Shown here: positions 1 to 61,507 of the stretch, in pieces | Numbering within the stretch: position 1 is the first letter of the stretch | Layout: every line of letters begins with the position of its first letter | Assembly: GCA_021777375.1 (NCBI GenBank) | Contig: JAJYDV010000001.1 | Location: 75,347 to 136,853 of the forward strand | Direction of reading: 5' to 3' | DNA length: 61,507 bases | Origin: a bacterium | Lineage (GTDB): Bacteria; Patescibacteriota; Saccharimonadia; Saccharimonadales; UBA4665 | The notes under the pieces: model-generated | Databases searched by the model: none | What the model was told of the DNA's origin: nothing | Seen by the model: the letters and a program-made list of their open reading frames with translations, nothing else | Program-made: the position numbers and the translations under genes

Positions 1-891
1 TTTACTTACTACCAGCACCAGACCTCTACCAGCGTCTTTAACTAGTCCGGCAATCTTTTGATCCTGGCTTGCGTTCGGTTCTGAAGCGTCAATTAAGAGC
101 AAGCAAATATCTGCTTCCTCAATTGCCGAAAGGGATCTTAGTACGCTGAAGTGCTCAACGCCGCGTTCAATCCTACCACTGCGTCGGATACCGGCCGTAT
201 CCATAAATTCAATCTCCTGGTTTTGGTAACGTACAATAGCACGGTTTATGTCTCTAGTAGTCCCTGCTCTTTCAGCAACAAGAGCCTGCTGTTTGTCTAG
301 AAGTATATTAAACAAGCTAGATTTACCAACGTTTGGTCGACCCAACAAGGCAACCTTTAATCTTTCATTCTCTTCACGGTTTGGGACTTTTGTGATTATT
401 TTGCAAACGTGCTCAAGTAACTCATGTATGCCTTTTGACTGAGTGACGCTAGTTGCGATGATTTCTTTAATCCCAAGCTTAGCGAATACATACACTGAAT
501 CTTGTCCCGATCGGTCAATCTTGTTTACCACAAGGAGAGTAGGTTTTTTAGTCTTTAATGCTAAAGTTGCAACCTGCCGGTCTTCCTTACTAATTATAGT
601 GCCAGCTTCCGTAACTACGATAATTACGTCAGCACTGGTGCTTGCCTGAAGGATCTGTTCTTGAATTGATTGCTCGAACTCATCTTCAGGATCTTTCATA
701 CCGGCAGTATCTACAATCCAAAACTGCTGGCCCTGGAAATTAGCACGCGCAGAAATACTATCTCGAGTTGTGCCTTCTTCTCGAGCCACTATAGCTTCGC
801 GACGTTCGAGGATAGCATTAAATAGACTGGACTTGCCAACATTAGCCCGACCAACAATTGCTACAATGGGGAGTTTTTTACTTGCCGCCAT
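1..891 (-). CDS. der: GTPase Der (EngA), C-terminal part cut by window edge
   Basis: Tandem-GTPase ribosome biogenesis factor that acts in maturation of the 50S subunit. Translation of the minus strand from the ATG at 889-891 gives 297 residues before the window edge. The first G domain has GRANVGKSS (Ala where the family usually has Pro), TTRD, DTAGM and NKID. The second begins with GRPNVGKSS, then TTRD and DTAGI, and the reading stops at the position expected for its G4 motif. The second G domain end and the KH-like domain are outside the window. The order of two G domains is diagnostic for Der. A pseudouridine synthase lies just upstream on the same strand. Confidence 0.95.
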   Translation of the reverse strand, partial: MAASKKLPIVAIVGRANVGKSSLFNAILERREAIVAREEGTTRDSISARANFQGQQFWIVDTAGMKDPEDEFEQSIQEQILQASTSADVIIVVTEAGTIISKEDRQVATLALKTKKPTLLVVNKIDRSGQDSVYVFAKLGIKEIIATSVTQSKGIHELLEHVCKIITKVPNREENERLKVALLGRPNVGKSSLFNILLDKQQALVAERAGTTRDINRAIVRYQNQEIEFMDTAGIRRSGRIERGVEHFSVLRSLSAIEEADICLLLIDASEPNASQDQKIAGLVKDAGRGLVLVVSK

Positions 892-941
892 ACCTATTCA
901 CTACCCTACTATACAGTTAATCATCTGTTTTGACTGCATTG

Positions 942-1607
942 TTATTTCAATTTAAGTTTAAGCCACTGGCCATCCTTGAGATTATTTAGATTAAATTTAC
1001 CGAACTGTACGCGGTGTAGCCTAATTACTTCGTATCCCAAAGATGCAAAAGTACGCCGAATTTGCCGGTTTCGGCCCTCACTCATCCTTACACTCATAGA
1101 GCGTAAATCTGGGCTCAGACTATCGATTTTTAAGTGACTTAGGCCATCATCTAGCCTGACTCCTTGATTAATTTTGGACTTAATACTTGGAGTCAATGGT
1201 TTATCTAAAGTTATCTGGTAGACTTTCTGTTTAGCCATCGACGGATGAGCCAAGCTATTAGCTAGCTTACCATCGTTAGTAAGCATGATTAATCCGGAGG
1301 ATTCTTTGTCTAGTCTGCCAACAGGCTTAAGCTCTTTAAAATCTGGTGGTAGCAGATCATATATTGTTTTTGATCCCTGCCCTTTTCGACTTACCACAAA
1401 ACCAACCGGTTTATTTAGTAAAATAACGGTTCTGCTACTCGGAAGCTTAAGAATCTTGCCATCTAAATACACTTGCGTATCAGGGGGGACTTGCGTCCCT
1501 AGCACAGCAAGTTGAGGGCCTACACTTACTCTTCGTTGCTGAATTAGATTATCGGCCTGTCGTCTGCTTAACCCTGTTGCAAGAGCGATATATGCATTGA
1601 TCCGCAT
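942..1607 (-). CDS. RsuA/RluB-family rRNA pseudouridine synthase
   Basis: Converts a specific uridine of ribosomal RNA to pseudouridine. The N-terminal ~55 residues are an S4 RNA-binding domain (RINAYIALATGLSRRQAD, then IQQRRVSVG). The catalytic domain carries GRLDKESSGLIMLTNDG with the conserved catalytic Asp, and the ending has the family motif EGRNRQIRR. At 221 residues it is a normal single-subunit member. Whether it targets 16S (RsuA) or 23S (RluB) cannot be told from the sequence. It starts 12 bp after the response regulator gene ends and is probably in the same transcription unit, with der following. Confidence 0.93.
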   Translation of the reverse strand: MRINAYIALATGLSRRQADNLIQQRRVSVGPQLAVLGTQVPPDTQVYLDGKILKLPSSRTVILLNKPVGFVVSRKGQGSKTIYDLLPPDFKELKPVGRLDKESSGLIMLTNDGKLANSLAHPSMAKQKVYQITLDKPLTPSIKSKINQGVRLDDGLSHLKIDSLSPDLRSMSVRMSEGRNRQIRRTFASLGYEVIRLHRVQFGKFNLNNLKDGQWLKLKLK

Positions 1608-1619
1608 TGGGATATGGAC

Positions 1620-2807
1620 TTATAGAGCAATATTATTCGGATCGGTTGGATCAAAGGTTGATCCTTCTTCCACAGGAGATTGCATAGCCTGTTGACTCGC
1701 CCCCTCCATGGCTAGTAATTCATCAAGACTTTTTTTCGGCACCTGATCAAGAGGTTGGATAATCTTCCTGCCGCTAACTGCATTATTAGGCAGCGTGGGC
1801 TCTGATGTCGATTCTGTGGATGGATCGTTCACGCCCGGTGTAGTTGTGTCGCTATCCGCGTTTAGAGCTGAAGTTTGTTGAACGGGTGGCTGATTTTTGT
1901 CTGACATCAGGTCATCGAGGGCACTATTTAAAGTCTGGTCGTTGGATACTTGCGTTGCATCCATAGTTGGATTAGGAATTGTTGATTCGGATTGTGATTG
2001 AAATTGTTGAGATGTCGTTTGGGTAGAATCTTGAACTGTGTTTGGGGTAGATTGCGTAGATTCAGCCGGTTCGTTAGTAGATAATTGGCCACTAGAATTA
2101 ATAGATATTTCGTCAGATACTGGTGCTTGAGTTTGATTCTGATTGTCTTCAACTGGAAGATCAGAAGAAGACAATGCGGCGTTAACTAAACTATTCTGGT
2201 CTTCCATTTGAGGTGCATTTACTGGTGCAGAAGCTAACGGTTGCTGTTGCATTGGCTCGGCTGGTGGAGCTGGTTGCATCTGGTCTTCCATTTGAGGTGC
2301 ATTTACTGGTGCAGAAGCTAACGGTTGCTGTTGCATTGGCTCGGCTGGTGGAGCTGGTTGCATCTGGTCTTCTAATACCGGCGATAGGGCCGTTGGATTA
2401 GTCTGTACGGGTTCAGTTGTAGCTTGGTTTTCTTGAGGGGCATCTCCTAATAATTCATGAGCAACCTTTACTATATCCTCAAGAGTAACTTGGGATTTTA
2501 CTAAGTAGCGATCGGCTCCTAGATGCGAAGCTCGACTTTGGTCTTCGGCTTGCCCAAGGGCGGTAAGCATAATTACCTTTGAATCTTGAAGTCCGGGTGT
2601 ATTCCGCAAAATGTCAAGCATTTCAAACCCACTGATCTTAGGCATCATAACATCCGAAATAATCAGATCGGGCTTCTCTGATTTGGCAACAACAAGAGCT
2701 TCCTCACCGTCCTTGGCGGACGCAATAACGTATCCTTCGGCCTGAAGCCTTGCTTCATAAATTTCTCTTAGATTGTTATCGTCTTCGACGAGTAGAATTT
2801 TTAACAT
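1620..2807 (-). CDS. Response regulator with long disordered, repeat-bearing tail
   Basis: Residues 1-120 form a receiver domain with acidic pair EDD at 8-10, phospho-acceptor Asp52 (SDVMMP) and a conserved Lys near 104. The remaining ~270 residues are Gln, Pro, Ser and Thr rich, with no DNA-binding or enzymatic domain, and end in a conserved-looking stretch rich in charged residues (SGRKIIQPLDQ, KKSLDELLAMEG). The tail contains two perfect copies of a 28-residue unit coded by an 84-bp tandem repeat. It sits 27 bp downstream of a histidine kinase on the same strand, so the pair is likely a two-component system whose output is protein-protein interaction through the tail. Confidence is high for the receiver, low for output. 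Confidence 0.88.
   Translation of the reverse strand: MLKILLVEDDNNLREIYEARLQAEGYVIASAKDGEEALVVAKSEKPDLIISDVMMPKISGFEMLDILRNTPGLQDSKVIMLTALGQAEDQSRASHLGADRYLVKSQVTLEDIVKVAHELLGDAPQENQATTEPVQTNPTALSPVLEDQMQPAPPAEPMQQQPLASAPVNAPQMEDQMQPAPPAEPMQQQPLASAPVNAPQMEDQNSLVNAALSSSDLPVEDNQNQTQAPVSDEISINSSGQLSTNEPAESTQSTPNTVQDSTQTTSQQFQSQSESTIPNPTMDATQVSNDQTLNSALDDLMSDKNQPPVQQTSALNADSDTTTPGVNDPSTESTSEPTLPNNAVSGRKIIQPLDQVPKKSLDELLAMEGASQQAMQSPVEEGSTFDPTDPNNIAL
2195..2372. repeat. 84-bp tandem repeat inside response regulator gene
   Basis: Two consecutive copies (about 2197-2280 and 2281-2364) plus the first 8 bases of a third are identical at the DNA level by direct reading. The unit is 28 codons and keeps frame; it encodes the motif QMQPAPPAEPMQQQPLAS and flanking residues. 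Identity at synonymous positions indicates a recent duplication. Confidence 0.93.
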
Positions 2808-2834
2808 TTCAGTTCTGGCTTATGCTTAACATTA

Positions 2835-4115
2835 TTATTGTAGCACGGGTGTTGTCAAAGAATTAATTGGATTTATAGCAGTTTGAGAGGCTTCACGGGC
2901 ACGTTCGGAATCGGCTTGTTCGGTAGTCAGCCTGGGCAGATTAATATAAAAGGTCGAACCCTTACCTTGCTCGCTCTCAACCCAAATCCGTCCCTGATAA
3001 AGCTCAATAATCTTTCGTCCTATATATAATCCTAATCCAGTTCCACCGATTGTTCGGGTGGCCGAATTGTCTACTCGATAGAATTTCTGGAAAAGATGCG
3101 GAATATCCTCTGCTGGGATACCTACCCCAGTATCGCGAACATATATCTGTACCACCTGGTTGTCTCCAGTTATCCCAATTGTAATCTTTCCCTGTTCCGT
3201 ATACTTGACGGCATTATCGAAAAGATTAGTAACAACTTCGCGTAATCGATCAGGATCGATGGATACGAAATAAAGGGGCATAATTACTTTTTGATTGATC
3301 ATAGAGATAGCAGTTGCGTCAATGGTATCCGCCGACCCTAGATTAAACTCAACACTTAAGCCTTTCTTGTCGGCCGAAAAGCGTAGATCGTTAACTAGTT
3401 TTTCAAGATAGCTCCCCATTTCAATTAGAATGGGGTGAGAGATTAATCGACCGTCTTCAGCTTTTGCTGAAGTGAGCAGATCTTGGAATAATTTGCCTAA
3501 ATGTTGAGTTGATTCATGAGCCTTTTCTAGATATTCCCGAGCTCGAGTGTCGATAGTGCTAACTTTATCATTAAGCGCTAACGCTAAATACCCTTCTATG
3601 GCAGCTACAGGAGTACGCATTTCGTGGCTTGCGGTACTAATAAAATCTGAACGTTGTTTTTCTTCAGTGCGTTCTTGAGTTACATCACGAAAAACGGCAA
3701 CAGCCCCGGTAAGTGCCCTGTTCTGGTTTAATAGCGGCGAAACACTTAAGGATATAGGCACTTGCTTTCCGCTACGTGTTATAAGAAAGGCTTGGTTATC
3801 TCTGAGCGGTTCGCCACTCGCCTGTTTAAAGATTTTTTGAAGTGGGTCCTGTTCTTCAGTGTAGGCTTCGTTCTTTTCATTGACCAGCTTGATTACCGAA
3901 CGGTAGTCCAGTTTTTTGGCTTCTGATGATGGCCATCCGGTAATATTCGCGGCACCTGGGTTAAATAGCTGAATTACACCGTGTGAATCAATAAGCATTA
4001 CGCCGTCTTCGATGGCATTTAAGATTATGCTTGAAGTTTGTCTTTCGTCCTGCAGGCTATCTTCCAGCTTGCCCTGAACTGCCCCACTCTGTTTACGATG
4101 CCCAATGCCCAACAT
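2835..4115 (-). CDS. Cytoplasmic PAS-domain sensor histidine kinase
   Basis: A 426-residue histidine kinase with no membrane segment. Order: PAS domain about 30-150 (ILNAIEDGVMLIDSHG), HisKA dimerisation domain with phospho-acceptor His164 in TASHEMRTP, then HATPase with the N box (NLFDNAVKYT), RDTGVGIP and GGTGLGLYIGRKI. It is followed after 27 bp by the response regulator with the disordered tail, its probable partner. The HisKA-HATPase part is closely similar to the divergent membrane kinase at 4675-6510, so the two look like paralogues that differ in their N-terminal sensor. No clear Shine-Dalgarno is seen before the ATG. Confidence 0.93.
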   Translation of the reverse strand: MLGIGHRKQSGAVQGKLEDSLQDERQTSSIILNAIEDGVMLIDSHGVIQLFNPGAANITGWPSSEAKKLDYRSVIKLVNEKNEAYTEEQDPLQKIFKQASGEPLRDNQAFLITRSGKQVPISLSVSPLLNQNRALTGAVAVFRDVTQERTEEKQRSDFISTASHEMRTPVAAIEGYLALALNDKVSTIDTRAREYLEKAHESTQHLGKLFQDLLTSAKAEDGRLISHPILIEMGSYLEKLVNDLRFSADKKGLSVEFNLGSADTIDATAISMINQKVIMPLYFVSIDPDRLREVVTNLFDNAVKYTEQGKITIGITGDNQVVQIYVRDTGVGIPAEDIPHLFQKFYRVDNSATRTIGGTGLGLYIGRKIIELYQGRIWVESEQGKGSTFYINLPRLTTEQADSERAREASQTAINPINSLTTPVLQ

Positions 4116-4251
4116 TATTTTCTGTACTCTTTTTATTCGTAACTGATAGGATATATTATCCTTGTTTGGTTTATCTTTAGCAAGTACGATCTAATTATTT
4201 CTTCAGATAGACGTTAAAAGTTTGGTATGCTAACATGCAGCTAATACATTT

Positions 4252-4328
4252 GGCCCCTTCGTCTAGCGGTCTAGGACTCCGGGTTCTCAGCCCGGCAATC
4301 GCGGGTTCGAATCCCGCAGGGGTCACCA
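4252..4328 (+). tRNA. tRNA-Glu (anticodon CTC)
   Basis: The acceptor arm GGCCCCT pairs with AGGGGTC with one G-U pair. The anticodon stem CCGGG/CCCGG encloses loop TTCTCAG, which gives anticodon CTC for GAG codons. The T arm is GCGGG-TTCGAAT-CCCGC. The discriminator A and CCA (4326-4328) are encoded. It lies alone between two divergent histidine kinase genes. Confidence 0.96.
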
Positions 4329-4674
4329 AAACGGTAAATTCTATGTAGTGCATGTGGTCTACTCGCGTATCTTTAGAGTCCTAAGTGAAAACTTTGTCTT
4401 TACTTTTCAGGGTAGGTGTATGAACGTATGAATATTTAGGCGCATATCTAAAGATCGTACAGATCTCGTCATTGATAGAAAGTGTAACTCTTAGATGGTC
4501 CAAGGCAGAGACTAATTTATATATAAAGACCGCTTTTTGGATCCTGATTCAAATCTTGATATGGATTTTTCGGTATTAATCGTTATGCACTAAAGTGCAA
4601 TTATCTTGTCAGCGCTTATCCTTAGTGAGATAATCTATGTATCTTTAGAGGAGTAGAAAACTTAGAAATTTGTA
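4329..4674. other. Intergenic region with a 12-bp repeated motif
   Basis: A 346-bp gap between tRNA-Glu and the membrane histidine kinase with no credible gene. It holds the exact direct repeat GTATCTTTAGAG at 4367-4378 and 4639-4650, and an inverted partial copy (TCTAAAGAT, 4447-4455). The second direct copy lies just before the kinase gene and overlaps a purine-rich GAGGAG stretch. No structured RNA such as RNase P RNA was recognised. A role as upstream regulatory region for the kinase is inference. Confidence 0.5.
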
Positions 4675-6510
4675 ATGAATCATATCTCATCAAAGTGGCT
4701 AAAAAAGCTGCGCTGGCTGTTCCTGCTATACTCATCTAACTTTATTATCATCTATCTATATCTTGGTCTAAATTACCATGAGTGGCGTGGGACAACTAAG
4801 TTTCCTCTAGTGATTGTGCTTTTGGTTGGAGCTCAAGCGGTTTATGAAGTTTATTCTAGCTTAAAGCTGGTTGAAAAACATACTTATATAGCGGTGGCTA
4901 TTACTACCTTTCTATTGCTGCTCGAAACGGGCGTACTATTTAACCCTACCGGTGTTTATTTCTCACCCTACGTAATTCCAATGTTAACTATGTTGTTTGT
5001 CGGAGGAGCTTTAGGCTGGGAATTGCCAGTCGCTTTGTTTATTACCCTATTGGCATTTGCACTTTTTGGGTACGCAGGTTTTATAATTTCTCCCGTACCA
5101 GTAAATTTTAAATTTAAACTGTTTGGTGCGGCTGAGCTTTTGATTGGTGCAATTCTCGTACTTCTAAGTGCGAAGTTCTGGCGAAAATACTATGATTTAA
5201 CTGAAAATGCCGAGTTACGTCGACTTGCGGGGCGCTTGAAACGAGGCACACAGCAATCGACAACGATCCTTAATTCAATTGGCGATGGCGTTATCGTGTT
5301 TGATGCTTCCGGTGCGGTCGACCTAATCAATCCTTCGGCTACAGCAATGACCGGTTATGAAATTAAAGATGCGTTGGGCGTGGATGTGCATAAGATTATT
5401 AAATTCTCGAGCCCTGATCCTAAGGAAGCCACCGTGACCTTGCCTGATTATTTCAATCTTGCCCTAAAAGAAAAAAAGCATATAACCGAAACAGTTAAAG
5501 TAGATGTTCCCAGAATACAAAGAAACCTGATTGTGCTGCTTGGTATTTCACCAATTGTAATTCCGCCTGACAATGAACTTATTGGAGGGGTGGCGATATT
5601 ACATGACGTGACTAGAGAGATGGAGGTTGAGCAACAACGTTCTGATTTCGTAAGTACCGCGAGTCATGAAATGCGCACCCCGCTCGCGACGATTGAAGGC
5701 TACCTGGATTTGGCGTTAACCGATAAGAAACATGTGCTAAAAGAGCCGCAAAGGGAGTACATTGAAAACGCCCATAAATCTACAACTCATTTAGGTAAGC
5801 TGTTTCAGGATCTACTTTCTAGCTCTCGGGCCGAGGACGGCATCTTAACTAATAAACCTATAGTAGTTGAAATGGGTAATTTTCTTGCGCAGTTTATAGA
5901 AGATTTTAGCTATTCTACAAAAAAGTATGGTCTTGGTTTTAAGTTCAGCGAGGAGAACAATCTTATTTACCCTCCAGGAGGCGATAGCGAGCGTCCTAAA
6001 AGTCATCATAAAATTAAAGCTAGATACTATGTTTACGCTGACCCGACGCGTTTAAGAGAAGTAATAAATAATCTCTTTGATAATGCAATTAAGTTTACCG
6101 AAAAAGGTGGAATCGAAATCGGCCTAAGGGGAGATAAAGATAACATAATATTCTATATGCGTGATACCGGTGTTGGTGTACCAGCTGCAGACATCCCTCA
6201 TCTGTTTCAAAAGTTTTATCGTGTAGATAATACGCCCACCCGAACTATTGGCGGGGCTGGTCTCGGGCTATTTATTTGCCGTAAAACGATAGAAATTCTT
6301 GGAGGAAAGATTTGGGCTGAGAGCACGGTTGGCAAAGGCAGCACGTTTTATATTAGTTTGCCACGATTGACCGATTCCGAGGTTGACGATTTAAAGCGCG
6401 CCAAACCTGTCAAAAAATACCAGCCCGATGAAGCTGGCCCTGACCAAACTATAGACGCTCAAGCTGTTGCAATTAGCCAAGCATTAATGAGACAAACATT
6501 AAACGGCTGA
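4675..6510 (+). CDS. Membrane-anchored PAS sensor histidine kinase
   Basis: A 611-residue kinase. Residues 10-170 contain about five to six hydrophobic segments with very short loops, a membrane-embedded sensor type. Then come a linker helix, a PAS domain (about 195-315, ILNSIGDGVIVFDASG), HisKA with His331 in TASHEMRTP, and HATPase with NLFDNAIKFT, RDTGVGVP and GGAGLGLFICRKT. The kinase core closely matches the soluble kinase at 2835-4115. No response regulator is adjacent on this strand, so it may share a regulator with its neighbour. An in-frame stop at 4663-4665 rules out a longer N terminus. The Shine-Dalgarno-like GAGGAG is about 20 bases upstream, too far to be convincing. Confidence 0.93.
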   Translation: MNHISSKWLKKLRWLFLLYSSNFIIIYLYLGLNYHEWRGTTKFPLVIVLLVGAQAVYEVYSSLKLVEKHTYIAVAITTFLLLLETGVLFNPTGVYFSPYVIPMLTMLFVGGALGWELPVALFITLLAFALFGYAGFIISPVPVNFKFKLFGAAELLIGAILVLLSAKFWRKYYDLTENAELRRLAGRLKRGTQQSTTILNSIGDGVIVFDASGAVDLINPSATAMTGYEIKDALGVDVHKIIKFSSPDPKEATVTLPDYFNLALKEKKHITETVKVDVPRIQRNLIVLLGISPIVIPPDNELIGGVAILHDVTREMEVEQQRSDFVSTASHEMRTPLATIEGYLDLALTDKKHVLKEPQREYIENAHKSTTHLGKLFQDLLSSSRAEDGILTNKPIVVEMGNFLAQFIEDFSYSTKKYGLGFKFSEENNLIYPPGGDSERPKSHHKIKARYYVYADPTRLREVINNLFDNAIKFTEKGGIEIGLRGDKDNIIFYMRDTGVGVPAADIPHLFQKFYRVDNTPTRTIGGAGLGLFICRKTIEILGGKIWAESTVGKGSTFYISLPRLTDSEVDDLKRAKPVKKYQPDEAGPDQTIDAQAVAISQALMRQTLNG

Positions 6511-6523
6511 TTTTTATGACTCT

Positions 6524-7159
6524 CTAGTTATCCTTACAGATAAGTGCAAGATTACTACGATGCCTGACCTTAGCAGGCTTATTACTAAAGAAGTCATTGA
6601 CTGCCCTGGTTGCGCCGGGCAAATGGCTACGCATAAAATCATCGACTATCACTACACCATCACGAGCTAGTCTAGGCCAAACTAAATTTAAGCTATCGAC
6701 TATTGAGCGGTAAAAATCGCTATCAATAAAGGCGAACGCAATACTATCGGGTAAATCATAGGGTTTCAATTCATTAAACCATGCTTTACGGATGGTTGGC
6801 GGCTGCAAGCCGGCCTTTTTAAAGTTACGGATTAACTCTCTTTTACTGGTCTTTAATTCCCCGCCCTTAAAATCCGATCCAATAACCGACGCATCTTCTA
6901 TTGTTTTTGCCGGTAAACCGGCAAAAGAATCATATGCGTGAAAAGATTTGTTTGAATCGAGGCGATCAAGTATACGCCGAATAAACAGAGAGGTAGTGCC
7001 GATATAGCAACCAAGCTCAACAACGTCTCCTTCGATACCTCTTGTGATAATATTTTCGAGCTCACTTAGAATAATTCCCAGCCGTTTTTTATCCATTTGC
7101 GGTGAAATAATCGGGTAACTTTCTATTAGACTAAAGCTTAGGGAACTCTTGTTATTCAA
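6524..7159 (-). CDS. TylF/MycF-type SAM-dependent methyltransferase
   Basis: Class I methyltransferase fold: the SAM-binding motif I is VVELGCYIGTTS near residue 41, followed by AYDSFAGLP, then FIDSDFYRS and GVVIVDDF, a pattern typical of the TylF (macrocin O-methyltransferase) family, whose members are metal-dependent sugar O-methyltransferases. The two acidic patches DSD and DDF fit the metal site. Length of 211 residues is slightly short for the family. It lies convergent to the membrane kinase and upstream of nothing obviously biosynthetic, so the substrate (perhaps a surface glycan) is unknown. Confidence 0.8.
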   Translation of the reverse strand: MNNKSSLSFSLIESYPIISPQMDKKRLGIILSELENIITRGIEGDVVELGCYIGTTSLFIRRILDRLDSNKSFHAYDSFAGLPAKTIEDASVIGSDFKGGELKTSKRELIRNFKKAGLQPPTIRKAWFNELKPYDLPDSIAFAFIDSDFYRSIVDSLNLVWPRLARDGVVIVDDFMRSHLPGATRAVNDFFSNKPAKVRHRSNLALICKDN

Positions 7160-7199
7160 CGAATGCTTTCATGAGCAAATAGCTCCTAACCCACTCAAC

Positions 7200-7604
7200 T
7201 TAGTCGATATTATTCAAGAATTCAACTAATTCGTTGGGAGTTAGTTCAGCTTTAACGATATATCCGTCAGCTTGCTTTTCAATATCTTGGCGTACGTCCT
7301 CGCGTTGTTCAAGGTTAGTAGTTATGATAATTTTTGCTTTAAAGTCTGGAGTTTTTTCTGGATCGCGAAGAATTCTTAAAATTTCAATGCCGGTAACATT
7401 AGGAATCATTAAGTCGAGGAGGATAATGTCAAACTGATTGGATTGAGCCATCTCTAAACCCTTAGCGCCATCAACTTCTAAAATTGCATCATACCCTGCT
7501 TTAGTTAAGGCTCTAATGTATAGTTCGCCAATAAAACGTTCATCTTCAATACAAAGCACTTTTTTAGGCTTATTAGTTTCTTCCGGCTCGGTCGATAATT
7601 CCAT
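7200..7604 (-). CDS. Single-domain response regulator
   Basis: A 134-residue stand-alone receiver domain: acidic residues at 20-21 (IEDE), phospho-acceptor Asp64 (LLDLMIP), Thr in ITTN and Lys in VKAE. There is no output domain, as in CheY- or Spo0F-type relays. The start is supported by GGAG six bases before the ATG. That Shine-Dalgarno overlaps the stop codon of the histidine kinase gene just upstream (2-bp gap), so the two are almost certainly co-translated partners. Confidence 0.93.
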   Translation of the reverse strand: MELSTEPEETNKPKKVLCIEDERFIGELYIRALTKAGYDAILEVDGAKGLEMAQSNQFDIILLDLMIPNVTGIEILRILRDPEKTPDFKAKIIITTNLEQREDVRQDIEKQADGYIVKAELTPNELVEFLNNID

Positions 7605-7606
7605 TT

Positions 7607-9154
7607 TTATCTCCTATAAAGCGAGTGGTTTTTAATCCAGCCGTGGGCACCACGCACTATCTCTTTATTATCACTATTTTTAACTTCGGCCGCAAGTTTG
7701 GCATAGGGCTGTACTGTAAATCCAAAGGTGCTTCCTTTGCCAAAATTTGAACGCACCCAAATATTTCCTCCGTGGGCTGTGATAATCGCTTTGCATAAGT
7801 ACAATCCCAAGCCAGTTCCTCCGATTTGTGAACGATTACGATGATCTCGGTAAAACTTAGTAAACAAATTCGGCATAATACTTGGACTGATACCTAAACC
7901 AAAGTCTTCTACGGTGGTTTCGACCATCCCGTCGTTAGACAAATGAGCATCAATCTTAATTACTTTCCCATTGGCGCTGTACTTAATGGCGTTATCGACC
8001 AAATTGTTAATTACTTCATATATACTAAGTCGGTCTACGCCTACGCTAGGCAGATCAGGGGCAACCGTAGTTTCGATATTTATCCCCCTAACCTTAGCTC
8101 TCAAATTGATTGCGTTGGCTGCCGAGACAACGATGTTGCCCCAATTCTCCTCGTGTAATTGCAACTGTAATTGGTCATTATCTATGCGGGCAACATTTAG
8201 AATGTTGTTAACGAATATGGTTAACTGTTGAGCAGTTGCGCTCATTTTAAGCATGAATTCCTGGAGTTCTGGGTCTGTATTTTGGCTGAGCTCGTCACCG
8301 AGAGCCTCGATATATCCACGTAGTAGCGTCAGTGGCGTTCTTAGCTCATGGACGCTCAAAGCAACAAAATTGATTGCCTGGTCATCTTGCGAGTATTGCT
8401 TAGTATGATCAAAAACCACTAAGATTGTCTCCTGCTTATCGGGGTTGTCTTTGTTATAATAAGCAGCTAAATCGAACAATCTTGTAGGGTGGTTATCTAA
8501 AACATTCAACCGTACACGTTCCCAGCTCGAAGACGCTGTTGCGCTAGTGTCCTTAACCTGCTTAAGCCATTTATCTAAAGTTTGTTCGCTTGGGAATGAC
8601 ATATCCATTACCATATAAAAGTTCTTGCCAATAATATCTTTGGGATTAATGCCGATGTAGTCGCCGGCATGATTATTGGCAAACACAACTGCCTCTTGGT
8701 CGTCTAGGATAAAAAGTGGTAGCGGTAAATTATTTGCAATGAAGTTGCGGTTAAGATCACCATTTGCTGGATTGGCTGCGCTTTTTTCGGTGCTGGCCGT
8801 TAGCTGAAGTACCTGAGTCGAAAGGTCAGCTACCAGCTCACGGCCAATCTTAAGCGCATCAATGTTAGGCGGTGGCAGATTGCCGTTTGGTGAAATATTA
8901 ATAATTAGCTGCCACAATGCCTGGACTGGCGAGATTAAGCGAGTGCTTAAAATTTTAGCCAAAAAGAGACTTATTACGAAAGTGGAGCCGCCAAGAATCA
9001 AACCGAAGTACGGGCTGCTCAATATTGGGTGAAAAAAAGTTCTAAGAACTCCCCATATTGCAACTAATATTAACCCCAGCCCAACGAGATTCCAGAGTAA
9101 GATACTGAAAAACTGATTTCTTGCACGGCTTAAGTAGTCTGATTTTTTGGACAT
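7607..9154 (-). CDS. Membrane sensor histidine kinase with PAS domain
   Basis: A 515-residue kinase with two membrane segments at about 15-38 and 50-68 separated by a very short outer loop, a HAMP-like juxtamembrane stretch (RLISPVQALWQLI), a PAS domain around 140-250, HisKA with His269 in LSVHELRTP, and HATPase with NNLVDNAIKYS, EDFGLGIS and GGTGLGLYLCKAI. It differs more from the other two kinases here than they do from each other. The small extracellular loop suggests sensing through the membrane or the PAS pocket. It forms an operon with the single-domain regulator directly downstream. Confidence 0.93.
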   Translation of the reverse strand: MSKKSDYLSRARNQFFSILLWNLVGLGLILVAIWGVLRTFFHPILSSPYFGLILGGSTFVISLFLAKILSTRLISPVQALWQLIINISPNGNLPPPNIDALKIGRELVADLSTQVLQLTASTEKSAANPANGDLNRNFIANNLPLPLFILDDQEAVVFANNHAGDYIGINPKDIIGKNFYMVMDMSFPSEQTLDKWLKQVKDTSATASSSWERVRLNVLDNHPTRLFDLAAYYNKDNPDKQETILVVFDHTKQYSQDDQAINFVALSVHELRTPLTLLRGYIEALGDELSQNTDPELQEFMLKMSATAQQLTIFVNNILNVARIDNDQLQLQLHEENWGNIVVSAANAINLRAKVRGINIETTVAPDLPSVGVDRLSIYEVINNLVDNAIKYSANGKVIKIDAHLSNDGMVETTVEDFGLGISPSIMPNLFTKFYRDHRNRSQIGGTGLGLYLCKAIITAHGGNIWVRSNFGKGSTFGFTVQPYAKLAAEVKNSDNKEIVRGAHGWIKNHSLYRR

Positions 9155-9191
9155 GATAATGGCGTTAAACTGTTCCCAGCCCTAAATGTTG

Positions 9192-10499
9192 TTAGTATGA
9201 TACTTCCCCGCTGTTAGCGACCGCCGTAATCCAGGTTTGACCGGCATCTAGTTTAATTGGCAGGCCACCGGACGTCGTGAACTCTAATGGGGCACTGACT
9301 GAAGCTTTGTTCCACTGGCCAATGGTTACAGTTCCGTCTTGAAAAATATAAGCCTCTCCACTGCCGGTATCCTGGTATACGGAATAATACGCGCCGGAAG
9401 TGTCCAGAGCACCTTGGCTCCAAGGTACAACCATAGCGATTACTACTTTCGGGCTCAACTGCTTAGAAGTATTTGCATCAATTTGAGGAACTCCACCTTC
9501 ACTTCGGTCGTAACTGTTACTCGCCGAATCATAAGCATAGCTTACGTTATATGTTGAATAAGACAAGTTGAGGTTAATTGATGTTACGGTTGGGTGAGCA
9601 GATGGGGCGTCCGGTTTACGCGGCCAGCCGCTAAAGTTGCTGGAGGTCCAGCCGAGACTAGACTCCAAAGAGTTTAGTCCTGGGATAGATGTATAAACGT
9701 TATGTGGTGCCGGACGGCTGGAAATACGTGTAAAGTAGCTCGGGTAATCTAGGTAATCCATGTTTTTAACATTTAAAGTTTGGATTTCGCTAAGTGCTTG
9801 CGGGCTTCCACCGACATGTGCATATGGAGCATCAAAGCCTAGTGCCCAATCGATAAAATATGGCCTAGCTGAACGAACCGGTCCAACATAGGTTGGTAGT
9901 TGATCCTGAAATAACGCCATAAATCGTGTAATACCTCCCTCGGTTAAAGCCTCGAATACAACTCCAGCCTGGCTGAGTCCGGACTGCGGTCTAGCTTGTG
10001 GGGTGTTCTCAATCATCAATGCTGTAATTGGTAGCTTATTTGCTGAAGGAGCTACCTGTAAGCCAGTCAATGTTGAAGCTACCGTCGAGCTGACCACGGT
10101 CGGCTTCGCTGTTTGTTTTGGAGCTTTTTGGCTAATCGTTAGAGTTACCGGTTTATGGCGGATAGCCATATATGTAAGTCCACCAGCCAGAATCAAGATA
10201 ATTATGAATACGCCGCCACTAATCAACCAAGTTTTTTTGCTTAGATGAAAAAATTTATGCTTACCGGTTTTTACATTTGATGATCGACCGAGTAATGTTC
10301 GCTTTGATCCGGACGAAGTTTCATGCTTTTTTTTCATATTTTCTTCGTCCCCCATATTGATAACCAAGTCTGATGGCTCACTGATGCTAGTCTTAGTGCT
10401 GTCTTTGGCTGCCACAGCTTCTGGAGTTAAGAATGGGCTTTCTTCCTTTGAAGGTTTGCTCTTAGTTGGTAAATACGGCTCTCGAATATCATCATGCAT
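9192..10499 (-). CDS. DUF3048 (YerB-like) membrane-anchored protein
   Basis: The first ~90 residues are charged and cytoplasmic. One transmembrane segment lies at about 88-112 (LISGGVFIIILILAGGLTYMA), and the rest is extracytoplasmic. From about 150 onward the protein matches DUF3048: ALMIENTPQARPQSGLSQ, then YEAL-type EALTEGGITRFMALF, VGPVRSARPYFIDWA and YAHVGGSPQAL. In Bacillus the related YerB is a lipoprotein of unknown biochemical role. The anchoring here is by a transmembrane helix instead of a lipobox. Length is 435 residues. Function is unknown; the family assignment is firm. Confidence 0.85.
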   Translation of the reverse strand: MHDDIREPYLPTKSKPSKEESPFLTPEAVAAKDSTKTSISEPSDLVINMGDEENMKKKHETSSGSKRTLLGRSSNVKTGKHKFFHLSKKTWLISGGVFIIILILAGGLTYMAIRHKPVTLTISQKAPKQTAKPTVVSSTVASTLTGLQVAPSANKLPITALMIENTPQARPQSGLSQAGVVFEALTEGGITRFMALFQDQLPTYVGPVRSARPYFIDWALGFDAPYAHVGGSPQALSEIQTLNVKNMDYLDYPSYFTRISSRPAPHNVYTSIPGLNSLESSLGWTSSNFSGWPRKPDAPSAHPTVTSINLNLSYSTYNVSYAYDSASNSYDRSEGGVPQIDANTSKQLSPKVVIAMVVPWSQGALDTSGAYYSVYQDTGSGEAYIFQDGTVTIGQWNKASVSAPLEFTTSGGLPIKLDAGQTWITAVANSGEVSY

Positions 10500-10518
10500 A
10501 AGCTTAGTTTACCATGCT

Positions 10519-11949
10519 TTATAATGCGTCAATCTGTTGTTTTAGCCTAGCCAAGCTACGCTCCTTCCCGATTAGTTCCAAGCTTTCGGCCAGTGGAGGG
10601 CTGGCGGGTGCTTGGGTTGTAGCAATACGAATTAAACTAAACAATATTCCTGCAGGTTGGGAGGTAGTCTCCAGTAAAGAATTAAGTCTAGAACTGAGAT
10701 CGGTTAAGCTGAAATCACTTTGTTCTAAAGAGGCCCGGGCTTGTTCAAGCAACTGTTTTAGTAGCGGTTTGCCTAATTCCGAAAGTTTTGGGTTGCTACT
10801 AATTAAGTCGGGATTAAGGGGTAGATCAGTAAAAAAGAAACGAGTCAGTTCGGGTATTTCTCCAAAGTACTTGAGACGTTCTTGAATTAAGAGCAGAGCT
10901 TTATGTAAGTAGGTTTGATCAGCGTCACCGGCTTCTGGGGGCCAGAATGGTCGAGCCATTACATCTAAGTCGGTTGGACTTAAGTTACGAATATAGGCTC
11001 CATTCATCCATAAAAGTCGCCGTTCATCAAAACGGGCACCGCTTTTGCCTACTCTTTCAAGAGAAAATGCTTGAACAAGTTCCTCAACACTAAATAATTC
11101 TTTCGTTGTGCCGTCATTCCAGCCGAGCGAAGCAATGAAATTTAGCAATGCCGGAACGAGATATCCTTCATTGATGTAATCTAAAATATCCTTGGCTCCG
11201 TCGCGCTTACTAAGTTTTTTGTTGCCGGATGGTCCAAGTACTGGCGGTGGCGTGGCCATAACTGGCGGCACAAAACCTAATGCCTCGTAAAGGTTTAAAT
11301 AATTGGGCGTAGAAGCAATAAATTCCTGGCCACGAATGATATGGCTGATCTGCATTTCGTAATCATCAACAATATGAGCAAAATTGTATGTCGGATATCC
11401 ATCAGACTTAATAAGGATGAAGTCATCCACCGCCTCTTCGCCGGCTGATAAGTCCCCCATGATAACATCATGCCAATGGTAAGCTTTTGGTTCGGATTTA
11501 AAACGTAGTGGCGATGATTGATATTCCCAAGCCAGTGTTGAATCCGGACGGTGATTGCGATAGAGAAATGGAAGATGATTTTCCTGATCTTGTTTACGGA
11601 AGGCGTCTAGCTCCTCTTTTGAATACGGGTCAGCATAGGCTCTGCCTAGAGCGAGCAATTTTTCAGCCCATTTGCGGTATATATCTAAGCGTTCACTTTG
11701 TTTATAAGGCTCCTCTGGACCTGGCTTATCTGGACCAGCATCGTATTCTAAACCTAAGGCTTTCAGGCTTTGAACAATATGCTCAACACTTCCCTCTACT
11801 TGGCGATCTTTGTCTGTGTCTTCAATCCGTAAAATGAAACGACCATTATTCTGTCTGGCTACTAACCATGCGAAGAGTGCTGTGCGAATGCCGCCAACAT
11901 GCATGAATCCTGTTGGGCTGGGAGCAAATCTGGTTTTAACAGAACTCAT
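10519..11949 (-). CDS. gltX: Glutamyl-tRNA synthetase
   Basis: Charges tRNA-Glu with glutamate. The class I signature appears as PTGFMHVGG (HIGH motif variant HVGG) at about 11-19 and the KMSKS-equivalent KLSKRDGA near residue 240. The catalytic domain motif RIEDTDKDR follows the HIGH region, and the C-terminal anticodon-binding domain is alpha-helical. At 476 residues it is the usual bacterial size. An AAGGA lies 11 bases before the ATG. It is the only aminoacyl-tRNA synthetase in the window. Whether it is discriminating or also charges tRNA-Gln cannot be judged without knowing if gatCAB is present. Confidence 0.96.
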   Translation of the reverse strand: MSSVKTRFAPSPTGFMHVGGIRTALFAWLVARQNNGRFILRIEDTDKDRQVEGSVEHIVQSLKALGLEYDAGPDKPGPEEPYKQSERLDIYRKWAEKLLALGRAYADPYSKEELDAFRKQDQENHLPFLYRNHRPDSTLAWEYQSSPLRFKSEPKAYHWHDVIMGDLSAGEEAVDDFILIKSDGYPTYNFAHIVDDYEMQISHIIRGQEFIASTPNYLNLYEALGFVPPVMATPPPVLGPSGNKKLSKRDGAKDILDYINEGYLVPALLNFIASLGWNDGTTKELFSVEELVQAFSLERVGKSGARFDERRLLWMNGAYIRNLSPTDLDVMARPFWPPEAGDADQTYLHKALLLIQERLKYFGEIPELTRFFFTDLPLNPDLISSNPKLSELGKPLLKQLLEQARASLEQSDFSLTDLSSRLNSLLETTSQPAGILFSLIRIATTQAPASPPLAESLELIGKERSLARLKQQIDAL

Positions 11950-12003
11950 AAATATGTATTCCTTATGTAATTAAGTTAATACTAAATTTAGTAACTAGTA
12001 CAG

Positions 12004-13026
12004 TTAAAGAGTTGTAGCAAGCTGAAGTATTTGGTTATCGCTAAGGCTACTATTGCCATTCACCTGGAAAAGAATGCCATTTGTTACCCAAGCTGCCTGA
12101 TCATTACCGTAAAGAAAAACATTCTGCCCGTCTAGAGTTATTTTTTGGTAATGACTACCCTCGATTGGCACAATAGCACTACTTAATAGGGTGGCACTAT
12201 CCCAGTTCGAACTGTGCTCGGTTATTGCGAATTTACGATTGTCAGTGTTGCTGGAGAAGTTGAAACTTACCGTACTGGGTTGGTAGTTAACAGAAGCTAG
12301 AGAATAGCCGGCCGGTCGATAGCTTGGAAGAACAGCCGAAAAACCAGCCCGGACGCTGGCAACTTTAACCATTACATTAGGCATATTAACGTAGATCGCA
12401 TAGGCTAGTACGAGTATTCCCATTAAAGAAATCAAGACAACACTCGCCCCTCGTCCGCGCTCCTTCCGTTTAACATGCTGGAGGCGAGCCTCTTTACGAC
12501 TTAGCTTTGGCTGATTATGACTATTGGCATTTTCGATGGCCCGCTCTAGTAAATTGGCTCCTGTCGGACGAGCTATTGATTTAACTCGTTCAGCTAGTGC
12601 TTCGGTTGGCGAATCTAGAGAAGCCTTAGCCTCTGGTAAAGATGGAGCACTTTTCAGTGTAGCGCCAAAACGAGATATTTCTACGCTGTGACGAAAAGTC
12701 TTTGCTCTTTTAGCGAGGCCTGGATCGATTCGACCAACCATCGGAGAGGACTCTATGAGGGGGCTTCTAGTAGTTAATCCAATGGGAGTATCCACCGATC
12801 TTATGAGTCGATTAGACTTCAAAGGCTTACGGACTGCGCTACGCATCAAGGTTTGTGACGGGGCTGGGTGAACAATCAAATGTTGAATCGGATGTGTTTT
12901 ATTCGGCTTTGGCTTGCGTATTACGCCATCGATACTAACCGGATTTTGCGCAGCAATCGGCTTTCCGGTGCCAGCGTCATAATCGCGGCCGTTTATTTTT
13001 AGAGTTGAGCGAGTTGATTTATGCAC
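12004..13026 (-). CDS. Membrane-anchored protein with DUF4367-like domain
   Basis: A 340-residue protein starting at a GTG. The N-terminal ~200 residues are basic and probably disordered (many Lys/Arg/Pro), then one transmembrane segment at about 203-222 (VVLISLMGILVLAYAIYV). The last ~110 residues are an extracytoplasmic domain with YRPAGYSLASV and ITLDGQNVFLYGNDQAAWV, which resembles the DUF4367/RsiV-type sensor domain often attached to anti-sigma or envelope proteins. There is no zinc-binding anti-sigma motif at the N terminus. Function is unknown. The long positively charged cytoplasmic tail could contact nucleic acid or membrane; that is speculation. Confidence 0.7.
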   Translation of the reverse strand: MHKSTRSTLKINGRDYDAGTGKPIAAQNPVSIDGVIRKPKPNKTHPIQHLIVHPAPSQTLMRSAVRKPLKSNRLIRSVDTPIGLTTRSPLIESSPMVGRIDPGLAKRAKTFRHSVEISRFGATLKSAPSLPEAKASLDSPTEALAERVKSIARPTGANLLERAIENANSHNQPKLSRKEARLQHVKRKERGRGASVVLISLMGILVLAYAIYVNMPNVMVKVASVRAGFSAVLPSYRPAGYSLASVNYQPSTVSFNFSSNTDNRKFAITEHSSNWDSATLLSSAIVPIEGSHYQKITLDGQNVFLYGNDQAAWVTNGILFQVNGNSSLSDNQILQLATTL

Positions 13027-13100
13027 AAGGGTAACTTATTTTCTATAGATTATATTTAACAATAACCAGTTTAAAAGCGCTGATTTCATCTTAAACCTAC

Positions 13101-13130
13101 TTGAACTTGCCTGCAATAGCGCTGTAGTAT
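13101..13130 (+). promoter_or_regulatory. Predicted promoter for the PEGA protein gene
   Basis: The -35 hexamer TTGAAC (13101-13106) and -10 hexamer TAGTAT (13125-13130) are separated by 18 bases. It lies in the divergent gap between the DUF4367-like protein and the PEGA protein and points toward the latter, giving a leader of about 95 bases. Confidence 0.45.
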
Positions 13131-13233
13131 AGAAGAACGTTTTCAAGGCAATTGTAACCGTGTTCTTGCGATTGAGTATCAGCTTCAGTCATTAGGCATG
13201 AGCTAGTCAATCTTTAAATTGTGGGAATTAATT

Positions 13234-14703
13234 ATGGAATTTCTCGATCCTAAAAGATTAAGGCGGCATCGAATCTTACTCCGGGTGGGCTATAGCTTGA
13301 CTACCCTAGGGATCGTCATAGGTAGCATTATCTTGTTATGGGAAGCGTATGGCTACAGTATTCATAACGGCCAGGTTGTCCAAGATGGAATGATTTTTAT
13401 ATCTTCACAGCCTGCAGGAGCTTCGATTTATATAAACGGCGTCCTTAATTCGGCAACTACCAATTCCCGGCTAACCATTCAGTCTGGGGCTTATGATTTT
13501 AAGTTGTCTCTAAGTGGCTATCGGCCGTGGAAGCATGTGATTGTCAATCTGGGGGGTCAGGTTGTTCACTATGATTATCCATTTCTTTTCCCAATTAAAT
13601 TGACCTCCAAGCAAATTACATCTTTTTCTAGCGCTCCAGCCGTTGCCAGTCAGAGTCCTTCTCTGCAGTACCTGCTGATTTCCTCGCCATCCGACTTTAC
13701 TTCATTCTTGCTTTATGACCTAACCAACCCGACTAGTCCCCCGCTTAGCCTAAGCCTTCCTAGCAGCATTTTAACGCCTTATAGTGGGGCGCAAAGTTGG
13801 CAAGTAATCGGTTGGTCAGACGATAACCAACACGTAATTCTGGAGCATATTTTTGGCGCTAGCAGCGAGTTTATTGAACTAAATACAACCAATCCGGCTC
13901 AAAGCATTAACTTAAACAAGACCTTTAGTATTACACCCACGTCAGTCAGTTTTAATAATTTAAAGTACAACCAGTTTTATTTTTATAATGCCGCCACTGA
14001 GGTGTTGTCGGCAGCTACTTTAGGCAGCAATAATAATGCTGTAACTCAGTTTGCTAGTGGTGTTCTTGCCTATAAGAGCTATTCCAATAATGAGCTAATT
14101 TATGTTACTGCAAATGGCGCACCTTCGGGCGAGGTGGCGGTAGAACTTTTAGATGCCGGCACTAGCTATCCGATACGCTATTTGCCCCAGGCTCCGACCT
14201 ATTTGTTAGATATGGCTGGGTATAATGGCGTTGATTATGCTGTAGTTGGCGACAGCGCCTACAACTTTGTAGATATTTATAAAAATCCTCTCGGCCAAGC
14301 TACTTCGGCTTCGGGTGCGAAGATCCTGCCCTTCCGGGCCATAAAAATAAGCAACCCTACTTATGAGTCTTTTGCTCCAACGGCTCAATTCATTATGGTC
14401 GAAAATGGTACCTCTTTTGCGGTCTATGACATATTTGATGATGTTATTTATCACTATTTTTCAACTATGCCATTGGATCCGCCACAACTTCATGCACAAT
14501 GGATGGATGGTGATCGCCTGGTATACGTTAGCAAAGGTGTTATAAGCGTAGCCGACTATGACAATACCAATCGCCAAAGTTTAAGCGCAGCGCTTCCTCA
14601 GTACCAAGTATTTTTTGCTCCTAATTATCAGTCTTACTTTACGATCGATAGTTCTACGAATGCCAAATTAGAGCTAAGTCAGGTTTCGCTGCTGGCTAGT
14701 TAG
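13234..14703 (+). CDS. PEGA-domain membrane-anchored protein with beta-propeller-like region
   Basis: Starts with a short basic cytoplasmic tail (MEFLDPKRLRRHR), one transmembrane helix at about residues 15-40, and a PEGA domain at about 50-115 (PAGASIYINGVLNSATT, GYRPWKHV), a small beta module common in surface proteins. The remaining ~380 residues have repeated blades such as GWSDDNQHVIL and AQWMDGDRLVYV that suggest a WD40/TolB-like propeller. The ATG at 13234 is preferred over the upstream in-frame TTG at 13219 because it gives a typical basic N terminus. The 3' end overlaps the convergent sortase gene by 4 bp. A role in extracytoplasmic binding is inferred. Confidence 0.78.
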   Translation: MEFLDPKRLRRHRILLRVGYSLTTLGIVIGSIILLWEAYGYSIHNGQVVQDGMIFISSQPAGASIYINGVLNSATTNSRLTIQSGAYDFKLSLSGYRPWKHVIVNLGGQVVHYDYPFLFPIKLTSKQITSFSSAPAVASQSPSLQYLLISSPSDFTSFLLYDLTNPTSPPLSLSLPSSILTPYSGAQSWQVIGWSDDNQHVILEHIFGASSEFIELNTTNPAQSINLNKTFSITPTSVSFNNLKYNQFYFYNAATEVLSAATLGSNNNAVTQFASGVLAYKSYSNNELIYVTANGAPSGEVAVELLDAGTSYPIRYLPQAPTYLLDMAGYNGVDYAVVGDSAYNFVDIYKNPLGQATSASGAKILPFRAIKISNPTYESFAPTAQFIMVENGTSFAVYDIFDDVIYHYFSTMPLDPPQLHAQWMDGDRLVYVSKGVISVADYDNTNRQSLSAALPQYQVFFAPNYQSYFTIDSSTNAKLELSQVSLLAS

Positions 14704-15971
14704 TACTGGTAACTAAATTCTTTTTTGTACCAACGCCAGATAACAAAAAGGACCAAAAGCGCGGTTATAGCTATCACGAATTTACTCCAGAGGGTAGATA
14801 TAAAGCGGTGCCAAAGCGTCGGTCCATTGCCTGGCAGGATGCTAACAGCGCTAGCCGTTATATTGGTTGGTGTTGGAGCAGTATCTACGGATGGAGAAGG
14901 ACTAATCTGATCCCCGACTACAATTAGACGATTTATGCTCGTTCCGGGAGGATCGCAAGTAATTAATGTTGCCGTTGCGACGTGGCCTGGAATGGGATTT
15001 AGTACGCTAACATCCGATGGGCTAACAATAGCGGTTGAAAAAACTTTATAGGCGTAAACTTGCCCATTATAGGTTAGATAAAAGACATCGCCGTTTACCA
15101 TGTCGTGCAATAACACAAATGCAAACTTGTATTTGCCGGGATTTAAAATATTGTTCGATGAGTGTCCAAAAAATGCCGTATTGCCAATTTGGCCGGGTAG
15201 TGACGTGGTTGGATAATGGACCACTCCATCTTCCAAGTTATTTTCGATCGTCGCTTCGTTTGTCGTGCTGACTGAATAAATTACAGGTATCTCGACATTA
15301 ATCTTCGGAATAATTACTTCCGGCGTGGCAGATGGGCTGATGGTTTGAGTGCTTAGAATTATAGGAGTAGCAGTATCGTGACGACTGGGCTGAATGAATG
15401 GTGCAATAATAACTTGATTAAAGAATCCGAATAGCAAGATGATTACGGCTAAAGCGCCCATCGAAAGCCCAAATAGCGCCGATTGCAAATGGTGCTTGAA
15501 AGAAAGCTTTGGCGGCGGTCCGGCAGAGGCGTTCGCCAGTATTTTTCGGTGCAAGTTTGTGGATTTGATCCGGTTAGTTTTAGATTTTTGTTGACTAATG
15601 GCACGTTGATTAATGTGCTCGGAGAGTTCCTTGGAATTGGGGGTTTCAGGCAGCTCCGTTCGATGCTTGGCGGCATTACGGTTACTGGCATAGAACTCTT
15701 GCCAAACTTGTCGTTTTTCGTCATTGCTTAAGCTCTGGTAGTAGTTGTGCCATTCGGTTTGAATTTGCGCTAAATTTTTGCCCGAAGTCATTAGCAGATA
15801 CATAAATTGCTGATGCTTGCTGCGCCGGTTAGAATTGAGAACTTCGGACTCTTCCGCTTTTGCGTCAGGTTCTGATGCGTAAAGTGAGTCCAACTTAGCC
15901 CTAATAAGATTAATGGCTAGATTTTGGGCAACCGGATTGGTTTGGTTAGAACTATTGTTATTAGCTGGCAT
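14700..15971 (-). CDS. Sortase with N-terminal extension
   Basis: Transpeptidase that cleaves LPXTG-like sorting signals and attaches surface proteins. The long N-terminal region (1-160) is charged and cytoplasmic, followed by a transmembrane helix at about 163-190. The sortase barrel at about 220-355 has all three catalytic residues: His270 (FFGHSS), Cys339 (TLITCDPPG) and Arg348 (INRLIVV). A second transmembrane helix lies near 393-414, so both ends are anchored. The TLxTC signature and C-terminal helix resemble class D/E types. The unusual cytoplasmic extension has no recognised domain. A plausible substrate is encoded at 36140-36556. Confidence 0.9.
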   Translation of the reverse strand: MPANNNSSNQTNPVAQNLAINLIRAKLDSLYASEPDAKAEESEVLNSNRRSKHQQFMYLLMTSGKNLAQIQTEWHNYYQSLSNDEKRQVWQEFYASNRNAAKHRTELPETPNSKELSEHINQRAISQQKSKTNRIKSTNLHRKILANASAGPPPKLSFKHHLQSALFGLSMGALAVIILLFGFFNQVIIAPFIQPSRHDTATPIILSTQTISPSATPEVIIPKINVEIPVIYSVSTTNEATIENNLEDGVVHYPTTSLPGQIGNTAFFGHSSNNILNPGKYKFAFVLLHDMVNGDVFYLTYNGQVYAYKVFSTAIVSPSDVSVLNPIPGHVATATLITCDPPGTSINRLIVVGDQISPSPSVDTAPTPTNITASAVSILPGNGPTLWHRFISTLWSKFVIAITALLVLFVIWRWYKKEFSYQY

Positions 15972-16032
15972 CTATTTAATTTCGGTAGTTACTTTAAGCA
16001 CCTCTAAGTATAGTACAATTAAGGGGTCATAG

Positions 16033-16118
16033 GCCGGAATGGCGGAATTGGTATACGCGCACGACTCAAAATCGTGTTCCTTTTAGGATTGAGGGTTCAA
16101 GTCCCTCTTCCGGCACCA
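16033..16118 (+). tRNA. tRNA-Leu (anticodon CAA)
   Basis: The acceptor arm GCCGGAA pairs with TTCCGGC. The anticodon stem CACGA/TCGTG encloses CTCAAAA, giving anticodon CAA for TTG codons. A long variable arm follows, as expected for a class II tRNA, then the T arm GAGGG-TTCAAGT-CCCTC. Discriminator A and an encoded CCA end the gene. Confidence 0.96.
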
Positions 16119-16160
16119 TAATTGCCTTAAAGCATAAAACATTGTAATATAAGGATTATT

Positions 16161-16655
16161 ATGGAACGTCCCAAGGAACGACTATATTCGGTTTTGCCGG
16201 AATATTATGAGCAAGTTGACAGAGTTCATCTCTTAGCGATTGAAGCATTTGATAAACATGACGATTATATCCATACATATCACCGATATGGCATAGACGA
16301 GCTCATTCTAAAATCGGGACAGTCCAACTTTATTATTCTTGAGAAAAAAACCGCTTATGGACATCAACCTTCTGGTAGAGTTATTGACCAGCTCAATCTG
16401 GAACCAAAGATAGGTCGGTTTATTCTAGGGAGTAATCGATCTAGTGACCAATATCATGAAATTGTTTACCGTGAGGGCTTAATGGTAGATTGTTTAGAGA
16501 GCTACCCGAAATCTAACAGACAGGATGAAGTTATCGAGGATGATCTTTCGCTTGACGACATAACCCAACTAGCTAACGACATAGATTCCGGAGAACCTAT
16601 AGACTACCGAAACTGGATAGGAAGAAAGTTAGCTCGTTTTCTAGAAATAATCTAG
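16161..16655 (+). CDS. Hypothetical protein
   Basis: A 164-residue soluble, acidic protein that I do not recognise. Visible features are a Tyr/His-rich N-terminal half (SVLPEYYEQVD, DDYIHTYHRYG) and an Asp/Glu-rich region near 125-150 before a short basic end. There is no signal peptide or membrane segment. The start is supported by AAGGA eight bases before the ATG, and codon use resembles the neighbours. It is 43 bp after tRNA-Leu and 116 bp before another poorly known gene on the same strand. Confidence 0.7.
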   Translation: MERPKERLYSVLPEYYEQVDRVHLLAIEAFDKHDDYIHTYHRYGIDELILKSGQSNFIILEKKTAYGHQPSGRVIDQLNLEPKIGRFILGSNRSSDQYHEIVYREGLMVDCLESYPKSNRQDEVIEDDLSLDDITQLANDIDSGEPIDYRNWIGRKLARFLEII

Positions 16656-16771
16656 CCTACGTTTTAGATGATATATTGACATTGCTAAGCATAAGCGAAT
16701 ATATTACCGGATAGTCAGGGCTAAAACTGTAAAGCCTGAAGACAAAAAAGAGAGGTTTGGATTTCTGAGTC

Positions 16772-17479
16772 ATGGCAATAGCGCATGAACTTTCTAAAGA
16801 GGAGCTAACTTTAGTCGAACAGAATGCTTCCCTAACCTTTGATCCAAATGATAAATTAACCAAGTCTTTTACATACAATTATTCTGAAGGCGTTCAGCAT
16901 GGTGTCGTTGCCGCTAGAAGGAGAGTGTCGCCCAGTAGCTATCCATTGTTTGAACAAATAGTAAGCCGTATTGAGTCCGGATTGCCCAAAAGCACAAGTC
17001 TAATGTCAAGTAAAGATTTAGGTGTATCGGTGTTGAGCTATTACCAGTTACGCAGTTCTGATAACGTACCTTCAACTAATATAATTACCGAACAAGTTAG
17101 TACGGCTTCGGAGACAATTTTCGTGCCCCTAGGCAAACTTGCATTTCTGGGCAAAAGGCTGAGCTTGATTGGGAAAAACGATAGGACTTCAATAATTGGC
17201 GCAAAACTAGTTCTTGAACTTGACGCCCCGGAACTAGTCACGGAAGCACAAAATTATATGGAGCAATATGCTATCCGGGGTATAAGTTTGAAGCCCTATC
17301 CTGGAGACCAAAAGTATCATCCGCACTGCTCACTGGCTCGCATTATTGCTCCGGCCGGTTATTTTAAAGACCCCTCTATTTTAGATGAACTTAACTCTTG
17401 GGCAGATTTAAAAGAGCTTGGTAGCCCTAGCCTGGTTGAACTTGAGCCTGTTAGGCGGCCTACAGCGCATCCGGACTAA
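16772..17479 (+). CDS. Possible 2H-phosphoesterase-like protein with one motif lost
   Basis: A 235-residue soluble protein. The C-terminal half has the sequence YHPHCSLARI, which fits the second HxSx motif of 2H phosphoesterases (LigT/CPDase superfamily) and the surrounding pattern (preceded by a loop GDQKY and followed by PAGYF). At the place where the first HxT motif is expected there is LGVSVLSYYQL, where Gly replaces His. If the family call is right, the protein would lack one catalytic His. It overlaps the convergent downstream gene by 20 bp. The assignment is tentative; it could be an unrelated fold. Confidence 0.5.
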   Translation: MAIAHELSKEELTLVEQNASLTFDPNDKLTKSFTYNYSEGVQHGVVAARRRVSPSSYPLFEQIVSRIESGLPKSTSLMSSKDLGVSVLSYYQLRSSDNVPSTNIITEQVSTASETIFVPLGKLAFLGKRLSLIGKNDRTSIIGAKLVLELDAPELVTEAQNYMEQYAIRGISLKPYPGDQKYHPHCSLARIIAPAGYFKDPSILDELNSWADLKELGSPSLVELEPVRRPTAHPD

Positions 17480-18260
17480 ATAATGCGTAGATGCCACTAG
17501 TCAGGGCGGCAAATGGTTTACCTGGTTGCTGCATACGCCAAACGACTCCCGCCGTACCAGCGGCTATTAAGCTATGATTGGCCTTGGGAGTTGACGACAC
17601 ATCGCCTTCGTAAGCTACGAAAATCAGTTGTTCATATTCAGTGACTATTGCCCAGGGATAGCTTTGGCTTAAAGAATGCAGAAGATCGGCAAATTGGTAG
17701 ATGTTTTGGCTACTTGACATTGCCATTGGATAACGAATTTCCTTAAGTAAACGCCCAAGTACGCTGCGATCCAGTACTAAAGTTAAGTCGTGATGTTCTA
17801 GTATTTGAGAGGGTACGTTAATTGCGCTTGCCAGGCTGTCTTTAGCAAGCGTAACCGGTCCTTGGTATTCATTAAGGAAGCGTTCCAAAATAATTGCTGT
17901 CTCACTGTTCTTTCCCAAGTCACCGCTAATTATTACGCTATCTGACCATAAAGAGAATTCCATCCATTCGGATAGGGCGCCAGCTGCGAAACTTCCGCTC
18001 TTAGTCGAAGGAGCAAATTCACAATCCGGCCAGATTTTATCTAAAGTTTTTTTTAGCACCGAAGGCAATAGTACGCGTATTGTCCCAGCACCTGAAACCT
18101 TTGCTGCCGCATAAGTCTCGGATACCGAGTTAAAGCCGCCGCTATTGCCGCCGACTATGGCTAGCTTGCCTGCAGAGGACCTGTGTTCCGGTTGACTCCA
18201 CAAGACATTAGGGAATAAGGGTTTGCCGATTGTCTGTTGAAGCAAGCTTGTACTCCCCAT
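17460..18260 (-). CDS. Divergent NAD(P)HX dehydratase-like protein, catalytic Asp lost
   Basis: A 266-residue protein that follows the layout of the ADP-dependent NAD(P)H-hydrate dehydratase (YjeF C-terminal, ribokinase fold): GGNSGGFNSVSETYAAAKVSG near 38-58, a SVIISGDLGKNSET stretch that resembles the usual GPGLG segment, and AAGTAGVV near the end where active enzymes have GGTGDVL. The catalytic Asp is therefore Gly here, and the protein ends ~30 residues early relative to typical members. It starts inside the 3' end of the HAD phosphatase gene (53-bp overlap). It may be a non-catalytic paralogue. Family assignment rests on the overall pattern and is moderate. Confidence 0.6.
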   Translation of the reverse strand: MGSTSLLQQTIGKPLFPNVLWSQPEHRSSAGKLAIVGGNSGGFNSVSETYAAAKVSGAGTIRVLLPSVLKKTLDKIWPDCEFAPSTKSGSFAAGALSEWMEFSLWSDSVIISGDLGKNSETAIILERFLNEYQGPVTLAKDSLASAINVPSQILEHHDLTLVLDRSVLGRLLKEIRYPMAMSSSQNIYQFADLLHSLSQSYPWAIVTEYEQLIFVAYEGDVSSTPKANHSLIAAGTAGVVWRMQQPGKPFAALTSGIYALFSPDAL

Positions 18261-18957
18261 GTTGATAGTTTAGAAGATAAACCATATTTTTGCGCTCTAC
18301 CACTACTTCCCATCCAGCCTTAGATGCATAGTCGAAAAGTTCTTGGGATGGATTAAAGGCAATCGCTCGTTCACTCATCTCTAGCATGTCGATGTCGGTG
18401 GCTGTATCACCGACAGCTATACTGCCCTTTAAAGTGGCGCCATGTTTCTTAATCAGGTTAGCTAATTGTCTCGGCTTGGCGCTGCGAAGCAGTAACTTAA
18501 CCTGCCCATTTAAATAACCGTTTTGTACACTATATATTGAGCCGGCATAATCATCGAAACTATAGTAGTTGGCTACCATGCTAACTAATTCTTCCGGCGA
18601 ACCGGAAAGAGCAAAAATTAGATAGTTCTGTTGGCGGAGTGAGGAAATTAAGTCGCGTGTGAACGTATATACCTGATCCTGATAGCGGCTAAAGACGTCG
18701 CTACAGGCTTTAGCAAAAATATCATAATGCATGCCAGGTATCGACTTACTAACGAGTTTAATCATTGCTGACTCGTAATCGGTAAACGAGTTCGTGGAGC
18801 GCCGGCTTTTCCAGTTTAGTCTCGCAGCTAATACTTTTTCGTAAGGCTTGGCTTCGATTGCCCCTAACTTAACTAATTTATCCGCTAAAGCATGATACAA
18901 CTGCCACCTTATTAACGTTCCATCGATATCGAAAACTGCAAAGGATCGCTGGGGCAT
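18208..18957 (-). CDS. HAD-superfamily phosphatase (SerB-like, class IB)
   Basis: Haloacid dehalogenase fold hydrolase with all motifs: motif I FDIDGTL near residues 8-14 (nucleophile and acid Asp), motif II ALSGSPEELV, and motif IV VGDTATDIDML. The cap is of the C1 type, like phosphoserine phosphatase and related HAD-IB hydrolases. The substrate cannot be named. The ATG at 18957 is chosen over an in-frame start 42 bp upstream because AAGGA precedes it by eight bases and it avoids a longer overlap with the exonuclease gene. The dehydratase-like gene overlaps its end. Confidence 0.85.
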   Translation of the reverse strand: MPQRSFAVFDIDGTLIRWQLYHALADKLVKLGAIEAKPYEKVLAARLNWKSRRSTNSFTDYESAMIKLVSKSIPGMHYDIFAKACSDVFSRYQDQVYTFTRDLISSLRQQNYLIFALSGSPEELVSMVANYYSFDDYAGSIYSVQNGYLNGQVKLLLRSAKPRQLANLIKKHGATLKGSIAVGDTATDIDMLEMSERAIAFNPSQELFDYASKAGWEVVVERKNMVYLLNYQHGEYKLASTDNRQTLIP

Positions 18958-18968
18958 AGATATTATCC

Positions 18969-19769
18969 TTATAGATCTAGAGTTAATGAAGTCGGACAAT
19001 GGTCGGAGCCGATTATTGAAGGGTGGATTTCAGCTCTTACCATCCTCGCTTTAAGTGAATCTGACACTAAGAAATAATCGATACGCCAACCGACGTTGCG
19101 GGTTCTGGCATTGGCAAAATGGCTCCACCAGGTATAAAATCCGTTTCCTGTATGGAACGCCCGGAAACTATCAATAAAGCCATTGTCCAAAAATGTTTGA
19201 AAGCCAGCACGCTCTTCATCGGTAAACCCCTTCTTGCCTTTATTGGCTTTAGGATTGGCCAGGTCATCGGCAGTGTGAGCGACATTTAAGTCGCCACAAG
19301 CTATAACCGGTTTAGTACTCTCAAGTTGTTTTAAGTAAGTTAGAAAGGCTGGATCCCAGTGCTTAAATCTTAATTCCAGGCGACTTAAGTCATCCTTGGC
19401 GTTGGGAGTGTAAACGTTAACTAAGTAGAACTTTGGATATTCGGCGGTGATTACCCTGCCCTCTAGATTCGGGTTACCATAGATGTCTCCATGAAGTTTA
19501 AAACGTTTAATAATATCCTCTGGAAAACCATAGCTGATGCTTAGTGGTGGATGAAGCGAGAATATTGCTACTCCGGAGTAGCCAGGTTTTTCGGCGGGAT
19601 ACCAATAGGCATGATAATCATTTGTTGGCAATTTCACCTGTTCCGGCTTTGCTTTAATCTCTTGTAGGCAGAAAATATCCGGACGATGTTTATCCATAAA
19701 CATATCCCAGGCACCTTTGTTCAGCACCGCTCGGATCCCATTTACATTCCACGAGTATAGCGACAGCAT
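18969..19769 (-). CDS. xthA: Exodeoxyribonuclease III (AP endonuclease)
   Basis: DNA repair enzyme that cuts at abasic sites and removes 3'-blocking groups. The EEP nuclease motifs are all present: SWNVNGIRA (N-terminal Asn), LQEIKAKPEQ (metal-binding Glu), NVYTPNA, GDLNVAHT, WRIDYFLVS and GSDHCP with the catalytic His near the end. The 266-residue length matches ExoA/XthA. It is first in a minus-strand run with the HAD phosphatase and the dehydratase-like gene and is divergent from pyrH, with only ~56 bp between the start codons. Confidence 0.95.
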   Translation of the reverse strand: MLSLYSWNVNGIRAVLNKGAWDMFMDKHRPDIFCLQEIKAKPEQVKLPTNDYHAYWYPAEKPGYSGVAIFSLHPPLSISYGFPEDIIKRFKLHGDIYGNPNLEGRVITAEYPKFYLVNVYTPNAKDDLSRLELRFKHWDPAFLTYLKQLESTKPVIACGDLNVAHTADDLANPKANKGKKGFTDEERAGFQTFLDNGFIDSFRAFHTGNGFYTWWSHFANARTRNVGWRIDYFLVSDSLKARMVRAEIHPSIIGSDHCPTSLTLDL

Positions 19770-19825
19770 TATTTAAGCTAGAGTATAGTCAGTGCTAGAC
19801 CAATTTGCTAGACTGGAGGCGAGTA

Positions 19826-20536
19826 ATGGCATACAAAAGAATACTGCTTAAGATTTCCGGAGAACAGTTAGCCGGTAAATTTGATGGCGGAATCGATGCT
19901 GAACTTGGAGCTTGGTTAGCTAATGAGATAAAGCAGGTTATTGACAAAGATATTCAAGTAGTGATTATGGTGGGAGGTGGTAATTTTGCCCGGGGCGCTC
20001 AGTTAGCCGGACATGGAATTAAGAGAGTTACAGCAGACCAGATTGGTATGTTAGGCACTATGATGAACGCGCTCGCTTTAAATGATATTTTTGAAGACCA
20101 GGGGTTACAGTCACGCTGCTTAAGTAATATTTTTGCCGATCAGGTTGCCGAACCGTTCATTCATCGTTTGGCTGAAAAGCATTTAGAAAGAGGACGCGTC
20201 GTGATTGTGGCCGGCGGTATTGGCCGACCATATCTGACTACTGATACGGCGGCGGTCAGCCTGGGTCTTGAACTGTCATGCGAGGTGGTGCTTAAAGCTA
20301 CTAAAGTAGATGGTGTTTTTGACTCTGATCCTGCTACTAATCCAAATGCAGTTAAGATGGATAGTTTGACTGGAGACGAGGCAGTTTCTAACCCGTTCAT
20401 TAAGGTTATGGACAAAGCAGCGCTTGGTCTTGCAACTGAACATCATTTGCCGATAATTGTATTCGATGCCTTAAAGGCTAATAACATTGTTAACGCTGCA
20501 ACTGGACAACCTGCCGGAACAATTATTAATTCTTAG
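19826..20536 (+). CDS. pyrH: UMP kinase
   Basis: Phosphorylates UMP to UDP with ATP, an essential step in pyrimidine nucleotide synthesis. The amino-acid-kinase fold motifs are KISGEQLAG at the N terminus, VMVGGGNFARG, and the phosphate-binding region with LGTMMNALAL; DSDPATNPNA matches the family. The ATG at 19826 is supported by GGAGG with a 6-base spacing (19815-19819), so the in-frame TTG 21 bp earlier is unlikely. The protein is 236 residues, normal for the hexameric bacterial enzyme. It overlaps the convergent YbjQ gene by 11 bp. Confidence 0.96.
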   Translation: MAYKRILLKISGEQLAGKFDGGIDAELGAWLANEIKQVIDKDIQVVIMVGGGNFARGAQLAGHGIKRVTADQIGMLGTMMNALALNDIFEDQGLQSRCLSNIFADQVAEPFIHRLAEKHLERGRVVIVAGGIGRPYLTTDTAAVSLGLELSCEVVLKATKVDGVFDSDPATNPNAVKMDSLTGDEAVSNPFIKVMDKAALGLATEHHLPIIVFDALKANNIVNAATGQPAGTIINS

Positions 20537-20882
20537 TTGAGTGTTTATTAAGCGGCTGAACTCTAACGGCCGTTCCGTAAGCTGCGACCTCATTCATGGT
20601 TTGGCCAATTTCGCTGGTGTCAAAACGCATCGCAATTATCGCGTTAGCACCCAAATCGGCGGCAACTTGCTTAAGCCGATCAACAGCCTGATTACGGCTG
20701 TCGGTTAACAGCTTGGTATATGCTCCAATCTCACCGCCAATTATTGACTTGAGCCCTGCCCCAACATTGCTTACGATATTTCGACTGCGGGTAAGTAAGC
20801 CAAATACTTCACCGAAAACCTCAACTACTTCATATCCCGGAATGTCGTTCATAGTTACCACTAACACTTTGTTACTATCCAT
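20526..20882 (-). CDS. YbjQ/UPF0145-family protein
   Basis: A 118-residue protein whose whole length matches the YbjQ family: PGYEVVEVFGEVFGLLTRS at the start, the Gly-rich centre LKSIIGGEIGAYTKLLTDSR, and DLGANAIIAMRFDTSEIG near the end, closing with a beta strand AAYGTAVRV. These proteins form a pentameric ring and are annotated as putative heavy-metal-binding, though a function is not established. It overlaps the 3' end of pyrH by 11 bp. There is no metal transporter next to it. Confidence 0.9.
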   Translation of the reverse strand: MDSNKVLVVTMNDIPGYEVVEVFGEVFGLLTRSRNIVSNVGAGLKSIIGGEIGAYTKLLTDSRNQAVDRLKQVAADLGANAIIAMRFDTSEIGQTMNEVAAYGTAVRVQPLNKHSTKN

Positions 20883-20993
20883 CTTTGCACTCCTTGTAAC
20901 TCATATTTGCTGGGCTTAATTATATACTTTGGGCAGCATTGTCCTCTAGAATCCCAAAACGGATAACTAATTTATTCAAGCGCAAGCGCTATA

Positions 20994-21023
20994 TTGGACA
21001 AAAAAAGATGTAAATAGTATAAT
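20994..21023 (+). promoter_or_regulatory. Predicted promoter upstream of unknown gene
   Basis: TTGGAC (20994-20999) and TATAAT (21018-21023) are separated by 18 bases, close to the housekeeping consensus. The unknown gene at 21047 starts 23 bases after the -10 box. Confidence 0.6.
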
Positions 21024-21046
21024 AAGTTTTATAAAGGCTAGAGATT

Positions 21047-21949
21047 ATGGAAGTTAATATTGACGGCACTATCTATCCAATCGATCCTGACGCTCAAACT
21101 GACGAGTGGCTGGTTGCTAGTGCTAACGAAATCGCCCAGACTGCTAGACGCCGCGGCATTGAGCTTTCGGCATATGGCGGAGAGCTGGTGTTGAGCGAAG
21201 CGGCTAAAGACCGGGAAACTCTTTCTGTTCGACCGATTAAGGAGCTGCTTTTAAGTCGTTTCGGAGTAACCGCTACCGGTTATAAATCGGTCATTGATAG
21301 TTTAAACAAGGATAGAGACCCTAGAGACCGAATTACTAAAGCTTCCAGAGAACGCTTAATATCTGAATTTGAAGGTTGGTTTACCGAGGATAAGGAGCAG
21401 TATATAGGCGAAGCCAAAAAGGCCGATCCATCACTTGATTTTACTCTTGTCGCCACTCCTAATCGCTTGGTGGATAGCGGAAGTTTAGTTAAAGCCGCCA
21501 AAGATTTCGGGGAAAACCAGCCATACGGGACTATAGTTTGGGAGGAGTTGGAGAGCCGCTATACAGCGGAGCAGGTGTCAGGCACTGACCCGGATAATGG
21601 GAAGGTCGCAATCTTTAGCCTTATTCCAAATAAGACTACTTTAAAGATCGATGGCACGGTAGAAGAACAGAGAGAAAAACTAGAAAAACTAAAGCTAGAG
21701 CATCCATTTCTAAAGATTCCTAGCTTGCTAGAAGCTATATCCTTCTGGCAGACGTTACGCGCCGGAGGTGCAAAATTTATTAACGATTCAAGTCACGAAC
21801 GCACCTACATTAGCCATTTTGATTTACCTAATCAAGTGATTGGCGAATGGGAGTATACAATTCAGTCATTTATCGATATTCAGGGAGGAGCGGTAATCTA
21901 TACCGCAAGTACCAATTACGGCCATTTAGCGCGTATTGCCGTTGGTTAA
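21047..21949 (+). CDS. Hypothetical protein
   Basis: A 300-residue soluble, acidic protein I do not recognise. It has no signal peptide or membrane segment. The first ~45 residues look like a small alpha-beta element (MEVNIDGTIYPIDPDA, TARRRGIELSAYGG), a charged helical region with many Asp-Arg pairs follows (KDRDPRDRITKASRERL), and the C-terminal third is hydrophobic and beta-rich with several aromatic residues. A good promoter lies directly upstream, so the gene is expected to be expressed on its own. Codon use is like its neighbours. Confidence 0.75.
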   Translation: MEVNIDGTIYPIDPDAQTDEWLVASANEIAQTARRRGIELSAYGGELVLSEAAKDRETLSVRPIKELLLSRFGVTATGYKSVIDSLNKDRDPRDRITKASRERLISEFEGWFTEDKEQYIGEAKKADPSLDFTLVATPNRLVDSGSLVKAAKDFGENQPYGTIVWEELESRYTAEQVSGTDPDNGKVAIFSLIPNKTTLKIDGTVEEQREKLEKLKLEHPFLKIPSLLEAISFWQTLRAGGAKFINDSSHERTYISHFDLPNQVIGEWEYTIQSFIDIQGGAVIYTASTNYGHLARIAVG

Positions 21950-22003
21950 TACGCTTCAGCATTATGTCCTGTAGTTTAAGTTAACTGCCAGAAAGATTTA
22001 AAT

Positions 22004-22093
22004 TGGCGGAGGGAGAGGGATTCGAACCCTCGAGAGCCGTGAGGCCCAACACGCTTTCCAAGCGTGCGCCATAGACCACTAGGCGACCCCTCC
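22004..22093 (-). tRNA. tRNA-Ser (anticodon GGA)
   Basis: On the minus strand the acceptor arm GGAGGGG pairs with TCCCTCC (last pair G-U). The anticodon stem CACGC/GCGTG encloses TTGGAAA, giving GGA for TCC/TCT codons. A long variable arm confirms class II, and the T arm is CGAGGG-TTCGAAT-CCCTC. Discriminator G and CCA (22006-22004) are encoded. A TATAAT box lies 14 bases upstream of the 5' end (22112-22107). Confidence 0.95.
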
Positions 22094-22137
22094 ATCCGCA
22101 CAGTCTATTATACATAATCTGTTAGCACTAAATTACT

Positions 22138-22151
22138 ACAATATATATTGT
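22138..22151. promoter_or_regulatory. 14-bp perfect palindrome between tRNA-Ser and ABC operon
   Basis: ACAATATATATTGT is a perfect 7+7 inverted repeat, placed 37-50 bases before the start of the ABC transporter operon and upstream of divergent tRNA-Ser. It could be an operator, but short AT-rich palindromes occur by chance. Confidence 0.3.
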
Positions 22152-22187
22152 TAAAATGCAAACTATCCAAGTAGAATTAAGGTGCAT

Positions 22188-23051
22188 ATGTCATTAATTA
22201 AACTTGAAGAAGTGTCTAAGCTTTATGGTTTCGGGGACGCCACGACACTGGCCCTTGATGAAGTTAGTATCTCTATTGATAAGGGAGAATTCGTTGCCGT
22301 CATGGGGCCGAGCGGTTGCGGCAAAAGTACCCTATTAAACATTATGGGTTTACTGGATCGACCAACTCACGGCACCTACAAGTTGCAAAACCGTGTAGTC
22401 GAACGCCTTGGGCATAACCGGGCAGCCAAACTAAGACGTGACACCATCGGTTTTATCTTCCAGTCATATAACATGCTACCGAGGCAAACCGTTTTAGACA
22501 ATGTGGCTTTGCCACTTGTATATAAAGGTATCGGCTTAACTAAGCGTCTAAAACTGGCTTCCTCAATGCTCGAGCGAGTTGGCATGCAAAACCGTGAGTA
22601 CTTCTACCCTACACAGCTAAGTGGCGGTCAAATTCAATGTGCAGCTATTGCTAGAGCACTGGTTAATGAGCCATCGATTATTATTGCCGATGAACCAACT
22701 GGTAATCTTGACAGTGCCGGCAGTCGTTTAGTGATGGAACTATTAAGCGAGATTCACTTGATGGGAAATACGATTATCTTTGTGACCCATAACCCGGATT
22801 TGACAAGATATGCGACCAGAGTAGTCTACATGCGTGACGGAAGGATTATTCAGGATGAAAGTACTAACCTTGGTGAGATTGCGGAGACTGCTAAGAAACG
22901 CCTCTACAAAGTACGTACTAAATCGGTAGAGGATGATCTGGCTGGCGTTTCCCTGCTGATGAAGACGATACCAGACAAAACTGAAGCTGCATTATCTAGA
23001 AGAAATAAATCAAAGAGACGCGATAGTAAAAAAACCGGAGGCCGGTCTTGA
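22188..23051 (+). CDS. MacB/LolD-type ABC transporter ATP-binding protein
   Basis: ATPase subunit of a MacB/LolCDE-type ABC system. Walker A GPSGCGKST near residues 43-51, Q loop FQSYNMLP, signature LSGGQ followed by IQC in place of the common QQR, Walker B IIIADEP with TGNLDS, and the H loop THNPD. The last ~60 residues are a Lys/Arg-rich tail absent from standard LolD. The ATG at 22188 is preferred because AAGG precedes it; an in-frame GTG lies 6 bp upstream. The stop overlaps the start of the permease gene by 4 bp, so the two are translationally coupled. Confidence 0.93.
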   Translation: MSLIKLEEVSKLYGFGDATTLALDEVSISIDKGEFVAVMGPSGCGKSTLLNIMGLLDRPTHGTYKLQNRVVERLGHNRAAKLRRDTIGFIFQSYNMLPRQTVLDNVALPLVYKGIGLTKRLKLASSMLERVGMQNREYFYPTQLSGGQIQCAAIARALVNEPSIIIADEPTGNLDSAGSRLVMELLSEIHLMGNTIIFVTHNPDLTRYATRVVYMRDGRIIQDESTNLGEIAETAKKRLYKVRTKSVEDDLAGVSLLMKTIPDKTEAALSRRNKSKRRDSKKTGGRS

Positions 23052-24259
23052 GTTGGCGCAACGGACATATTCACACGGCAATCGCAACGGTCCGCTCTAA
23101 CCGCTGGTTAAGTTTTCTAACGATGCTTGGCGTGATTGTTGGCGTTGCAAGTGTGATTGTTATTGTTGGAATTAGTGAAGGCGTTAAAAATGAAATCACT
23201 AGCCAGGTCAACAGTTTCTCAAAGAATGTAATTACGGTTCAATCTAAGGTGGATAATTTAAGTAGTTTTGGAGTTGCACAAAGCCCGGCAGTTTCGACAC
23301 TGACTAATCAAGACATCTCCTCTTTGAATAAATTGCATAATGTTACGGCCGTCGTGCCTTTAGTTATTCTGTCGGGTCTTGCACAGGGAGATAAGACGTA
23401 TCATGGAGGCATTATAATCGCCACAACACAGGATTTGCCGAAGGTGCTTAATCAGTCTTTGGCTTTTGGCTCGTTTTTCGATACTAATGAAACTAGCTCA
23501 GATGTTGCCGTTTTAGGATATAACGCCGTGGCCGGTCTGTTTAATGAGAAAATCCCGCTTGGTTATAGTTTTATTTGGCGCGGGCAGGCCTTTATTGTTG
23601 ACGGTGTGTTAAACGAATTTAAGACGACTCCGTTTTCTAACAATACCTTGTTTAATAACACCATTTTTATTCCAACCGGTGCGCTTCAGCAACTGTCTTT
23701 AATGAATAATGCATCGATATTCCAGATTTTAATCGGAGTAAATAAATCCAAGAATTTACCTGCAGTTGATAAGCAGATTACCGCAATTCTACTGCGCAAT
23801 CATGGTGGACAGAAAAATTTCTCCGTTTTACTTCCTAGCCAGGTCTCTCAAAGTAACACCAGTATATTAAACCTTTTAGCTACCTTAAGCATCGGCATTG
23901 CTGCTATCTCTCTATTTGTTGGCGGTGTCGGAATCATGAATGTTATGCTGATGTCAGTTACTGAGCGAATGCATGAAATAGGTATTCGTAAGGCAGTGGG
24001 TGCTACCAACCGTCAAATAATGTCACAGTTTTTAGTAGAGGCGGTTACCATAAGTGTAGTCGGCGGGATTATCGGAATTGTGCTTGCAATGCTAACCGAT
24101 CTTGCACTAAGAGCAACTACTAACTTGACTCCTAGCTTGAACTGGCGCGTAATTGCTGTCGGTGCGTTAGTCTCAATGCTGATCGGCATTATCTTTGGCT
24201 CAATTCCGGCGGTTCGAGCAGCTAAAAAAGAACCAATTGAAGCTTTGCGTAACGAGTAA
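23048..24259 (+). CDS. MacB/FtsX-type ABC transporter permease
   Basis: A 403-residue permease of the FtsX/MacB class. One N-terminal transmembrane helix (about 19-40, LSFLTMLGVIVGVASVIVIVG) is followed by a ~230-residue extracytoplasmic domain (MacB periplasmic-core-like) and three transmembrane helices from about 275 to 395, with the typical sequence GVGIMNVMLMSVTERMHEIGIRKAVGA. It starts with TTG in a TTGA overlap with the ATPase stop. Such systems export peptides or act in mechanotransmission at the surface. The substrate is unknown. Confidence 0.93.
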   Translation: MSWRNGHIHTAIATVRSNRWLSFLTMLGVIVGVASVIVIVGISEGVKNEITSQVNSFSKNVITVQSKVDNLSSFGVAQSPAVSTLTNQDISSLNKLHNVTAVVPLVILSGLAQGDKTYHGGIIIATTQDLPKVLNQSLAFGSFFDTNETSSDVAVLGYNAVAGLFNEKIPLGYSFIWRGQAFIVDGVLNEFKTTPFSNNTLFNNTIFIPTGALQQLSLMNNASIFQILIGVNKSKNLPAVDKQITAILLRNHGGQKNFSVLLPSQVSQSNTSILNLLATLSIGIAAISLFVGGVGIMNVMLMSVTERMHEIGIRKAVGATNRQIMSQFLVEAVTISVVGGIIGIVLAMLTDLALRATTNLTPSLNWRVIAVGALVSMLIGIIFGSIPAVRAAKKEPIEALRNE

Positions 24260-24263
24260 AGAG

Positions 24264-25430
24264 CTATTCTGCGCAGCTACCATCTCCTACTGGGCGACTG
24301 CCAGCCGGAGTATTTTGAATTATGTTTACCAGAGGTGTCGAAACCAATGCGTAGCCAACCGAGTTGTATTGGGTTGACTGAGCAAATACTACCCCAATTA
24401 CTTCGCCGGAGGGGCTGATAAGGGGTCCACCGGAATTTCCTGGAATAATGTTGGCCGCCACTTCATAAATATTACGGATCGTTGCTCCTTGATTGTAGAT
24501 ATTACTGCCAGTAGCCGTAAACTCATCAAGTACTTCGGCTGGGTCAAACGTAAAACTGCCACCACCGGGATAGCCGAGTACGGCTGCTGGAGTAGAGCTG
24601 GCAACCGTTCCCGACTTGACATTAAGAGGCTGTCCGGCCAGATTACTGACTTGCAAAAGTGCAAAGTCTAAATTGGGATTAAAGTAAATAACCTTTGCTA
24701 AGTGGTTACCATTACGATCTTCAACGGTAGGTCGGTTAATGCCGGCAACTACGTGCGCATTAGTAGCGACGACATTTGGTCCGACTACGAAACCGGAACC
24801 TTCAACTATGCCACCGCACCCGTTACCAACAAGTTTTACAACTGATGTCTGGTCGCGGTTTAAAGCAGTTGCAAATTCGCTGGACGGAGGAAGGTTAACC
24901 GACCCGGGCGGGGATGGCTCATTACCGTTGAATACCCGAGGAAAACCATTCGGATCAACCAAGTGACTAATATCGGCAATGATATTTGGAGCTGGCGGTA
25001 AATGACGGTCCAGAGCCGCTACAATACGTGATGAACGTAGTTCAGTTTGAAATGACAAGTATGGCAGACTACGTAACACAGCCGCGCCTAGCCATACACC
25101 AAATAGGACCGAGATAACGGATATTACCGAGCCTAGTAAATTATCGTAACGAGTCAGTTTATTTAGTATTATTTTGCCGCGTAAAAAGATGCCGATGTAC
25201 TCACCTAGAACAAGCATTAAAAAAGCAAAACCAAGAGTTGTTGCGATAGTTACCATTGAACGGCTAAGTTGAGTATGAGCCAGTTTAACTGTTTGAGGTT
25301 CAAGTAGGGCACCAAGAAGCAGACCGCCAAGAAAGCCAATTGTCGAAAACGCTTGCTGAACGAAACCAATCTCCCTGCCTCTTATTACAGCACTGATCAG
25401 CAGCACGATAATAATAATATCGATAATCAT
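24264..25430 (-). CDS. MarP-like membrane serine protease (CvpA + trypsin fold)
   Basis: Residues 1-125 carry four transmembrane helices of the CvpA type and the rest is an extracytoplasmic trypsin-fold protease. The catalytic triad is visible as His226 (TNAHVVAG), Asp255 (NLDFALL) and Ser333 (GNSGGPL). Cys205 and a Cys three residues from the end (GDGSC) match the disulfide pair of mycobacterial MarP, a protease for acid and oxidative stress. It begins 4 bp after the zwf stop and is the last gene of the pgl-gnd-zwf run. A paralogue is at 50304-51479. Confidence 0.92.
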   Translation of the reverse strand: MIIDIIIIVLLISAVIRGREIGFVQQAFSTIGFLGGLLLGALLEPQTVKLAHTQLSRSMVTIATTLGFAFLMLVLGEYIGIFLRGKIILNKLTRYDNLLGSVISVISVLFGVWLGAAVLRSLPYLSFQTELRSSRIVAALDRHLPPAPNIIADISHLVDPNGFPRVFNGNEPSPPGSVNLPPSSEFATALNRDQTSVVKLVGNGCGGIVEGSGFVVGPNVVATNAHVVAGINRPTVEDRNGNHLAKVIYFNPNLDFALLQVSNLAGQPLNVKSGTVASSTPAAVLGYPGGGSFTFDPAEVLDEFTATGSNIYNQGATIRNIYEVAANIIPGNSGGPLISPSGEVIGVVFAQSTQYNSVGYALVSTPLVNIIQNTPAGSRPVGDGSCAE

Positions 25431-25434
25431 CTGC

Positions 25435-26880
25435 TTATTTTATGCCAGTATTTAGTCTGGATAAAAAAGTATTTGGCATGCGGTTGACATCCGGTCCGGT
25501 ACTACCGTTTTTGTAAATCTCTAAATCGTTACTATTGTTTTCCCAGTACTCAATAACCGGTTGTAGCAAATGCCAAGAGGCCATAACTTCTTCTTTGGTG
25601 GCAAATAACAAATGATCGCCGCGAATTGCGTCTACTAATACGCGCTCGTAAGCATCATGATTGCTGCTATCTGCAAAATCTTGTTCATAGCGGAAAGTCA
25701 TTTTTACCTTTCGCAGATCCCTTTTAAACCCAGGCTGCTCAATCAATAAATCAATATCCACCCCCTCGTTCGGCTGAATTCGGAAGCTGAAAACATTCGG
25801 GTTTTCTGCGCCAAAGTAAACTTTAATAATGGTCACCTTTTCATCCAGTGATTTTCCAGTCGTTAGTTGGAATAAGGCCCCTTTCCAATTAGGGTCAAGC
25901 GAACGCAAGACAATTGAAGCAAAAGTCTCGACACTAGAATGTGGATTATTCACTTCCTTGCGATAGGTTTGGTATTGTCCACGTCGAGCTTGGTTTTTAA
26001 TTCCTGCTTCTCTGCTCGGGGGGACTAGACTAGACATAAAGGCTAGTTTAGAAGCATGAACTTCCTTGGAGGTTAGGTTGCCAGGCATATCCATGGCTGT
26101 AAGTGAAAGCAGCTGAAGCAGATGGCTTTGAACTAGATCACGCAATGCCCCGACCTGCTCATAAAAGTTTACTCGGTTCTGAATCCCAATCTTCTCTTTA
26201 GCGATGACGTGGATAGCACTTATGTGACGTCCATCCCATTGGCTTGCGAAAAGTGAGTTATGGCTGCGAAACTTAAGAATATTCTGAGCAGTTTCTTTGG
26301 CTAGGTAATGGTCGATTCTAAATATTTGGTTCTCTCTGAATACCTTGTTTGTATTAGCGATTAGTTCTTCGGCGCTTGTAACATCAAAGCCAAATGGTTT
26401 TTCGACTAACAGACGTATCTTTGCCGGATTATTATCGTTGTGTAGGCAGCTGCGGTTTAACCCACTTTTGCCAAGTCTTTCGATAAGTTGGTCATATATC
26501 TGAGGCGGAATTGATAGGTAAAACAAACGATCCAAACAAAGGCCGGATTGTTGCTCAATTTTATTCAGGTAGTCTTTTAAACGGATATAGTCCGAGTCTA
26601 CCAATGGATCAAATCTGAACATGCTCAGCATATTGTTAAGGCGGGAAAGAATTGTTGGGTCACAGACATTACCTTCTTCCTTAATACATAAATCCACAGT
26701 GTTTAAAACATTTTGTATTGTCGTCTCTTTACGGCTAATACCAATAATCTTAGTACCTTCGGGAATTAGGTTATCCTTCGTTAAGTGGTACAAAGCCGGT
26801 AGTACCTTGCGCTTAGCTAGGTCTCCGGTGATTCCAAATATTACTAAAATACTGGGGGCAAGCTTTGGAGTCTGAGACAT
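25435..26880 (-). CDS. zwf: Glucose-6-phosphate 1-dehydrogenase
   Basis: First enzyme of the oxidative pentose phosphate pathway: oxidises glucose-6-phosphate to 6-phosphogluconolactone with NADP+. The dinucleotide motif FGITGDLAKRK is near residues 14-24, and the substrate-binding and catalytic signature RIDHYLAKE with its His is near 195. EKPFGFD is also conserved. The 481-residue length is typical. It starts 1 bp after the gnd stop codon and is followed by the MarP-like protease, so all four genes from pgl are likely one transcript. Confidence 0.96.
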   Translation of the reverse strand: MSQTPKLAPSILVIFGITGDLAKRKVLPALYHLTKDNLIPEGTKIIGISRKETTIQNVLNTVDLCIKEEGNVCDPTILSRLNNMLSMFRFDPLVDSDYIRLKDYLNKIEQQSGLCLDRLFYLSIPPQIYDQLIERLGKSGLNRSCLHNDNNPAKIRLLVEKPFGFDVTSAEELIANTNKVFRENQIFRIDHYLAKETAQNILKFRSHNSLFASQWDGRHISAIHVIAKEKIGIQNRVNFYEQVGALRDLVQSHLLQLLSLTAMDMPGNLTSKEVHASKLAFMSSLVPPSREAGIKNQARRGQYQTYRKEVNNPHSSVETFASIVLRSLDPNWKGALFQLTTGKSLDEKVTIIKVYFGAENPNVFSFRIQPNEGVDIDLLIEQPGFKRDLRKVKMTFRYEQDFADSSNHDAYERVLVDAIRGDHLLFATKEEVMASWHLLQPVIEYWENNSNDLEIYKNGSTGPDVNRMPNTFLSRLNTGIK

Positions 26881-26881
26881 C

Positions 26882-27793
26882 CTAATCGTCCTTATTTAGT
26901 GCATGTCCGCCAAATTGACTGCGCATGGCAGCCAGTAGTTTTGTTGCAAAGTTGGTTTCGCCATGTTGTGATGCAAGTCTTACTTCCATAGCTGCATTGA
27001 TGGCTGGTGCTGGAATGCCATATTCTTTTGCAGCTTCTAGCGTCCAGCGAGCTTCACCGTTTTCTGCAACGTAGCCGTCAATTTTTTCGAGTTCTGGGTT
27101 TTGTCTTAAGGAGTCCCTTGAGAGTTCATTGAGCCATGAAGTAACAACGCTGTGATGCTGCCAAACATCTCCAGCTGCAGCCAGATCTAAGTTTTTATAA
27201 GGACCGGCTTTTAAGATGTGATAGCCCTCGGCCAAGCTTTCCATCATTCCGTACTCAATTGCGTTATGCACCATTTTTACAAAGTGGCCGCTGCCGCTTG
27301 GCCCAAAGTAAGCATAAGCTCCCTCTGGCAACGAAAGACTTTTTAAAGCGCTCTCAATCGCTTTAAAAGCTTTCTGATCATCTGCACCAGCCATCATTGA
27401 AAAACCGTTTTTATAACCCCAGACACCGCCACTGACTCCGACATCCACTAACCTAATTCCGTGAGCCAGGACGCGCTCATTTAGTTTTTTAGTTAACCGG
27501 AAGTCAGAATTGCCACCATCAACGATAATGCTTCCGGTTGGTAATATCCCCATCCACTCGTCAATCTGATCATCAACAACATCGGCTGGTAACATTACCC
27601 AAACGATTGGTGTTGTATCGCTCATTTGCTTGACTGCGTCGGCTTTGGTGAGTGCTGCTTTGGCGCCAAAAGCAACGGCCTCATCAATCTTGTCCACAGA
27701 GCGATTGTGGGCGATGACTTCGTGCCCGTCGTCGACTAATTTATGTGTAATTTGCATTCCCATGCGGCCTAAACCGTGAATAGCTATCTTCAT
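26882..27793 (-). CDS. gnd: 6-phosphogluconate dehydrogenase (decarboxylating), short form
   Basis: Converts 6-phosphogluconate to ribulose-5-phosphate and CO2. The N-terminal Rossmann motif is GLGRMG at 7-12, then DGGNSDFR and GVSGGVWG for the substrate, and the catalytic stretch GPSGSGHFVKMVHN with Lys and Asn. At 303 residues it is the short form (GndA/YqeC-like, about 300 rather than 470 residues), whose characterised members often prefer NAD+. The start codon overlaps the pgl stop by 4 bp. Cofactor preference here is inferred, not shown. Confidence 0.94.
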   Translation of the reverse strand: MKIAIHGLGRMGMQITHKLVDDGHEVIAHNRSVDKIDEAVAFGAKAALTKADAVKQMSDTTPIVWVMLPADVVDDQIDEWMGILPTGSIIVDGGNSDFRLTKKLNERVLAHGIRLVDVGVSGGVWGYKNGFSMMAGADDQKAFKAIESALKSLSLPEGAYAYFGPSGSGHFVKMVHNAIEYGMMESLAEGYHILKAGPYKNLDLAAAGDVWQHHSVVTSWLNELSRDSLRQNPELEKIDGYVAENGEARWTLEAAKEYGIPAPAINAAMEVRLASQHGETNFATKLLAAMRSQFGGHALNKDD

Positions 27794-28473
27794 TGTTCTT
27801 TCTCTCCTATTTGATCGTTATATACATATGCTTCATCTACTTGTTTAATAATTTGTGCCGGCTGAATATCTAGCGGCAGGTCTTGATTTATTAGACGTTC
27901 TAACTGGAACAACTTATCCGCACCCATAGCAACCAAAAAAACCGTTCTTAAGCGTCGGATTGCCTGAAAAGTAACAGTTATTCGATTAAAGGAAGTACTT
28001 GGATATCCAATTACGGTCTCGTAGTTTTGTTCGTTTGTTGCTGGAGATCCCGGAAGGATGCCGGCGATGTGGCCGTCTAAGCCCATTCCAAAAAGACCAA
28101 TAGCGGTCATTGTATTGTCTAGTAGCTCGTCAATCTCGGCATTATAACGCTTAGTCACAGCAGCCATATCGCTTGGGTCGCCTTCCCTAAGTGTCTCGAT
28201 AATGCGAGCTTGCTTAGGATCAAATCCAGCAAGTCTCAGCTGCGCCCAGTTAGAGTCAGGATGATTATACGGACCGAAACGCTCGTCGGTTAGGGCAATC
28301 GTTAAGTTTTGGGTTAAATCAACGCTTAAGCGATTCATCACGGTAGCTGCCAGGGCTATGTTGCTGCCTCCTGGAATCAACCATAGTGTCGGACCAAGAT
28401 TTAAAGCTCCTTTTATTTTGCTGGTCAGTGGGCTTATAACAATTTCCGGTACGCCGACTTTATATACATGCAT
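27790..28473 (-). CDS. pgl: 6-phosphogluconolactonase
   Basis: Hydrolyses 6-phosphogluconolactone to 6-phosphogluconate. The protein belongs to the DevB/NagB-like fold: WLIPGGSNIALAA near the start, ALTDERFGPYNHPDSNW in the middle and the catalytic FGMGLDGHIAGILPGS. At 227 residues it has normal length. It is the first gene of the oxidative pentose phosphate operon. The arrangement pgl-gnd-zwf places the lactonase first and the dehydrogenases after it. Confidence 0.93.
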   Translation of the reverse strand: MHVYKVGVPEIVISPLTSKIKGALNLGPTLWLIPGGSNIALAATVMNRLSVDLTQNLTIALTDERFGPYNHPDSNWAQLRLAGFDPKQARIIETLREGDPSDMAAVTKRYNAEIDELLDNTMTAIGLFGMGLDGHIAGILPGSPATNEQNYETVIGYPSTSFNRITVTFQAIRRLRTVFLVAMGADKLFQLERLINQDLPLDIQPAQIIKQVDEAYVYNDQIGEKEQ

Positions 28474-28533
28474 TAGTTAATACTATACCAGCGGGTAGAT
28501 GGATTTAAGCTTAAATTGAGTTTATTTAGGGAC

Positions 28534-28571
28534 AAAATAAAAATAGGACCCTGTTACGTAAACAAAGCCCT
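28534..28571 (-). terminator. Rho-independent terminator of the RRM gene
   Basis: Read on the minus strand, the arms AGGGCTTTGTT (28571-28561) and AACAGGGTCCT (28555-28545) form an 11-bp stem with three G-U pairs and loop TACGT, followed directly by ATTTTTATTTT. It lies 27 bases after the RRM gene stop codon. Confidence 0.82.
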
Positions 28572-28597
28572 AATTTTTATCCTAAAACAAAACTAAA

Positions 28598-28858
28598 TTA
28601 GGCGCGTGGAGCTTGTGGTCGAGCTTCGCTTACAGCGACAGGACGTCCATTCAAGTCTTGGCCATTTAATTTGTCGATGGCTGCCTGCGCTTCAGCATCG
28701 CTGCTCATTTCGACAAAGCCGAAACCTTTGCTGCGATTTGTGTCGCGGTCAACAATTACTTTGGCTGAGACAACAGTCCCGACGCCAGAGAAAAATTTTG
28801 CTAGGTCATCATCTGTTGCAGACCAAGCCAGTGAGCCGACAAATAGTTTATTTGCCAT
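28598..28858 (-). CDS. RRM-domain RNA-binding protein
   Basis: An 86-residue single RNA recognition motif: RNP2 is KLFVGSL at 3-9 and RNP1 KGFGFVEM at about 44-51, with the standard beta-alpha-beta spacing and a short basic tail ending RPQAPRA. This is the cyanobacterial/CPR small RRM type, usually an RNA chaperone and often cold-induced. The ATG has AAGGA seven bases upstream. The gene is monocistronic with a good terminator and a long structured leader (28859-28983). Confidence 0.94.
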   Translation of the reverse strand: MANKLFVGSLAWSATDDDLAKFFSGVGTVVSAKVIVDRDTNRSKGFGFVEMSSDAEAQAAIDKLNGQDLNGRPVAVSEARPQAPRA

Positions 28859-28864
28859 AACTAT

Positions 28865-28983
28865 CCTTATTACCTCTTCCTTCGCGCTGAGGTAAGTCGC
28901 CTGTAACGCTTAGCTGCACCTCAATAACCCGAAAACTTTAATTAATACTTGTTAATCTAGAACATCTCTTTAACAAAAGATTT
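28865..28983 (-). promoter_or_regulatory. Leader of the RRM gene with competing hairpin arms
   Basis: In RNA sense the leader has GAGGU (28923-28919), ACCUC (28894-28890) and GAGGU (28877-28873), the last just before the Shine-Dalgarno AAGGA (28869-28865). The middle arm can pair with either flank but not both. The 13-mer AATCTTTTGTTAA (28983-28971) is also found upstream of the DEAD-box helicase gene. Switching is a hypothesis. Confidence 0.4.
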
Positions 28984-29058
28984 ATTAGCAGCTTATTCTA
29001 GTGTGGCCACATCTTTACATAAACGCTAGACAAATGCAAGGGGCAATAATAGATAGAG

Positions 29059-29757
29059 TTAGCGAAACGATCTGGGTAGGTCTTTATCCTTCTGCAACTT
29101 CCCATCAGTTAGGCTAAAGCGTTGGTCTGTTTTGCCGGCTAGAGATATGTCATGAGTAATGACAATCACGGTAGTTTTTTGATTTTTACTTAGCTCGTGT
29201 AGTAAGTTAAAAATATTTTTTCCGTTAACCGAGTCTAAGTTTCCGGTTGGTTCGTCGGCTAAAATTATTTTTGGTTTATTTGCGAGAGCACGGGCAATCG
29301 CTACCCGTTGTTGTTCACCACCCGACAGCTTACCGGGTTTACGTTGCTGCTTATCTCCGCTTAAACCAACCTGATTGAGTAGTTCCCTAGCTCGTTGCTC
29401 TCGTGTTAATTTACCTAAACCTACAAATTCCATCGGCAACATTACGTTCTCCAGTGCAGTTAGGTTCGGTATAAGGTTATAGGACTGAAAAACTAAACCG
29501 ACATTCCTGGCGCGATAATTAGTTAATTCGTGGTCGTTAAACTTTGAGATATCCTGTCCATCAACAGTTATACTGCCAGAGCTTGGCCGGTCTAATGCTC
29601 CAAGCAGAGATAGAAGCGTGGTCTTGCCGCTGCCACTTGGACCGACAATTGACGCAAACACCCCCTGTTTAACTTTAAAGCTGACATTATCTACGGCGTT
29701 AAAAATACCACCATCGCCGCTTTTAAAAGTTTTACTTATCTTATTTACTGCAAGCAT
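29059..29757 (-). CDS. LolD/MacB-type ABC transporter ATP-binding protein
   Basis: ATPase of the second MacB/LolCDE-type system in the window: Walker [10 protein letters not shown] near 40-48, Q loop FQSYNLIP, signature [15 protein letters not shown], Walker [14 protein letters not shown], and H loop ITHDISLA. At 232 residues it has no C-terminal extension, unlike the paralogue at 22188-23051. It starts 5 bp after the permease gene ends and is expected to be co-transcribed with it. Confidence 0.94.
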
Positions 29758-29762
29758 GTTAA

Positions 29763-31169
29763 TTACTCCATCCGCATTACTTCTGCTGGCCGAACCTTGG
29801 CTATGAACCAGGCAGCTATGCTGCTGCCGGCGACAGCAATAATGATTGCCGCACTGAAGCCGTAGCCGATTATGCTCCAGCCAACCTCGGTCTTAACATT
29901 GCTGATTTCATTCCGAACCTTACCCAAACCTCGCCCACCTGAAAGTAAAGCCGGTCCGTTAGTACCACCGAAATGGGTAGCGGTTCTAAAACCACCGCTA
30001 AAATTAGTACTCGTTGAACTGGCAGAACTATTTTTGATTAGCGTGTTTGTAATCGGACTGGCGGCAGCTACCCCTATAATAATGCCCACCACTGCAGCCA
30101 ATACTGCAAAAGTTACGGCTTCGCTTACAAACTGGGTAACAACTTTGAAGTTAGAAGCCCCGATTGCCTTAAGTACGCCAATCTCACGTCGTCGCTCACG
30201 GGTAATCATGATCATGATCATCAGGATGATCACGGCTCCGGCAACTACCGCTCCGATTAAGCTGTACATAGAGACGCTGCTGACACTATTTAGCGGCTGA
30301 ATTGTTTGGTTGGCAATATTTTGGGCGTTCTCAACGTCGGCGTTGCTACCCAAAATATTCTTAACACTAGTTGTTACTGAAGCGAGATTGTCCTCTGAAT
30401 CAACAGTAGCAATTGCAGAAGTAACTGCCCCGCTCTGTCCGCTTAAACTTTGCTCGGTTGGCAAGGATACGATTATGTTATTGCCGAGCGATTGATTGCC
30501 GTTATTTAAGAATATGCCGGTAACCGTTAAGGTTGTGTTGTAGGCTGTGAATGTGGACCCAACTCTTAAGTTGTTCTTACTAGCCATGCTAGTGCTGACC
30601 ATCGCTTGGTTATTGTCTAGGTTGCCATTAATAAAATTGCCTCCAGACAAGCTTAGGTTATTACTATTCAGCGAATAAGGATCATTGGTTCCGGTAATTG
30701 TTATGGGCGGAGAAAAGTTAGACGGAATGCCGCTAAGGCCACCGAAAGTGAAGGCTCTTAAACCCCTCTTGCTATCCGCATTAATAATTACCGGTGAAGT
30801 TAAAGATGTTTGGTTGCTGCTGCTCGTGGAATTTGCGCCAAAGGACGAAGCTGATACTGAGCCAATCGTCTTCAAGCGATCACTCAGTGTCTCGGTAAGT
30901 GAGGTTACGTGTGCTAGCTGAGATACCTTGCTTAGTAAGGTTGTCGTTAAGGCATTATTGACTTGGCTGAAGTTGCTGAAACCGGCCGGAGCAATGGTTA
31001 TGGTATTGCCGGCACTAGCTTTAACGCTGTTAATCTTTTGATCTACCGCCTTATGGGCTACCAGCATGGCCAACGACAAGCCAATGCTTAGAGATAATAT
31101 GCCGACAACAGCTATTGTGCGGATTTGATTTCGGAAGGCATTTCGGATTCCTCGGCTAAAAACATTCAT
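29763..31169 (-). CDS. FtsX/MacB-type ABC transporter permease
   Basis: A 468-residue permease with an N-terminal transmembrane helix (about 17-38), a ~250-residue Ser/Asn/Thr-rich extracytoplasmic domain and three further helices from about 300. The conserved sequence RRREIGVLKAIGAS follows the second helix. An unusual Ser/Gly-rich loop (NSSASSTSTNFSGG and onward) separates helices three and four. It is first in the operon with the ATPase at 29059-29757. The substrate is unknown; this class exports peptides or lipoproteins. Confidence 0.92.
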   Translation of the reverse strand: MNVFSRGIRNAFRNQIRTIAVVGILSLSIGLSLAMLVAHKAVDQKINSVKASAGNTITIAPAGFSNFSQVNNALTTTLLSKVSQLAHVTSLTETLSDRLKTIGSVSASSFGANSTSSSNQTSLTSPVIINADSKRGLRAFTFGGLSGIPSNFSPPITITGTNDPYSLNSNNLSLSGGNFINGNLDNNQAMVSTSMASKNNLRVGSTFTAYNTTLTVTGIFLNNGNQSLGNNIIVSLPTEQSLSGQSGAVTSAIATVDSEDNLASVTTSVKNILGSNADVENAQNIANQTIQPLNSVSSVSMYSLIGAVVAGAVIILMIMIMITRERRREIGVLKAIGASNFKVVTQFVSEAVTFAVLAAVVGIIIGVAAASPITNTLIKNSSASSTSTNFSGGFRTATHFGGTNGPALLSGGRGLGKVRNEISNVKTEVGWSIIGYGFSAAIIIAVAGSSIAAWFIAKVRPAEVMRME

Positions 31170-31268
31170 TACTGGCTGCTCCTTGTATGCTTCTTCTATT
31201 CTTCAGGTTAGTTTAGTTTAAGTTATATACCATCATTCCTTAGAGCCAGCTTAAAGAAATAATTAATG

Positions 31269-32516
31269 TTAACTTGAGTGTTGACCAAAGGCTACCCGCT
31301 TAATGATAACTTCATCCATGTTAGCCATGAGAGCTGGCACTAAAGTGAATTCACCGTAGCGGTCATTAACTGCATCGGTGGCACGGGCCAGCGCTCTGCT
31401 GTCTAGATGTTGGTTGTCGAATAGGCCTAGTTGATAGGGTTTAATAGGTGCTAAGTCATATACTGTTACCCCTATGTTGGTCACCAGAGCTGATAAATCT
31501 ATTTCATCCAGCAGCCAGTTTGCGGCTCTGAAAATATCCTGGGTTGCATAGAGGGGTGCTGGTGTGCGCGTTCGTCTGGACCAGTAAGTATGGTCATTAA
31601 AAGCTAACCAGAAGTGAACGCCGTGCGCCAGATAGGCATCCTGCCGTAACCGCCGGCCGGTTTTTTCGCAGAGCTTCATTAGCAGTTTGGCCAACTCTTG
31701 TTTATCCTTCGTCTTCTGTCCGAGAGCGTATTGTTGACCGAAGCTTTTGCGCTTGAAATCCTCACTATCTATTTCATGCCCGCGCAGGCGCAGGTACCAA
31801 TAGAAGCCATTAATACTATGAAAGACCTGATGTTTAAGCTTTGGCATCGAAGCGTCTAAAAACTCGAGGGGAGTATAAATCCCTGCTAGATTAAGGCGGG
31901 CGCTATAGCGATGATTAATGCCCGGTAAGTCAATCAGCGTGAGTTTAGCGTAGACCCTTCTAAGGTTATCGGCATTAATTACGTCTAGGCCGTCCGGCTT
32001 ATTCAGGCCGGCTGCCAGCTTAGCTAGAAAGCGGTTCGGGCCAATACCAATGTTAATAGTTACGTATTCTCCGAGAGTTGCTTTAACATCATTCTTGATC
32101 TGTCGGCCAATTTCTTCGAGTGGAATACCGTTTCGTAGCGCAGGCGAGCCGTTAAAGTCAATTACAAACTCGTCAACGCTTTTTGGCGTAATTGAGCTGG
32201 TGTAGTTGAGCAGCACTTTTTTAAAACGGTTGTGGGCGTCAAAGTATTTGTCTGGGTCAGGAGTTAGAATCACAATTCCCGGACATAACAGCTTAGCATC
32301 TCTGACGGTAGTGCCAACCTTGACGCCTTTGGCTTTAGCATCATAACTGGCCGCTATAAGGATTCCCCCGGGAGTATTATAGGCAGCTATCCCAACTGGA
32401 CGGTTGCGCAGTAGCGGGTTTGCCTGCTGCTCAATTATGGCAAAACAGGAGTTTAAATCGACATGCATAACCAGAGGTTGATTAGGATTGAGGCCGATCT
32501 CAAGGGGAGTAGACAT
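31269..32516 (-). CDS. Y-family DNA polymerase (DinB/UmuC-like)
   Basis: Translesion DNA polymerase. Catalytic acids are in MHVDLNSCFA near the start and SVDEFVID at about 125-132, with the helix-hairpin-helix region (LTLIDLPGINHRY) and a little-finger domain after ~240. At about 416 residues it is somewhat longer than Pol IV and closer to UmuC/ImuB-like proteins, but both catalytic carboxylates are kept. The ATG at 32516 has GGAGG five bases upstream, which is decisive against the in-frame start 36 bp earlier. It follows a small gene in the same operon. Confidence 0.92.
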   Translation of the reverse strand: MSTPLEIGLNPNQPLVMHVDLNSCFAIIEQQANPLLRNRPVGIAAYNTPGGILIAASYDAKAKGVKVGTTVRDAKLLCPGIVILTPDPDKYFDAHNRFKKVLLNYTSSITPKSVDEFVIDFNGSPALRNGIPLEEIGRQIKNDVKATLGEYVTINIGIGPNRFLAKLAAGLNKPDGLDVINADNLRRVYAKLTLIDLPGINHRYSARLNLAGIYTPLEFLDASMPKLKHQVFHSINGFYWYLRLRGHEIDSEDFKRKSFGQQYALGQKTKDKQELAKLLMKLCEKTGRRLRQDAYLAHGVHFWLAFNDHTYWSRRTRTPAPLYATQDIFRAANWLLDEIDLSALVTNIGVTVYDLAPIKPYQLGLFDNQHLDSRALARATDAVNDRYGEFTLVPALMANMDEVIIKRVAFGQHSS

Positions 32517-32532
32517 TTTCTCCTCCTTTTCT

Positions 32533-32799
32533 TTAGGCTGGCTGGCCGTCACTGATAGCCTCTAGCCTCCAGTGTAGGTTGGCAGTGTTAAAGTCTAGCC
32601 TGAACCAAGTTGCTCTTCCTTCGTCTACCAGCTCAAAAATATGGTGCAGTGCCGCCCCTTGACGTACGCTGTGATGATAGCCAATCTGCCCTACCCGGTA
32701 GTCCTGATTTTGCCAGCGGATTAAGTGTGGTAACGCCTGGCGTTTGGGAGCGCTATAAATCATAACTACACTTACCTCTTGACCGATTTGCTCGCGCAT
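32533..32799 (-). CDS. Small protein paired with the Y-family polymerase
   Basis: An 88-residue soluble protein with a core LIRWQNQDYRVGQIGYHHSV, then FELVDEGRATWFRLDF and NLHWRLEAISDG. I recall small proteins of similar pattern next to Y-family polymerases in other candidate phyla bacteria, but no function is established. The ATG at 32799 has AAGGTG six bases upstream; a GTG at 32808 in the same frame is an alternative. Its stop is 16 bp before the polymerase start, and the polymerase Shine-Dalgarno sits in that gap. A role in lesion bypass is inferred from context. Confidence 0.7.
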   Translation of the reverse strand: MREQIGQEVSVVMIYSAPKRQALPHLIRWQNQDYRVGQIGYHHSVRQGAALHHIFELVDEGRATWFRLDFNTANLHWRLEAISDGQPA

Positions 32800-32831
32800 A
32801 ATAGTCACCTTGCTCCTTCCTTTGTTCCCTG

Positions 32832-32859
32832 GATAGCAGCTATCTTGATGGCTGCTATC
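32832..32859. promoter_or_regulatory. Perfect 9+9 inverted repeat upstream of polymerase operon
   Basis: GATAGCAGC (32832-32840) and GCTGCTATC (32851-32859) flank a 10-base spacer. No T-run follows on either strand, so it does not look like a terminator. It lies 24 bases upstream of the small gene's earliest start and would sit near the operon promoter, as an operator would. Confidence 0.5.
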
Positions 32860-32968
32860 TAAGAAGAACTAGTTTTAATTAATAAATTACTTAAGGTAAA
32901 AATTTAAAGCACCGCCAATCAAAGGAATTAGTAGCTTTAAGTCTGAATAGCTAGAGGTCCTTAAAAAA

Positions 32969-33140
32969 ATGATGCTTGTCCTAACCCGCCACGGACCTAA
33001 AGTGTGCGGAAAAGGTAGTATTAGTGAGCTGCGCAGCTATCCTGAGCCGGACAAATCACGATCTAAACTTTGCAATAAATAAAGATGATATCTTGTGTAT
33101 AGAGGGATCAAGCAGGGACCGTGGTATGCTTGCCTACTAG
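32969..33140 (+). pseudogene. Possible histidine phosphatase gene remnant
   Basis: A 37-codon reading frame (ATG at 32969 or 32972, stop 33080-33082) begins MLVLTRHGPK, which looks like the N terminus of phosphoglycerate-mutase-like phosphatases with the catalytic RHG. After the stop, the +1 frame (33084-33140) reads CIEGSSRDRGMLAY, similar to the SSPRDRAxxTA segment of the same family. Together they suggest a gene that has decayed by deletion and frameshift. Both matches are short, so chance similarity is possible. Confidence 0.35.
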
Positions 33141-33276
33141 GAAGTATACTCGTTTCGTAACTTTTAGGGCAGGTAAAATAATATACAAATTGCCCCCTAT
33201 AAATTATGCATGTAAGATGAAGTAAAGTTAGTTTTAAGGTTGTTCTTACGTAATCTTTATATGGTAGCTAAAGTCT

Positions 33277-34089
33277 ATGATTAGTAAATCAATTAAACGG
33301 ATAATAAGTGCGGTTATTGTACTGGCCATTGGAGTCGGTGGCGGTGTAGCAGGCGCCTATTGGTACCAGAAGAATCATCCGTATGGCGATACGGTTATAA
33401 AAAGTCTAGCTGCGTCGCCGAAGATTATTGAGGCTAACAGTAATGGAGTTTCAATACCGGAACTAGTTAGTAGGTATAACCCGGCAGTTGTAAGTATTAA
33501 TACCGAGAGTACGTCGTATAGTTTCTTTGGTGGGCCAATTACCCAGTCCGGAGAAGGCAGCGGGATGATTTTAACCTCGAATGGCTACATACTGACCAAT
33601 TACCATGTAGTTCCTCAAGGTTCGCAGAACATAAGTGTAATTTTGTCTGATCAACGTAGTTTCAGTGCCCAAGTAGTAGCTTCTGATCCAACTGACGACC
33701 TAGCCTTGCTTAAAATTAACGCTACCGGCTTAAGTACTGTTAGCTTAGGTGATTCCAATAATATAAGTGTTGGCGCCGGGGTTATTGCCATCGGTGACGC
33801 CTTGGGCGAATTTCAAAATACGGTAACCAGTGGCATTATTTCAGCTACGGGGCGAACCGTAACAGCCAGTGATCAGAGCAGTAGCAGCGGTGCTGAGACT
33901 CTAAACAATTTAATTCAGACGGATGCTGCAATTAATCCAGGAAACTCCGGCGGGCCGTTAATTTCGACCGACAGCGGTTTGGTTATAGGTATTGATACCG
34001 CGACTAGCGGTCAGGGACAGAACTTAAGTTTTGCAATTCCAATTGACGTTGCTAGGAGCTTTATCGCTCCTTATGTCGGATCTCTTTAG
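33277..34089 (+). CDS. HtrA/DegP-like serine protease without PDZ domain
   Basis: A 270-residue extracytoplasmic protease anchored by one N-terminal helix at about 9-30. The S1C triad is complete: His110 (TNYHVV), Asp141 (DDLALLKI) and Ser224 (PGNSGGPL). The chain ends right after the protease domain, where DegP proteins would continue with one or two PDZ domains, so substrate capture must differ. The 3' end is close to the convergent membrane protein gene (4-bp overlap). Confidence 0.93.
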   Translation: MISKSIKRIISAVIVLAIGVGGGVAGAYWYQKNHPYGDTVIKSLAASPKIIEANSNGVSIPELVSRYNPAVVSINTESTSYSFFGGPITQSGEGSGMILTSNGYILTNYHVVPQGSQNISVILSDQRSFSAQVVASDPTDDLALLKINATGLSTVSLGDSNNISVGAGVIAIGDALGEFQNTVTSGIISATGRTVTASDQSSSSGAETLNNLIQTDAAINPGNSGGPLISTDSGLVIGIDTATSGQGQNLSFAIPIDVARSFIAPYVGSL

Positions 34090-34550
34090 TTGTTTTCTGA
34101 GTTCTGACCAAAGGCCGAGTGAGTAACTCGCTTCATTACGCTTTGAAAGGTTGACTGACCAAAACCAAAAAGCAAAGCGATTACGTCAAAGGCGACCGAG
34201 TTACGATCGAACGTGTTACTGATAGTAACTGCGTTAATTAAGACCACAATTAACAGGTAACTAATTAGGCCATAGAGAGCGCCAAGCATTCCGCTAAACA
34301 TGTGCCACAGACTAAATGGTCCGCTCCACTCTTTTTTTGTAATGATTGAGTATAAGCTAACTAACAATCCTCCGAGCGTGCCGAACCATAGTACGCTTAG
34401 GGGCATATTCTGAAACGGATATAGTATGTAGTGTGGCAAGCTGCTTGCGTAGACGTTTCTAAATATCGGAAGTGCCACTAGCACGATGATATAAAAAAAC
34501 GGCCATACTAGGACCGTCCAATTTAACTTTGTATTACTTGGTGTAGCCAT
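34086..34550 (-). CDS. Hypothetical four-helix membrane protein
   Basis: A ~154-residue protein with four predicted transmembrane helices (about 10-30, 52-72, 85-110 and 125-145) and short loops; no family recognised. The ATG at 34550 is preferred because GAGGG precedes it by eight bases; a GTG 24 bp upstream is in frame. It overlaps the end of the HtrA-like gene by 4 bp. Confidence 0.65.
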   Translation of the reverse strand: MATPSNTKLNWTVLVWPFFYIIVLVALPIFRNVYASSLPHYILYPFQNMPLSVLWFGTLGGLLVSLYSIITKKEWSGPFSLWHMFSGMLGALYGLISYLLIVVLINAVTISNTFDRNSVAFDVIALLFGFGQSTFQSVMKRVTHSAFGQNSENN

Positions 34551-34654
34551 TTGATTACCCTCTTCTCCCACCACTTAATAAGGCCATTATTATTCCTAAA
34601 ATGATATTCTGTCAATGGTTTAAAGCATAAGCTTTACGTTCTCTGCGCTTTGGT

Positions 34655-35074
34655 TTACTGGCTTTTATATCTGGGGAACACCCAGTATTTATACCAGAAC
34701 CAACTCCAGACAGTAAAAAAGCCGCTAGAAATAAAGAACCCGATATATGGGCTGATACCAATTTTAGTTAGGCTATAAATAATCAGGTAGTCCATTATGA
34801 AGCCAATACTTTCAATAAAAATATATCGTCCAACATGTCGTATCTCGCTAAGATGTATTTGGTTGGAGAATGCCCATAAACGTTGAATCAGGTAGTTGGT
34901 GCTCCAGCCGATTGCATCAGCTAGTATCTTGGCAGGCAGCCAGCCCCAATGCAGCATACTGTAACCTATAGCAAAAACAGCATAGCCGACCCAAAAGTAG
35001 AGGCTTCCTCCGGCTAGATACTTGATAAAACGCCGGATTTCCGTATGTTTTAAAAGCTGTTTTTTAATCTGCAC
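34655..35074 (-). CDS. GtrA-family membrane protein
   Basis: A 139-residue protein with four transmembrane helices that fits the GtrA family: RFIKYLAGGSLYFWVGYAVF at the N terminus, NYLIQRLWAF after helix two, and ending with FWYKYWVF. GtrA proteins are thought to help move undecaprenyl-linked sugars across the membrane for surface glycan modification. It starts at GTG (35072-35074). No glycosyltransferase is adjacent, so the glycan is unknown. Confidence 0.88.
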   Translation of the reverse strand: MQIKKQLLKHTEIRRFIKYLAGGSLYFWVGYAVFAIGYSMLHWGWLPAKILADAIGWSTNYLIQRLWAFSNQIHLSEIRHVGRYIFIESIGFIMDYLIIYSLTKIGISPYIGFFISSGFFTVWSWFWYKYWVFPRYKSQ

Positions 35075-35119
35075 TAGCTTTAATATACCCTTACCTAATC
35101 AAACTAAGTAGAAGTCTAG

Positions 35120-35965
35120 CTAGAAGGCGATATGTCTAGGGGCCGAATAGCGGTGTATTCTTGGTATGCTAGGTTTTTGAGCCGCCCTGTAGCGGCGCAA
35201 ATTATTAAAATGAGCGTCGCCAGAATGAGCTGGAACGACTGCATCAATCTCTGTTCCTTCGCGAACAATGCGGTTAGTGAGCTCAATTATTGATTGATTG
35301 CTAATTTTGGTATCGCCACTGAGCAACCAAAGTGCGTTTTTCGCTCCACTTGGTGTAAAGTCTAGCGCATCACCAGCATATAGTACGTTTGATCCGTCAA
35401 GGCTACTTTTAATTTCAAATCCCATGCTACCCTTGGTGTGGCCAGGAATGGCCAGCGCTTTAACTTGTAATTGATCCCCGAAAGAAATTGTGTCACCGTC
35501 TTCAAGAATTTCGGTCTCAATCCCAGGAATTGCCGCATCAAGACCAGGCAATCTGTCGGTTACCATTTGTAACTTTCCTTCACTTCGTCTTTGTCCTTGC
35601 AAAACTTCATCTTCCGCCGCACTCGCGAAAACTTTAATATCGACACCTCTGTTAAGTAAAGATACTATTGCTCCTATGTGGTCTCGGTGCGCGTGCGTTA
35701 AAAGGACGGCTCGAACAGCGCCAATGCCAAGGTCGTGCTGAGCGACAAAGCGCTCTAATCTTTTACCATGTTTGTCCATGCCGCCATCCACTAAGACCAT
35801 TTCGCCAGAGTTCCCGATAGGTATTGGATAAAATGAACTATGCGCGTCAACGATTCGGGTGCTTTCCCCAGGCAAAAAAGCACCATCTACTAACGGTAAT
35901 ACGCCAGTAGCTTTAGTGGCTAAGCATGAGATAAGATTGGGACTGATTTCGTAATTATTTTGCAT
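35120..35965 (-). CDS. MBL-fold metallo-hydrolase
   Basis: Metallo-beta-lactamase fold enzyme with the complete dinuclear metal set: THAHRDH with His91, His93, Asp95 and His96; IPGHTKGS with the third-site His; YAGDALDF with the bridging Asp; and VPAHSGD with the last His. The 281-residue length and absence of extra domains place it among generic MBL hydrolases (glyoxalase II, lactonase or nuclease-type are all possible). Substrate is not predictable. It is a single gene on the minus strand with ~175 bp upstream before the divergent sortase substrate. Confidence 0.9.
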   Translation of the reverse strand: MQNNYEISPNLISCLATKATGVLPLVDGAFLPGESTRIVDAHSSFYPIPIGNSGEMVLVDGGMDKHGKRLERFVAQHDLGIGAVRAVLLTHAHRDHIGAIVSLLNRGVDIKVFASAAEDEVLQGQRRSEGKLQMVTDRLPGLDAAIPGIETEILEDGDTISFGDQLQVKALAIPGHTKGSMGFEIKSSLDGSNVLYAGDALDFTPSGAKNALWLLSGDTKISNQSIIELTNRIVREGTEIDAVVPAHSGDAHFNNLRRYRAAQKPSIPRIHRYSAPRHIAF

Positions 35966-36139
35966 AAAATATAATCAATGACATCGCTAAAGACTGCTTG
36001 CAAGCGGTAGAAACAATAATATATTATACACTAAAATAATAATAAAGTCCATATTGCTTCGTTGATACTAGACAAAATATCAAAAACATACTACCGTAAT
36101 AATAGTATTTTTGGTTTTTTAAACCTTTGGGAGCAGTTT

Positions 36140-36556
36140 ATGACGCAGAGTAACGATTTTAAGGCTAGTAACGAGCCAGGTGTACCTATGCGTTGGGCTG
36201 CTAAAAGAATTGCCTCGGCCATTATCTTGGTTGCTCTGATCTTAAGCGGTTTGGGCTATGGAATTTATAGTATTCTAAACAATAGTTCTTCGCCTGCGGT
36301 TTCTAAGCCTCAATCTTCCTCTAAGGTTGCCGCCAGCAAGCCGAAACCGACTACTAATAATCCTCCTTCTAGCAGTGTTTCGTCTGCTGCCTCCGGTTCA
36401 ACAGCGGTAGTCCCAGCCGCAACGGCTTCAGGGCAGCTAACCAATACCGGGCCTGGTGATGTGGCTATAATTGGATTTATGGGCGTGTCATTGATTGCTA
36501 GCCTTGCCCATTACGGCTGGGCTAAGTTAATGCTGCGGCGTCGTGCTCAAGCCTGA
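36140..36556 (+). CDS. Sortase substrate with LTNTG-type sorting signal
   Basis: A 138-residue surface protein. Residues 20-45 form a signal/transmembrane helix (IASAIILVALILSGLGYGI), followed by a Ser/Pro/Lys/Ala-rich spacer with no fold. The C terminus has LTNTGPGD, a hydrophobic segment (VAIIGFMGVSLIASLA) and a basic end LMLRRRAQA, the layout of an LPXTG cell-wall sorting signal with Thr instead of Pro. The ATG at 36140 has GGGAG seven bases upstream, so the in-frame TTG at 36062 is unlikely. The sortase at 14700-15971 is a candidate partner. The 3' end overlaps the convergent gene by 30 bp. Confidence 0.78.
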   Translation: MTQSNDFKASNEPGVPMRWAAKRIASAIILVALILSGLGYGIYSILNNSSSPAVSKPQSSSKVAASKPKPTTNNPPSSSVSSAASGSTAVVPAATASGQLTNTGPGDVAIIGFMGVSLIASLAHYGWAKLMLRRRAQA

Positions 36557-37024
36557 GCTTCTCTTGCTAAATTCTTTATCATAAACAACCTTGCGTTGAT
36601 TAGCGGACTCCCTAGCAACCAGGTACAGCTTATTGCCGTAAATTACCTGGTCTTTAGGCAGATTCCAGTTGAGTTGATTTGTGATGTGCGGGCGGTAGTT
36701 GGAGCCGGTATATATAGCGCTAAGAAGTGTGGCATGCCTATTACGAATTGCAAATAGCAAATCTTGATGCAGTTTGATTATTTCCGGGGTTGTTTTAATT
36801 AGGGTGACCTTAACTTTGCTTGGGCTAAATGTAGCGCTACCCGCTTGGCTCAACTGAAGTGGAGCGTAGCTAGCGACAATTGATTCGACATCTGCTAAAA
36901 ATCCCGGTAACTCTTTGCCACTTAACTCAAACCAGGGAGCAAGTGTCAAATGTAAGGGCCAGTTAGTGAAATGTTTTGGTATCTTTCCCTGCACTTCGGG
37001 GATAAGGCAGACTAAAATTAACAT
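36527..37024 (-). CDS. 2'-5' RNA ligase/2H phosphoesterase family protein
   Basis: A 165-residue protein with both diagnostic motifs of the 2H superfamily: His25-Leu-Thr27 in WPLHLTLAPWF and RPHITNQL near residue 113. The pattern is like the LigT/ThpR RNA 2',3'-cyclic phosphodiesterase group. Its natural RNA substrate is unknown. It overlaps the sortase substrate gene tail-to-tail by 30 bp. Confidence 0.85.
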   Translation of the reverse strand: MLILVCLIPEVQGKIPKHFTNWPLHLTLAPWFELSGKELPGFLADVESIVASYAPLQLSQAGSATFSPSKVKVTLIKTTPEIIKLHQDLLFAIRNRHATLLSAIYTGSNYRPHITNQLNWNLPKDQVIYGNKLYLVARESANQRKVVYDKEFSKRSSGLSTTPQH

Positions 37025-37264
37025 CGTTGCATACTCTTACGCCATCTATTGTCTATCTGAACAGATATTTTTTCCCACGTATTCAAAACTCGCCTGGACA
37101 TTTAGCGCCACCTGACTAGAAGATATTTATTCATCTATTATTATAGTCGTCTAGCTTAGCGGGTAATGTTAGCAATATTACATAGATCTATTAAATTTAA
37201 ACATTATGTTTAGCGTGCCGCTATGCTTTAAAAGGACACTTAAAGAACGATTTAGTTAAAGTAT

Positions 37265-37741
37265 TTAACCTTTAATAATGCGATCAACTAAGCTTTCAGC
37301 TTGCCGGTACAGATTAGGCCTTTTAGCTTTCTCTTGTCTAATTGTTCGATGTAGTTTGTGCAGTGCGCTTGGTCCGGGGTTTGATTCGAGTTCGCTGATT
37401 AATTTTTGAAACTGTAGATCTAACTCTTCAATTTCATCATCAGTCATTTCTTCTAGGCCAATAAATGAATCTCTGGCTCGTTGATCAGCAGCAATTAGTT
37501 CATTAAGTTTAAGTTGGATTGCTTTACTGTCTCTGTTCTGTTGGTTTTGCAGAGAGAAGACCATTAAAAAGATAATGACATCGGTAATTGTCGCAATGGT
37601 TACTAGCCAGGTATCCGAGTAGTTAAAGAATGGACCGCTAATCAGCCAGACTAATACGCCAACAGAGGCTAAAAAAAACGCAAACGGTGAACTAGCGGAG
37701 TGCGAAATCCAGTGCGAAAACTTAGAAATTACTTTACGCAT
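37265..37741 (-). CDS. Low-affinity iron permease-family membrane protein
   Basis: A 158-residue protein with two transmembrane helices at about 15-38 and 44-64 and the family sequence FSHWISHSASSPFAFFLA at the start, then FNYSDTWLVTIATITDVIIFLMVFSLQNQQNRD. This matches the low-affinity iron permease (PF04120) family. The cytoplasmic C-terminal half is acidic and helical. Whether members truly transport iron in bacteria is not settled. It is a single gene on the minus strand. Confidence 0.82.
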   Translation of the reverse strand: MRKVISKFSHWISHSASSPFAFFLASVGVLVWLISGPFFNYSDTWLVTIATITDVIIFLMVFSLQNQQNRDSKAIQLKLNELIAADQRARDSFIGLEEMTDDEIEELDLQFQKLISELESNPGPSALHKLHRTIRQEKAKRPNLYRQAESLVDRIIKG

Positions 37742-37804
37742 TTGTTTTTCTTAATAGCTTTATTATACCTGTTTATTCGTGCTTAGGGTATACAATTTAA
37801 GTAT

Positions 37805-38281
37805 ATGGTAAACAAAGCAGCCCATTTTAAACTGCAAGATCAAAACGGTAAGTGGCATAGCCTAGAGGACTATAAGGGTCGTTGGCTGGTACTTTATTTT
37901 TACCCTAAGGATGAAACTCCAGGCTGTACTGCTGAAGCTTGTTCTTTTCGTGACCAGCGCGATGAGATTGCAGCGCTCGGAAACGTGGATGTAATAGGTG
38001 TCAGTAAGGACTCAGTTGCTTCACATAAAAAATTTGCCGACAGGCATCATCTAAACTTTACTTTGTTAGCTGATCCGGATCATGCAACCATTGCGGCATA
38101 CGACTCTTGGAAGCCGCGTCATTTTATGGGAAGGTCTTTTCTGGGTACGGAGCGCAATACCTTTATTATCACCCCCGACGGATTTATTGCTAAGAAGTAC
38201 TCAAAGGTAAGCCCTAGCAATCACGCTAAAGAGATTATTGCTGACTTAAAGCAATTAGGGGCGGTCCCGACGGATAGTTGA
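37805..38281 (+). CDS. bcp: Peroxiredoxin (Bcp/PrxQ type)
   Basis: Thiol peroxidase that reduces hydrogen peroxide and organic peroxides with thioredoxin. The active site is DETPGCTAEAC with peroxidatic Cys41 and resolving Cys46, the five-residue spacing typical of atypical 2-Cys PrxQ/Bcp. The 158-residue length is normal. It has a TACAAT-type -10 box in the short divergent gap upstream. The 3' end overlaps the convergent unknown gene by 27 bp. Confidence 0.95.
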   Translation: MVNKAAHFKLQDQNGKWHSLEDYKGRWLVLYFYPKDETPGCTAEACSFRDQRDEIAALGNVDVIGVSKDSVASHKKFADRHHLNFTLLADPDHATIAAYDSWKPRHFMGRSFLGTERNTFIITPDGFIAKKYSKVSPSNHAKEIIADLKQLGAVPTDS

Positions 38282-38824
38282 GAAAAGCGAAACTACTTCA
38301 GCTAGTTGCCGGGGTGGAAGGTTGGATGGGTGCGATAATCTAGACGCCTGTAGATTTGGGAATAAAGGAATAATTTCAGCCAACGGACCATCATCTAGAT
38401 TCTCTTCGGTCTCGTTATCTGGCAACTGTTCAGCAACAGAGGCTCTACTATTGACTAACCTTTCTTCCGGCAAGCCGCGACTAATTTCAGGCCAGGTATT
38501 TGGTCTGGCCTCAAGCATTATGCTATACACTTCATCTTTAGGGACAACATTAAGTTTAACTAAAGTTAAATTTCCTAAATATGCTGCAGTTGTTTTTTGT
38601 ATGGTTTGCCGCGCAGTTTCATGAGCTGAGCGTCTGGAGGGAGCTTTAACTTCAAAAAAAGTGGCCATCGTAAAACCTGTCTTTAAATCGAGTACCTGGA
38701 CATTCGCATCACGTAAGTCACGACAAATCGTGAATATATAGCTTTCTTGAGTTGTCGGTTCAAAGATAGTTCTGTTGCCAAACCTTAAACGTGCTCCTGC
38801 GACCCAGTCCTTGTCTTTTCTCAT
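38255..38824 (-). CDS. Hypothetical protein
   Basis: A 189-residue soluble protein not recognised. The first ~110 residues look like a compact alpha-beta domain (GARLRFGNRTIFEP, TICRDLRDANVQVLDLKTGF) and the rest is Pro/Ser/Asn/Glu rich. Two short similar segments near the end (LAEIIPLFPN and LAEVVSLFST) suggest a small internal repeat that could be a docking motif. It overlaps the peroxiredoxin gene by 27 bp tail-to-tail. Confidence 0.65.
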   Translation of the reverse strand: MRKDKDWVAGARLRFGNRTIFEPTTQESYIFTICRDLRDANVQVLDLKTGFTMATFFEVKAPSRRSAHETARQTIQKTTAAYLGNLTLVKLNVVPKDEVYSIMLEARPNTWPEISRGLPEERLVNSRASVAEQLPDNETEENLDDGPLAEIIPLFPNLQASRLSHPSNLPPRQLAEVVSLFSTIRRDRP

Positions 38825-38921
38825 AAACGGTCAGTATAGTCAGAATAATCTCTAAAAATCAAGTATATAATGTGTGCTAAATCACATTTCCCTTCTTAAA
38901 TTTTGATTTTATGAAAGTTTT

Positions 38922-39533
38922 CTAAAACAAGTGTTTGCCGTAATAGTACCAGAAGTGCTTAATGATGGCCGCTGCTAAAATAATAAAAGCTAAAACTAGA
39001 ATATCCAGATGATGTTTTCTAATTAGTTTGTACCAGCGGTTACTTGGCAGCCGTTTGTCTATAAGACCCTTATCGGCATTGAATAGCGTGCTGTACCAGA
39101 AAAGTATGGTCGTGACTACGTCAATGCTCAGACAGTATGGACATAGTGCGTGGATTTGATAAATGCTTTTCAGCAGAAGATAGTAAGCTCCGGCTAAGCC
39201 CAAGGTAAGCATTGTCTGATAGCTGAGCCAAAACCATTTATTGAACTTCGCCTTGGCAAGTATACCTACGCCTATGGTGAGCACTACTGCAAATGCAGCG
39301 ATTCCGTAGAACGGATAAGGTAACCCAAAGATGGAATCTCCTTTAAAATTAATCACATCGCCGCAACTAATAACCGGATTAAGATTACATGAAGGGACGT
39401 AGCTTGGGTTGTGATGTATGGCTAATGTGTCGTAGGAAAGCGTAAATGAAGCGAAAAGGCCGATTATGCCACCAATAATTAAAAGCCACGGAAAAACTTT
39501 ATTTAGAGTCCAGTTAAACTTCACGCCAGTCAT
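38922..39533 (-). CDS. Vitamin K epoxide reductase (VKOR) family protein
   Basis: Membrane quinone-linked oxidoreductase that drives disulfide bond formation outside the membrane, replacing DsbB. The 203-residue protein has about five transmembrane helices. It keeps both Cys pairs: Cys49 and Cys57 in the outer loop (SCNLNPVISCG) and the redox CPYC near residue 131, plus GLPYPFYG with its conserved Ser/Pro region. There is no fused thioredoxin domain, and no DsbA-like partner lies next to it. The MarP-like proteases with paired Cys in this window are plausible clients. Confidence 0.9.
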   Translation of the reverse strand: MTGVKFNWTLNKVFPWLLIIGGIIGLFASFTLSYDTLAIHHNPSYVPSCNLNPVISCGDVINFKGDSIFGLPYPFYGIAAFAVVLTIGVGILAKAKFNKWFWLSYQTMLTLGLAGAYYLLLKSIYQIHALCPYCLSIDVVTTILFWYSTLFNADKGLIDKRLPSNRWYKLIRKHHLDILVLAFIILAAAIIKHFWYYYGKHLF

Positions 39534-39772
39534 TATAACGCCATAAGCATTGGCATTCTACCCTGATATATTGAACCTAAGTATATTTAGAAGTTATGGT
39601 TGGCAAAATAAACTTTCGGGGCTTTGATATTTCGCTTGCCCTTCTCTAGTTAATAAGCGGTGTTTGCCGGCGCTTACACCATAAGCGTTTACTAAGATTT
39701 TATTAATAGGCGCACCAAAAATTTCGAAAAAAAATCGCCTGTTATGTTAGCTGGCAAGGTCAAAGATTGTCT

Positions 39773-40984
39773 CTACTCCCATCGAAAAACTCGAAATGCA
39801 ATAGCGTAGATGATCACCATCCAGATTCCCATTACCGCAAGCTGGGGTCCAAGGTCGAGAATACTTTTACCCTCAGTTAAGATCAGCCTAGAGCCATCAA
39901 TTACCGGAGTTAAAGGAACATAGTTGGTTATCGTTTGTAGCCACTGTGGCATCAAAAAGCGCGGAAAGAAAACACCGGTGAGAAACATCATCGGAAAGAC
40001 AATAATGTTGCCTAGTGGCGCCACTTGGCGCTCATTCTTAGCCCAGCCTCCAAGTGCAAGACCGATACCTAGGATTAAGATAATGCCTAAAATCAGAAAC
40101 AAAGACAGCTCTGCAAGATTACCGACAATCTTAATGTGATAGACCAAAACTGCAATTAGCAGCATTACTCCTAATGATAGCAATCCGGTTACAGCTTGTC
40201 CGAGCATGTTGGACAAAAAGAACTGCCAAACTCTTAGTGGAGTTGTGTGTAGTCGACGCAAAATCCCCATTTTCTTAAGCTCCGGAAAAACATTCATCGG
40301 TCCAAAAATGCCAACGCCAAGTATTGAAAAACCGAGCAGTCCGGTGAAAGTATAGTCGAAAGCTGTCAAGCTATGCTGATTAGAAACCTGAGAGGTAATT
40401 TTTAAGGGCTGACTAGTTTTTACATAATGTGCGTTAATGACATTAAACTGTGTCTGCATAAGTGAAGCTAGAGTTTGTTCTGCCTGGTCGTTATTGTGCG
40501 TATAGTGAATAATTGCCTGCCCAGTTGGTACACCGTTAACGAGCGTACCAAAACTTGTAGGCAATTCTACTGTTGCATCGATCTCTCCGCGGCTCATACT
40601 TTGATTGGCTTGCGCCAGCGTAGCCACCCCTTTATTTATCTTAAAGAGCCTGTTGTGCTCAAGATTAGCTACATAGGACTTGGCAAACGCCGTACTTGAA
40701 TTATTAATTAGTCCTATTCGTAGGGATATTTGGTTATTGCTGCTGAGGCTGCCAAATACAAATAAGAAGATTAAGGGAAAAAGAAATGTAAAAAACAGAG
40801 CCAAACGATCCCTGAACACTCGCTTTAAGTTGACTACAAAAAATACCCAGACGGTGTATAACTTAGTCTGCCATGGTGTCGGCTGGCTAACCTTTTTTAC
40901 TACCGTATACTTTGCTTTGTATAGTCTTCGGCCGATTCGAAAGACTATTAAGACCAATACTAAGATTGCTAACGCGAAGTTCAT
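39773..40984 (-). CDS. ABC-2 type transporter permease
   Basis: A 403-residue ABC-2 permease. A long N-terminal segment contains one transmembrane helix (about 3-18) and a second at about 65-80, then a ~170-residue outer domain with SLRIGLINNSSTAFA, and five to six helices from ~215 to the end (LLGFSILGVGIFGPMNVF, LRRLHTTPLRVWQFF). This resembles the YhfB/DrrB/ YadH-like drug exporter permeases. The start overlaps the ATPase gene stop by 4 bp. The first helix ahead of the usual one is unusual for the family. Confidence 0.88.
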   Translation of the reverse strand: MNFALAILVLVLIVFRIGRRLYKAKYTVVKKVSQPTPWQTKLYTVWVFFVVNLKRVFRDRLALFFTFLFPLIFLFVFGSLSSNNQISLRIGLINNSSTAFAKSYVANLEHNRLFKINKGVATLAQANQSMSRGEIDATVELPTSFGTLVNGVPTGQAIIHYTHNNDQAEQTLASLMQTQFNVINAHYVKTSQPLKITSQVSNQHSLTAFDYTFTGLLGFSILGVGIFGPMNVFPELKKMGILRRLHTTPLRVWQFFLSNMLGQAVTGLLSLGVMLLIAVLVYHIKIVGNLAELSLFLILGIILILGIGLALGGWAKNERQVAPLGNIIVFPMMFLTGVFFPRFLMPQWLQTITNYVPLTPVIDGSRLILTEGKSILDLGPQLAVMGIWMVIIYAIAFRVFRWE

Positions 40985-41757
40985 TTAACGGCTCCCTCAG
41001 CTAAGTGCTTGCCGGTTAGGTCTAAAAATACATCTTCTAAATTAGCTCGTTCAACTTGCTGGGTTTTCTCGAAGCCACGTTTCAATAAAGCTTTGATTAG
41101 ATTTTTAGGAGTATCCAGAGCGATAATTTTTCCGTTGTCCATTATAGCGACCCTGTCGCATAGTGTTTCAGCTTCCTCCATGTAATGGGTGGTCAGGATT
41201 ATACTAATGCCGCGCTTTCGAGTTTCCTCTACCAGATCCCAAAGATTACGTCGAGCCTGCGGGTCAAGTCCGGTCGTTGGCTCGTCCAAGAAAAAGACCT
41301 TAGGGTTATGTACGAGGGCGGTTACAATTGAAAAACGTTGTTTCTGCCCTCCGGACAGTTGCTCAACATAGGAGTCTGCCTTATCTCCAAGCTCAACTTC
41401 TTCGAGAAAACTTAATGGATCAACCTTTTCACCGTATGCTGAAGCAAACATTTGAATTAGTTCGGTAAGCTTTGTTTTATCTTGAAAACCGGGCGATTGC
41501 GGTTGTACTCCAATCATGCCTCGGATCTGATACGGCTTAGAGGCGACATCGACACCGTCAATACTGGCGCTGCCGCTATCTATGCTGCGTAGAGTTTCAA
41601 TCATCTCTAGCGTTGTCGTTTTGCCGGCTCCGTTCGGACCGAGTATTCCAAAAATCTCGCCCCGGTAAACCTCGAAGCTAATTCCATCTACGGCAATCGT
41701 TCCGTCATACGACTTACTTAGACTTTTAACCTTAACTACTACTTCGTTTGAAACCAT
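40981..41757 (-). CDS. ABC-2 type transporter ATP-binding protein
   Basis: A 258-residue ATPase, DrrA/CcmA-like: Walker A GPNGAGKTT near 39-47, signature LSGGQKQR, Walker B VFFLDEPTTGLDPQ, and H loop TTHYMEEAE. The C-terminal ~40 residues form the regulatory-like tail common to drug exporter ATPases (ALLKRGFEKTQQ then LEDVFLDLTG). It is co-transcribed with the permease that follows (4-bp overlap). Substrate unknown; family members export drugs, lipids or surface polymers. Confidence 0.94.
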   Translation of the reverse strand: MVSNEVVVKVKSLSKSYDGTIAVDGISFEVYRGEIFGILGPNGAGKTTTLEMIETLRSIDSGSASIDGVDVASKPYQIRGMIGVQPQSPGFQDKTKLTELIQMFASAYGEKVDPLSFLEEVELGDKADSYVEQLSGGQKQRFSIVTALVHNPKVFFLDEPTTGLDPQARRNLWDLVEETRKRGISIILTTHYMEEAETLCDRVAIMDNGKIIALDTPKNLIKALLKRGFEKTQQVERANLEDVFLDLTGKHLAEGAVK

Positions 41758-41831
41758 ACCAGTTTTCTAGTTTGCCTAAATTCAGTTTTATCATAGCACG
41801 CCGAAAAATTGCTGCAGCCTTGACACCTAAC

Positions 41832-41861
41832 TTGTTAATCGTTGCAAGCGTCATATATAAT
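41832..41861 (+). promoter_or_regulatory. Predicted gdhA promoter giving a very short leader
   Basis: TTGTTA (41832-41837) and TATAAT (41856-41861) are 18 bases apart. The gdhA ATG begins 11 bases after the -10 box, so the transcript should start about 4 bases before the ATG. No Shine-Dalgarno is present. Confidence 0.55.
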
Positions 41862-41871
41862 GCATGGTTGA

Positions 41872-43077
41872 ATGTTAGACACAGCTAAAGCTCTGGTTAA
41901 AAGTGCCGCTCAAAAACTTGGCTTAAGCCAAGCCGAAATTGATCAACTTCTTACTATAAATAAAGAACATCAGTTTGAAATTGAACTAAGCGAGGGACAG
42001 CGTTTACAAGCCTATCGAGTCCAGCACAATAACCAACGTGGACCATATAAAGGCGGGATTCGCTTCCATCCGGAAGTAGATTTTGATGAGGTTCGAGCCC
42101 TGGCAATATTAATGACAATGAAAACTGCTGCCTTGGACCTACCATTAGGTGGATCAAAGGGCGGAGTTGTAGTTGACCCGCGCAAACTAAATACGGCCGC
42201 TCTTGAGCAGTTGAGTCGTGAATATGTTCGCCACCTTAAAGATTATATTGGGCCGGATAAAGACATCCCTGCTCCGGACGTTAACACTAACTCGACAATC
42301 ATTGATTGGATGGTTGATGAATACTCTGTTCTTACGGATGATGTCTCCAGGGCTAGTTTTACCGGAAAGAGCGTAGCTAAAGGTGGTAGTTTGGGCCGTG
42401 ATGCGGCAACTGGCCGTGGTGGCTTGATCGCCTTAACGGAGTTGCTCAGACATCAGGGATTAGAAAAGAAGAAATTGACATATGCCGTACAGGGTTTTGG
42501 TAATGTCGGCTCATTCTTTACTTTAGTTGCCAGTCAAAGCCATTCAAAACTAGTACTGGTTGCAGCAAGCGATTCGGGCAGCGGGATATATAACGAAAAA
42601 GGATTAAATGCCGAGGATCTGTCAAAATTTAAAGCTGCTGGGGGGCGATTTAAAGATTATGCCAGTAAGCAAATCAGTAATGAACAGTTGATAGGCTTGG
42701 ACGTAGATGTTTTAATACTTGCCGCCTTAGGTGATGCGGTTACCGAGCGAAACGTAGACAATGTCAAGGCTAAGATAATTGTCGAACTGGCTAATGGTCC
42801 AGTTAATGAAGCTGCCTATGAGAAACTAACTAGAGGTGGTTGTGTAATTCTCCCGGATATTATTGCTAACGCCGGCGGAGTGGTCGTTAGTTACTTGGAG
42901 TGGTTCCAGAACATGCACGGCGAGAACTGGAATGAAGCTAAAGTTAATGCTGAGCTTAAAAAATATATGACCAAGGCAATGCTAAAGTTGCTTAAACTTT
43001 CGGATCAAAAGCATGTCAGTCTAACCGAAGCCGCCTTCATGTTAGCGATTATGCATCTTAAAGACATTAAAAATTGA
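41872..43077 (+). CDS. gdhA: Glutamate dehydrogenase
   Basis: Interconverts glutamate and 2-oxoglutarate plus ammonia with NAD(P)H. The 401-residue hexameric-type enzyme has RGPYKGGIRFHPEVDFDE, the catalytic Lys in PLGGSKGGVVVDP, and the nucleotide-binding GFGNVGS near 210. Residues after the binding motif do not settle NAD+ versus NADP+ preference. The gene stands alone with its own promoter, flanked by ABC exporters. It links carbon to nitrogen metabolism alongside the NADPH-producing zwf-gnd pathway. Confidence 0.96.
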   Translation: MLDTAKALVKSAAQKLGLSQAEIDQLLTINKEHQFEIELSEGQRLQAYRVQHNNQRGPYKGGIRFHPEVDFDEVRALAILMTMKTAALDLPLGGSKGGVVVDPRKLNTAALEQLSREYVRHLKDYIGPDKDIPAPDVNTNSTIIDWMVDEYSVLTDDVSRASFTGKSVAKGGSLGRDAATGRGGLIALTELLRHQGLEKKKLTYAVQGFGNVGSFFTLVASQSHSKLVLVAASDSGSGIYNEKGLNAEDLSKFKAAGGRFKDYASKQISNEQLIGLDVDVLILAALGDAVTERNVDNVKAKIIVELANGPVNEAAYEKLTRGGCVILPDIIANAGGVVVSYLEWFQNMHGENWNEAKVNAELKKYMTKAMLKLLKLSDQKHVSLTEAAFMLAIMHLKDIKN

Positions 43078-43183
43078 TTGCCCTAGGCGTTTCTAGCTGA
43101 AAGCTTGCCGATACTTGATACTTCTTGTGTTTTAAGTTACGGTTTAATTACCAACTTAGCTTATAGCGGAGAAGTAGAAAAAA

Positions 43184-44080
43184 ATGGATCGTAGTGCGGT
43201 TGAAATAAAAGGGCTAACCAAGATGTACGGTAAGTTAGCTGCCCTGAACAACTTAACACTTGATGTGCGTAAAGGTGAAATACTAGGATATCTTGGACCG
43301 AACGGCTCCGGTAAGACTACTACGATAAGGCTAATGCTAGGCACCATTAAGCCGACTTCCGGTTCTGTTTCAATCTTTGGTCACGATGCGCAAACCGAAA
43401 AAGACACAGTGCATACTTCTATTGCCTATGTTCCCGGCGAAGCTAATCTTTGGCCATCGCTAACCGGTATTGAGACGCTCCACTTACTGGCAAAAGTGCA
43501 CGGTCGGGTGGACCTAGATTACCGGAGGCAACTAATTAAGCGTTTCGAGCTTGACCCGAACCGTAAAGTACGTACTTATTCCAAGGGTAACAAGCAGAAA
43601 ATAACTTTAATAGCCGCCCTAGCTTCACGGGCTGAACTATTGATTCTTGATGAGCCAACTAGCGGATTAGACCCGCTAATGGAGCAAGCATTTCGGGAGG
43701 CAGCGGTCGAGGCTAAAGGTCGCGGTCAAACTATTTTTTTATCCTCCCATATCTTAGAAGAAGTTGAGGCGTTATGTGATCGAATTGCGGTGCTCAGATC
43801 AGGAAAACTGGTTGAGCTGGGAACTCTTGAACAGATGAGGCATCTATCTTCGCTAACAATTGAGGCAAGCTTTAGGAATCACCCGCCGGAGGTTAGAAAT
43901 ATTAAGGGTGTTAGTAAAGTTGAACTTAACGGTAATAATTTGGTTTGTCAGATTAACGGCCCGGTAGATGAACTGTTAAGTGTGATTGCTAAAGCCCGTC
44001 CGCTCACCCTAATTAGCCGCGAACCTTCTCTTGAAGAACTATTTTTAGCTTTATACGGTCGTCAATCGGAAGCGAGTTAG
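43184..44080 (+). CDS. ABC transporter ATP-binding protein
   Basis: A 298-residue ATPase of the ABC-2 (CcmA/NatA-like) class: Walker A GPNGSGKTT near 36-44, signature YSKGNKQK (a divergent form of LSGGQ), Walker B LLILDEPTSGLDPL, and H loop SSHILEEVE. The C-terminal ~80 residues form a separate alpha-beta domain (LTIEASFRNHPPE). It starts after AAGTAGAAA-type purine sequence and is followed after 2 bp by the permease gene. The signature motif with K instead of the second G is common to this family. Confidence 0.93.
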   Translation: MDRSAVEIKGLTKMYGKLAALNNLTLDVRKGEILGYLGPNGSGKTTTIRLMLGTIKPTSGSVSIFGHDAQTEKDTVHTSIAYVPGEANLWPSLTGIETLHLLAKVHGRVDLDYRRQLIKRFELDPNRKVRTYSKGNKQKITLIAALASRAELLILDEPTSGLDPLMEQAFREAAVEAKGRGQTIFLSSHILEEVEALCDRIAVLRSGKLVELGTLEQMRHLSSLTIEASFRNHPPEVRNIKGVSKVELNGNNLVCQINGPVDELLSVIAKARPLTLISREPSLEELFLALYGRQSEAS

Positions 44081-44082
44081 TT

Positions 44083-45756
44083 ATGCTGGCTAGTACTGTT
44101 TTGCCCGATCCGAAAATTAGAAAGTTGCGAGGCGCAAAGAGTGCAATCTTTTGGTTTACATTTCGCCATAGCATTATTGGTGGTGTTTTGTTCGGGTTGT
44201 TTGCAATGGTCGAAAGCTACGCCCAGGGCCGGGGGATAATTGCCGCCTTCCCTAATGTATCTCAAAGAGCATCGCTTATTCACGGTCTGGCAAATAACGC
44301 AGCACTGAGTTTGTTTTACGGAGATAAGACTGCCAACATTGTTAGTCCTTCTGGGTACATGGTTTACCGAATTATGCCTATCTTGGCCCTTGTTGCGGCT
44401 ATCTGGGCAATGACCATAACTACTAAAGTGCTGCGCGGCCAGGAAGAGAATGGCCGCTGGGAGTTGTTGTTAAGTGGACCTTATAGCTCAAGCCAAGCGA
44501 CACTTAAATCTATTCTTGGTATTGTTGCTACGCTCGGTAGCTCATTCCTGGTTTTTGGTTTAGTGCTGGCTCTTTTAAGCTCTGAAGGTGTGTTCAGGTT
44601 AAGCCTAGGGGGTAGCTTCTACTTTGCGCTAAGCGTAATTTCTGGATCGCTGATTGGGCTTGGAATCGGAGCCATTACCTCTCAACTGGCGCCCACTCGC
44701 CGCAACGCAACGCTATATGCAGTAACCCCAATCATTGTTTTGTTTATTATAAGATCAATTGCTAATACAATTAGCGGCTTGACGTGGCTAAAAAATATCA
44801 CACCTTTTGGCTGGATTGATAAATTACGTCCGTTTTATCATGCTCAACCAATCTGGCTGCTAGTGTTAGCATTATTTGGGTTAATTTGCATAACGAGCGC
44901 CATTTTGCTCTCAGCAAAGCGTGACTTAAATCAGAGTTTTATTTCAGATAAAGATAGTGCCAAGCCGAAGTTTGGTTTACTTGGCTCGCAGGTTGGTTTT
45001 AATTTTCGCCTGTTACGTAACGTTTTGTTTGGCTGGATGTTTGGAGGTGTAGCCTTTGCTACTCTGATTGCTTCAATCGATAAGACGGTAGCAAGGACCT
45101 TAAGTGGCGGCGGCAGCGGTAAGGGTCGACTAATTAAAACTTTCTCGGATCTTACAGGTAACCCCGATTCGCGGATTGAAGTGGCCTACTTAAGTGCTGC
45201 TGGGTTTTTTATTGTAACGCTACTTTTAATTATGGTCGCTAATTATCTGGTTACATTAAAAGAGGAAGAAACTAGCGGAAGACTAGACAACCTGATTAGT
45301 GGTAAGCTAAGCCGTGGCCACTGGCTTTACGCACGTCTTGGGCTAGTAATCGGAGCCGCTTTCCTGATAATTTTTACCTCCAATATCGTAATATGGGCCT
45401 TGGCAAGTGCGCAAGGAATCAACGTTAGCTTCTTAACTTTGTCTTTTGGTGGTTTAAATATTTTGGGCCCGTTGCTCATGCTGCTTGGGCTGGGAGTGCT
45501 TGCCTATGGTTTGGCGCCCAAATTCTTGAGTATCATAATGTATTCGGTTATCGCGTGGTCGTTTACGATAGATATTATCTCTTCGGCGCTTAAGCTAGGT
45601 AAAGGCTTTAGTAGTACTTCGTTACTGCACTATGTTTCATTGGTACCGGCTGCAAATCCCAACTGGCGCACGTTTTCAATAATCGGCCTACTTGGTTTAT
45701 CCGGAATACTACTTGGCGCAATCGCTTTTGATCGTCGCGATTTACAGGCCGAATAA
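44083..45756 (+). CDS. ABC-2 type transporter permease, double-size
   Basis: A 557-residue integral membrane protein with about twelve transmembrane helices, arranged as two ABC-2-like halves (about 25-285 and 305-555). Each half has a charged cytoplasmic sequence of similar pattern: EENGRWELLLSGPYSS in the first and EEETSGRLDNLISGKLSR in the second. This suggests an internal duplication in which one polypeptide provides both halves of the pore. It is translated 2 bp after the ATPase at 43184-44080. The substrate is unknown. Confidence 0.88.
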   Translation: MLASTVLPDPKIRKLRGAKSAIFWFTFRHSIIGGVLFGLFAMVESYAQGRGIIAAFPNVSQRASLIHGLANNAALSLFYGDKTANIVSPSGYMVYRIMPILALVAAIWAMTITTKVLRGQEENGRWELLLSGPYSSSQATLKSILGIVATLGSSFLVFGLVLALLSSEGVFRLSLGGSFYFALSVISGSLIGLGIGAITSQLAPTRRNATLYAVTPIIVLFIIRSIANTISGLTWLKNITPFGWIDKLRPFYHAQPIWLLVLALFGLICITSAILLSAKRDLNQSFISDKDSAKPKFGLLGSQVGFNFRLLRNVLFGWMFGGVAFATLIASIDKTVARTLSGGGSGKGRLIKTFSDLTGNPDSRIEVAYLSAAGFFIVTLLLIMVANYLVTLKEEETSGRLDNLISGKLSRGHWLYARLGLVIGAAFLIIFTSNIVIWALASAQGINVSFLTLSFGGLNILGPLLMLLGLGVLAYGLAPKFLSIIMYSVIAWSFTIDIISSALKLGKGFSSTSLLHYVSLVPAANPNWRTFSIIGLLGLSGILLGAIAFDRRDLQAE

Positions 45757-45764
45757 ACCTAAGC

Positions 45765-46646
45765 CTAATCACTGGCTGGCTGTGCTTTGCCAGTATGCTG
45801 CAAAAATTGCACTAAGCGAACAATAAGATAGGCGATAAATACGACACTAACTATAAAGAAGCTGACCGGATAGGGCACGTAATATGATGTGAATAGTCCA
45901 ATCCAAGTTGCGACTAATGCTACCGTAATTGATAAGCCAATTCCCTGCAGCGGGTGCTTGGTTAGACGTTGCGCGATAGAGGCCGGAGTAACCAGCAGGG
46001 CGAAGATAAGCAATACGCCAACTACTTGGACTGCTATTGATACGGCGAGAGAGATAAGCAGCATGAAAATAATGTTCATGCCAAGCATTGAAATCCCTCG
46101 AGCCTCGGCAACATCCTCGTCGAGTGAAGTGAATAACAATCTCCGGTAAAGTAAAGCCACTGCGCAGATTATGACCAAGGCAGCAATCCAGGTAAGAGTT
46201 ACGTTGCCAGAACTAATGCCCAAAATTTCTCCGAAGAGTAATGAATAGGCTTCTGTGGCGTAGCCCTTATATAGGCTAATGAACAGTACGCCGAGACCCA
46301 ACATAAAAGCAAGAACATTGCCGATTTGCACGTCTCGACTGGCAGCTTTCTTCCCTAGGGCGGCCATTGCTAAGCCACCGCCGCCAGTAAAAATAAGTAG
46401 TCCGAATAAGGGATTAAGGTTCATTAGTACCGCGCCGGCAGCTCCCGCAAATCCGGCGTGCGATAGCGCATGGGCGGCAAAAGATAGCCTGCGAATAACA
46501 ACAAAATAGCCAACCATTCCGGCGACAATCGCAACAATGCTGCCAGCTTCAAAGGCGTGCTGCATAAATGCGTACTGCCACATCGAATGCAAGTCGGACC
46601 ACAAATTTAAGCTAAAGCTACTCGATAAAAGTCCAAGCCTATTCAT
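45765..46646 (-). CDS. Zinc/manganese-type ABC transporter permease (ZnuB family)
   Basis: A ~293-residue permease with eight to nine transmembrane helices of the ZnuB/MntB family: SFAAHALSHAGFAGAAGA near the start, then EDVAEARGI and the conserved VGVLLIFALLVTPASIAQ in the last third. It imports a divalent metal together with the ATPase and binding protein upstream. The ATG at 46646 gives an 8-bp overlap with the ATPase gene and is preferred over an in-frame start 75 bp earlier that would add a hydrophilic stretch. Confidence 0.92.
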   Translation of the reverse strand: MNRLGLLSSSFSLNLWSDLHSMWQYAFMQHAFEAGSIVAIVAGMVGYFVVIRRLSFAAHALSHAGFAGAAGAVLMNLNPLFGLLIFTGGGGLAMAALGKKAASRDVQIGNVLAFMLGLGVLFISLYKGYATEAYSLLFGEILGISSGNVTLTWIAALVIICAVALLYRRLLFTSLDEDVAEARGISMLGMNIIFMLLISLAVSIAVQVVGVLLIFALLVTPASIAQRLTKHPLQGIGLSITVALVATWIGLFTSYYVPYPVSFFIVSVVFIAYLIVRLVQFLQHTGKAQPASD

Positions 46647-47427
46647 GATGCATGGCCTCCTCGGTTCCAAGAACTGCCAGCCTGCCGCGGCTATCACGCA
46701 ATACTTCAATCGGTGCGTCATAAAGTTCTGACAACTTCTGGTTGGTTACTATTTCGCTTGGCGTACCCGCTGCGACTTTACCGTTAGCAATATATATAAT
46801 CCGGTCCACTACCGGTAAAAGCGGGTTGATATCATGGGCGATCAAAATGACTGACAGTTTTTCGGATCTTGCAATGCGGTCAATAATTGATACTAACTGT
46901 ATTTCACGACGAATATCTAGGTTAGCTAGTGGCTCGTCCAGCAGCAATAAATCTGGCTTGCCCACGAGTGCTTGGGCCAGAAAGATACGCTGCTGCTCAC
47001 CTCCGGATAATTCACTTAACGAGCGGTATGCAAGATCGGATGCATCGACCAACTTTAAAATTTCAAGAGCAGCCTTTCGCTCTTGCACAGCGTTTTTACC
47101 AAAAGAAAACCCCCACTTGTTACCAAAAGTACCTAAGCGTACGTACTCAAGTGCTTGGATCCTAGTTTCCGAGTCAATAATTCTCCGTTGAGGAATGTAG
47201 CTGATTTTTGGATTTCCGCGTCTTGGGGCTTCGCCAAATATTTCTAGGCTGCCGGATAAGGGTTTTTCCAGTCCAAGTAAGAGACGAAACAAAGTTGTTT
47301 TACCGGCACCATTAGCACCTAGCAGACCGACAAATTCGCCGGGCTTAATGCTAAATGAGGCATCATGCCAAATCGCCTTGCTGTTGTATCCAGCGCTTAA
47401 TCTTTCGGCTTTAACTAGTTCAATCAT
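46639..47427 (-). CDS. Zinc/manganese-type ABC transporter ATP-binding protein (ZnuC family)
   Basis: A 262-residue ATPase: Walker A GANGAGKTT near 36-44, signature [15 protein letters not shown], Walker B LLLLDEPLANLDI and H loop IAHDINPL, plus the YIPQRRIID segment characteristic of ZnuC/MntB-type importer ATPases. It lies between the binding protein (12 bp upstream) and the permease (8-bp overlap downstream), in the order ligand-binding protein, ATPase, permease. Confidence 0.94.
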   Translation of the reverse strand: MIELVKAERLSAGYNSKAIWHDASFSIKPGEFVGLLGANGAGKTTLFRLLLGLEKPLSGSLEIFGEAPRRGNPKISYIPQRRIIDSETRIQALEYVRLGTFGNKWGFSFGKNAVQERKAALEILKLVDASDLAYRSLSELSGGEQQRIFLAQALVGKPDLLLLDEPLANLDIRREIQLVSIIDRIARSEKLSVILIAHDINPLLPVVDRIIYIANGKVAAGTPSEIVTNQKLSELYDAPIEVLRDSRGRLAVLGTEEAMHHE

Positions 47428-47439
47428 CGACTCTCCACT

Positions 47440-48378
47440 TTACTGCTTAGAACTAACAACGGATTTTGCCAACGCTTTTTGGATTTCTGATAGTATGTTA
47501 TTCATCCAATCCTGGAAGCTTAAATTTGGCGGTTCAATGGTCTCGCTGACGCCAACGATTGGAATATGCTTGGCAATTGCTAATTTTTTAATACTGTCCG
47601 TCAAAGGAGTTATGGTTTGGGTGTTGTAGACCAAAAGTTTAACTTGTCCGCTCTCTAGTTGCTGCTGAAATTGTACTACGCTATTTGCAGGAGGGTCATT
47701 ACCTTCGGCAACTGCTTCCATGAATGCCGGAGGCGAGATGAGGTCTAAGCCTATGGCCTGAGACAGGTAGACGAAGATGTCCTCAGTGGACGCGACCTTA
47801 ACTCCCGCAAATTGTTTTTTAATCGTGCTTATTCGTTCTTGATAAGCTGCCAAATTAGATTTAAGGCTGCTGTACCTAGCTTTAAAATAGTTACTATTGT
47901 TGGGTGCTAAACCAATTAAGTCCTCTTCAATTTTACTTATAACCTGATTAACATAACTTGGGCTATACCAGAAATGCGGGTTATCGCCGTTCTTTTTTCC
48001 AAGTAACGATGCCACGTTTAAAACCTTTTGTTTAGGATTCGGTGAAGCGCTTAACAATTTATCTCCCCAGCTGTCATAACCGGCACCATTTAAAATGACT
48101 AAATTAGCACTGGCAAATTCCCTGGCATTGGCAGTATTGCTTTCATATTCATGCGGATCGGAATTCGGGTCAGTTACGATTGAAGTAACATTAACTTTTG
48201 ATCCCCCTAACTGAGAAGCCAAACTACCCCAAAAATCTTCTCCGGCGACGATGTTTAGTTGTGTCGATGAATTAGTGGTCTTTTTTGCAGCGCTAAAGAA
48301 GAAAACGACAACCACGCTAATTATCACTAGTAGCGCCAGGAAAGTAAGGACCGCTCTAGAAATTTTAAGTGAAGACAT
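47440..48378 (-). CDS. Metal ABC transporter substrate-binding protein (ZnuA/TroA family)
   Basis: A ~312-residue cluster A-I binding protein anchored by an N-terminal transmembrane helix (about 10-30) without a lipobox Cys. Likely metal ligands are His in DPHEYES, His in NPHFWYS and Glu in STEDIFVYL, where Zn-type ZnuA proteins have His and Mn-type PsaA has Glu. The fourth carboxylate could not be identified with confidence. The usual His-rich zinc loop is absent. The ATG at 48378 is chosen over an upstream in-frame ATG because it puts the helix at the N terminus. Mn preference is an inference. Confidence 0.88.
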   Translation of the reverse strand: MSSLKISRAVLTFLALLVIISVVVVFFFSAAKKTTNSSTQLNIVAGEDFWGSLASQLGGSKVNVTSIVTDPNSDPHEYESNTANAREFASANLVILNGAGYDSWGDKLLSASPNPKQKVLNVASLLGKKNGDNPHFWYSPSYVNQVISKIEEDLIGLAPNNSNYFKARYSSLKSNLAAYQERISTIKKQFAGVKVASTEDIFVYLSQAIGLDLISPPAFMEAVAEGNDPPANSVVQFQQQLESGQVKLLVYNTQTITPLTDSIKKLAIAKHIPIVGVSETIEPPNLSFQDWMNNILSEIQKALAKSVVSSKQ

Positions 48379-48481
48379 TATTCTATGATACTGAGTGCCT
48401 AATGATATCTGCAAATTAGTTGCATAAATATTATTATTTGCTACATTCTTCCGTTCTTTAGGGGCTAGGAAATTATTCAAT

Positions 48482-49774
48482 ATGCCAGGAATATGTTATT
48501 ATCAATTCCTTATGAGTTACGAGACTAGTATTGAGGAAGGTGTTTTTTCTCCTGAAATCTTGAAGAACATTGACTATCAAAACGCTCCTTTGACCTTCGC
48601 AAATTATCCAGATGCTTCAATAAATCCGCTAAAATACTTTGAGTCTTTATCTGATGATCGTTCTCTCTCCGACGATCCCGTTGAGTCAGTCAAGCCGTCT
48701 TACGCCGATCGGATAGAAGTAGTAACCAATTTTATTACGTACTACCAGCAGTGCGAGGAAGTGCAAAAAGCACTACTCGATTACCGGCTTAATCCAAGGT
48801 TTAGTTTATTTGATCAGGACCCCCTTAGGCAGTATCTTAAACAGACGCTTAACTACCCTTTTCTTAAATCTGCCGACGAAATTATATTATTTAAGGCCAT
48901 CGATCGAGGAGTTGAAGTAGCTACGGCTTTAGGTGATGTCAATGCTCCGAAGGAGTCTGAGCACGATCTAATAGAAGCAACCATTGCTTTTAATAAAATA
49001 TATTATTCAAACCTGAGGCTAGTAATTAATGCGACTCAGAACAAATTTCGTAAGCAGAACTCACCCTCGTCTGATCAGCTGGATTATATTCAAGAGGGCA
49101 ATATCGCCTTGAGTGAGGCTATTAAGCGCTTCAATGTCTCTATGGGTTACAAGTTCTCCACCTATGCAACTTGGTGGCTAAAGCAGAAAATCCAACGTGC
49201 GCATTCCAGTAATGGCCGAGCTTTTAACATTCCCACTAATGCTCAGAGTGAATTTAATCAGGTTTTAATTACTCGTAATGAACTCTTTGATCAAATGCAT
49301 AGAGAGCCGTCTTCAAAAGAAATTGCTCAGATTACTGGCAAGAAAGAGCGTGTAATTGAGGAATTAATCATCTCTTGTAGTCGATATGCTAGCTCATTAC
49401 ACGAACCACTTGAAGATGGGAGTGGACGCGAAATTGCCGATGTGATCGAGACGCAATCTGATGGCATAGAGCCCTTTATTGATCATTTAATTATTCGTGA
49501 TCAGATAGAAACGGCAATCCAGAAAGCTGATTTGTCGCGCGAAGAGCTGCTGGTATTAAGTCTTAGGTACCATATATATTTTGATATTCTGGCCGATGAT
49601 AAAGTATCAAACGAAGGAACGAGTAAGACATATTCGGAGATCTTTAATTTGACATACCCAGATAAAGTCATGGGCTTTAAGCCTCTGGCTAGTTTAGTTA
49701 ATTGGCCTGCGCCTAAAATAAAACGCCTCGAAGACTCAGCTTTAGGCAAATTAAGGCCCTTTGTTGGAAAGTAA
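48482..49774 (+). CDS. Sigma-70 family RNA polymerase sigma factor, divergent
   Basis: A 430-residue sigma factor. After ~150 residues of unrecognised N terminus, regions 2.1-2.4 are visible (YIQEGNIALSEAIKRF, YKFSTYATWWLKQKIQRA), then region 3 with REPSSKEIAQITG. Region 4 is odd: the LSREELLVLSLRY helix is followed by ~30 residues (FDILADDKVSN onward) before LASLVNWPAPKIKRLEDSALGKLR, where a typical sigma has a short linker. The ATG at 48482 has AGGA 11 bases upstream; an in-frame ATG at 48512 is an alternative. It is divergent from the metal-binding protein gene. Probably an alternative sigma factor. Confidence 0.85.
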   Translation: MPGICYYQFLMSYETSIEEGVFSPEILKNIDYQNAPLTFANYPDASINPLKYFESLSDDRSLSDDPVESVKPSYADRIEVVTNFITYYQQCEEVQKALLDYRLNPRFSLFDQDPLRQYLKQTLNYPFLKSADEIILFKAIDRGVEVATALGDVNAPKESEHDLIEATIAFNKIYYSNLRLVINATQNKFRKQNSPSSDQLDYIQEGNIALSEAIKRFNVSMGYKFSTYATWWLKQKIQRAHSSNGRAFNIPTNAQSEFNQVLITRNELFDQMHREPSSKEIAQITGKKERVIEELIISCSRYASSLHEPLEDGSGREIADVIETQSDGIEPFIDHLIIRDQIETAIQKADLSREELLVLSLRYHIYFDILADDKVSNEGTSKTYSEIFNLTYPDKVMGFKPLASLVNWPAPKIKRLEDSALGKLRPFVGK

Positions 49775-49893
49775 ATCGCTTTATACCGTTTTTGTTTAGC
49801 GCGTAATTAGTCAAAAGGAATTATTGGCATGAATGTGTTGCCTAGGCTATTTTAGAAATCGGCTTGCAAGTTTAGACGGAGTAGAATATTAAC

Positions 49894-50211
49894 ATGCACA
49901 CCGCATCCTCAATTTTGGGATTAGTAATAGTTATTTTGGTCGTTGCCTTTTTTGCGGCTAGTAGCGTTATTGGGCGGCGACGCGGCTATGCTTTCGGTAA
50001 CTCAACTGTAGTTCGCTGCCAAAAGGGCCACTTGTTTACGACAGTCTGGATTCCTGGTGGCTCATTTAAGTCCATCCGATTGGGATTTTACAGGTTCCAG
50101 TATTGCCCTGTCGGTGGACACTGGGCGCTTGTCAGACCGGTCAAGGAAATGGCTTTATCTGACGAGGATAAGAGATTTGCAGCCAATCACCGTGACTCGA
50201 GAATTCCTTAG
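49894..50211 (+). CDS. Small membrane protein with Cys/His zinc-ribbon-like motifs
   Basis: A 105-residue protein with one N-terminal transmembrane helix (about 7-27, ILGLVIVILVVAFFAASS), a basic stop-transfer segment GRRRG and a cytoplasmic domain. The domain has RCQKGHLFTTVW and YCPVGGHWALV: two Cys and two His in a spacing that could bind a metal ion, with conserved-looking aromatic residues. I recall similar small proteins in other bacteria without a function. It sits alone between the sigma factor and the protease. Confidence 0.65.
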   Translation: MHTASSILGLVIVILVVAFFAASSVIGRRRGYAFGNSTVVRCQKGHLFTTVWIPGGSFKSIRLGFYRFQYCPVGGHWALVRPVKEMALSDEDKRFAANHRDSRIP

Positions 50212-50267
50212 ATAAATGGCGGCGGGCAATTAAATCACTTCCATGCCGAGGTGAGAATTTCGTGTTA

Positions 50268-50279
50268 CCTTTCATGAAA
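50268..50279. promoter_or_regulatory. 12-bp palindrome upstream of MarP-like protease
   Basis: CTTTCATGAAAG is a perfect inverted repeat 25 bases before the ATG at 50304. It could be an operator or part of the leader. The evidence is only its symmetry and position. Confidence 0.25.
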
Positions 50280-50303
50280 GATAAGTGAGATAATGCTAAT
50301 GCT

Positions 50304-51479
50304 ATGTTTGGCCTTAACTGGATTGACGGACTAATCATACTAGTCCTGGCCAGTGCTTTTTATTACGGAATTAAAATTGGAATTATTAGTTTGTTTTTTT
50401 GCTTTGCTAGCTTTTTTGCAACTCTGTTTGCGTTTGGCTGGTTAATGCCGCACTTGCTTTCGATTGGTACCAGCAGTGTTCTTGAAGTTATTAATGGTAA
50501 CTTAGTTCTGGCAGCCGCCGTAATAGCGTCAATATGGGGCTATCGGTTTGGAAGGCAGTTGCATGCAAAACTAAAGCATCATTTAGATTGGCTTAAAGCT
50601 GAATCGCTAGTTGGAATTACGCTAAGTTTGGGTTCAGCTTTAGTCATTATCTGGCTATTGGCGGCTGGAGTTGGGTCTTTACCCTTCGGATGGTTAAGTA
50701 ACAGTGCTAATAATTCGTTCATTGTTAAAAAGCTAAACTTACTGCTCCCGCCAGCGCCTACTGTGTTTGAGGAGTTTGCGCGCTATGTTAATCCAAATTA
50801 TCCGCTACAAGTCTTTGACAAGTTAGCTCCAAACTCTTCTATCGGTATCGCTCCCCTGCCTAACGGAGTACCAGCTGCGGTCATAAAAGATAGTACAAGT
50901 ATCTTAAGAATAACCAGTTTTGGTTGTGGCGGGATAGTTGATGGTTCGGGATTTGTTGTAAGTAGGGATTTAGTAGCCACTAATGCCCATGTTATTGCCG
51001 GGATAACTCACCCGGTTGTAAAACTCGGTAGCGATGGTTATGTCGGCACTCCTGTACTGTTTGACCCAAATCAGGATCTAGCTTTAATTTATGTTCCAGG
51101 TCTAAAAGCTATTCCGTTATCTTTTTTGGCTAGCCCCATAAGTATTAATCAGACGGTATATGCTGCTGGATTTCCAAAAAGTATTTATAGTATTGCGCCC
51201 GGAAGAGTAATTAATGATTACCCGGTGGTTGGATCAAATATTTACGGCTTAGGTATTATAACCTGGCCGAGCTATGAGCTGTTAGTAGATATTACTAATG
51301 GAAGCTCCGGAGGCCCGCTTTTAACGACGAATGGTAAAGTTGGTGGAATTATTTTTGCTAAAAGTAAAAATAACCCCTCCATCGGTTACGCAATGACTAC
51401 GGGCAACCTTATCAAAGATATCCATAGAATTGGTTCGATCACTAATTCGGCCGGGACCGGTAGTTGTTTTAAGGGCTAA
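50304..51479 (+). CDS. MarP-like membrane serine protease, second copy
   Basis: A 391-residue paralogue of the protease at 24264-25430: four transmembrane helices in the first ~125 residues (CvpA-like) and a trypsin-fold domain with His229 (TNAHVIAG), Asp258 (NQDLALI) and Ser335 (GSSGGPL). Cys208 and the C-terminal Cys (GTGSC) keep the pair expected for a disulfide. The N-terminal membrane part is clearly diverged from the first copy while the protease half is closer. It has its own upstream region with a 12-bp palindrome at 50268-50279. It is convergent with the MFS exporter. Confidence 0.92.
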   Translation: MFGLNWIDGLIILVLASAFYYGIKIGIISLFFCFASFFATLFAFGWLMPHLLSIGTSSVLEVINGNLVLAAAVIASIWGYRFGRQLHAKLKHHLDWLKAESLVGITLSLGSALVIIWLLAAGVGSLPFGWLSNSANNSFIVKKLNLLLPPAPTVFEEFARYVNPNYPLQVFDKLAPNSSIGIAPLPNGVPAAVIKDSTSILRITSFGCGGIVDGSGFVVSRDLVATNAHVIAGITHPVVKLGSDGYVGTPVLFDPNQDLALIYVPGLKAIPLSFLASPISINQTVYAAGFPKSIYSIAPGRVINDYPVVGSNIYGLGIITWPSYELLVDITNGSSGGPLLTTNGKVGGIIFAKSKNNPSIGYAMTTGNLIKDIHRIGSITNSAGTGSCFKG

Positions 51480-51483
51480 ATTC

Positions 51484-53196
51484 TTATTCGTTCTTAAGGT
51501 CGGCTAGTGGTTCCGTGTGGATGTATTTACTGCCTCTAAACCAAGAAGCTAGGGCGGCAATTAGGCAGGTTGCAATCGCAAAGCTAAGCACCATAACTAG
51601 CCCGTGTTTAAATGGCTGTCCAATGATTTGCGGAAAATACGCCTTTGATGTTAAATGCGTGGCCGCACTGGGTTTAAGTTTACTGATAACCGACGGGCCA
51701 AGTAATGTCTTAAGCGGGTTGTAGCCAAGAAATGCGGCAAATAAATAACTTACAGCCGGTAAATGAGACAAATGAGAAGCTAAACTTGCAGATACACCAT
51801 TTAAGGTTAGAGCACGATATAGACTACCCGGAACACTTGTCGATAGCCCAATAATCATAAGTGAGAAGAAAGCGCCAATTGACAGGGGCATCCCGACATT
51901 CTGGAAGGTTGCGCGCATTCCCGATGCTACACCTCGAAATTTAGCAGCAACTGAGTTCATGATGCCCGCGGTATTAGGAGAAGAAAACATACCAAACGAC
52001 AAGCCGTTAATGAGCAGAATTATGGCAAAAGACCAATATGGAAAATTTATAGGAAGCAGCATCATTAAGCCGAAACTTAAGGCCGCTAAAATCATGCCTC
52101 CCGTAGCGAATGGCCGCGCCCCGTATCTGTCGGACAGTATTCCCGATAGCGGCCCAGCAATCAAAAATCCGGCCGTTGTCGGCAACATGTAAATACCTGC
52201 CCATAACGGCGTTTGCGCAAAGCTATAGCCATGAAGAGGCAGCCAAATTCCTTGAAGCCACATAATAAGCATGAACTGTAGTCCTCCCCTTCCCACAGCA
52301 GCCAGTAGACCGGCAATATTGCCAGCAGTAAAGGCCCGAATCTTAAATAAGGATAGATTGAACATCGGTTGCTTAACCTTATGCTCAATAAAAACAAACA
52401 TTGCTAGAACCAGCATTCCCGCAGAAATAAGAATTATTACTAATGGGTCTTCCCAGCCCATCGCCGAGCTACCATAGGGTCTGATGCCATAAGTTATACC
52501 AGTCAACAGCATGGCTAAACCGGCAGCGAAAGAGATGTTCCCGAACCAATCAATTTTAGTGGGATGAAAAATATCAATTTCCTTTAGAGCTACGTATGAC
52601 CAGATGATTCCAATAACGCCGATCGGTACATTAAATAAAAAAACCCAGCGCCAAGAAAACTGAGCCAGTAGCCCACCGACGAGTATGCCGATAAAAGAAC
52701 CGCCCATCGCCGATATCTGATTCACTCCAAGCGCCATGCCGCGTTGGTTTTCCGGGAATGCATCAGTTAAAATTGCTGCCGAGTTAGCCATTAATAGAGC
52801 ACCACCTACTGCCTGAACCATTCGAAAGATTATTAATTCCATTGCTCCCGCCGTACCGTGACTCCAAGTTAAAGCGGCGGCCAGTGCGCCTAATGTAAAA
52901 ATAATGAATCCGAGATTATACATTTTTACACGACCAAACATGTCTCCAAGTCTGCCAAGCGTAACTACTAAAACCGCTGTAACTAACATGTAACCAAGTA
53001 ATATCCAAAGTAAATAGCTAAAACTGTCAGGACTTAGTGGATTAATATGTATACCCCTAAAGATTACGGGTAAGGCGATTATGAGGCTGGTGGCATTAAG
53101 TGCTGCCATAAGCATGCCTAAGGTAGTGTTGCTGAGTACAATCCACTTATATTTAGGGCTTTGCTGATCGGTGTGGCGCAAAATGCTTCTAAGCAT
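51484..53196 (-). CDS. MFS drug transporter, DHA2/EmrB type
   Basis: A 570-residue major facilitator with about 14 transmembrane helices, as in the DHA2 family of multidrug:proton antiporters. Motif A-like GRLGDMFGRVKMY follows helix two, motif C-like AMGGSFIGILVGGLLAQFSWRW is near 165-190 and the second-half GPLSGILSDRYGARPF is present. The insert before the last helices (SVPGSLYRALTLNGVSA onward) is an extracytoplasmic loop. The start overlaps the hydrolase stop by 8 bp, so the two are likely co-transcribed. Substrate unknown. Confidence 0.9.
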   Translation of the reverse strand: MLRSILRHTDQQSPKYKWIVLSNTTLGMLMAALNATSLIIALPVIFRGIHINPLSPDSFSYLLWILLGYMLVTAVLVVTLGRLGDMFGRVKMYNLGFIIFTLGALAAALTWSHGTAGAMELIIFRMVQAVGGALLMANSAAILTDAFPENQRGMALGVNQISAMGGSFIGILVGGLLAQFSWRWVFLFNVPIGVIGIIWSYVALKEIDIFHPTKIDWFGNISFAAGLAMLLTGITYGIRPYGSSAMGWEDPLVIILISAGMLVLAMFVFIEHKVKQPMFNLSLFKIRAFTAGNIAGLLAAVGRGGLQFMLIMWLQGIWLPLHGYSFAQTPLWAGIYMLPTTAGFLIAGPLSGILSDRYGARPFATGGMILAALSFGLMMLLPINFPYWSFAIILLINGLSFGMFSSPNTAGIMNSVAAKFRGVASGMRATFQNVGMPLSIGAFFSLMIIGLSTSVPGSLYRALTLNGVSASLASHLSHLPAVSYLFAAFLGYNPLKTLLGPSVISKLKPSAATHLTSKAYFPQIIGQPFKHGLVMVLSFAIATCLIAALASWFRGSKYIHTEPLADLKNE

Positions 53197-53770
53197 TCAT
53201 TTGCGAGTTATTTAATTTTTGGCTCCATTGCTCGAGATCTAAGACCTCGGCTTGCCTTGGGAAGATCTTTTCGGTTAGTACACGGTGAACTTCTTCGTCT
53301 CGATCCCAGCTGCAGTCTGACAGTACAGATATTTTATAGTCTTTGTCGGCTGCATAACGCAGCGTGCTTAAAACTACGCCGCTAGTAGAAACACCGCATA
53401 AGATTAGATCGGTAATTCCCTGCGCGTTTAGGATCATCTCGAGGTCACTGCCGGCGAAGGCGCTGACCCGCTTTTTGGCAATTACTAATTCGTTTTCTAA
53501 AGGCTCGATTATCGGCTTAGTTAAATCACTTGTTTCGTCCATTTCCCAGGATCCTTCACGTAATGTACTAAACATCTTATTGTCTGGGTTTAATTCAGGG
53601 TAGCCTTTACGAAAACGAACGACGACAAACATTACTGGTATGCTCGCCTGACGAGCGATGTCTACCGCTTTTGAAACGCGTTTCACATATTCCGCTGCAT
53701 CTTCGCCTAAGTTGTTTATTATGCCCTGCTGAACGTCCATAACTAGGAGTGCACTTTTGGGGTTATACAT
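53189..53770 (-). CDS. Isochorismatase-family cysteine hydrolase
   Basis: A 193-residue hydrolase of the isochorismatase/nicotinamidase fold with the catalytic triad visible as Asp12 (VMDVQQGI), Lys near 100 (IAKKRVSAF) and Cys125 (LCGVSTSGVV). The cis-peptide Val-Ser-Thr segment after Gly is typical. Substrate cannot be assigned; the metal ligand pattern of nicotinamidases is not evident. It precedes the MFS exporter in the same operon, which could suggest modification followed by export. Confidence 0.88.
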   Translation of the reverse strand: MYNPKSALLVMDVQQGIINNLGEDAAEYVKRVSKAVDIARQASIPVMFVVVRFRKGYPELNPDNKMFSTLREGSWEMDETSDLTKPIIEPLENELVIAKKRVSAFAGSDLEMILNAQGITDLILCGVSTSGVVLSTLRYAADKDYKISVLSDCSWDRDEEVHRVLTEKIFPRQAEVLDLEQWSQKLNNSQMNA

Positions 53771-54186
53771 AATCTCGTCTTTTAAATTATTCGGTATTGA
53801 GTGATGAATTTGAGTACTTAGTTCAAACTGATGCTGCTCTCAATCATCCCTGCCGAGTCGTTATTTACTTAGTAAGAAACCAACTTATAAACTTTAGTAT
53901 AGCTAATAATTTAGATTTCTGCCCATAATTAATTGAATTTATTTAGTTTTTGCAGAAAAGCCGACTAAAGTTTACGCAACCTATTTTCTTATAAATTATT
54001 GAACGTTAGCAGTAGTACTCATATAAACTGCCACGGATATTTTATAGCATATTATGCCAAGTCGTTTTGTTAAATTCGCGGCTAAAAGCATCTATGCACA
54101 GGTCGATGATGCAGCTCGATGTCTATATTGATTATTTAGGAATTTGTTACGCTAGTATTATTTGAAGTATAATTCATAATTTAGAT
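53771..54186. other. Intergenic region, promoter at its end
   Basis: A 416-bp AT-rich gap between divergent genes. No gene or structured RNA was recognised. The only clear element is a promoter-like pair near its right end (54144-54173). Reading both strands gave only frames shorter than 30 codons without a Shine-Dalgarno. Confidence 0.5.
54144..54173 (+). promoter_or_regulatory. Predicted promoter for the membrane protein at 54187
   Basis: TTGTTA (54144-54149) and TATAAT (54168-54173) are separated by 18 bases. The ATG follows 14 bases after the -10 box, giving a leader of only a few bases and no Shine-Dalgarno, as for gdhA. Confidence 0.5.
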
Positions 54187-54849
54187 ATGGACAAGGAATT
54201 TGAATTAGATCCAGCTTTGCAGGAAGAACCAGGTTTTAATAAGTATCAGATCTATCCTTCGGAGCCTTTAGAAGAGTCGCAAACCTTACCCGTACGCGGC
54301 ATCAATAAGCCGGTTGCTAGCCTGTTAACACTCGCGGAACTATTGCCTCTAAATTATGCCGTATTAGCAACTGTGCAGTCTGCGAGTGGCAATCATGTAA
54401 TCACTGCTTTGAGCTTTGCCGGTGCAACTATGATGACCGAGATTGGCGGAGCTATCGGCTCAGCAAAATTAATTGAGGATAAAACATTAAACAAGCCAAT
54501 TGCCTGGGCACATCGAAAACTTGAAAAAATGGGCATTGGCGAAGAGGAATCAAAACCGCTTACCGACTTTGTTGTGACGGTTGCCGGCGGTACGGTTGTA
54601 ATGAACACTTTTAAACAGGTGCAAAATCCAGAGCGCACCCGTAAGCAAAACAAAAGATACGGTATTCTGATGGGTATCGGCAATTCGGCTGTATCAGGTG
54701 TTGGAATCTGGCTAGCGACCGAGGGCATTTATCATCCCGATCCTGAGCACATTGCTATCGGTAGCATTGCAGTATTTTCGCTACTTGGTGCCGGACGAGC
54801 ACTTAAAAGTCTGCGCAAGCGATCTAACGCTGCTTCTGAACTTCCTTGA
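54187..54849 (+). CDS. Hypothetical membrane protein
   Basis: A 220-residue protein, not recognised. The N-terminal ~40 residues are acidic and cytoplasmic, then two hydrophobic pairs: about 45-60 and 73-95, and about 125-140, 155-180 with a fifth near 190-205. Basic residues between them (KLEKMG, ERTRKQNKR) fit cytoplasmic loops. It is transcribed from a promoter that leaves almost no leader. Downstream, the convergent small gene ends 10 bp away. Confidence 0.68.
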   Translation: MDKEFELDPALQEEPGFNKYQIYPSEPLEESQTLPVRGINKPVASLLTLAELLPLNYAVLATVQSASGNHVITALSFAGATMMTEIGGAIGSAKLIEDKTLNKPIAWAHRKLEKMGIGEEESKPLTDFVVTVAGGTVVMNTFKQVQNPERTRKQNKRYGILMGIGNSAVSGVGIWLATEGIYHPDPEHIAIGSIAVFSLLGAGRALKSLRKRSNAASELP

Positions 54850-54859
54850 TCAAATGTCC

Positions 54860-55114
54860 CTAGGTTCTGGTTTTTAGCATTAAACGTAGGTTCGCAATGT
54901 ATTGGTCGTGATCTAGCTTTGGGTGAGCCATAAGGTAGGCAATATGTTTTTCGACAAAGGGAATTTGTCCGTCAGGGTAAACTGCGGAGTTTGCACTGTA
55001 AGATGATGGCCGAGTATTTAGAGATGGGTCGCGTTCCAACTCAATTAGTTTCTCGCGTACGTTACCTTCTAGCAGTCTTTTAGCTACTGCTTCGTTTACA
55101 AAGTGATTTGCCAT
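54860..55114 (-). CDS. Small protein downstream of DEAD-box helicase
   Basis: An 84-residue soluble protein that I do not recognise, rich in charged residues with two likely helical parts (NEAVAKRLLEGNVREKLIELE and HIAYLMAHPKLDHDQYI). GGAAG lies seven bases before the ATG. It follows the DEAD-box helicase by 23 bp on the same strand and is probably its operon partner. Confidence 0.7.
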   Translation of the reverse strand: MANHFVNEAVAKRLLEGNVREKLIELERDPSLNTRPSSYSANSAVYPDGQIPFVEKHIAYLMAHPKLDHDQYIANLRLMLKTRT

Positions 55115-55137
55115 AATTATCTTCCAATGCTTAGACT

Positions 55138-56304
55138 CTATCCGTTAATAAAGGTCAAGGCGTATCCGACCTTGCCAGCTCGTCCAGCCCTACCAATACG
55201 ATGAATGTAGTCGGAGTAATTGTTTGGTTGGGAATAGTTTATAACGTGTGTGACATCTGGTACGTCAATTCCACGAGCGGCTACATCGGTAGCTACTAGT
55301 ATCCTAACTTCGTCATGTTTAAACTTGCTAAGCGAGCGTTGTCGTTGCCCCTGACTTTTGCCACCGTGAATTGAATCTGCGCGGAACCCACGGGCAATCA
55401 ACTCGTTAGAAAGGCGCTCAACGCCACGCTGAGTGTCATCAAAAATAATTACTTTACTTACCTCTTTGCTTATTAAAAGATCATGAAGTTTAGTAATTTT
55501 TTCGCTTGAGTGCGTGAACTTAACTACATTTTGGTTAATGTTGGCACTGGAGTCGCTGGTCTTAACTAAGATTGATAACGGATCTTTCGAAAAGGTTTCA
55601 ATTAGTGATTTGACTCGAGTATCAAGTGTCGCCGAAAAAAAGAACGACTGGCGAACTGGATTTAGCTGTTGCAGAATGTTTCTCACGCTGGCCAAAAAGC
55701 CCATATCTAGCATCCTATCAACTTCGTCTAATACGACAATGCTAAATGTGCTTAACTTAATACTTCTGCGGTCCATATGATCCTGAATTCGGCCAGGCGT
55801 GCCAACTACTACTTGAGGTGAATTCCGAAGATCTCTTAATTGCTGCCCAATTCCGGCTCCGCCAATCAGTACCGCACTACGTAAATTGCTGCCGTGGGCT
55901 AATGAAATAATGTCCGCATTAATTTGTTGAGCAAGTTCGCGTGTTGGTGCAATGATTAGAGCCCGGGAATTGCTGAGCATCACTTTATGCAATAGCGGTA
56001 AAGCAAATGCCGCGGTCTTGCCGGTGCCGGTATCGGCAACTCCAATTATGTCACGGCCTTCTAGTGCTGGAATAATAGCTTGATCTTGTATTGGAGACGG
56101 CTGGAGGTAGCCTTTAGCACGTAAGTTAGTCTTAAGCAGTGGATTTATATTAAAATCCTCGAAATTGTGTTGAGCTATATAGACCTCTGCTTTACTAGCA
56201 GCAGCGCTGTTTATAAATTTAGAGGGATCTATATAAGCCTTTTTGATACCGTGAGAGATTGAGCTGTGGCGGCGTGGCGGATGATTAGACGAGTGGTATG
56301 ACAT
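55138..56304 (-). CDS. DEAD-box RNA helicase (RhlE/CshA-like)
   Basis: ATP-dependent RNA helicase for unwinding structured RNA, typically in ribosome assembly and mRNA turnover. The Q motif is FEDFNINPLL with PSPIQDQAI; motif I ADTGTGKTAAF; Ib TPGR; motif II is DEVD instead of DEAD; motif III SAT; motif VI HRIGRAGRAG. At 388 residues it lacks a C-terminal RNA-binding extension and ends just after motif VI. Its leader at 56305-56398 can fold into a hairpin that includes the Shine-Dalgarno. A small gene follows in the same operon. Confidence 0.95.
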   Translation of the reverse strand: MSYHSSNHPPRRHSSISHGIKKAYIDPSKFINSAAASKAEVYIAQHNFEDFNINPLLKTNLRAKGYLQPSPIQDQAIIPALEGRDIIGVADTGTGKTAAFALPLLHKVMLSNSRALIIAPTRELAQQINADIISLAHGSNLRSAVLIGGAGIGQQLRDLRNSPQVVVGTPGRIQDHMDRRSIKLSTFSIVVLDEVDRMLDMGFLASVRNILQQLNPVRQSFFFSATLDTRVKSLIETFSKDPLSILVKTSDSSANINQNVVKFTHSSEKITKLHDLLISKEVSKVIIFDDTQRGVERLSNELIARGFRADSIHGGKSQGQRQRSLSKFKHDEVRILVATDVAARGIDVPDVTHVINYSQPNNYSDYIHRIGRAGRAGKVGYALTFING

Positions 56305-56386
56305 AAAAAAAAGAATCCTTCGATGGTTAGTTGTTTTGTTATACTGCGGTTGTTGAAATCGAGTAATAACTTACTAACCCGGATTC
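56305..56386 (-). promoter_or_regulatory. Structured leader of the DEAD-box helicase gene
   Basis: In RNA sense, GAAUCC (56386-56381) and GGUUAGU (56379-56373) pair with ACUAACC (56331-56325) and GGAUUC (56318-56313), giving a 13-bp stem interrupted by a small internal loop. Eight U residues (56312-56305) follow directly, then the ATG. The Shine-Dalgarno AAGGA (56320-56316) lies inside the base of the stem. It could act as a terminator-like attenuator or as an RNA thermometer. Confidence 0.55.
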
Positions 56387-56404
56387 ATCAAATACAATAT
56401 TATT

Positions 56405-56433
56405 ATGATAGCACAAAATTAACAGATTAACAA
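56405..56433 (-). promoter_or_regulatory. Predicted promoter of the DEAD-box helicase gene
   Basis: On the minus strand, TTGTTA (56433-56428) and TATCAT (56410-56405) are separated by 17 bases. The predicted start near 56398 gives a leader of about 94 bases that begins shortly before the hairpin. The -35 box lies within a 13-mer shared with the RRM gene upstream region. Confidence 0.5.
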
Positions 56434-56480
56434 AAGATTATTCGTCGACTCTGCGCCCGTATAATTTTCGAGTGAGGCTG

Positions 56481-57254
56481 CTAGTCCACTCTAAAAAGAT
56501 AGTTACGAATCTCGGGTGAAATTTCTAGAGCTTCTTCCCACCTACGATTCCATATATACATCTTGTAGTTTAGTTTTTTTAACCAGTCGACTACATCTTT
56601 CGGCTTACTCTTAAAACGCGTTAAATGCCGGGCTTCTATCTCAACTAAGATGGCTGGTTTAAATTTCGCGATTGTCTTAGCGCCACCTTCAAATACTTTC
56701 TTCTCTGCGCCTTCTACATCAATTTTAATGAAGTCCAACTTCTTGATGTTTTCTCGGTTACAAAATTCATCCAAGGTGTCGACATGAACTTCAACCTCTT
56801 TATGGTGACTAAATTCACTGTTTGAGCCAAGACCGCTAGCCTCTCCGGCCAAGAAAGAGCGACCAGTTATTGGCCCAAACTTTCCCATTGGAACGCTAAT
56901 CAATGATGTTCCACTTTGCGAGCCAAGAGCAAAACAGTAGTTAGTGACATTAAGATGGTTTTTGGTACCGAGTAAACGAGACAATGCCGGATGGGCAAAG
57001 ACCAGTGGTTCAACGCTTAAGACTTGTCCCTTGGGGCCAACTAGTTTCGATAATTCTACGGTATACAGCCCGGCGGCCGCTCCAATGTCAATACAAACAT
57101 CCCGACTTTTAATAATCTCGGTTAGTCCTAGCATTTCCGGTTCAACATATGGCGTAAGATGGGCCACTAACCTGACGCAACTCGCAGTCAATCTAGTTCG
57201 CAGCATCGTACGACTTTTACGTCCAGATTTATTTCTTGTTGGAACAGAAGCCAT
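56481..57254 (-). CDS. FkbM-family methyltransferase
   Basis: A 257-residue class I SAM-dependent methyltransferase of the FkbM group: motif I VCIDIGAAAGLYTVELSK near 52-69, LSVEPL for the acidic SAM contact, then FIKIDVEGAEKKVFEGG, the diagnostic FkbM signature. The N-terminal ~25 residues are basic. FkbM enzymes often methylate sugar or polyketide hydroxyls. No biosynthetic genes surround it, so the acceptor could be a surface glycan but is unknown. Confidence 0.9.
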   Translation of the reverse strand: MASVPTRNKSGRKSRTMLRTRLTASCVRLVAHLTPYVEPEMLGLTEIIKSRDVCIDIGAAAGLYTVELSKLVGPKGQVLSVEPLVFAHPALSRLLGTKNHLNVTNYCFALGSQSGTSLISVPMGKFGPITGRSFLAGEASGLGSNSEFSHHKEVEVHVDTLDEFCNRENIKKLDFIKIDVEGAEKKVFEGGAKTIAKFKPAILVEIEARHLTRFKSKPKDVVDWLKKLNYKMYIWNRRWEEALEISPEIRNYLFRVD

Positions 57255-57421
57255 ATAACTTTATATCTTATCCTAATCGTTTATAATTAGGTTACTAAAA
57301 TTGTCTGACTGCTTGATGAAAAAATTATTAAGATCTTTCTTTGTAGATGAGTTGAGAATTTAATGTGTAGATGTCACGAAGTTTATGTCTGCCATTGACC
57401 TAATTATTTATTAATTTCTGG

Positions 57422-57685
57422 TTAATCTGTTTTTCTGTTAAGCCCATCGTTAACGCCAAGCTGATAAGCGGAAATAACATCTAGCGGGTCATCAGCCGGA
57501 TTCATATCCAGGCCAATAATAATTCCGTCATGAACCGAGCCTACAAGATACTCTTTAATGCCCTCTATTTGTGCGTTAGTAATCCCCGGTATAAGCGAGC
57601 GAAGAAATGTCTCGTGCGTATAGTCATTTAAAACTATTTGTCTAGCGGTTGCTTCATATGGAATGTACTCTCCGAAATCATGCAT
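57422..57685 (-). CDS. Hypothetical small protein
   Basis: An 87-residue protein from the ATG at 57685 (an in-frame TTG lies 24 bp further upstream and would extend it to 95 residues). It is acidic and soluble with no recognised motif; HDFGEYIPYEAT and LIPGITNAQIEGIKEYL look helical. No Shine-Dalgarno is visible. It is downstream of the Nudix gene on the same strand with a 44-bp gap. Confidence 0.55.
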   Translation of the reverse strand: MHDFGEYIPYEATARQIVLNDYTHETFLRSLIPGITNAQIEGIKEYLVGSVHDGIIIGLDMNPADDPLDVISAYQLGVNDGLNRKTD

Positions 57686-57729
57686 ACTATAAATGTTAAC
57701 AGACCGCAAACATTCATCAAATGCGTTTT

Positions 57730-58188
57730 TTAAATGTCTTTCTTATTTGCCGATAGCTCAAAGTTTAATTGATAATAGTTTCTAAGCTGTTTATATTCAT
57801 CAGTCGAAACAAACTTCTCTGGTTTAGAAAGTATGCTACCTGGCTCAACCCAGCTGCTCATGGAGTGCTCTTCAGAAAGGTGTATGTCGCCTTCTTGATA
57901 CTCTGCATCAAAGAAGACTACTAAAACCCGGTAGTTCTTTTCTTTAATGTAATGGCGCTTTGAGACGAATATAACTTTGCCGATTTCGAACTTGAAACTT
58001 GTTCCAAGCTCTTCCTGGATTTCTCTATATAAGACCTCGCTAAGCTCAAGTTCGACTTCTGATTCATCCATGCGACCGCCCGGAAAATCATAATGGCCAC
58101 CAGGAGTTGTCAGTAAGAGTATTTTGTTGCCTTTTCTAACTATAGCCTTTGCCCCGACCTGAAAAAACGCAAAATTATATAAACCCAT
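57730..58188 (-). CDS. Nudix hydrolase
   Basis: A 152-residue pyrophosphohydrolase. The Nudix box starts at GGRMDESE and ends with REIQEELG, in which the metal-binding Glu pair is intact. Between the first Glu and the REx2EE part there appear to be three extra residues compared with the standard 23-residue box. The preceding TTPGGHYDFPGG segment is usual for this fold. Substrate unknown. A small unknown gene follows it. Confidence 0.88.
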   Translation of the reverse strand: MGLYNFAFFQVGAKAIVRKGNKILLLTTPGGHYDFPGGRMDESEVELELSEVLYREIQEELGTSFKFEIGKVIFVSKRHYIKEKNYRVLVVFFDAEYQEGDIHLSEEHSMSSWVEPGSILSKPEKFVSTDEYKQLRNYYQLNFELSANKKDI

Positions 58189-58303
58189 ATATCTCTACAT
58201 TATAGTATTGATCTCAGACTATTATGAGCTCTGGGGTTAGGTGACAAAATTAGACAGTCTGATGATAAATAACTATTAGCATTTTGTTATATGATTATTA
58301 GAA

Positions 58304-60211
58304 GTGCTAGACAATAAAATTCAAAATGCAATCGAGGAGGGGGTGTCGAAAGGCATACCGATAGATTTTATTGCCTATAGTCTAGAGCGTGCCGGTTGGC
58401 CAGTTCAAATGGTTCAAGAAGAAGTCAACAAGTGGCTAGTTAATAATGGCAGGTACCATAAGACGACGGCTTTTAAAGACTGGCTAAGGAAGTACTATAA
58501 GCAAGCTATACCAGGCATAATAGTAATGACCTTTTTTAACGTTATAGCTGATGGAATCGCACTGCTTAAACCTGTGCCTCTGAAGATCCTAGCTGACTCG
58601 GTTTTTGGGACCGTTCCGGCGCCAAGTATACTAAGGCCTTATACCGGAACCAGCAAGTTAATCATTTTTATTTCGTTAATGACCCTTGCGATTTTCTTGG
58701 TGGGGTCAATTTTCGGGGTATTTAAGGACTATGTTTTAAATAAAATCAGCTTTAGCTTAAATAAAAGCGTTAAAGAGGAATCCTTCAGACACATTCTGCA
58801 TCTGCCTCTATATCACGAAGGGAGACTCGCTAAGGGTGACTATATCTATCGACAAAATGATGTAACGACTAGTTTGTCTGATCTCACCTTAAACTCAGTA
58901 TCTGTTATTTCGGAGTCTATTATTCTAATTGTCGGAGTCTTAGCAATTATGCTTAAGATCAATGCCCCACTTGCCTTAATCACGCTTGTAATGATTCCAT
59001 TTTTAATACTGTCAGTGAAGAAGTTTGGCCCAATGATGTCGAAGTTTGGGAAACTGCTGGTAACTCTTCAGAGCAAAATGTCATCTCTTATAACTGAATC
59101 AATCGATAACACCGAGACCGTTCAAGCATTTACCCTTCAAGAAAGACAAGTTAACAGATTAAAAGATGTTTGGCAGAAAACATATGAAGTAACCAAGAAA
59201 GCTATTATTTGGAGTGATATTTTTAATTTTTCAAATGGCTTAGTGGTAATATTCGGCACTTCGCTAGTCATATATCTTGGTGGTAGTGAGGCCTTGAAAC
59301 ACGAGTTTACCCTAGGAGACTTGCTGTTGTTTATGACTTATATGGGTTATTTAATTGCTCCAATTCAGAATATTACCGAACAAGTTACGGTTCGTCGACA
59401 GAAGCTAGTGAACGTTAAACGAATCTATGAGGTACTTACTGACCACGAGGCTATCGAATACCAGCAACAGGATGTTAGGATTGGCAGGAGCGTAGGACGA
59501 ATTGATTTCCAAAACGTTTCTTATGCATATAACGAGAAAGTAATCTTAAATCAAATCAATATGACTATTATGGCTGGAGAGAAAATCGGGATTATTGGGC
59601 CAAGCGGTGCCGGTAAAAGTACTTTGCTCCGGTTGATTGACTTATACCTTGAGCCTACTGCGGGACGCATTTTGCTGGACGGAAAAGATATCCAATCTAT
59701 TAGCCTGCATGATTTAAGAAAGAATATTGCTTGGGTCAGTCAATTTCCGCAGTTATTTGCAGATACTATTGAAAATAATATTAAAGATGGAGATATCGAC
59801 AGACAGATTACCCCAGACGAGTTAGCTTGGGCTTCGATGGCTGCCAATATTGAAGAGTTTGTTTCTAAATTACCTCTTGGTAATCAATCAATTGTCGGAG
59901 AGGGCGGTTCAAGTTTAAGTGGTGGGCAGAAGCAAAGGATATCTATAGCTAGGGCTCTGGTAAAAAATGCACAAATTATTTGTTTAGATGAGCCTACTTC
60001 TGCGCTCGATACCCAGTCCGAGGTATATATTCAGAAATCAATTGGGGAGCTAATTAATGGTAAGACTGTCTTATTGGTCACTCACAGAATACCCTTGCTT
60101 AGCTTAATGGATAAGATTTACGTGTTGGATAACGGAAAACTGGTTGATGTTAATCAGTATGGAGGGCTTGAAAAGTATCTTTACGAGCTTAATCGGACTG
60201 GCGGATTATGA
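58304..60211 (+). CDS. ABC exporter (MsbA/MdlB-type half transporter) with N-terminal helical module
   Basis: A 635-residue fused permease-ATPase. The first ~50 residues form a short helical module with YSLERAGWPVQMVQEEVNKW, a pattern that recurs in CPR membrane proteins. Six transmembrane helices follow from about 70 to 350, then the ATPase: Walker A GPSGAGKST, Q loop VSQFPQLFADT, signature LSGGQKQR, Walker B IICLDEPTSALDT, and H loop VTHRIPLL. The start is GTG at 58304 with no Shine-Dalgarno. It is a homodimer or heterodimer half. The mosaic repeat gene begins 91 bp downstream on the same strand and may be linked to its function. Confidence 0.93.
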   Translation: MLDNKIQNAIEEGVSKGIPIDFIAYSLERAGWPVQMVQEEVNKWLVNNGRYHKTTAFKDWLRKYYKQAIPGIIVMTFFNVIADGIALLKPVPLKILADSVFGTVPAPSILRPYTGTSKLIIFISLMTLAIFLVGSIFGVFKDYVLNKISFSLNKSVKEESFRHILHLPLYHEGRLAKGDYIYRQNDVTTSLSDLTLNSVSVISESIILIVGVLAIMLKINAPLALITLVMIPFLILSVKKFGPMMSKFGKLLVTLQSKMSSLITESIDNTETVQAFTLQERQVNRLKDVWQKTYEVTKKAIIWSDIFNFSNGLVVIFGTSLVIYLGGSEALKHEFTLGDLLLFMTYMGYLIAPIQNITEQVTVRRQKLVNVKRIYEVLTDHEAIEYQQQDVRIGRSVGRIDFQNVSYAYNEKVILNQINMTIMAGEKIGIIGPSGAGKSTLLRLIDLYLEPTAGRILLDGKDIQSISLHDLRKNIAWVSQFPQLFADTIENNIKDGDIDRQITPDELAWASMAANIEEFVSKLPLGNQSIVGEGGSSLSGGQKQRISIARALVKNAQIICLDEPTSALDTQSEVYIQKSIGELINGKTVLLVTHRIPLLSLMDKIYVLDNGKLVDVNQYGGLEKYLYELNRTGGL

Positions 60212-60267
60212 TATGTATTGTATAATTTACCTAGCCAAGTATAATCTTTAATTAAGTGGAAACAATT

Positions 60268-60301
60268 AAAATAAAGGTAGAAAATAAAATAAAGGTAGAA
60301 A
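60268..60301 (+). repeat. Tandem duplication of the ribosome-binding region
   Basis: AAAATAAAGGTAGAAA occurs twice with a period of 18 bases (60268-60283 and 60286-60301), just before the ATG at 60303. Each copy has an AAAGG Shine-Dalgarno. The second is correctly placed (seven bases from the ATG); the first is 18 bases further upstream. Confidence 0.88.
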
Positions 60302-60302
60302 A

Positions 60303-61507
60303 ATGAATCCAACGAACGATAACAATAATGGGTTGTTCGGGTTTTTGAAAATATTTCGGGGTGATAAAAATAATACAACATCAGATCCCGGAAGTGTTCC
60401 GCCTCCGGCAACTACTGCGAATGCTGACCCTAGTCAAATAGAAGTACAGCAGGGTGCAGTTATTTTACCTACTACCACGAGCTTTGGCTCCCCTTCTGCT
60501 TCGACAATGAATGCTGACCTTAAGGAGATTGCCCAACAGAATGAAATTAGCAAAGAAAATGCGTCGAATCAAAATGCCGCAGATCCTGCCTCATCTACCA
60601 CGAACACGCCACCTATTTTTAGCAGCAGCTCCCCTTCTGCTTCGACAATGAATGCTGACCTTAAGGAGATTGCCCAACAGAATGAAATTAGCAAAGAAAA
60701 TGCGTCGAATCAAAATGCCGCAGATCCTGCCTCATCAGCCGGATCTTTGAATCGGTTATCTCCGGACCATACATTTACGTCTGGTGCAATGGCAGATCCT
60801 ACCTCACTTAGTAAAGAAAAAGTAAACCGGTTGAATATAAAACCTGTTGCTTCTAGCACTCTACCGTGGAACTACGCTATGGACAATTTGCATACAGATA
60901 TTTCAAATCCCGCAGTACTAAAGAAAATTACAAATAATTCAGTTGGAATTAAGTTTAAAGGAAATGGACTTAGCGATGGTAAAGGCGCTATCGATAGCGT
61001 TACGATAGATGGACACACGTATACTGATCTTGGGCATATTAACGGTGCAATAAAGTTTGTTTTAGATGAAAAGAGAGCAGACCCCTTATCAGCCGGATCT
61101 TTGAATCGGTTATCTCCGGACCATACATTTACGTCTGGTGCAATGGCAGATCCCACCTCATCAGCCGGATCTTTGAATCGGTTATCTCCGGACCATACAT
61201 TTACGTCTGGTGCAATGGCAGATCCTGCCTCATCTACCACGAACACGCCACCTATTTTTAGCAGCAGCTCCCCTTCTGCTTCGACAATGAATGCTGACCT
61301 TAAGGAGATTGCCCAACAGAATGAAATTAGCAAAGAAAATGCGTCGAATCAAAATGCCGCAGATCCTGCCTCATCTACCACGAACACGCCACCTATTTTT
61401 AGCAGCAGCTCCCCTTCTGCTTCGACAATGAATGCTGACCTTAAGGAGATTGCCCAACAGAATGAAATTAGCAAAGAAAATGCGTCGAATCAAAATGCCG
61501 CAGATCC
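60303..61507 (+). CDS. Mosaic modular repeat protein, runs off the window
   Basis: An open reading frame from ATG 60303 to the window end (401 codons) with no stop. A 61-codon head (NGLFGFLKIFRGDK, no signal peptide) is followed by modules: a truncated A (to 60593), A 60594-60734, B 60735-60806, a unique 94-residue C 60807-61088, B 61089-61160, B 61161-61232, A 61233-61373, and A cut at 61507. A is 47 residues, B is 24. Copies are identical by direct reading except at the last codons of B. Modules join at ADPA, ADPT or ADPL. A and B are polar and low-complexity; C looks foldable (AIDSVTIDGHTYTDLGHI). Function unknown; surface or secreted exported protein is an inference. Confidence 0.85.
   Translation, partial: MNPTNDNNNGLFGFLKIFRGDKNNTTSDPGSVPPPATTANADPSQIEVQQGAVILPTTTSFGSPSASTMNADLKEIAQQNEISKENASNQNAADPASSTTNTPPIFSSSSPSASTMNADLKEIAQQNEISKENASNQNAADPASSAGSLNRLSPDHTFTSGAMADPTSLSKEKVNRLNIKPVASSTLPWNYAMDNLHTDISNPAVLKKITNNSVGIKFKGNGLSDGKGAIDSVTIDGHTYTDLGHINGAIKFVLDEKRADPLSAGSLNRLSPDHTFTSGAMADPTSSAGSLNRLSPDHTFTSGAMADPASSTTNTPPIFSSSSPSASTMNADLKEIAQQNEISKENASNQNAADPASSTTNTPPIFSSSSPSASTMNADLKEIAQQNEISKENASNQNAAD
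60487..61507 (+). repeat. Array of near-identical 141-bp (A) and 72-bp (B) modules
   Basis: A copies: 60487-60593 (partial), 60594-60734, 61233-61373, 61374-61507 (cut). B copies: 60735-60806, 61089-61160, 61161-61232. A copies are identical by eye. B copies differ only in the final bases (CCTACC, CCCACC, CCTGCC before TCA). A 282-bp unique segment separates B copies one and two. All lengths are multiples of three. Confidence 0.92.

Follow-up and report, generated by a model that had tools for sequence, protein, structure and literature searches.

Streptococcal alpha-C/Rib proteins and Vsa proteins of Mycoplasma contain near-identical in-frame repeats, the number of which is changed by recombination. 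These types bear Sec signals, are anchored through LPXTG or as lipoproteins, and usually have one repeat type in tandem. Saccharibacteria are ultrasmall, parasitic-type bacteria with near-minimal genomes. In the obligate host-associated bacterium Ehrlichia, TRP47 and TRP120 possess tandem repeats variable in number and sequence, and are secreted by an ABC exporter with a C-terminal signal (PMC10225607). In the account by Shaiber et al. (2020, PMC7739484), a LysM protein (COG1388) is reported for 52 of 55 oral Saccharibacteria genomes, mostly flanked by cell-division genes, and host attachment is proposed for it. The term ABC transporter is absent from that paper, and its passages on the LysM protein describe no module shuffling. 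Nothing relevant on repeat surface proteins of Saccharibacteria, or on disordered proteins linked to ABC genes, turned up in the literature searched.

The locus discussed here belongs to a 723,950-base (~724-kb) Candidatus Saccharibacteria assembly of 15 contigs (genome G000), in which the window, a stretch of 61.5 kb analysed as a whole, lies on contig C13. Its last gene is a mosaic of modules termed A, B and C. Like the alpha-C/Rib and Vsa types, this gene has near-identical in-frame repeats; unlike them, it reshuffles several module types round a fixed C and shows no visible anchor or Sec signal. The mosaic protein has tandem repeats in common with the Ehrlichia TRPs, and would share with them secretion by an ABC exporter and a C-terminal signal; the likeness is drawn from these features. 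The Ehrlichia system differs by the presence of TolC in the outer membrane, acidic TRP repeats and an LDAVTSIF-type tail. The oral LysM locus of PMC7739484 is plausibly the same genomic slot as the exporter-linked gene, as loci L064 and L065 carry the exporter, a disordered LysM protein and a HAD-like gene. The window protein has no LysM match (PF01476, Pfam) and contains a different conserved domain in its place. Exported size-variable repeat proteins are of a known kind, to which this gene adds an undescribed domain and a conserved candidate exporter partner.

Module order and copy identity

The modules were delimited by splitting the open reading frame at the junction GCAGA[TC]CC (GCAGAYCC), which is common to them; the resulting features are collected in Table 1. 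The split reproduces the order A'-A-B-C-B-B-A-A of the preliminary description and its lengths of 141 bp for A and 72 bp for B. C, given there as 282 bp, measures 285 bp from junction to junction, and the B following it 69 bp. The remark that 282 equals 2 x 141 has no meaning, since the value depends on the placement of the cut. The first segment of the split, 60303-60578, comprises the unique N-terminus and a partial A. Every pre-gap module has a length that is a multiple of three and the modules are in frame, in agreement with the earlier claim. The sequence GCAGATCC occurs 8 times in the window, always on the plus strand and always within the mosaic gene, which excludes chance repetition. 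The mosaic gene with its reshuffled in-frame modules is real and unusual.

Table 1. Features of the exporter and mosaic gene in the window
Feature	Position	Strand	Basis
ABC exporter, 635 aa, candidate export partner of the mosaic protein; ABC_membrane and ABC_tran domains preceded by a short N-terminal extension	58304..60211	+	Pfam ABC_membrane 4.2e-37, ABC_tran 1.6e-37
Exact 18-bp tandem duplication with AAAGGTAG Shine-Dalgarno-like motif, immediately before the start codon	60267..60302	+	Tandem Repeats Finder; sequence
Unique N-terminus, MNPTNDNNNGLFGFLKIFRG..., without hydrophobic signal peptide	60303..60488	+	Open reading frame; hydropathy; kept in G005 and G010 orthologs
A', leading partial A	60489..60578	+	98-bp core same as other A copies
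A, 141 bp	60579..60719	+	Junction split
B, 72 bp	60720..60791	+	Junction split
C, 285 bp, conserved domain LPWNYAM...GHINGAI, sole confidently folded part	60792..61076	+	Homologs; AF2 model
B, 69 bp, lacking 3 bp at its junction	61077..61145	+	Junction split
B, 72 bp	61146..61217	+	Junction split
A, 141 bp	61218..61358	+	Junction split
A, 141 bp	61359..61499	+	Junction split
Start of next module, cut by 10-N gap	61500..61507	+	Continues in L005:1865-2400, tail with YPPSSTY...GW...DPINP

We also note that the 18-bp duplication may alter translation initiation of the mosaic gene.

The reading frame is open up to the end of the window, which is a 10-N scaffold gap (G000:C13:136854-136863) within the module array. 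Beyond the gap, one more A and a diverged B precede the unique tail and a stop codon at L005:2400. The end of the gene, which the preliminary description had sought past position 61507, is thereby located; no LPXTG-type sorting signal, also sought there, is visible in the tail. The frame before the gap carries on into the post-gap A if the missing sequence measures 14 bp, or 14 + 141n bp, and the copy number of the array is therefore limited by the assembly.

The 98-bp core of A is identical in all five copies (98/98 bp), the post-gap copy included, and over 134 bp there is no mismatch among the three complete A modules. Three copies of B have 65 identical bp in common, and a fourth, at the array edge, differs. 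Identity of the copies at synonymous sites, previously taken as a sign of recent expansion, is borne out by 0 differences at 13 four-fold sites per A core, as against 56% of four-fold sites that differ in the exporter gene between G000 and its G005 ortholog. The module copies are recently made and near-identical. Inner copies are uniform and edge copies (A' and the last B) are partial or diverged, which is read as the usual mark of unequal exchange.

The C domain and the slot behind the exporter

C is a conserved folded domain of ~80 aa that occurs once per gene and is common to other protein types, and is not just another shuffled module as it had been treated. Matches to C are found in proteins of G002, G005, G010, G014 and G218, in a paralog on contig C15 of the same assembly, and at the C-terminus of a long protein on contig C14. 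Homologs are present in 5 of the 19 genus genomes and in other families, and the residues invariant over 13 sequences include PW, TD and HIN. The structure model of C is confident (AF2 mean pLDDT 85.5) and has the order alpha-alpha-beta-beta-beta-alpha. In the model of the full protein, built on a five-sequence alignment, only C and a short A helix exceed pLDDT 50 and nearly all of the remainder lies below it, which suggests a mosaic protein that is disordered outside C. C gave no match in Pfam, NCBIfam or the PDB, where sequence and fold searches returned nothing below E 0.3; it is an undescribed domain without a structural relative found in the PDB.

The whole mosaic protein has only weak, partial matches in Pfam, NCBIfam and PHROGs. 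The helix-turn-helix family PF04967 (HTH_10) barely exceeded its cut-off, by adding up the identical A helices over the whole protein; the match covers 18 residues, no single stretch is significant, and it was rejected as a repeat artefact. A search of viral structures and viral contigs gave nothing significant, and a shared prophage or mobile origin was set aside for lack of a supporting match.

The third C-bearing protein, encoded at L007:7722-9893 (minus strand) on C14, is long and of membrane type with weak hydrophobic segments, and bears C at its end. It is probably coiled-coil. Its relatives are present across the order (L034, L035, L036), and it may be where the C domain originated.

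Between the exporter and the start of the mosaic gene lie 91 bp, in which no terminator-like site was found. In NCBIfam the exporter best resembles MsbA, T1SS and bacteriocin exporters, but every one of these matches falls short of its cut-off. The slot gene lies directly downstream of the exporter in G000 (two loci), G002, G005, G010 and G014 and in seven LysM loci. The exporter is found in 17 of 93 family genomes (E below 1e-10) and more sparsely across the order. Within the genus of the window, this exporter with its distinctive GWP-type N-terminal extension is present in 5 of 19 genomes, and exactly these five also have the C-domain protein (Fisher p 8.6e-5, kinship ignored); the G014 exporter is truncated where its contig stops, and adjoins the C-domain gene. 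The exporter is putatively dedicated to the mosaic protein.

In other genera (n=7), the gene after the exporter encodes a low-complexity protein with one or two Pfam LysM (wall-binding) domains, at E 7e-9 to 5e-27; next to it comes a similar HAD-like gene, with FtsA after that in L064. The conserved C domain stands in the slot held by LysM elsewhere, which is a domain replacement. More broadly, the 3' neighbour of the exporter is of low complexity (STPAGNQ above 50%) in 22 of 27 loci, compared with 16 of 123 other ORFs of at least 150 aa from the same loci (p 7e-12, kinship ignored). The slot protein of G305 has neither LysM nor C, and the exporters of G218 and G023 are followed by a gene other than that for the low-complexity protein. 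The HAD-like gene (L005:2397-2981, minus strand, and relatives), with a weak Pfam Hydrolase match, lies beside the slot in most genomes and may be functionally linked to it.

The tail motif [FYI]P..[SA][TSA]?[YF]-x(10-60)-GW (in short, [FY]P..SSY..GW) is present in 10 of 14 tails, among both C-domain and LysM types, while 0-3 of 2000 shuffles match. An eleventh tail, in G014, carries the degenerate version YPPHQAY...GW, and the motif is missing from three LysM proteins (G302, G225, G190). The common motif thus ties most C-domain and LysM types together as versions of one family. In distant families, the exporter is again often followed by a long low-complexity protein, but in convergent orientation. 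Low-complexity proteins encoded close to the exporter in distant lineages have similar C-termini (QYTDRQ in L102, GYTDQR in L108, GYTNPQ in L098), and this resemblance suggests lineage-specific C-terminal export signals.

The N-terminus of the window protein is polar, with a maximum 19-residue hydropathy of 0.57, and by hydropathy no Sec signal peptide or transmembrane segment is present in the window part. Inspection of N-terminus, array and tail revealed no LPXTG, lipobox or transmembrane anchor, and no RTX or other known T1SS repeat domain was matched in Pfam, NCBIfam or PHROGs. HlyD adaptor and TolC partners may not apply, because Saccharibacteria are regarded as monoderm.

Rearrangement between related loci

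The C-bearing paralog on C15 has modules of its own, with periods of 60, 96, 105 and 156 bp, in the order B4-C-D2-E-F2-E, gap, E-E-F-E'-tail; 10-N and 100-N gaps interrupt this array. At the same locus the order in the sister species G002 is B-C-D-B-F-E'-tail without a gap; the exporter genes of the two species are 95.7% identical at the DNA level. The G002 array looks reordered and not collapsed, because its D-B and B-F junctions are missing from the assembled G000 array. The proposal of a gene variable in size and order has therefore survived comparison at the species level, where module number and order differ at the paralogous locus. The window gene has orthologs in G005 and G010 that keep its unique N-terminus and differ in repeats. 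G010 carries a 54-bp repeat array of which its close relative G005, with an exporter 92.9% identical, has only one unit, and the 60-bp unit of G302 is independent of the repeats of other lineages. Since the paralog layout differs between sister species, the mosaic protein is probably fast-changing and located on or outside the cell surface.

Candidate function and alternative readings

The reading we favour, with a probability of roughly 0.55, is that of an ABC-exported, mostly disordered protein associated with the wall or surface, with C as its anchor and with variation by recombination at the junctions. The exporter encoded directly upstream, on which the preliminary description is silent, would export the protein, and the C-terminal tail would probably act as an uncleaved export signal. 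By analogy with LysM, which it replaces, folded C would probably hold the protein to glycan or cell wall, whether its own or that of the host. The flanking A and B modules could be spacers or ligand repeats, whose number and order would change by unequal recombination at the short common junction sequence with preservation of the frame. Such variation may have adaptive value, and interaction with host or phage may be the selective reason for it.

Repeat expansion within a disordered region can be neutral. A disordered linker round one functional domain would tolerate in-frame slippage and unequal crossing-over, and the arrays would then drift without selection on their variation. The low predicted structure of the A and B regions and the unrelated repeats of different lineages (54-bp unit in G010, 60-bp unit in G302) agree with such turnover, and diverged edges with identical inner copies are expected from plain unequal exchange. 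The independent recurrence of in-frame arrays at this slot among several lineages and the expansion of both paralogous pairs in one genome speak against it, though each is still compatible with neutrality. We regard neutral turnover as rather unlikely. Equally tentative is an extension of the surface reading to a conserved Saccharibacterial two-gene system, in which an N-extended ABC exporter is paired with a mosaic protein that has an interchangeable wall-binding domain (LysM or C) and is otherwise continually rebuilt at a fixed junction, giving a fast-evolving coat for host choice or phage escape. A dedicated, rapidly varying surface system would be the strongest such claim.

The profile matches of the exporter are generic (MsbA-, multidrug-, T1SS-like), and would also suit the transport of lipids or drugs. 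The protein beside it would then be cytoplasmic and disordered, and C would act inside the cell, for example by binding a partner at the membrane, like the C14 protein. MsbA is among the best NCBIfam matches, below cut-off, and the N-terminal part of the C14 protein that C terminates looks cytoplasmic. Against this, the exporter co-occurs with low-complexity proteins and repeatedly adjoins them across families, and the LysM domains found at that position suggest a place outside the cell; we consider this arrangement somewhat less probable again than neutral turnover. That repeat number and order reflect graph resolution of a metagenome assembly rather than the cellular state is very unlikely: the window and paralogous arrays are both broken by gaps, the G005, G010 and G218 contigs terminate inside or just past the homologous gene, and A copies identical over at least 134 bp are not uniquely orderable by short reads, but the modules, the frame, B-C-B and the unique flanks are within short-read reach, unrelated arrays of similar style occur in separate assemblies, and the gap-free G002 array has its own junctions.

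The locus bears on how Saccharibacteria recognise and hold host bacteria. It provides a candidate conserved exporter-substrate pair, a domain without a structural relative found in the PDB, and a type of locus with a different arrangement in each of two sister species. Cultured oral Saccharibacteria with genetic tools exist (PMC10633639), and the LysM-type counterpart there makes the pair testable. If the surface reading is true, near-minimal genomes can maintain a rapidly changing, probably external protein.

Elsewhere in the window lies another recent in-frame duplication, a perfect 84-bp (28-codon) tandem one at 2195-2372, within the low-complexity tail of an ORF that resembles a response regulator (1620-2807, minus strand).
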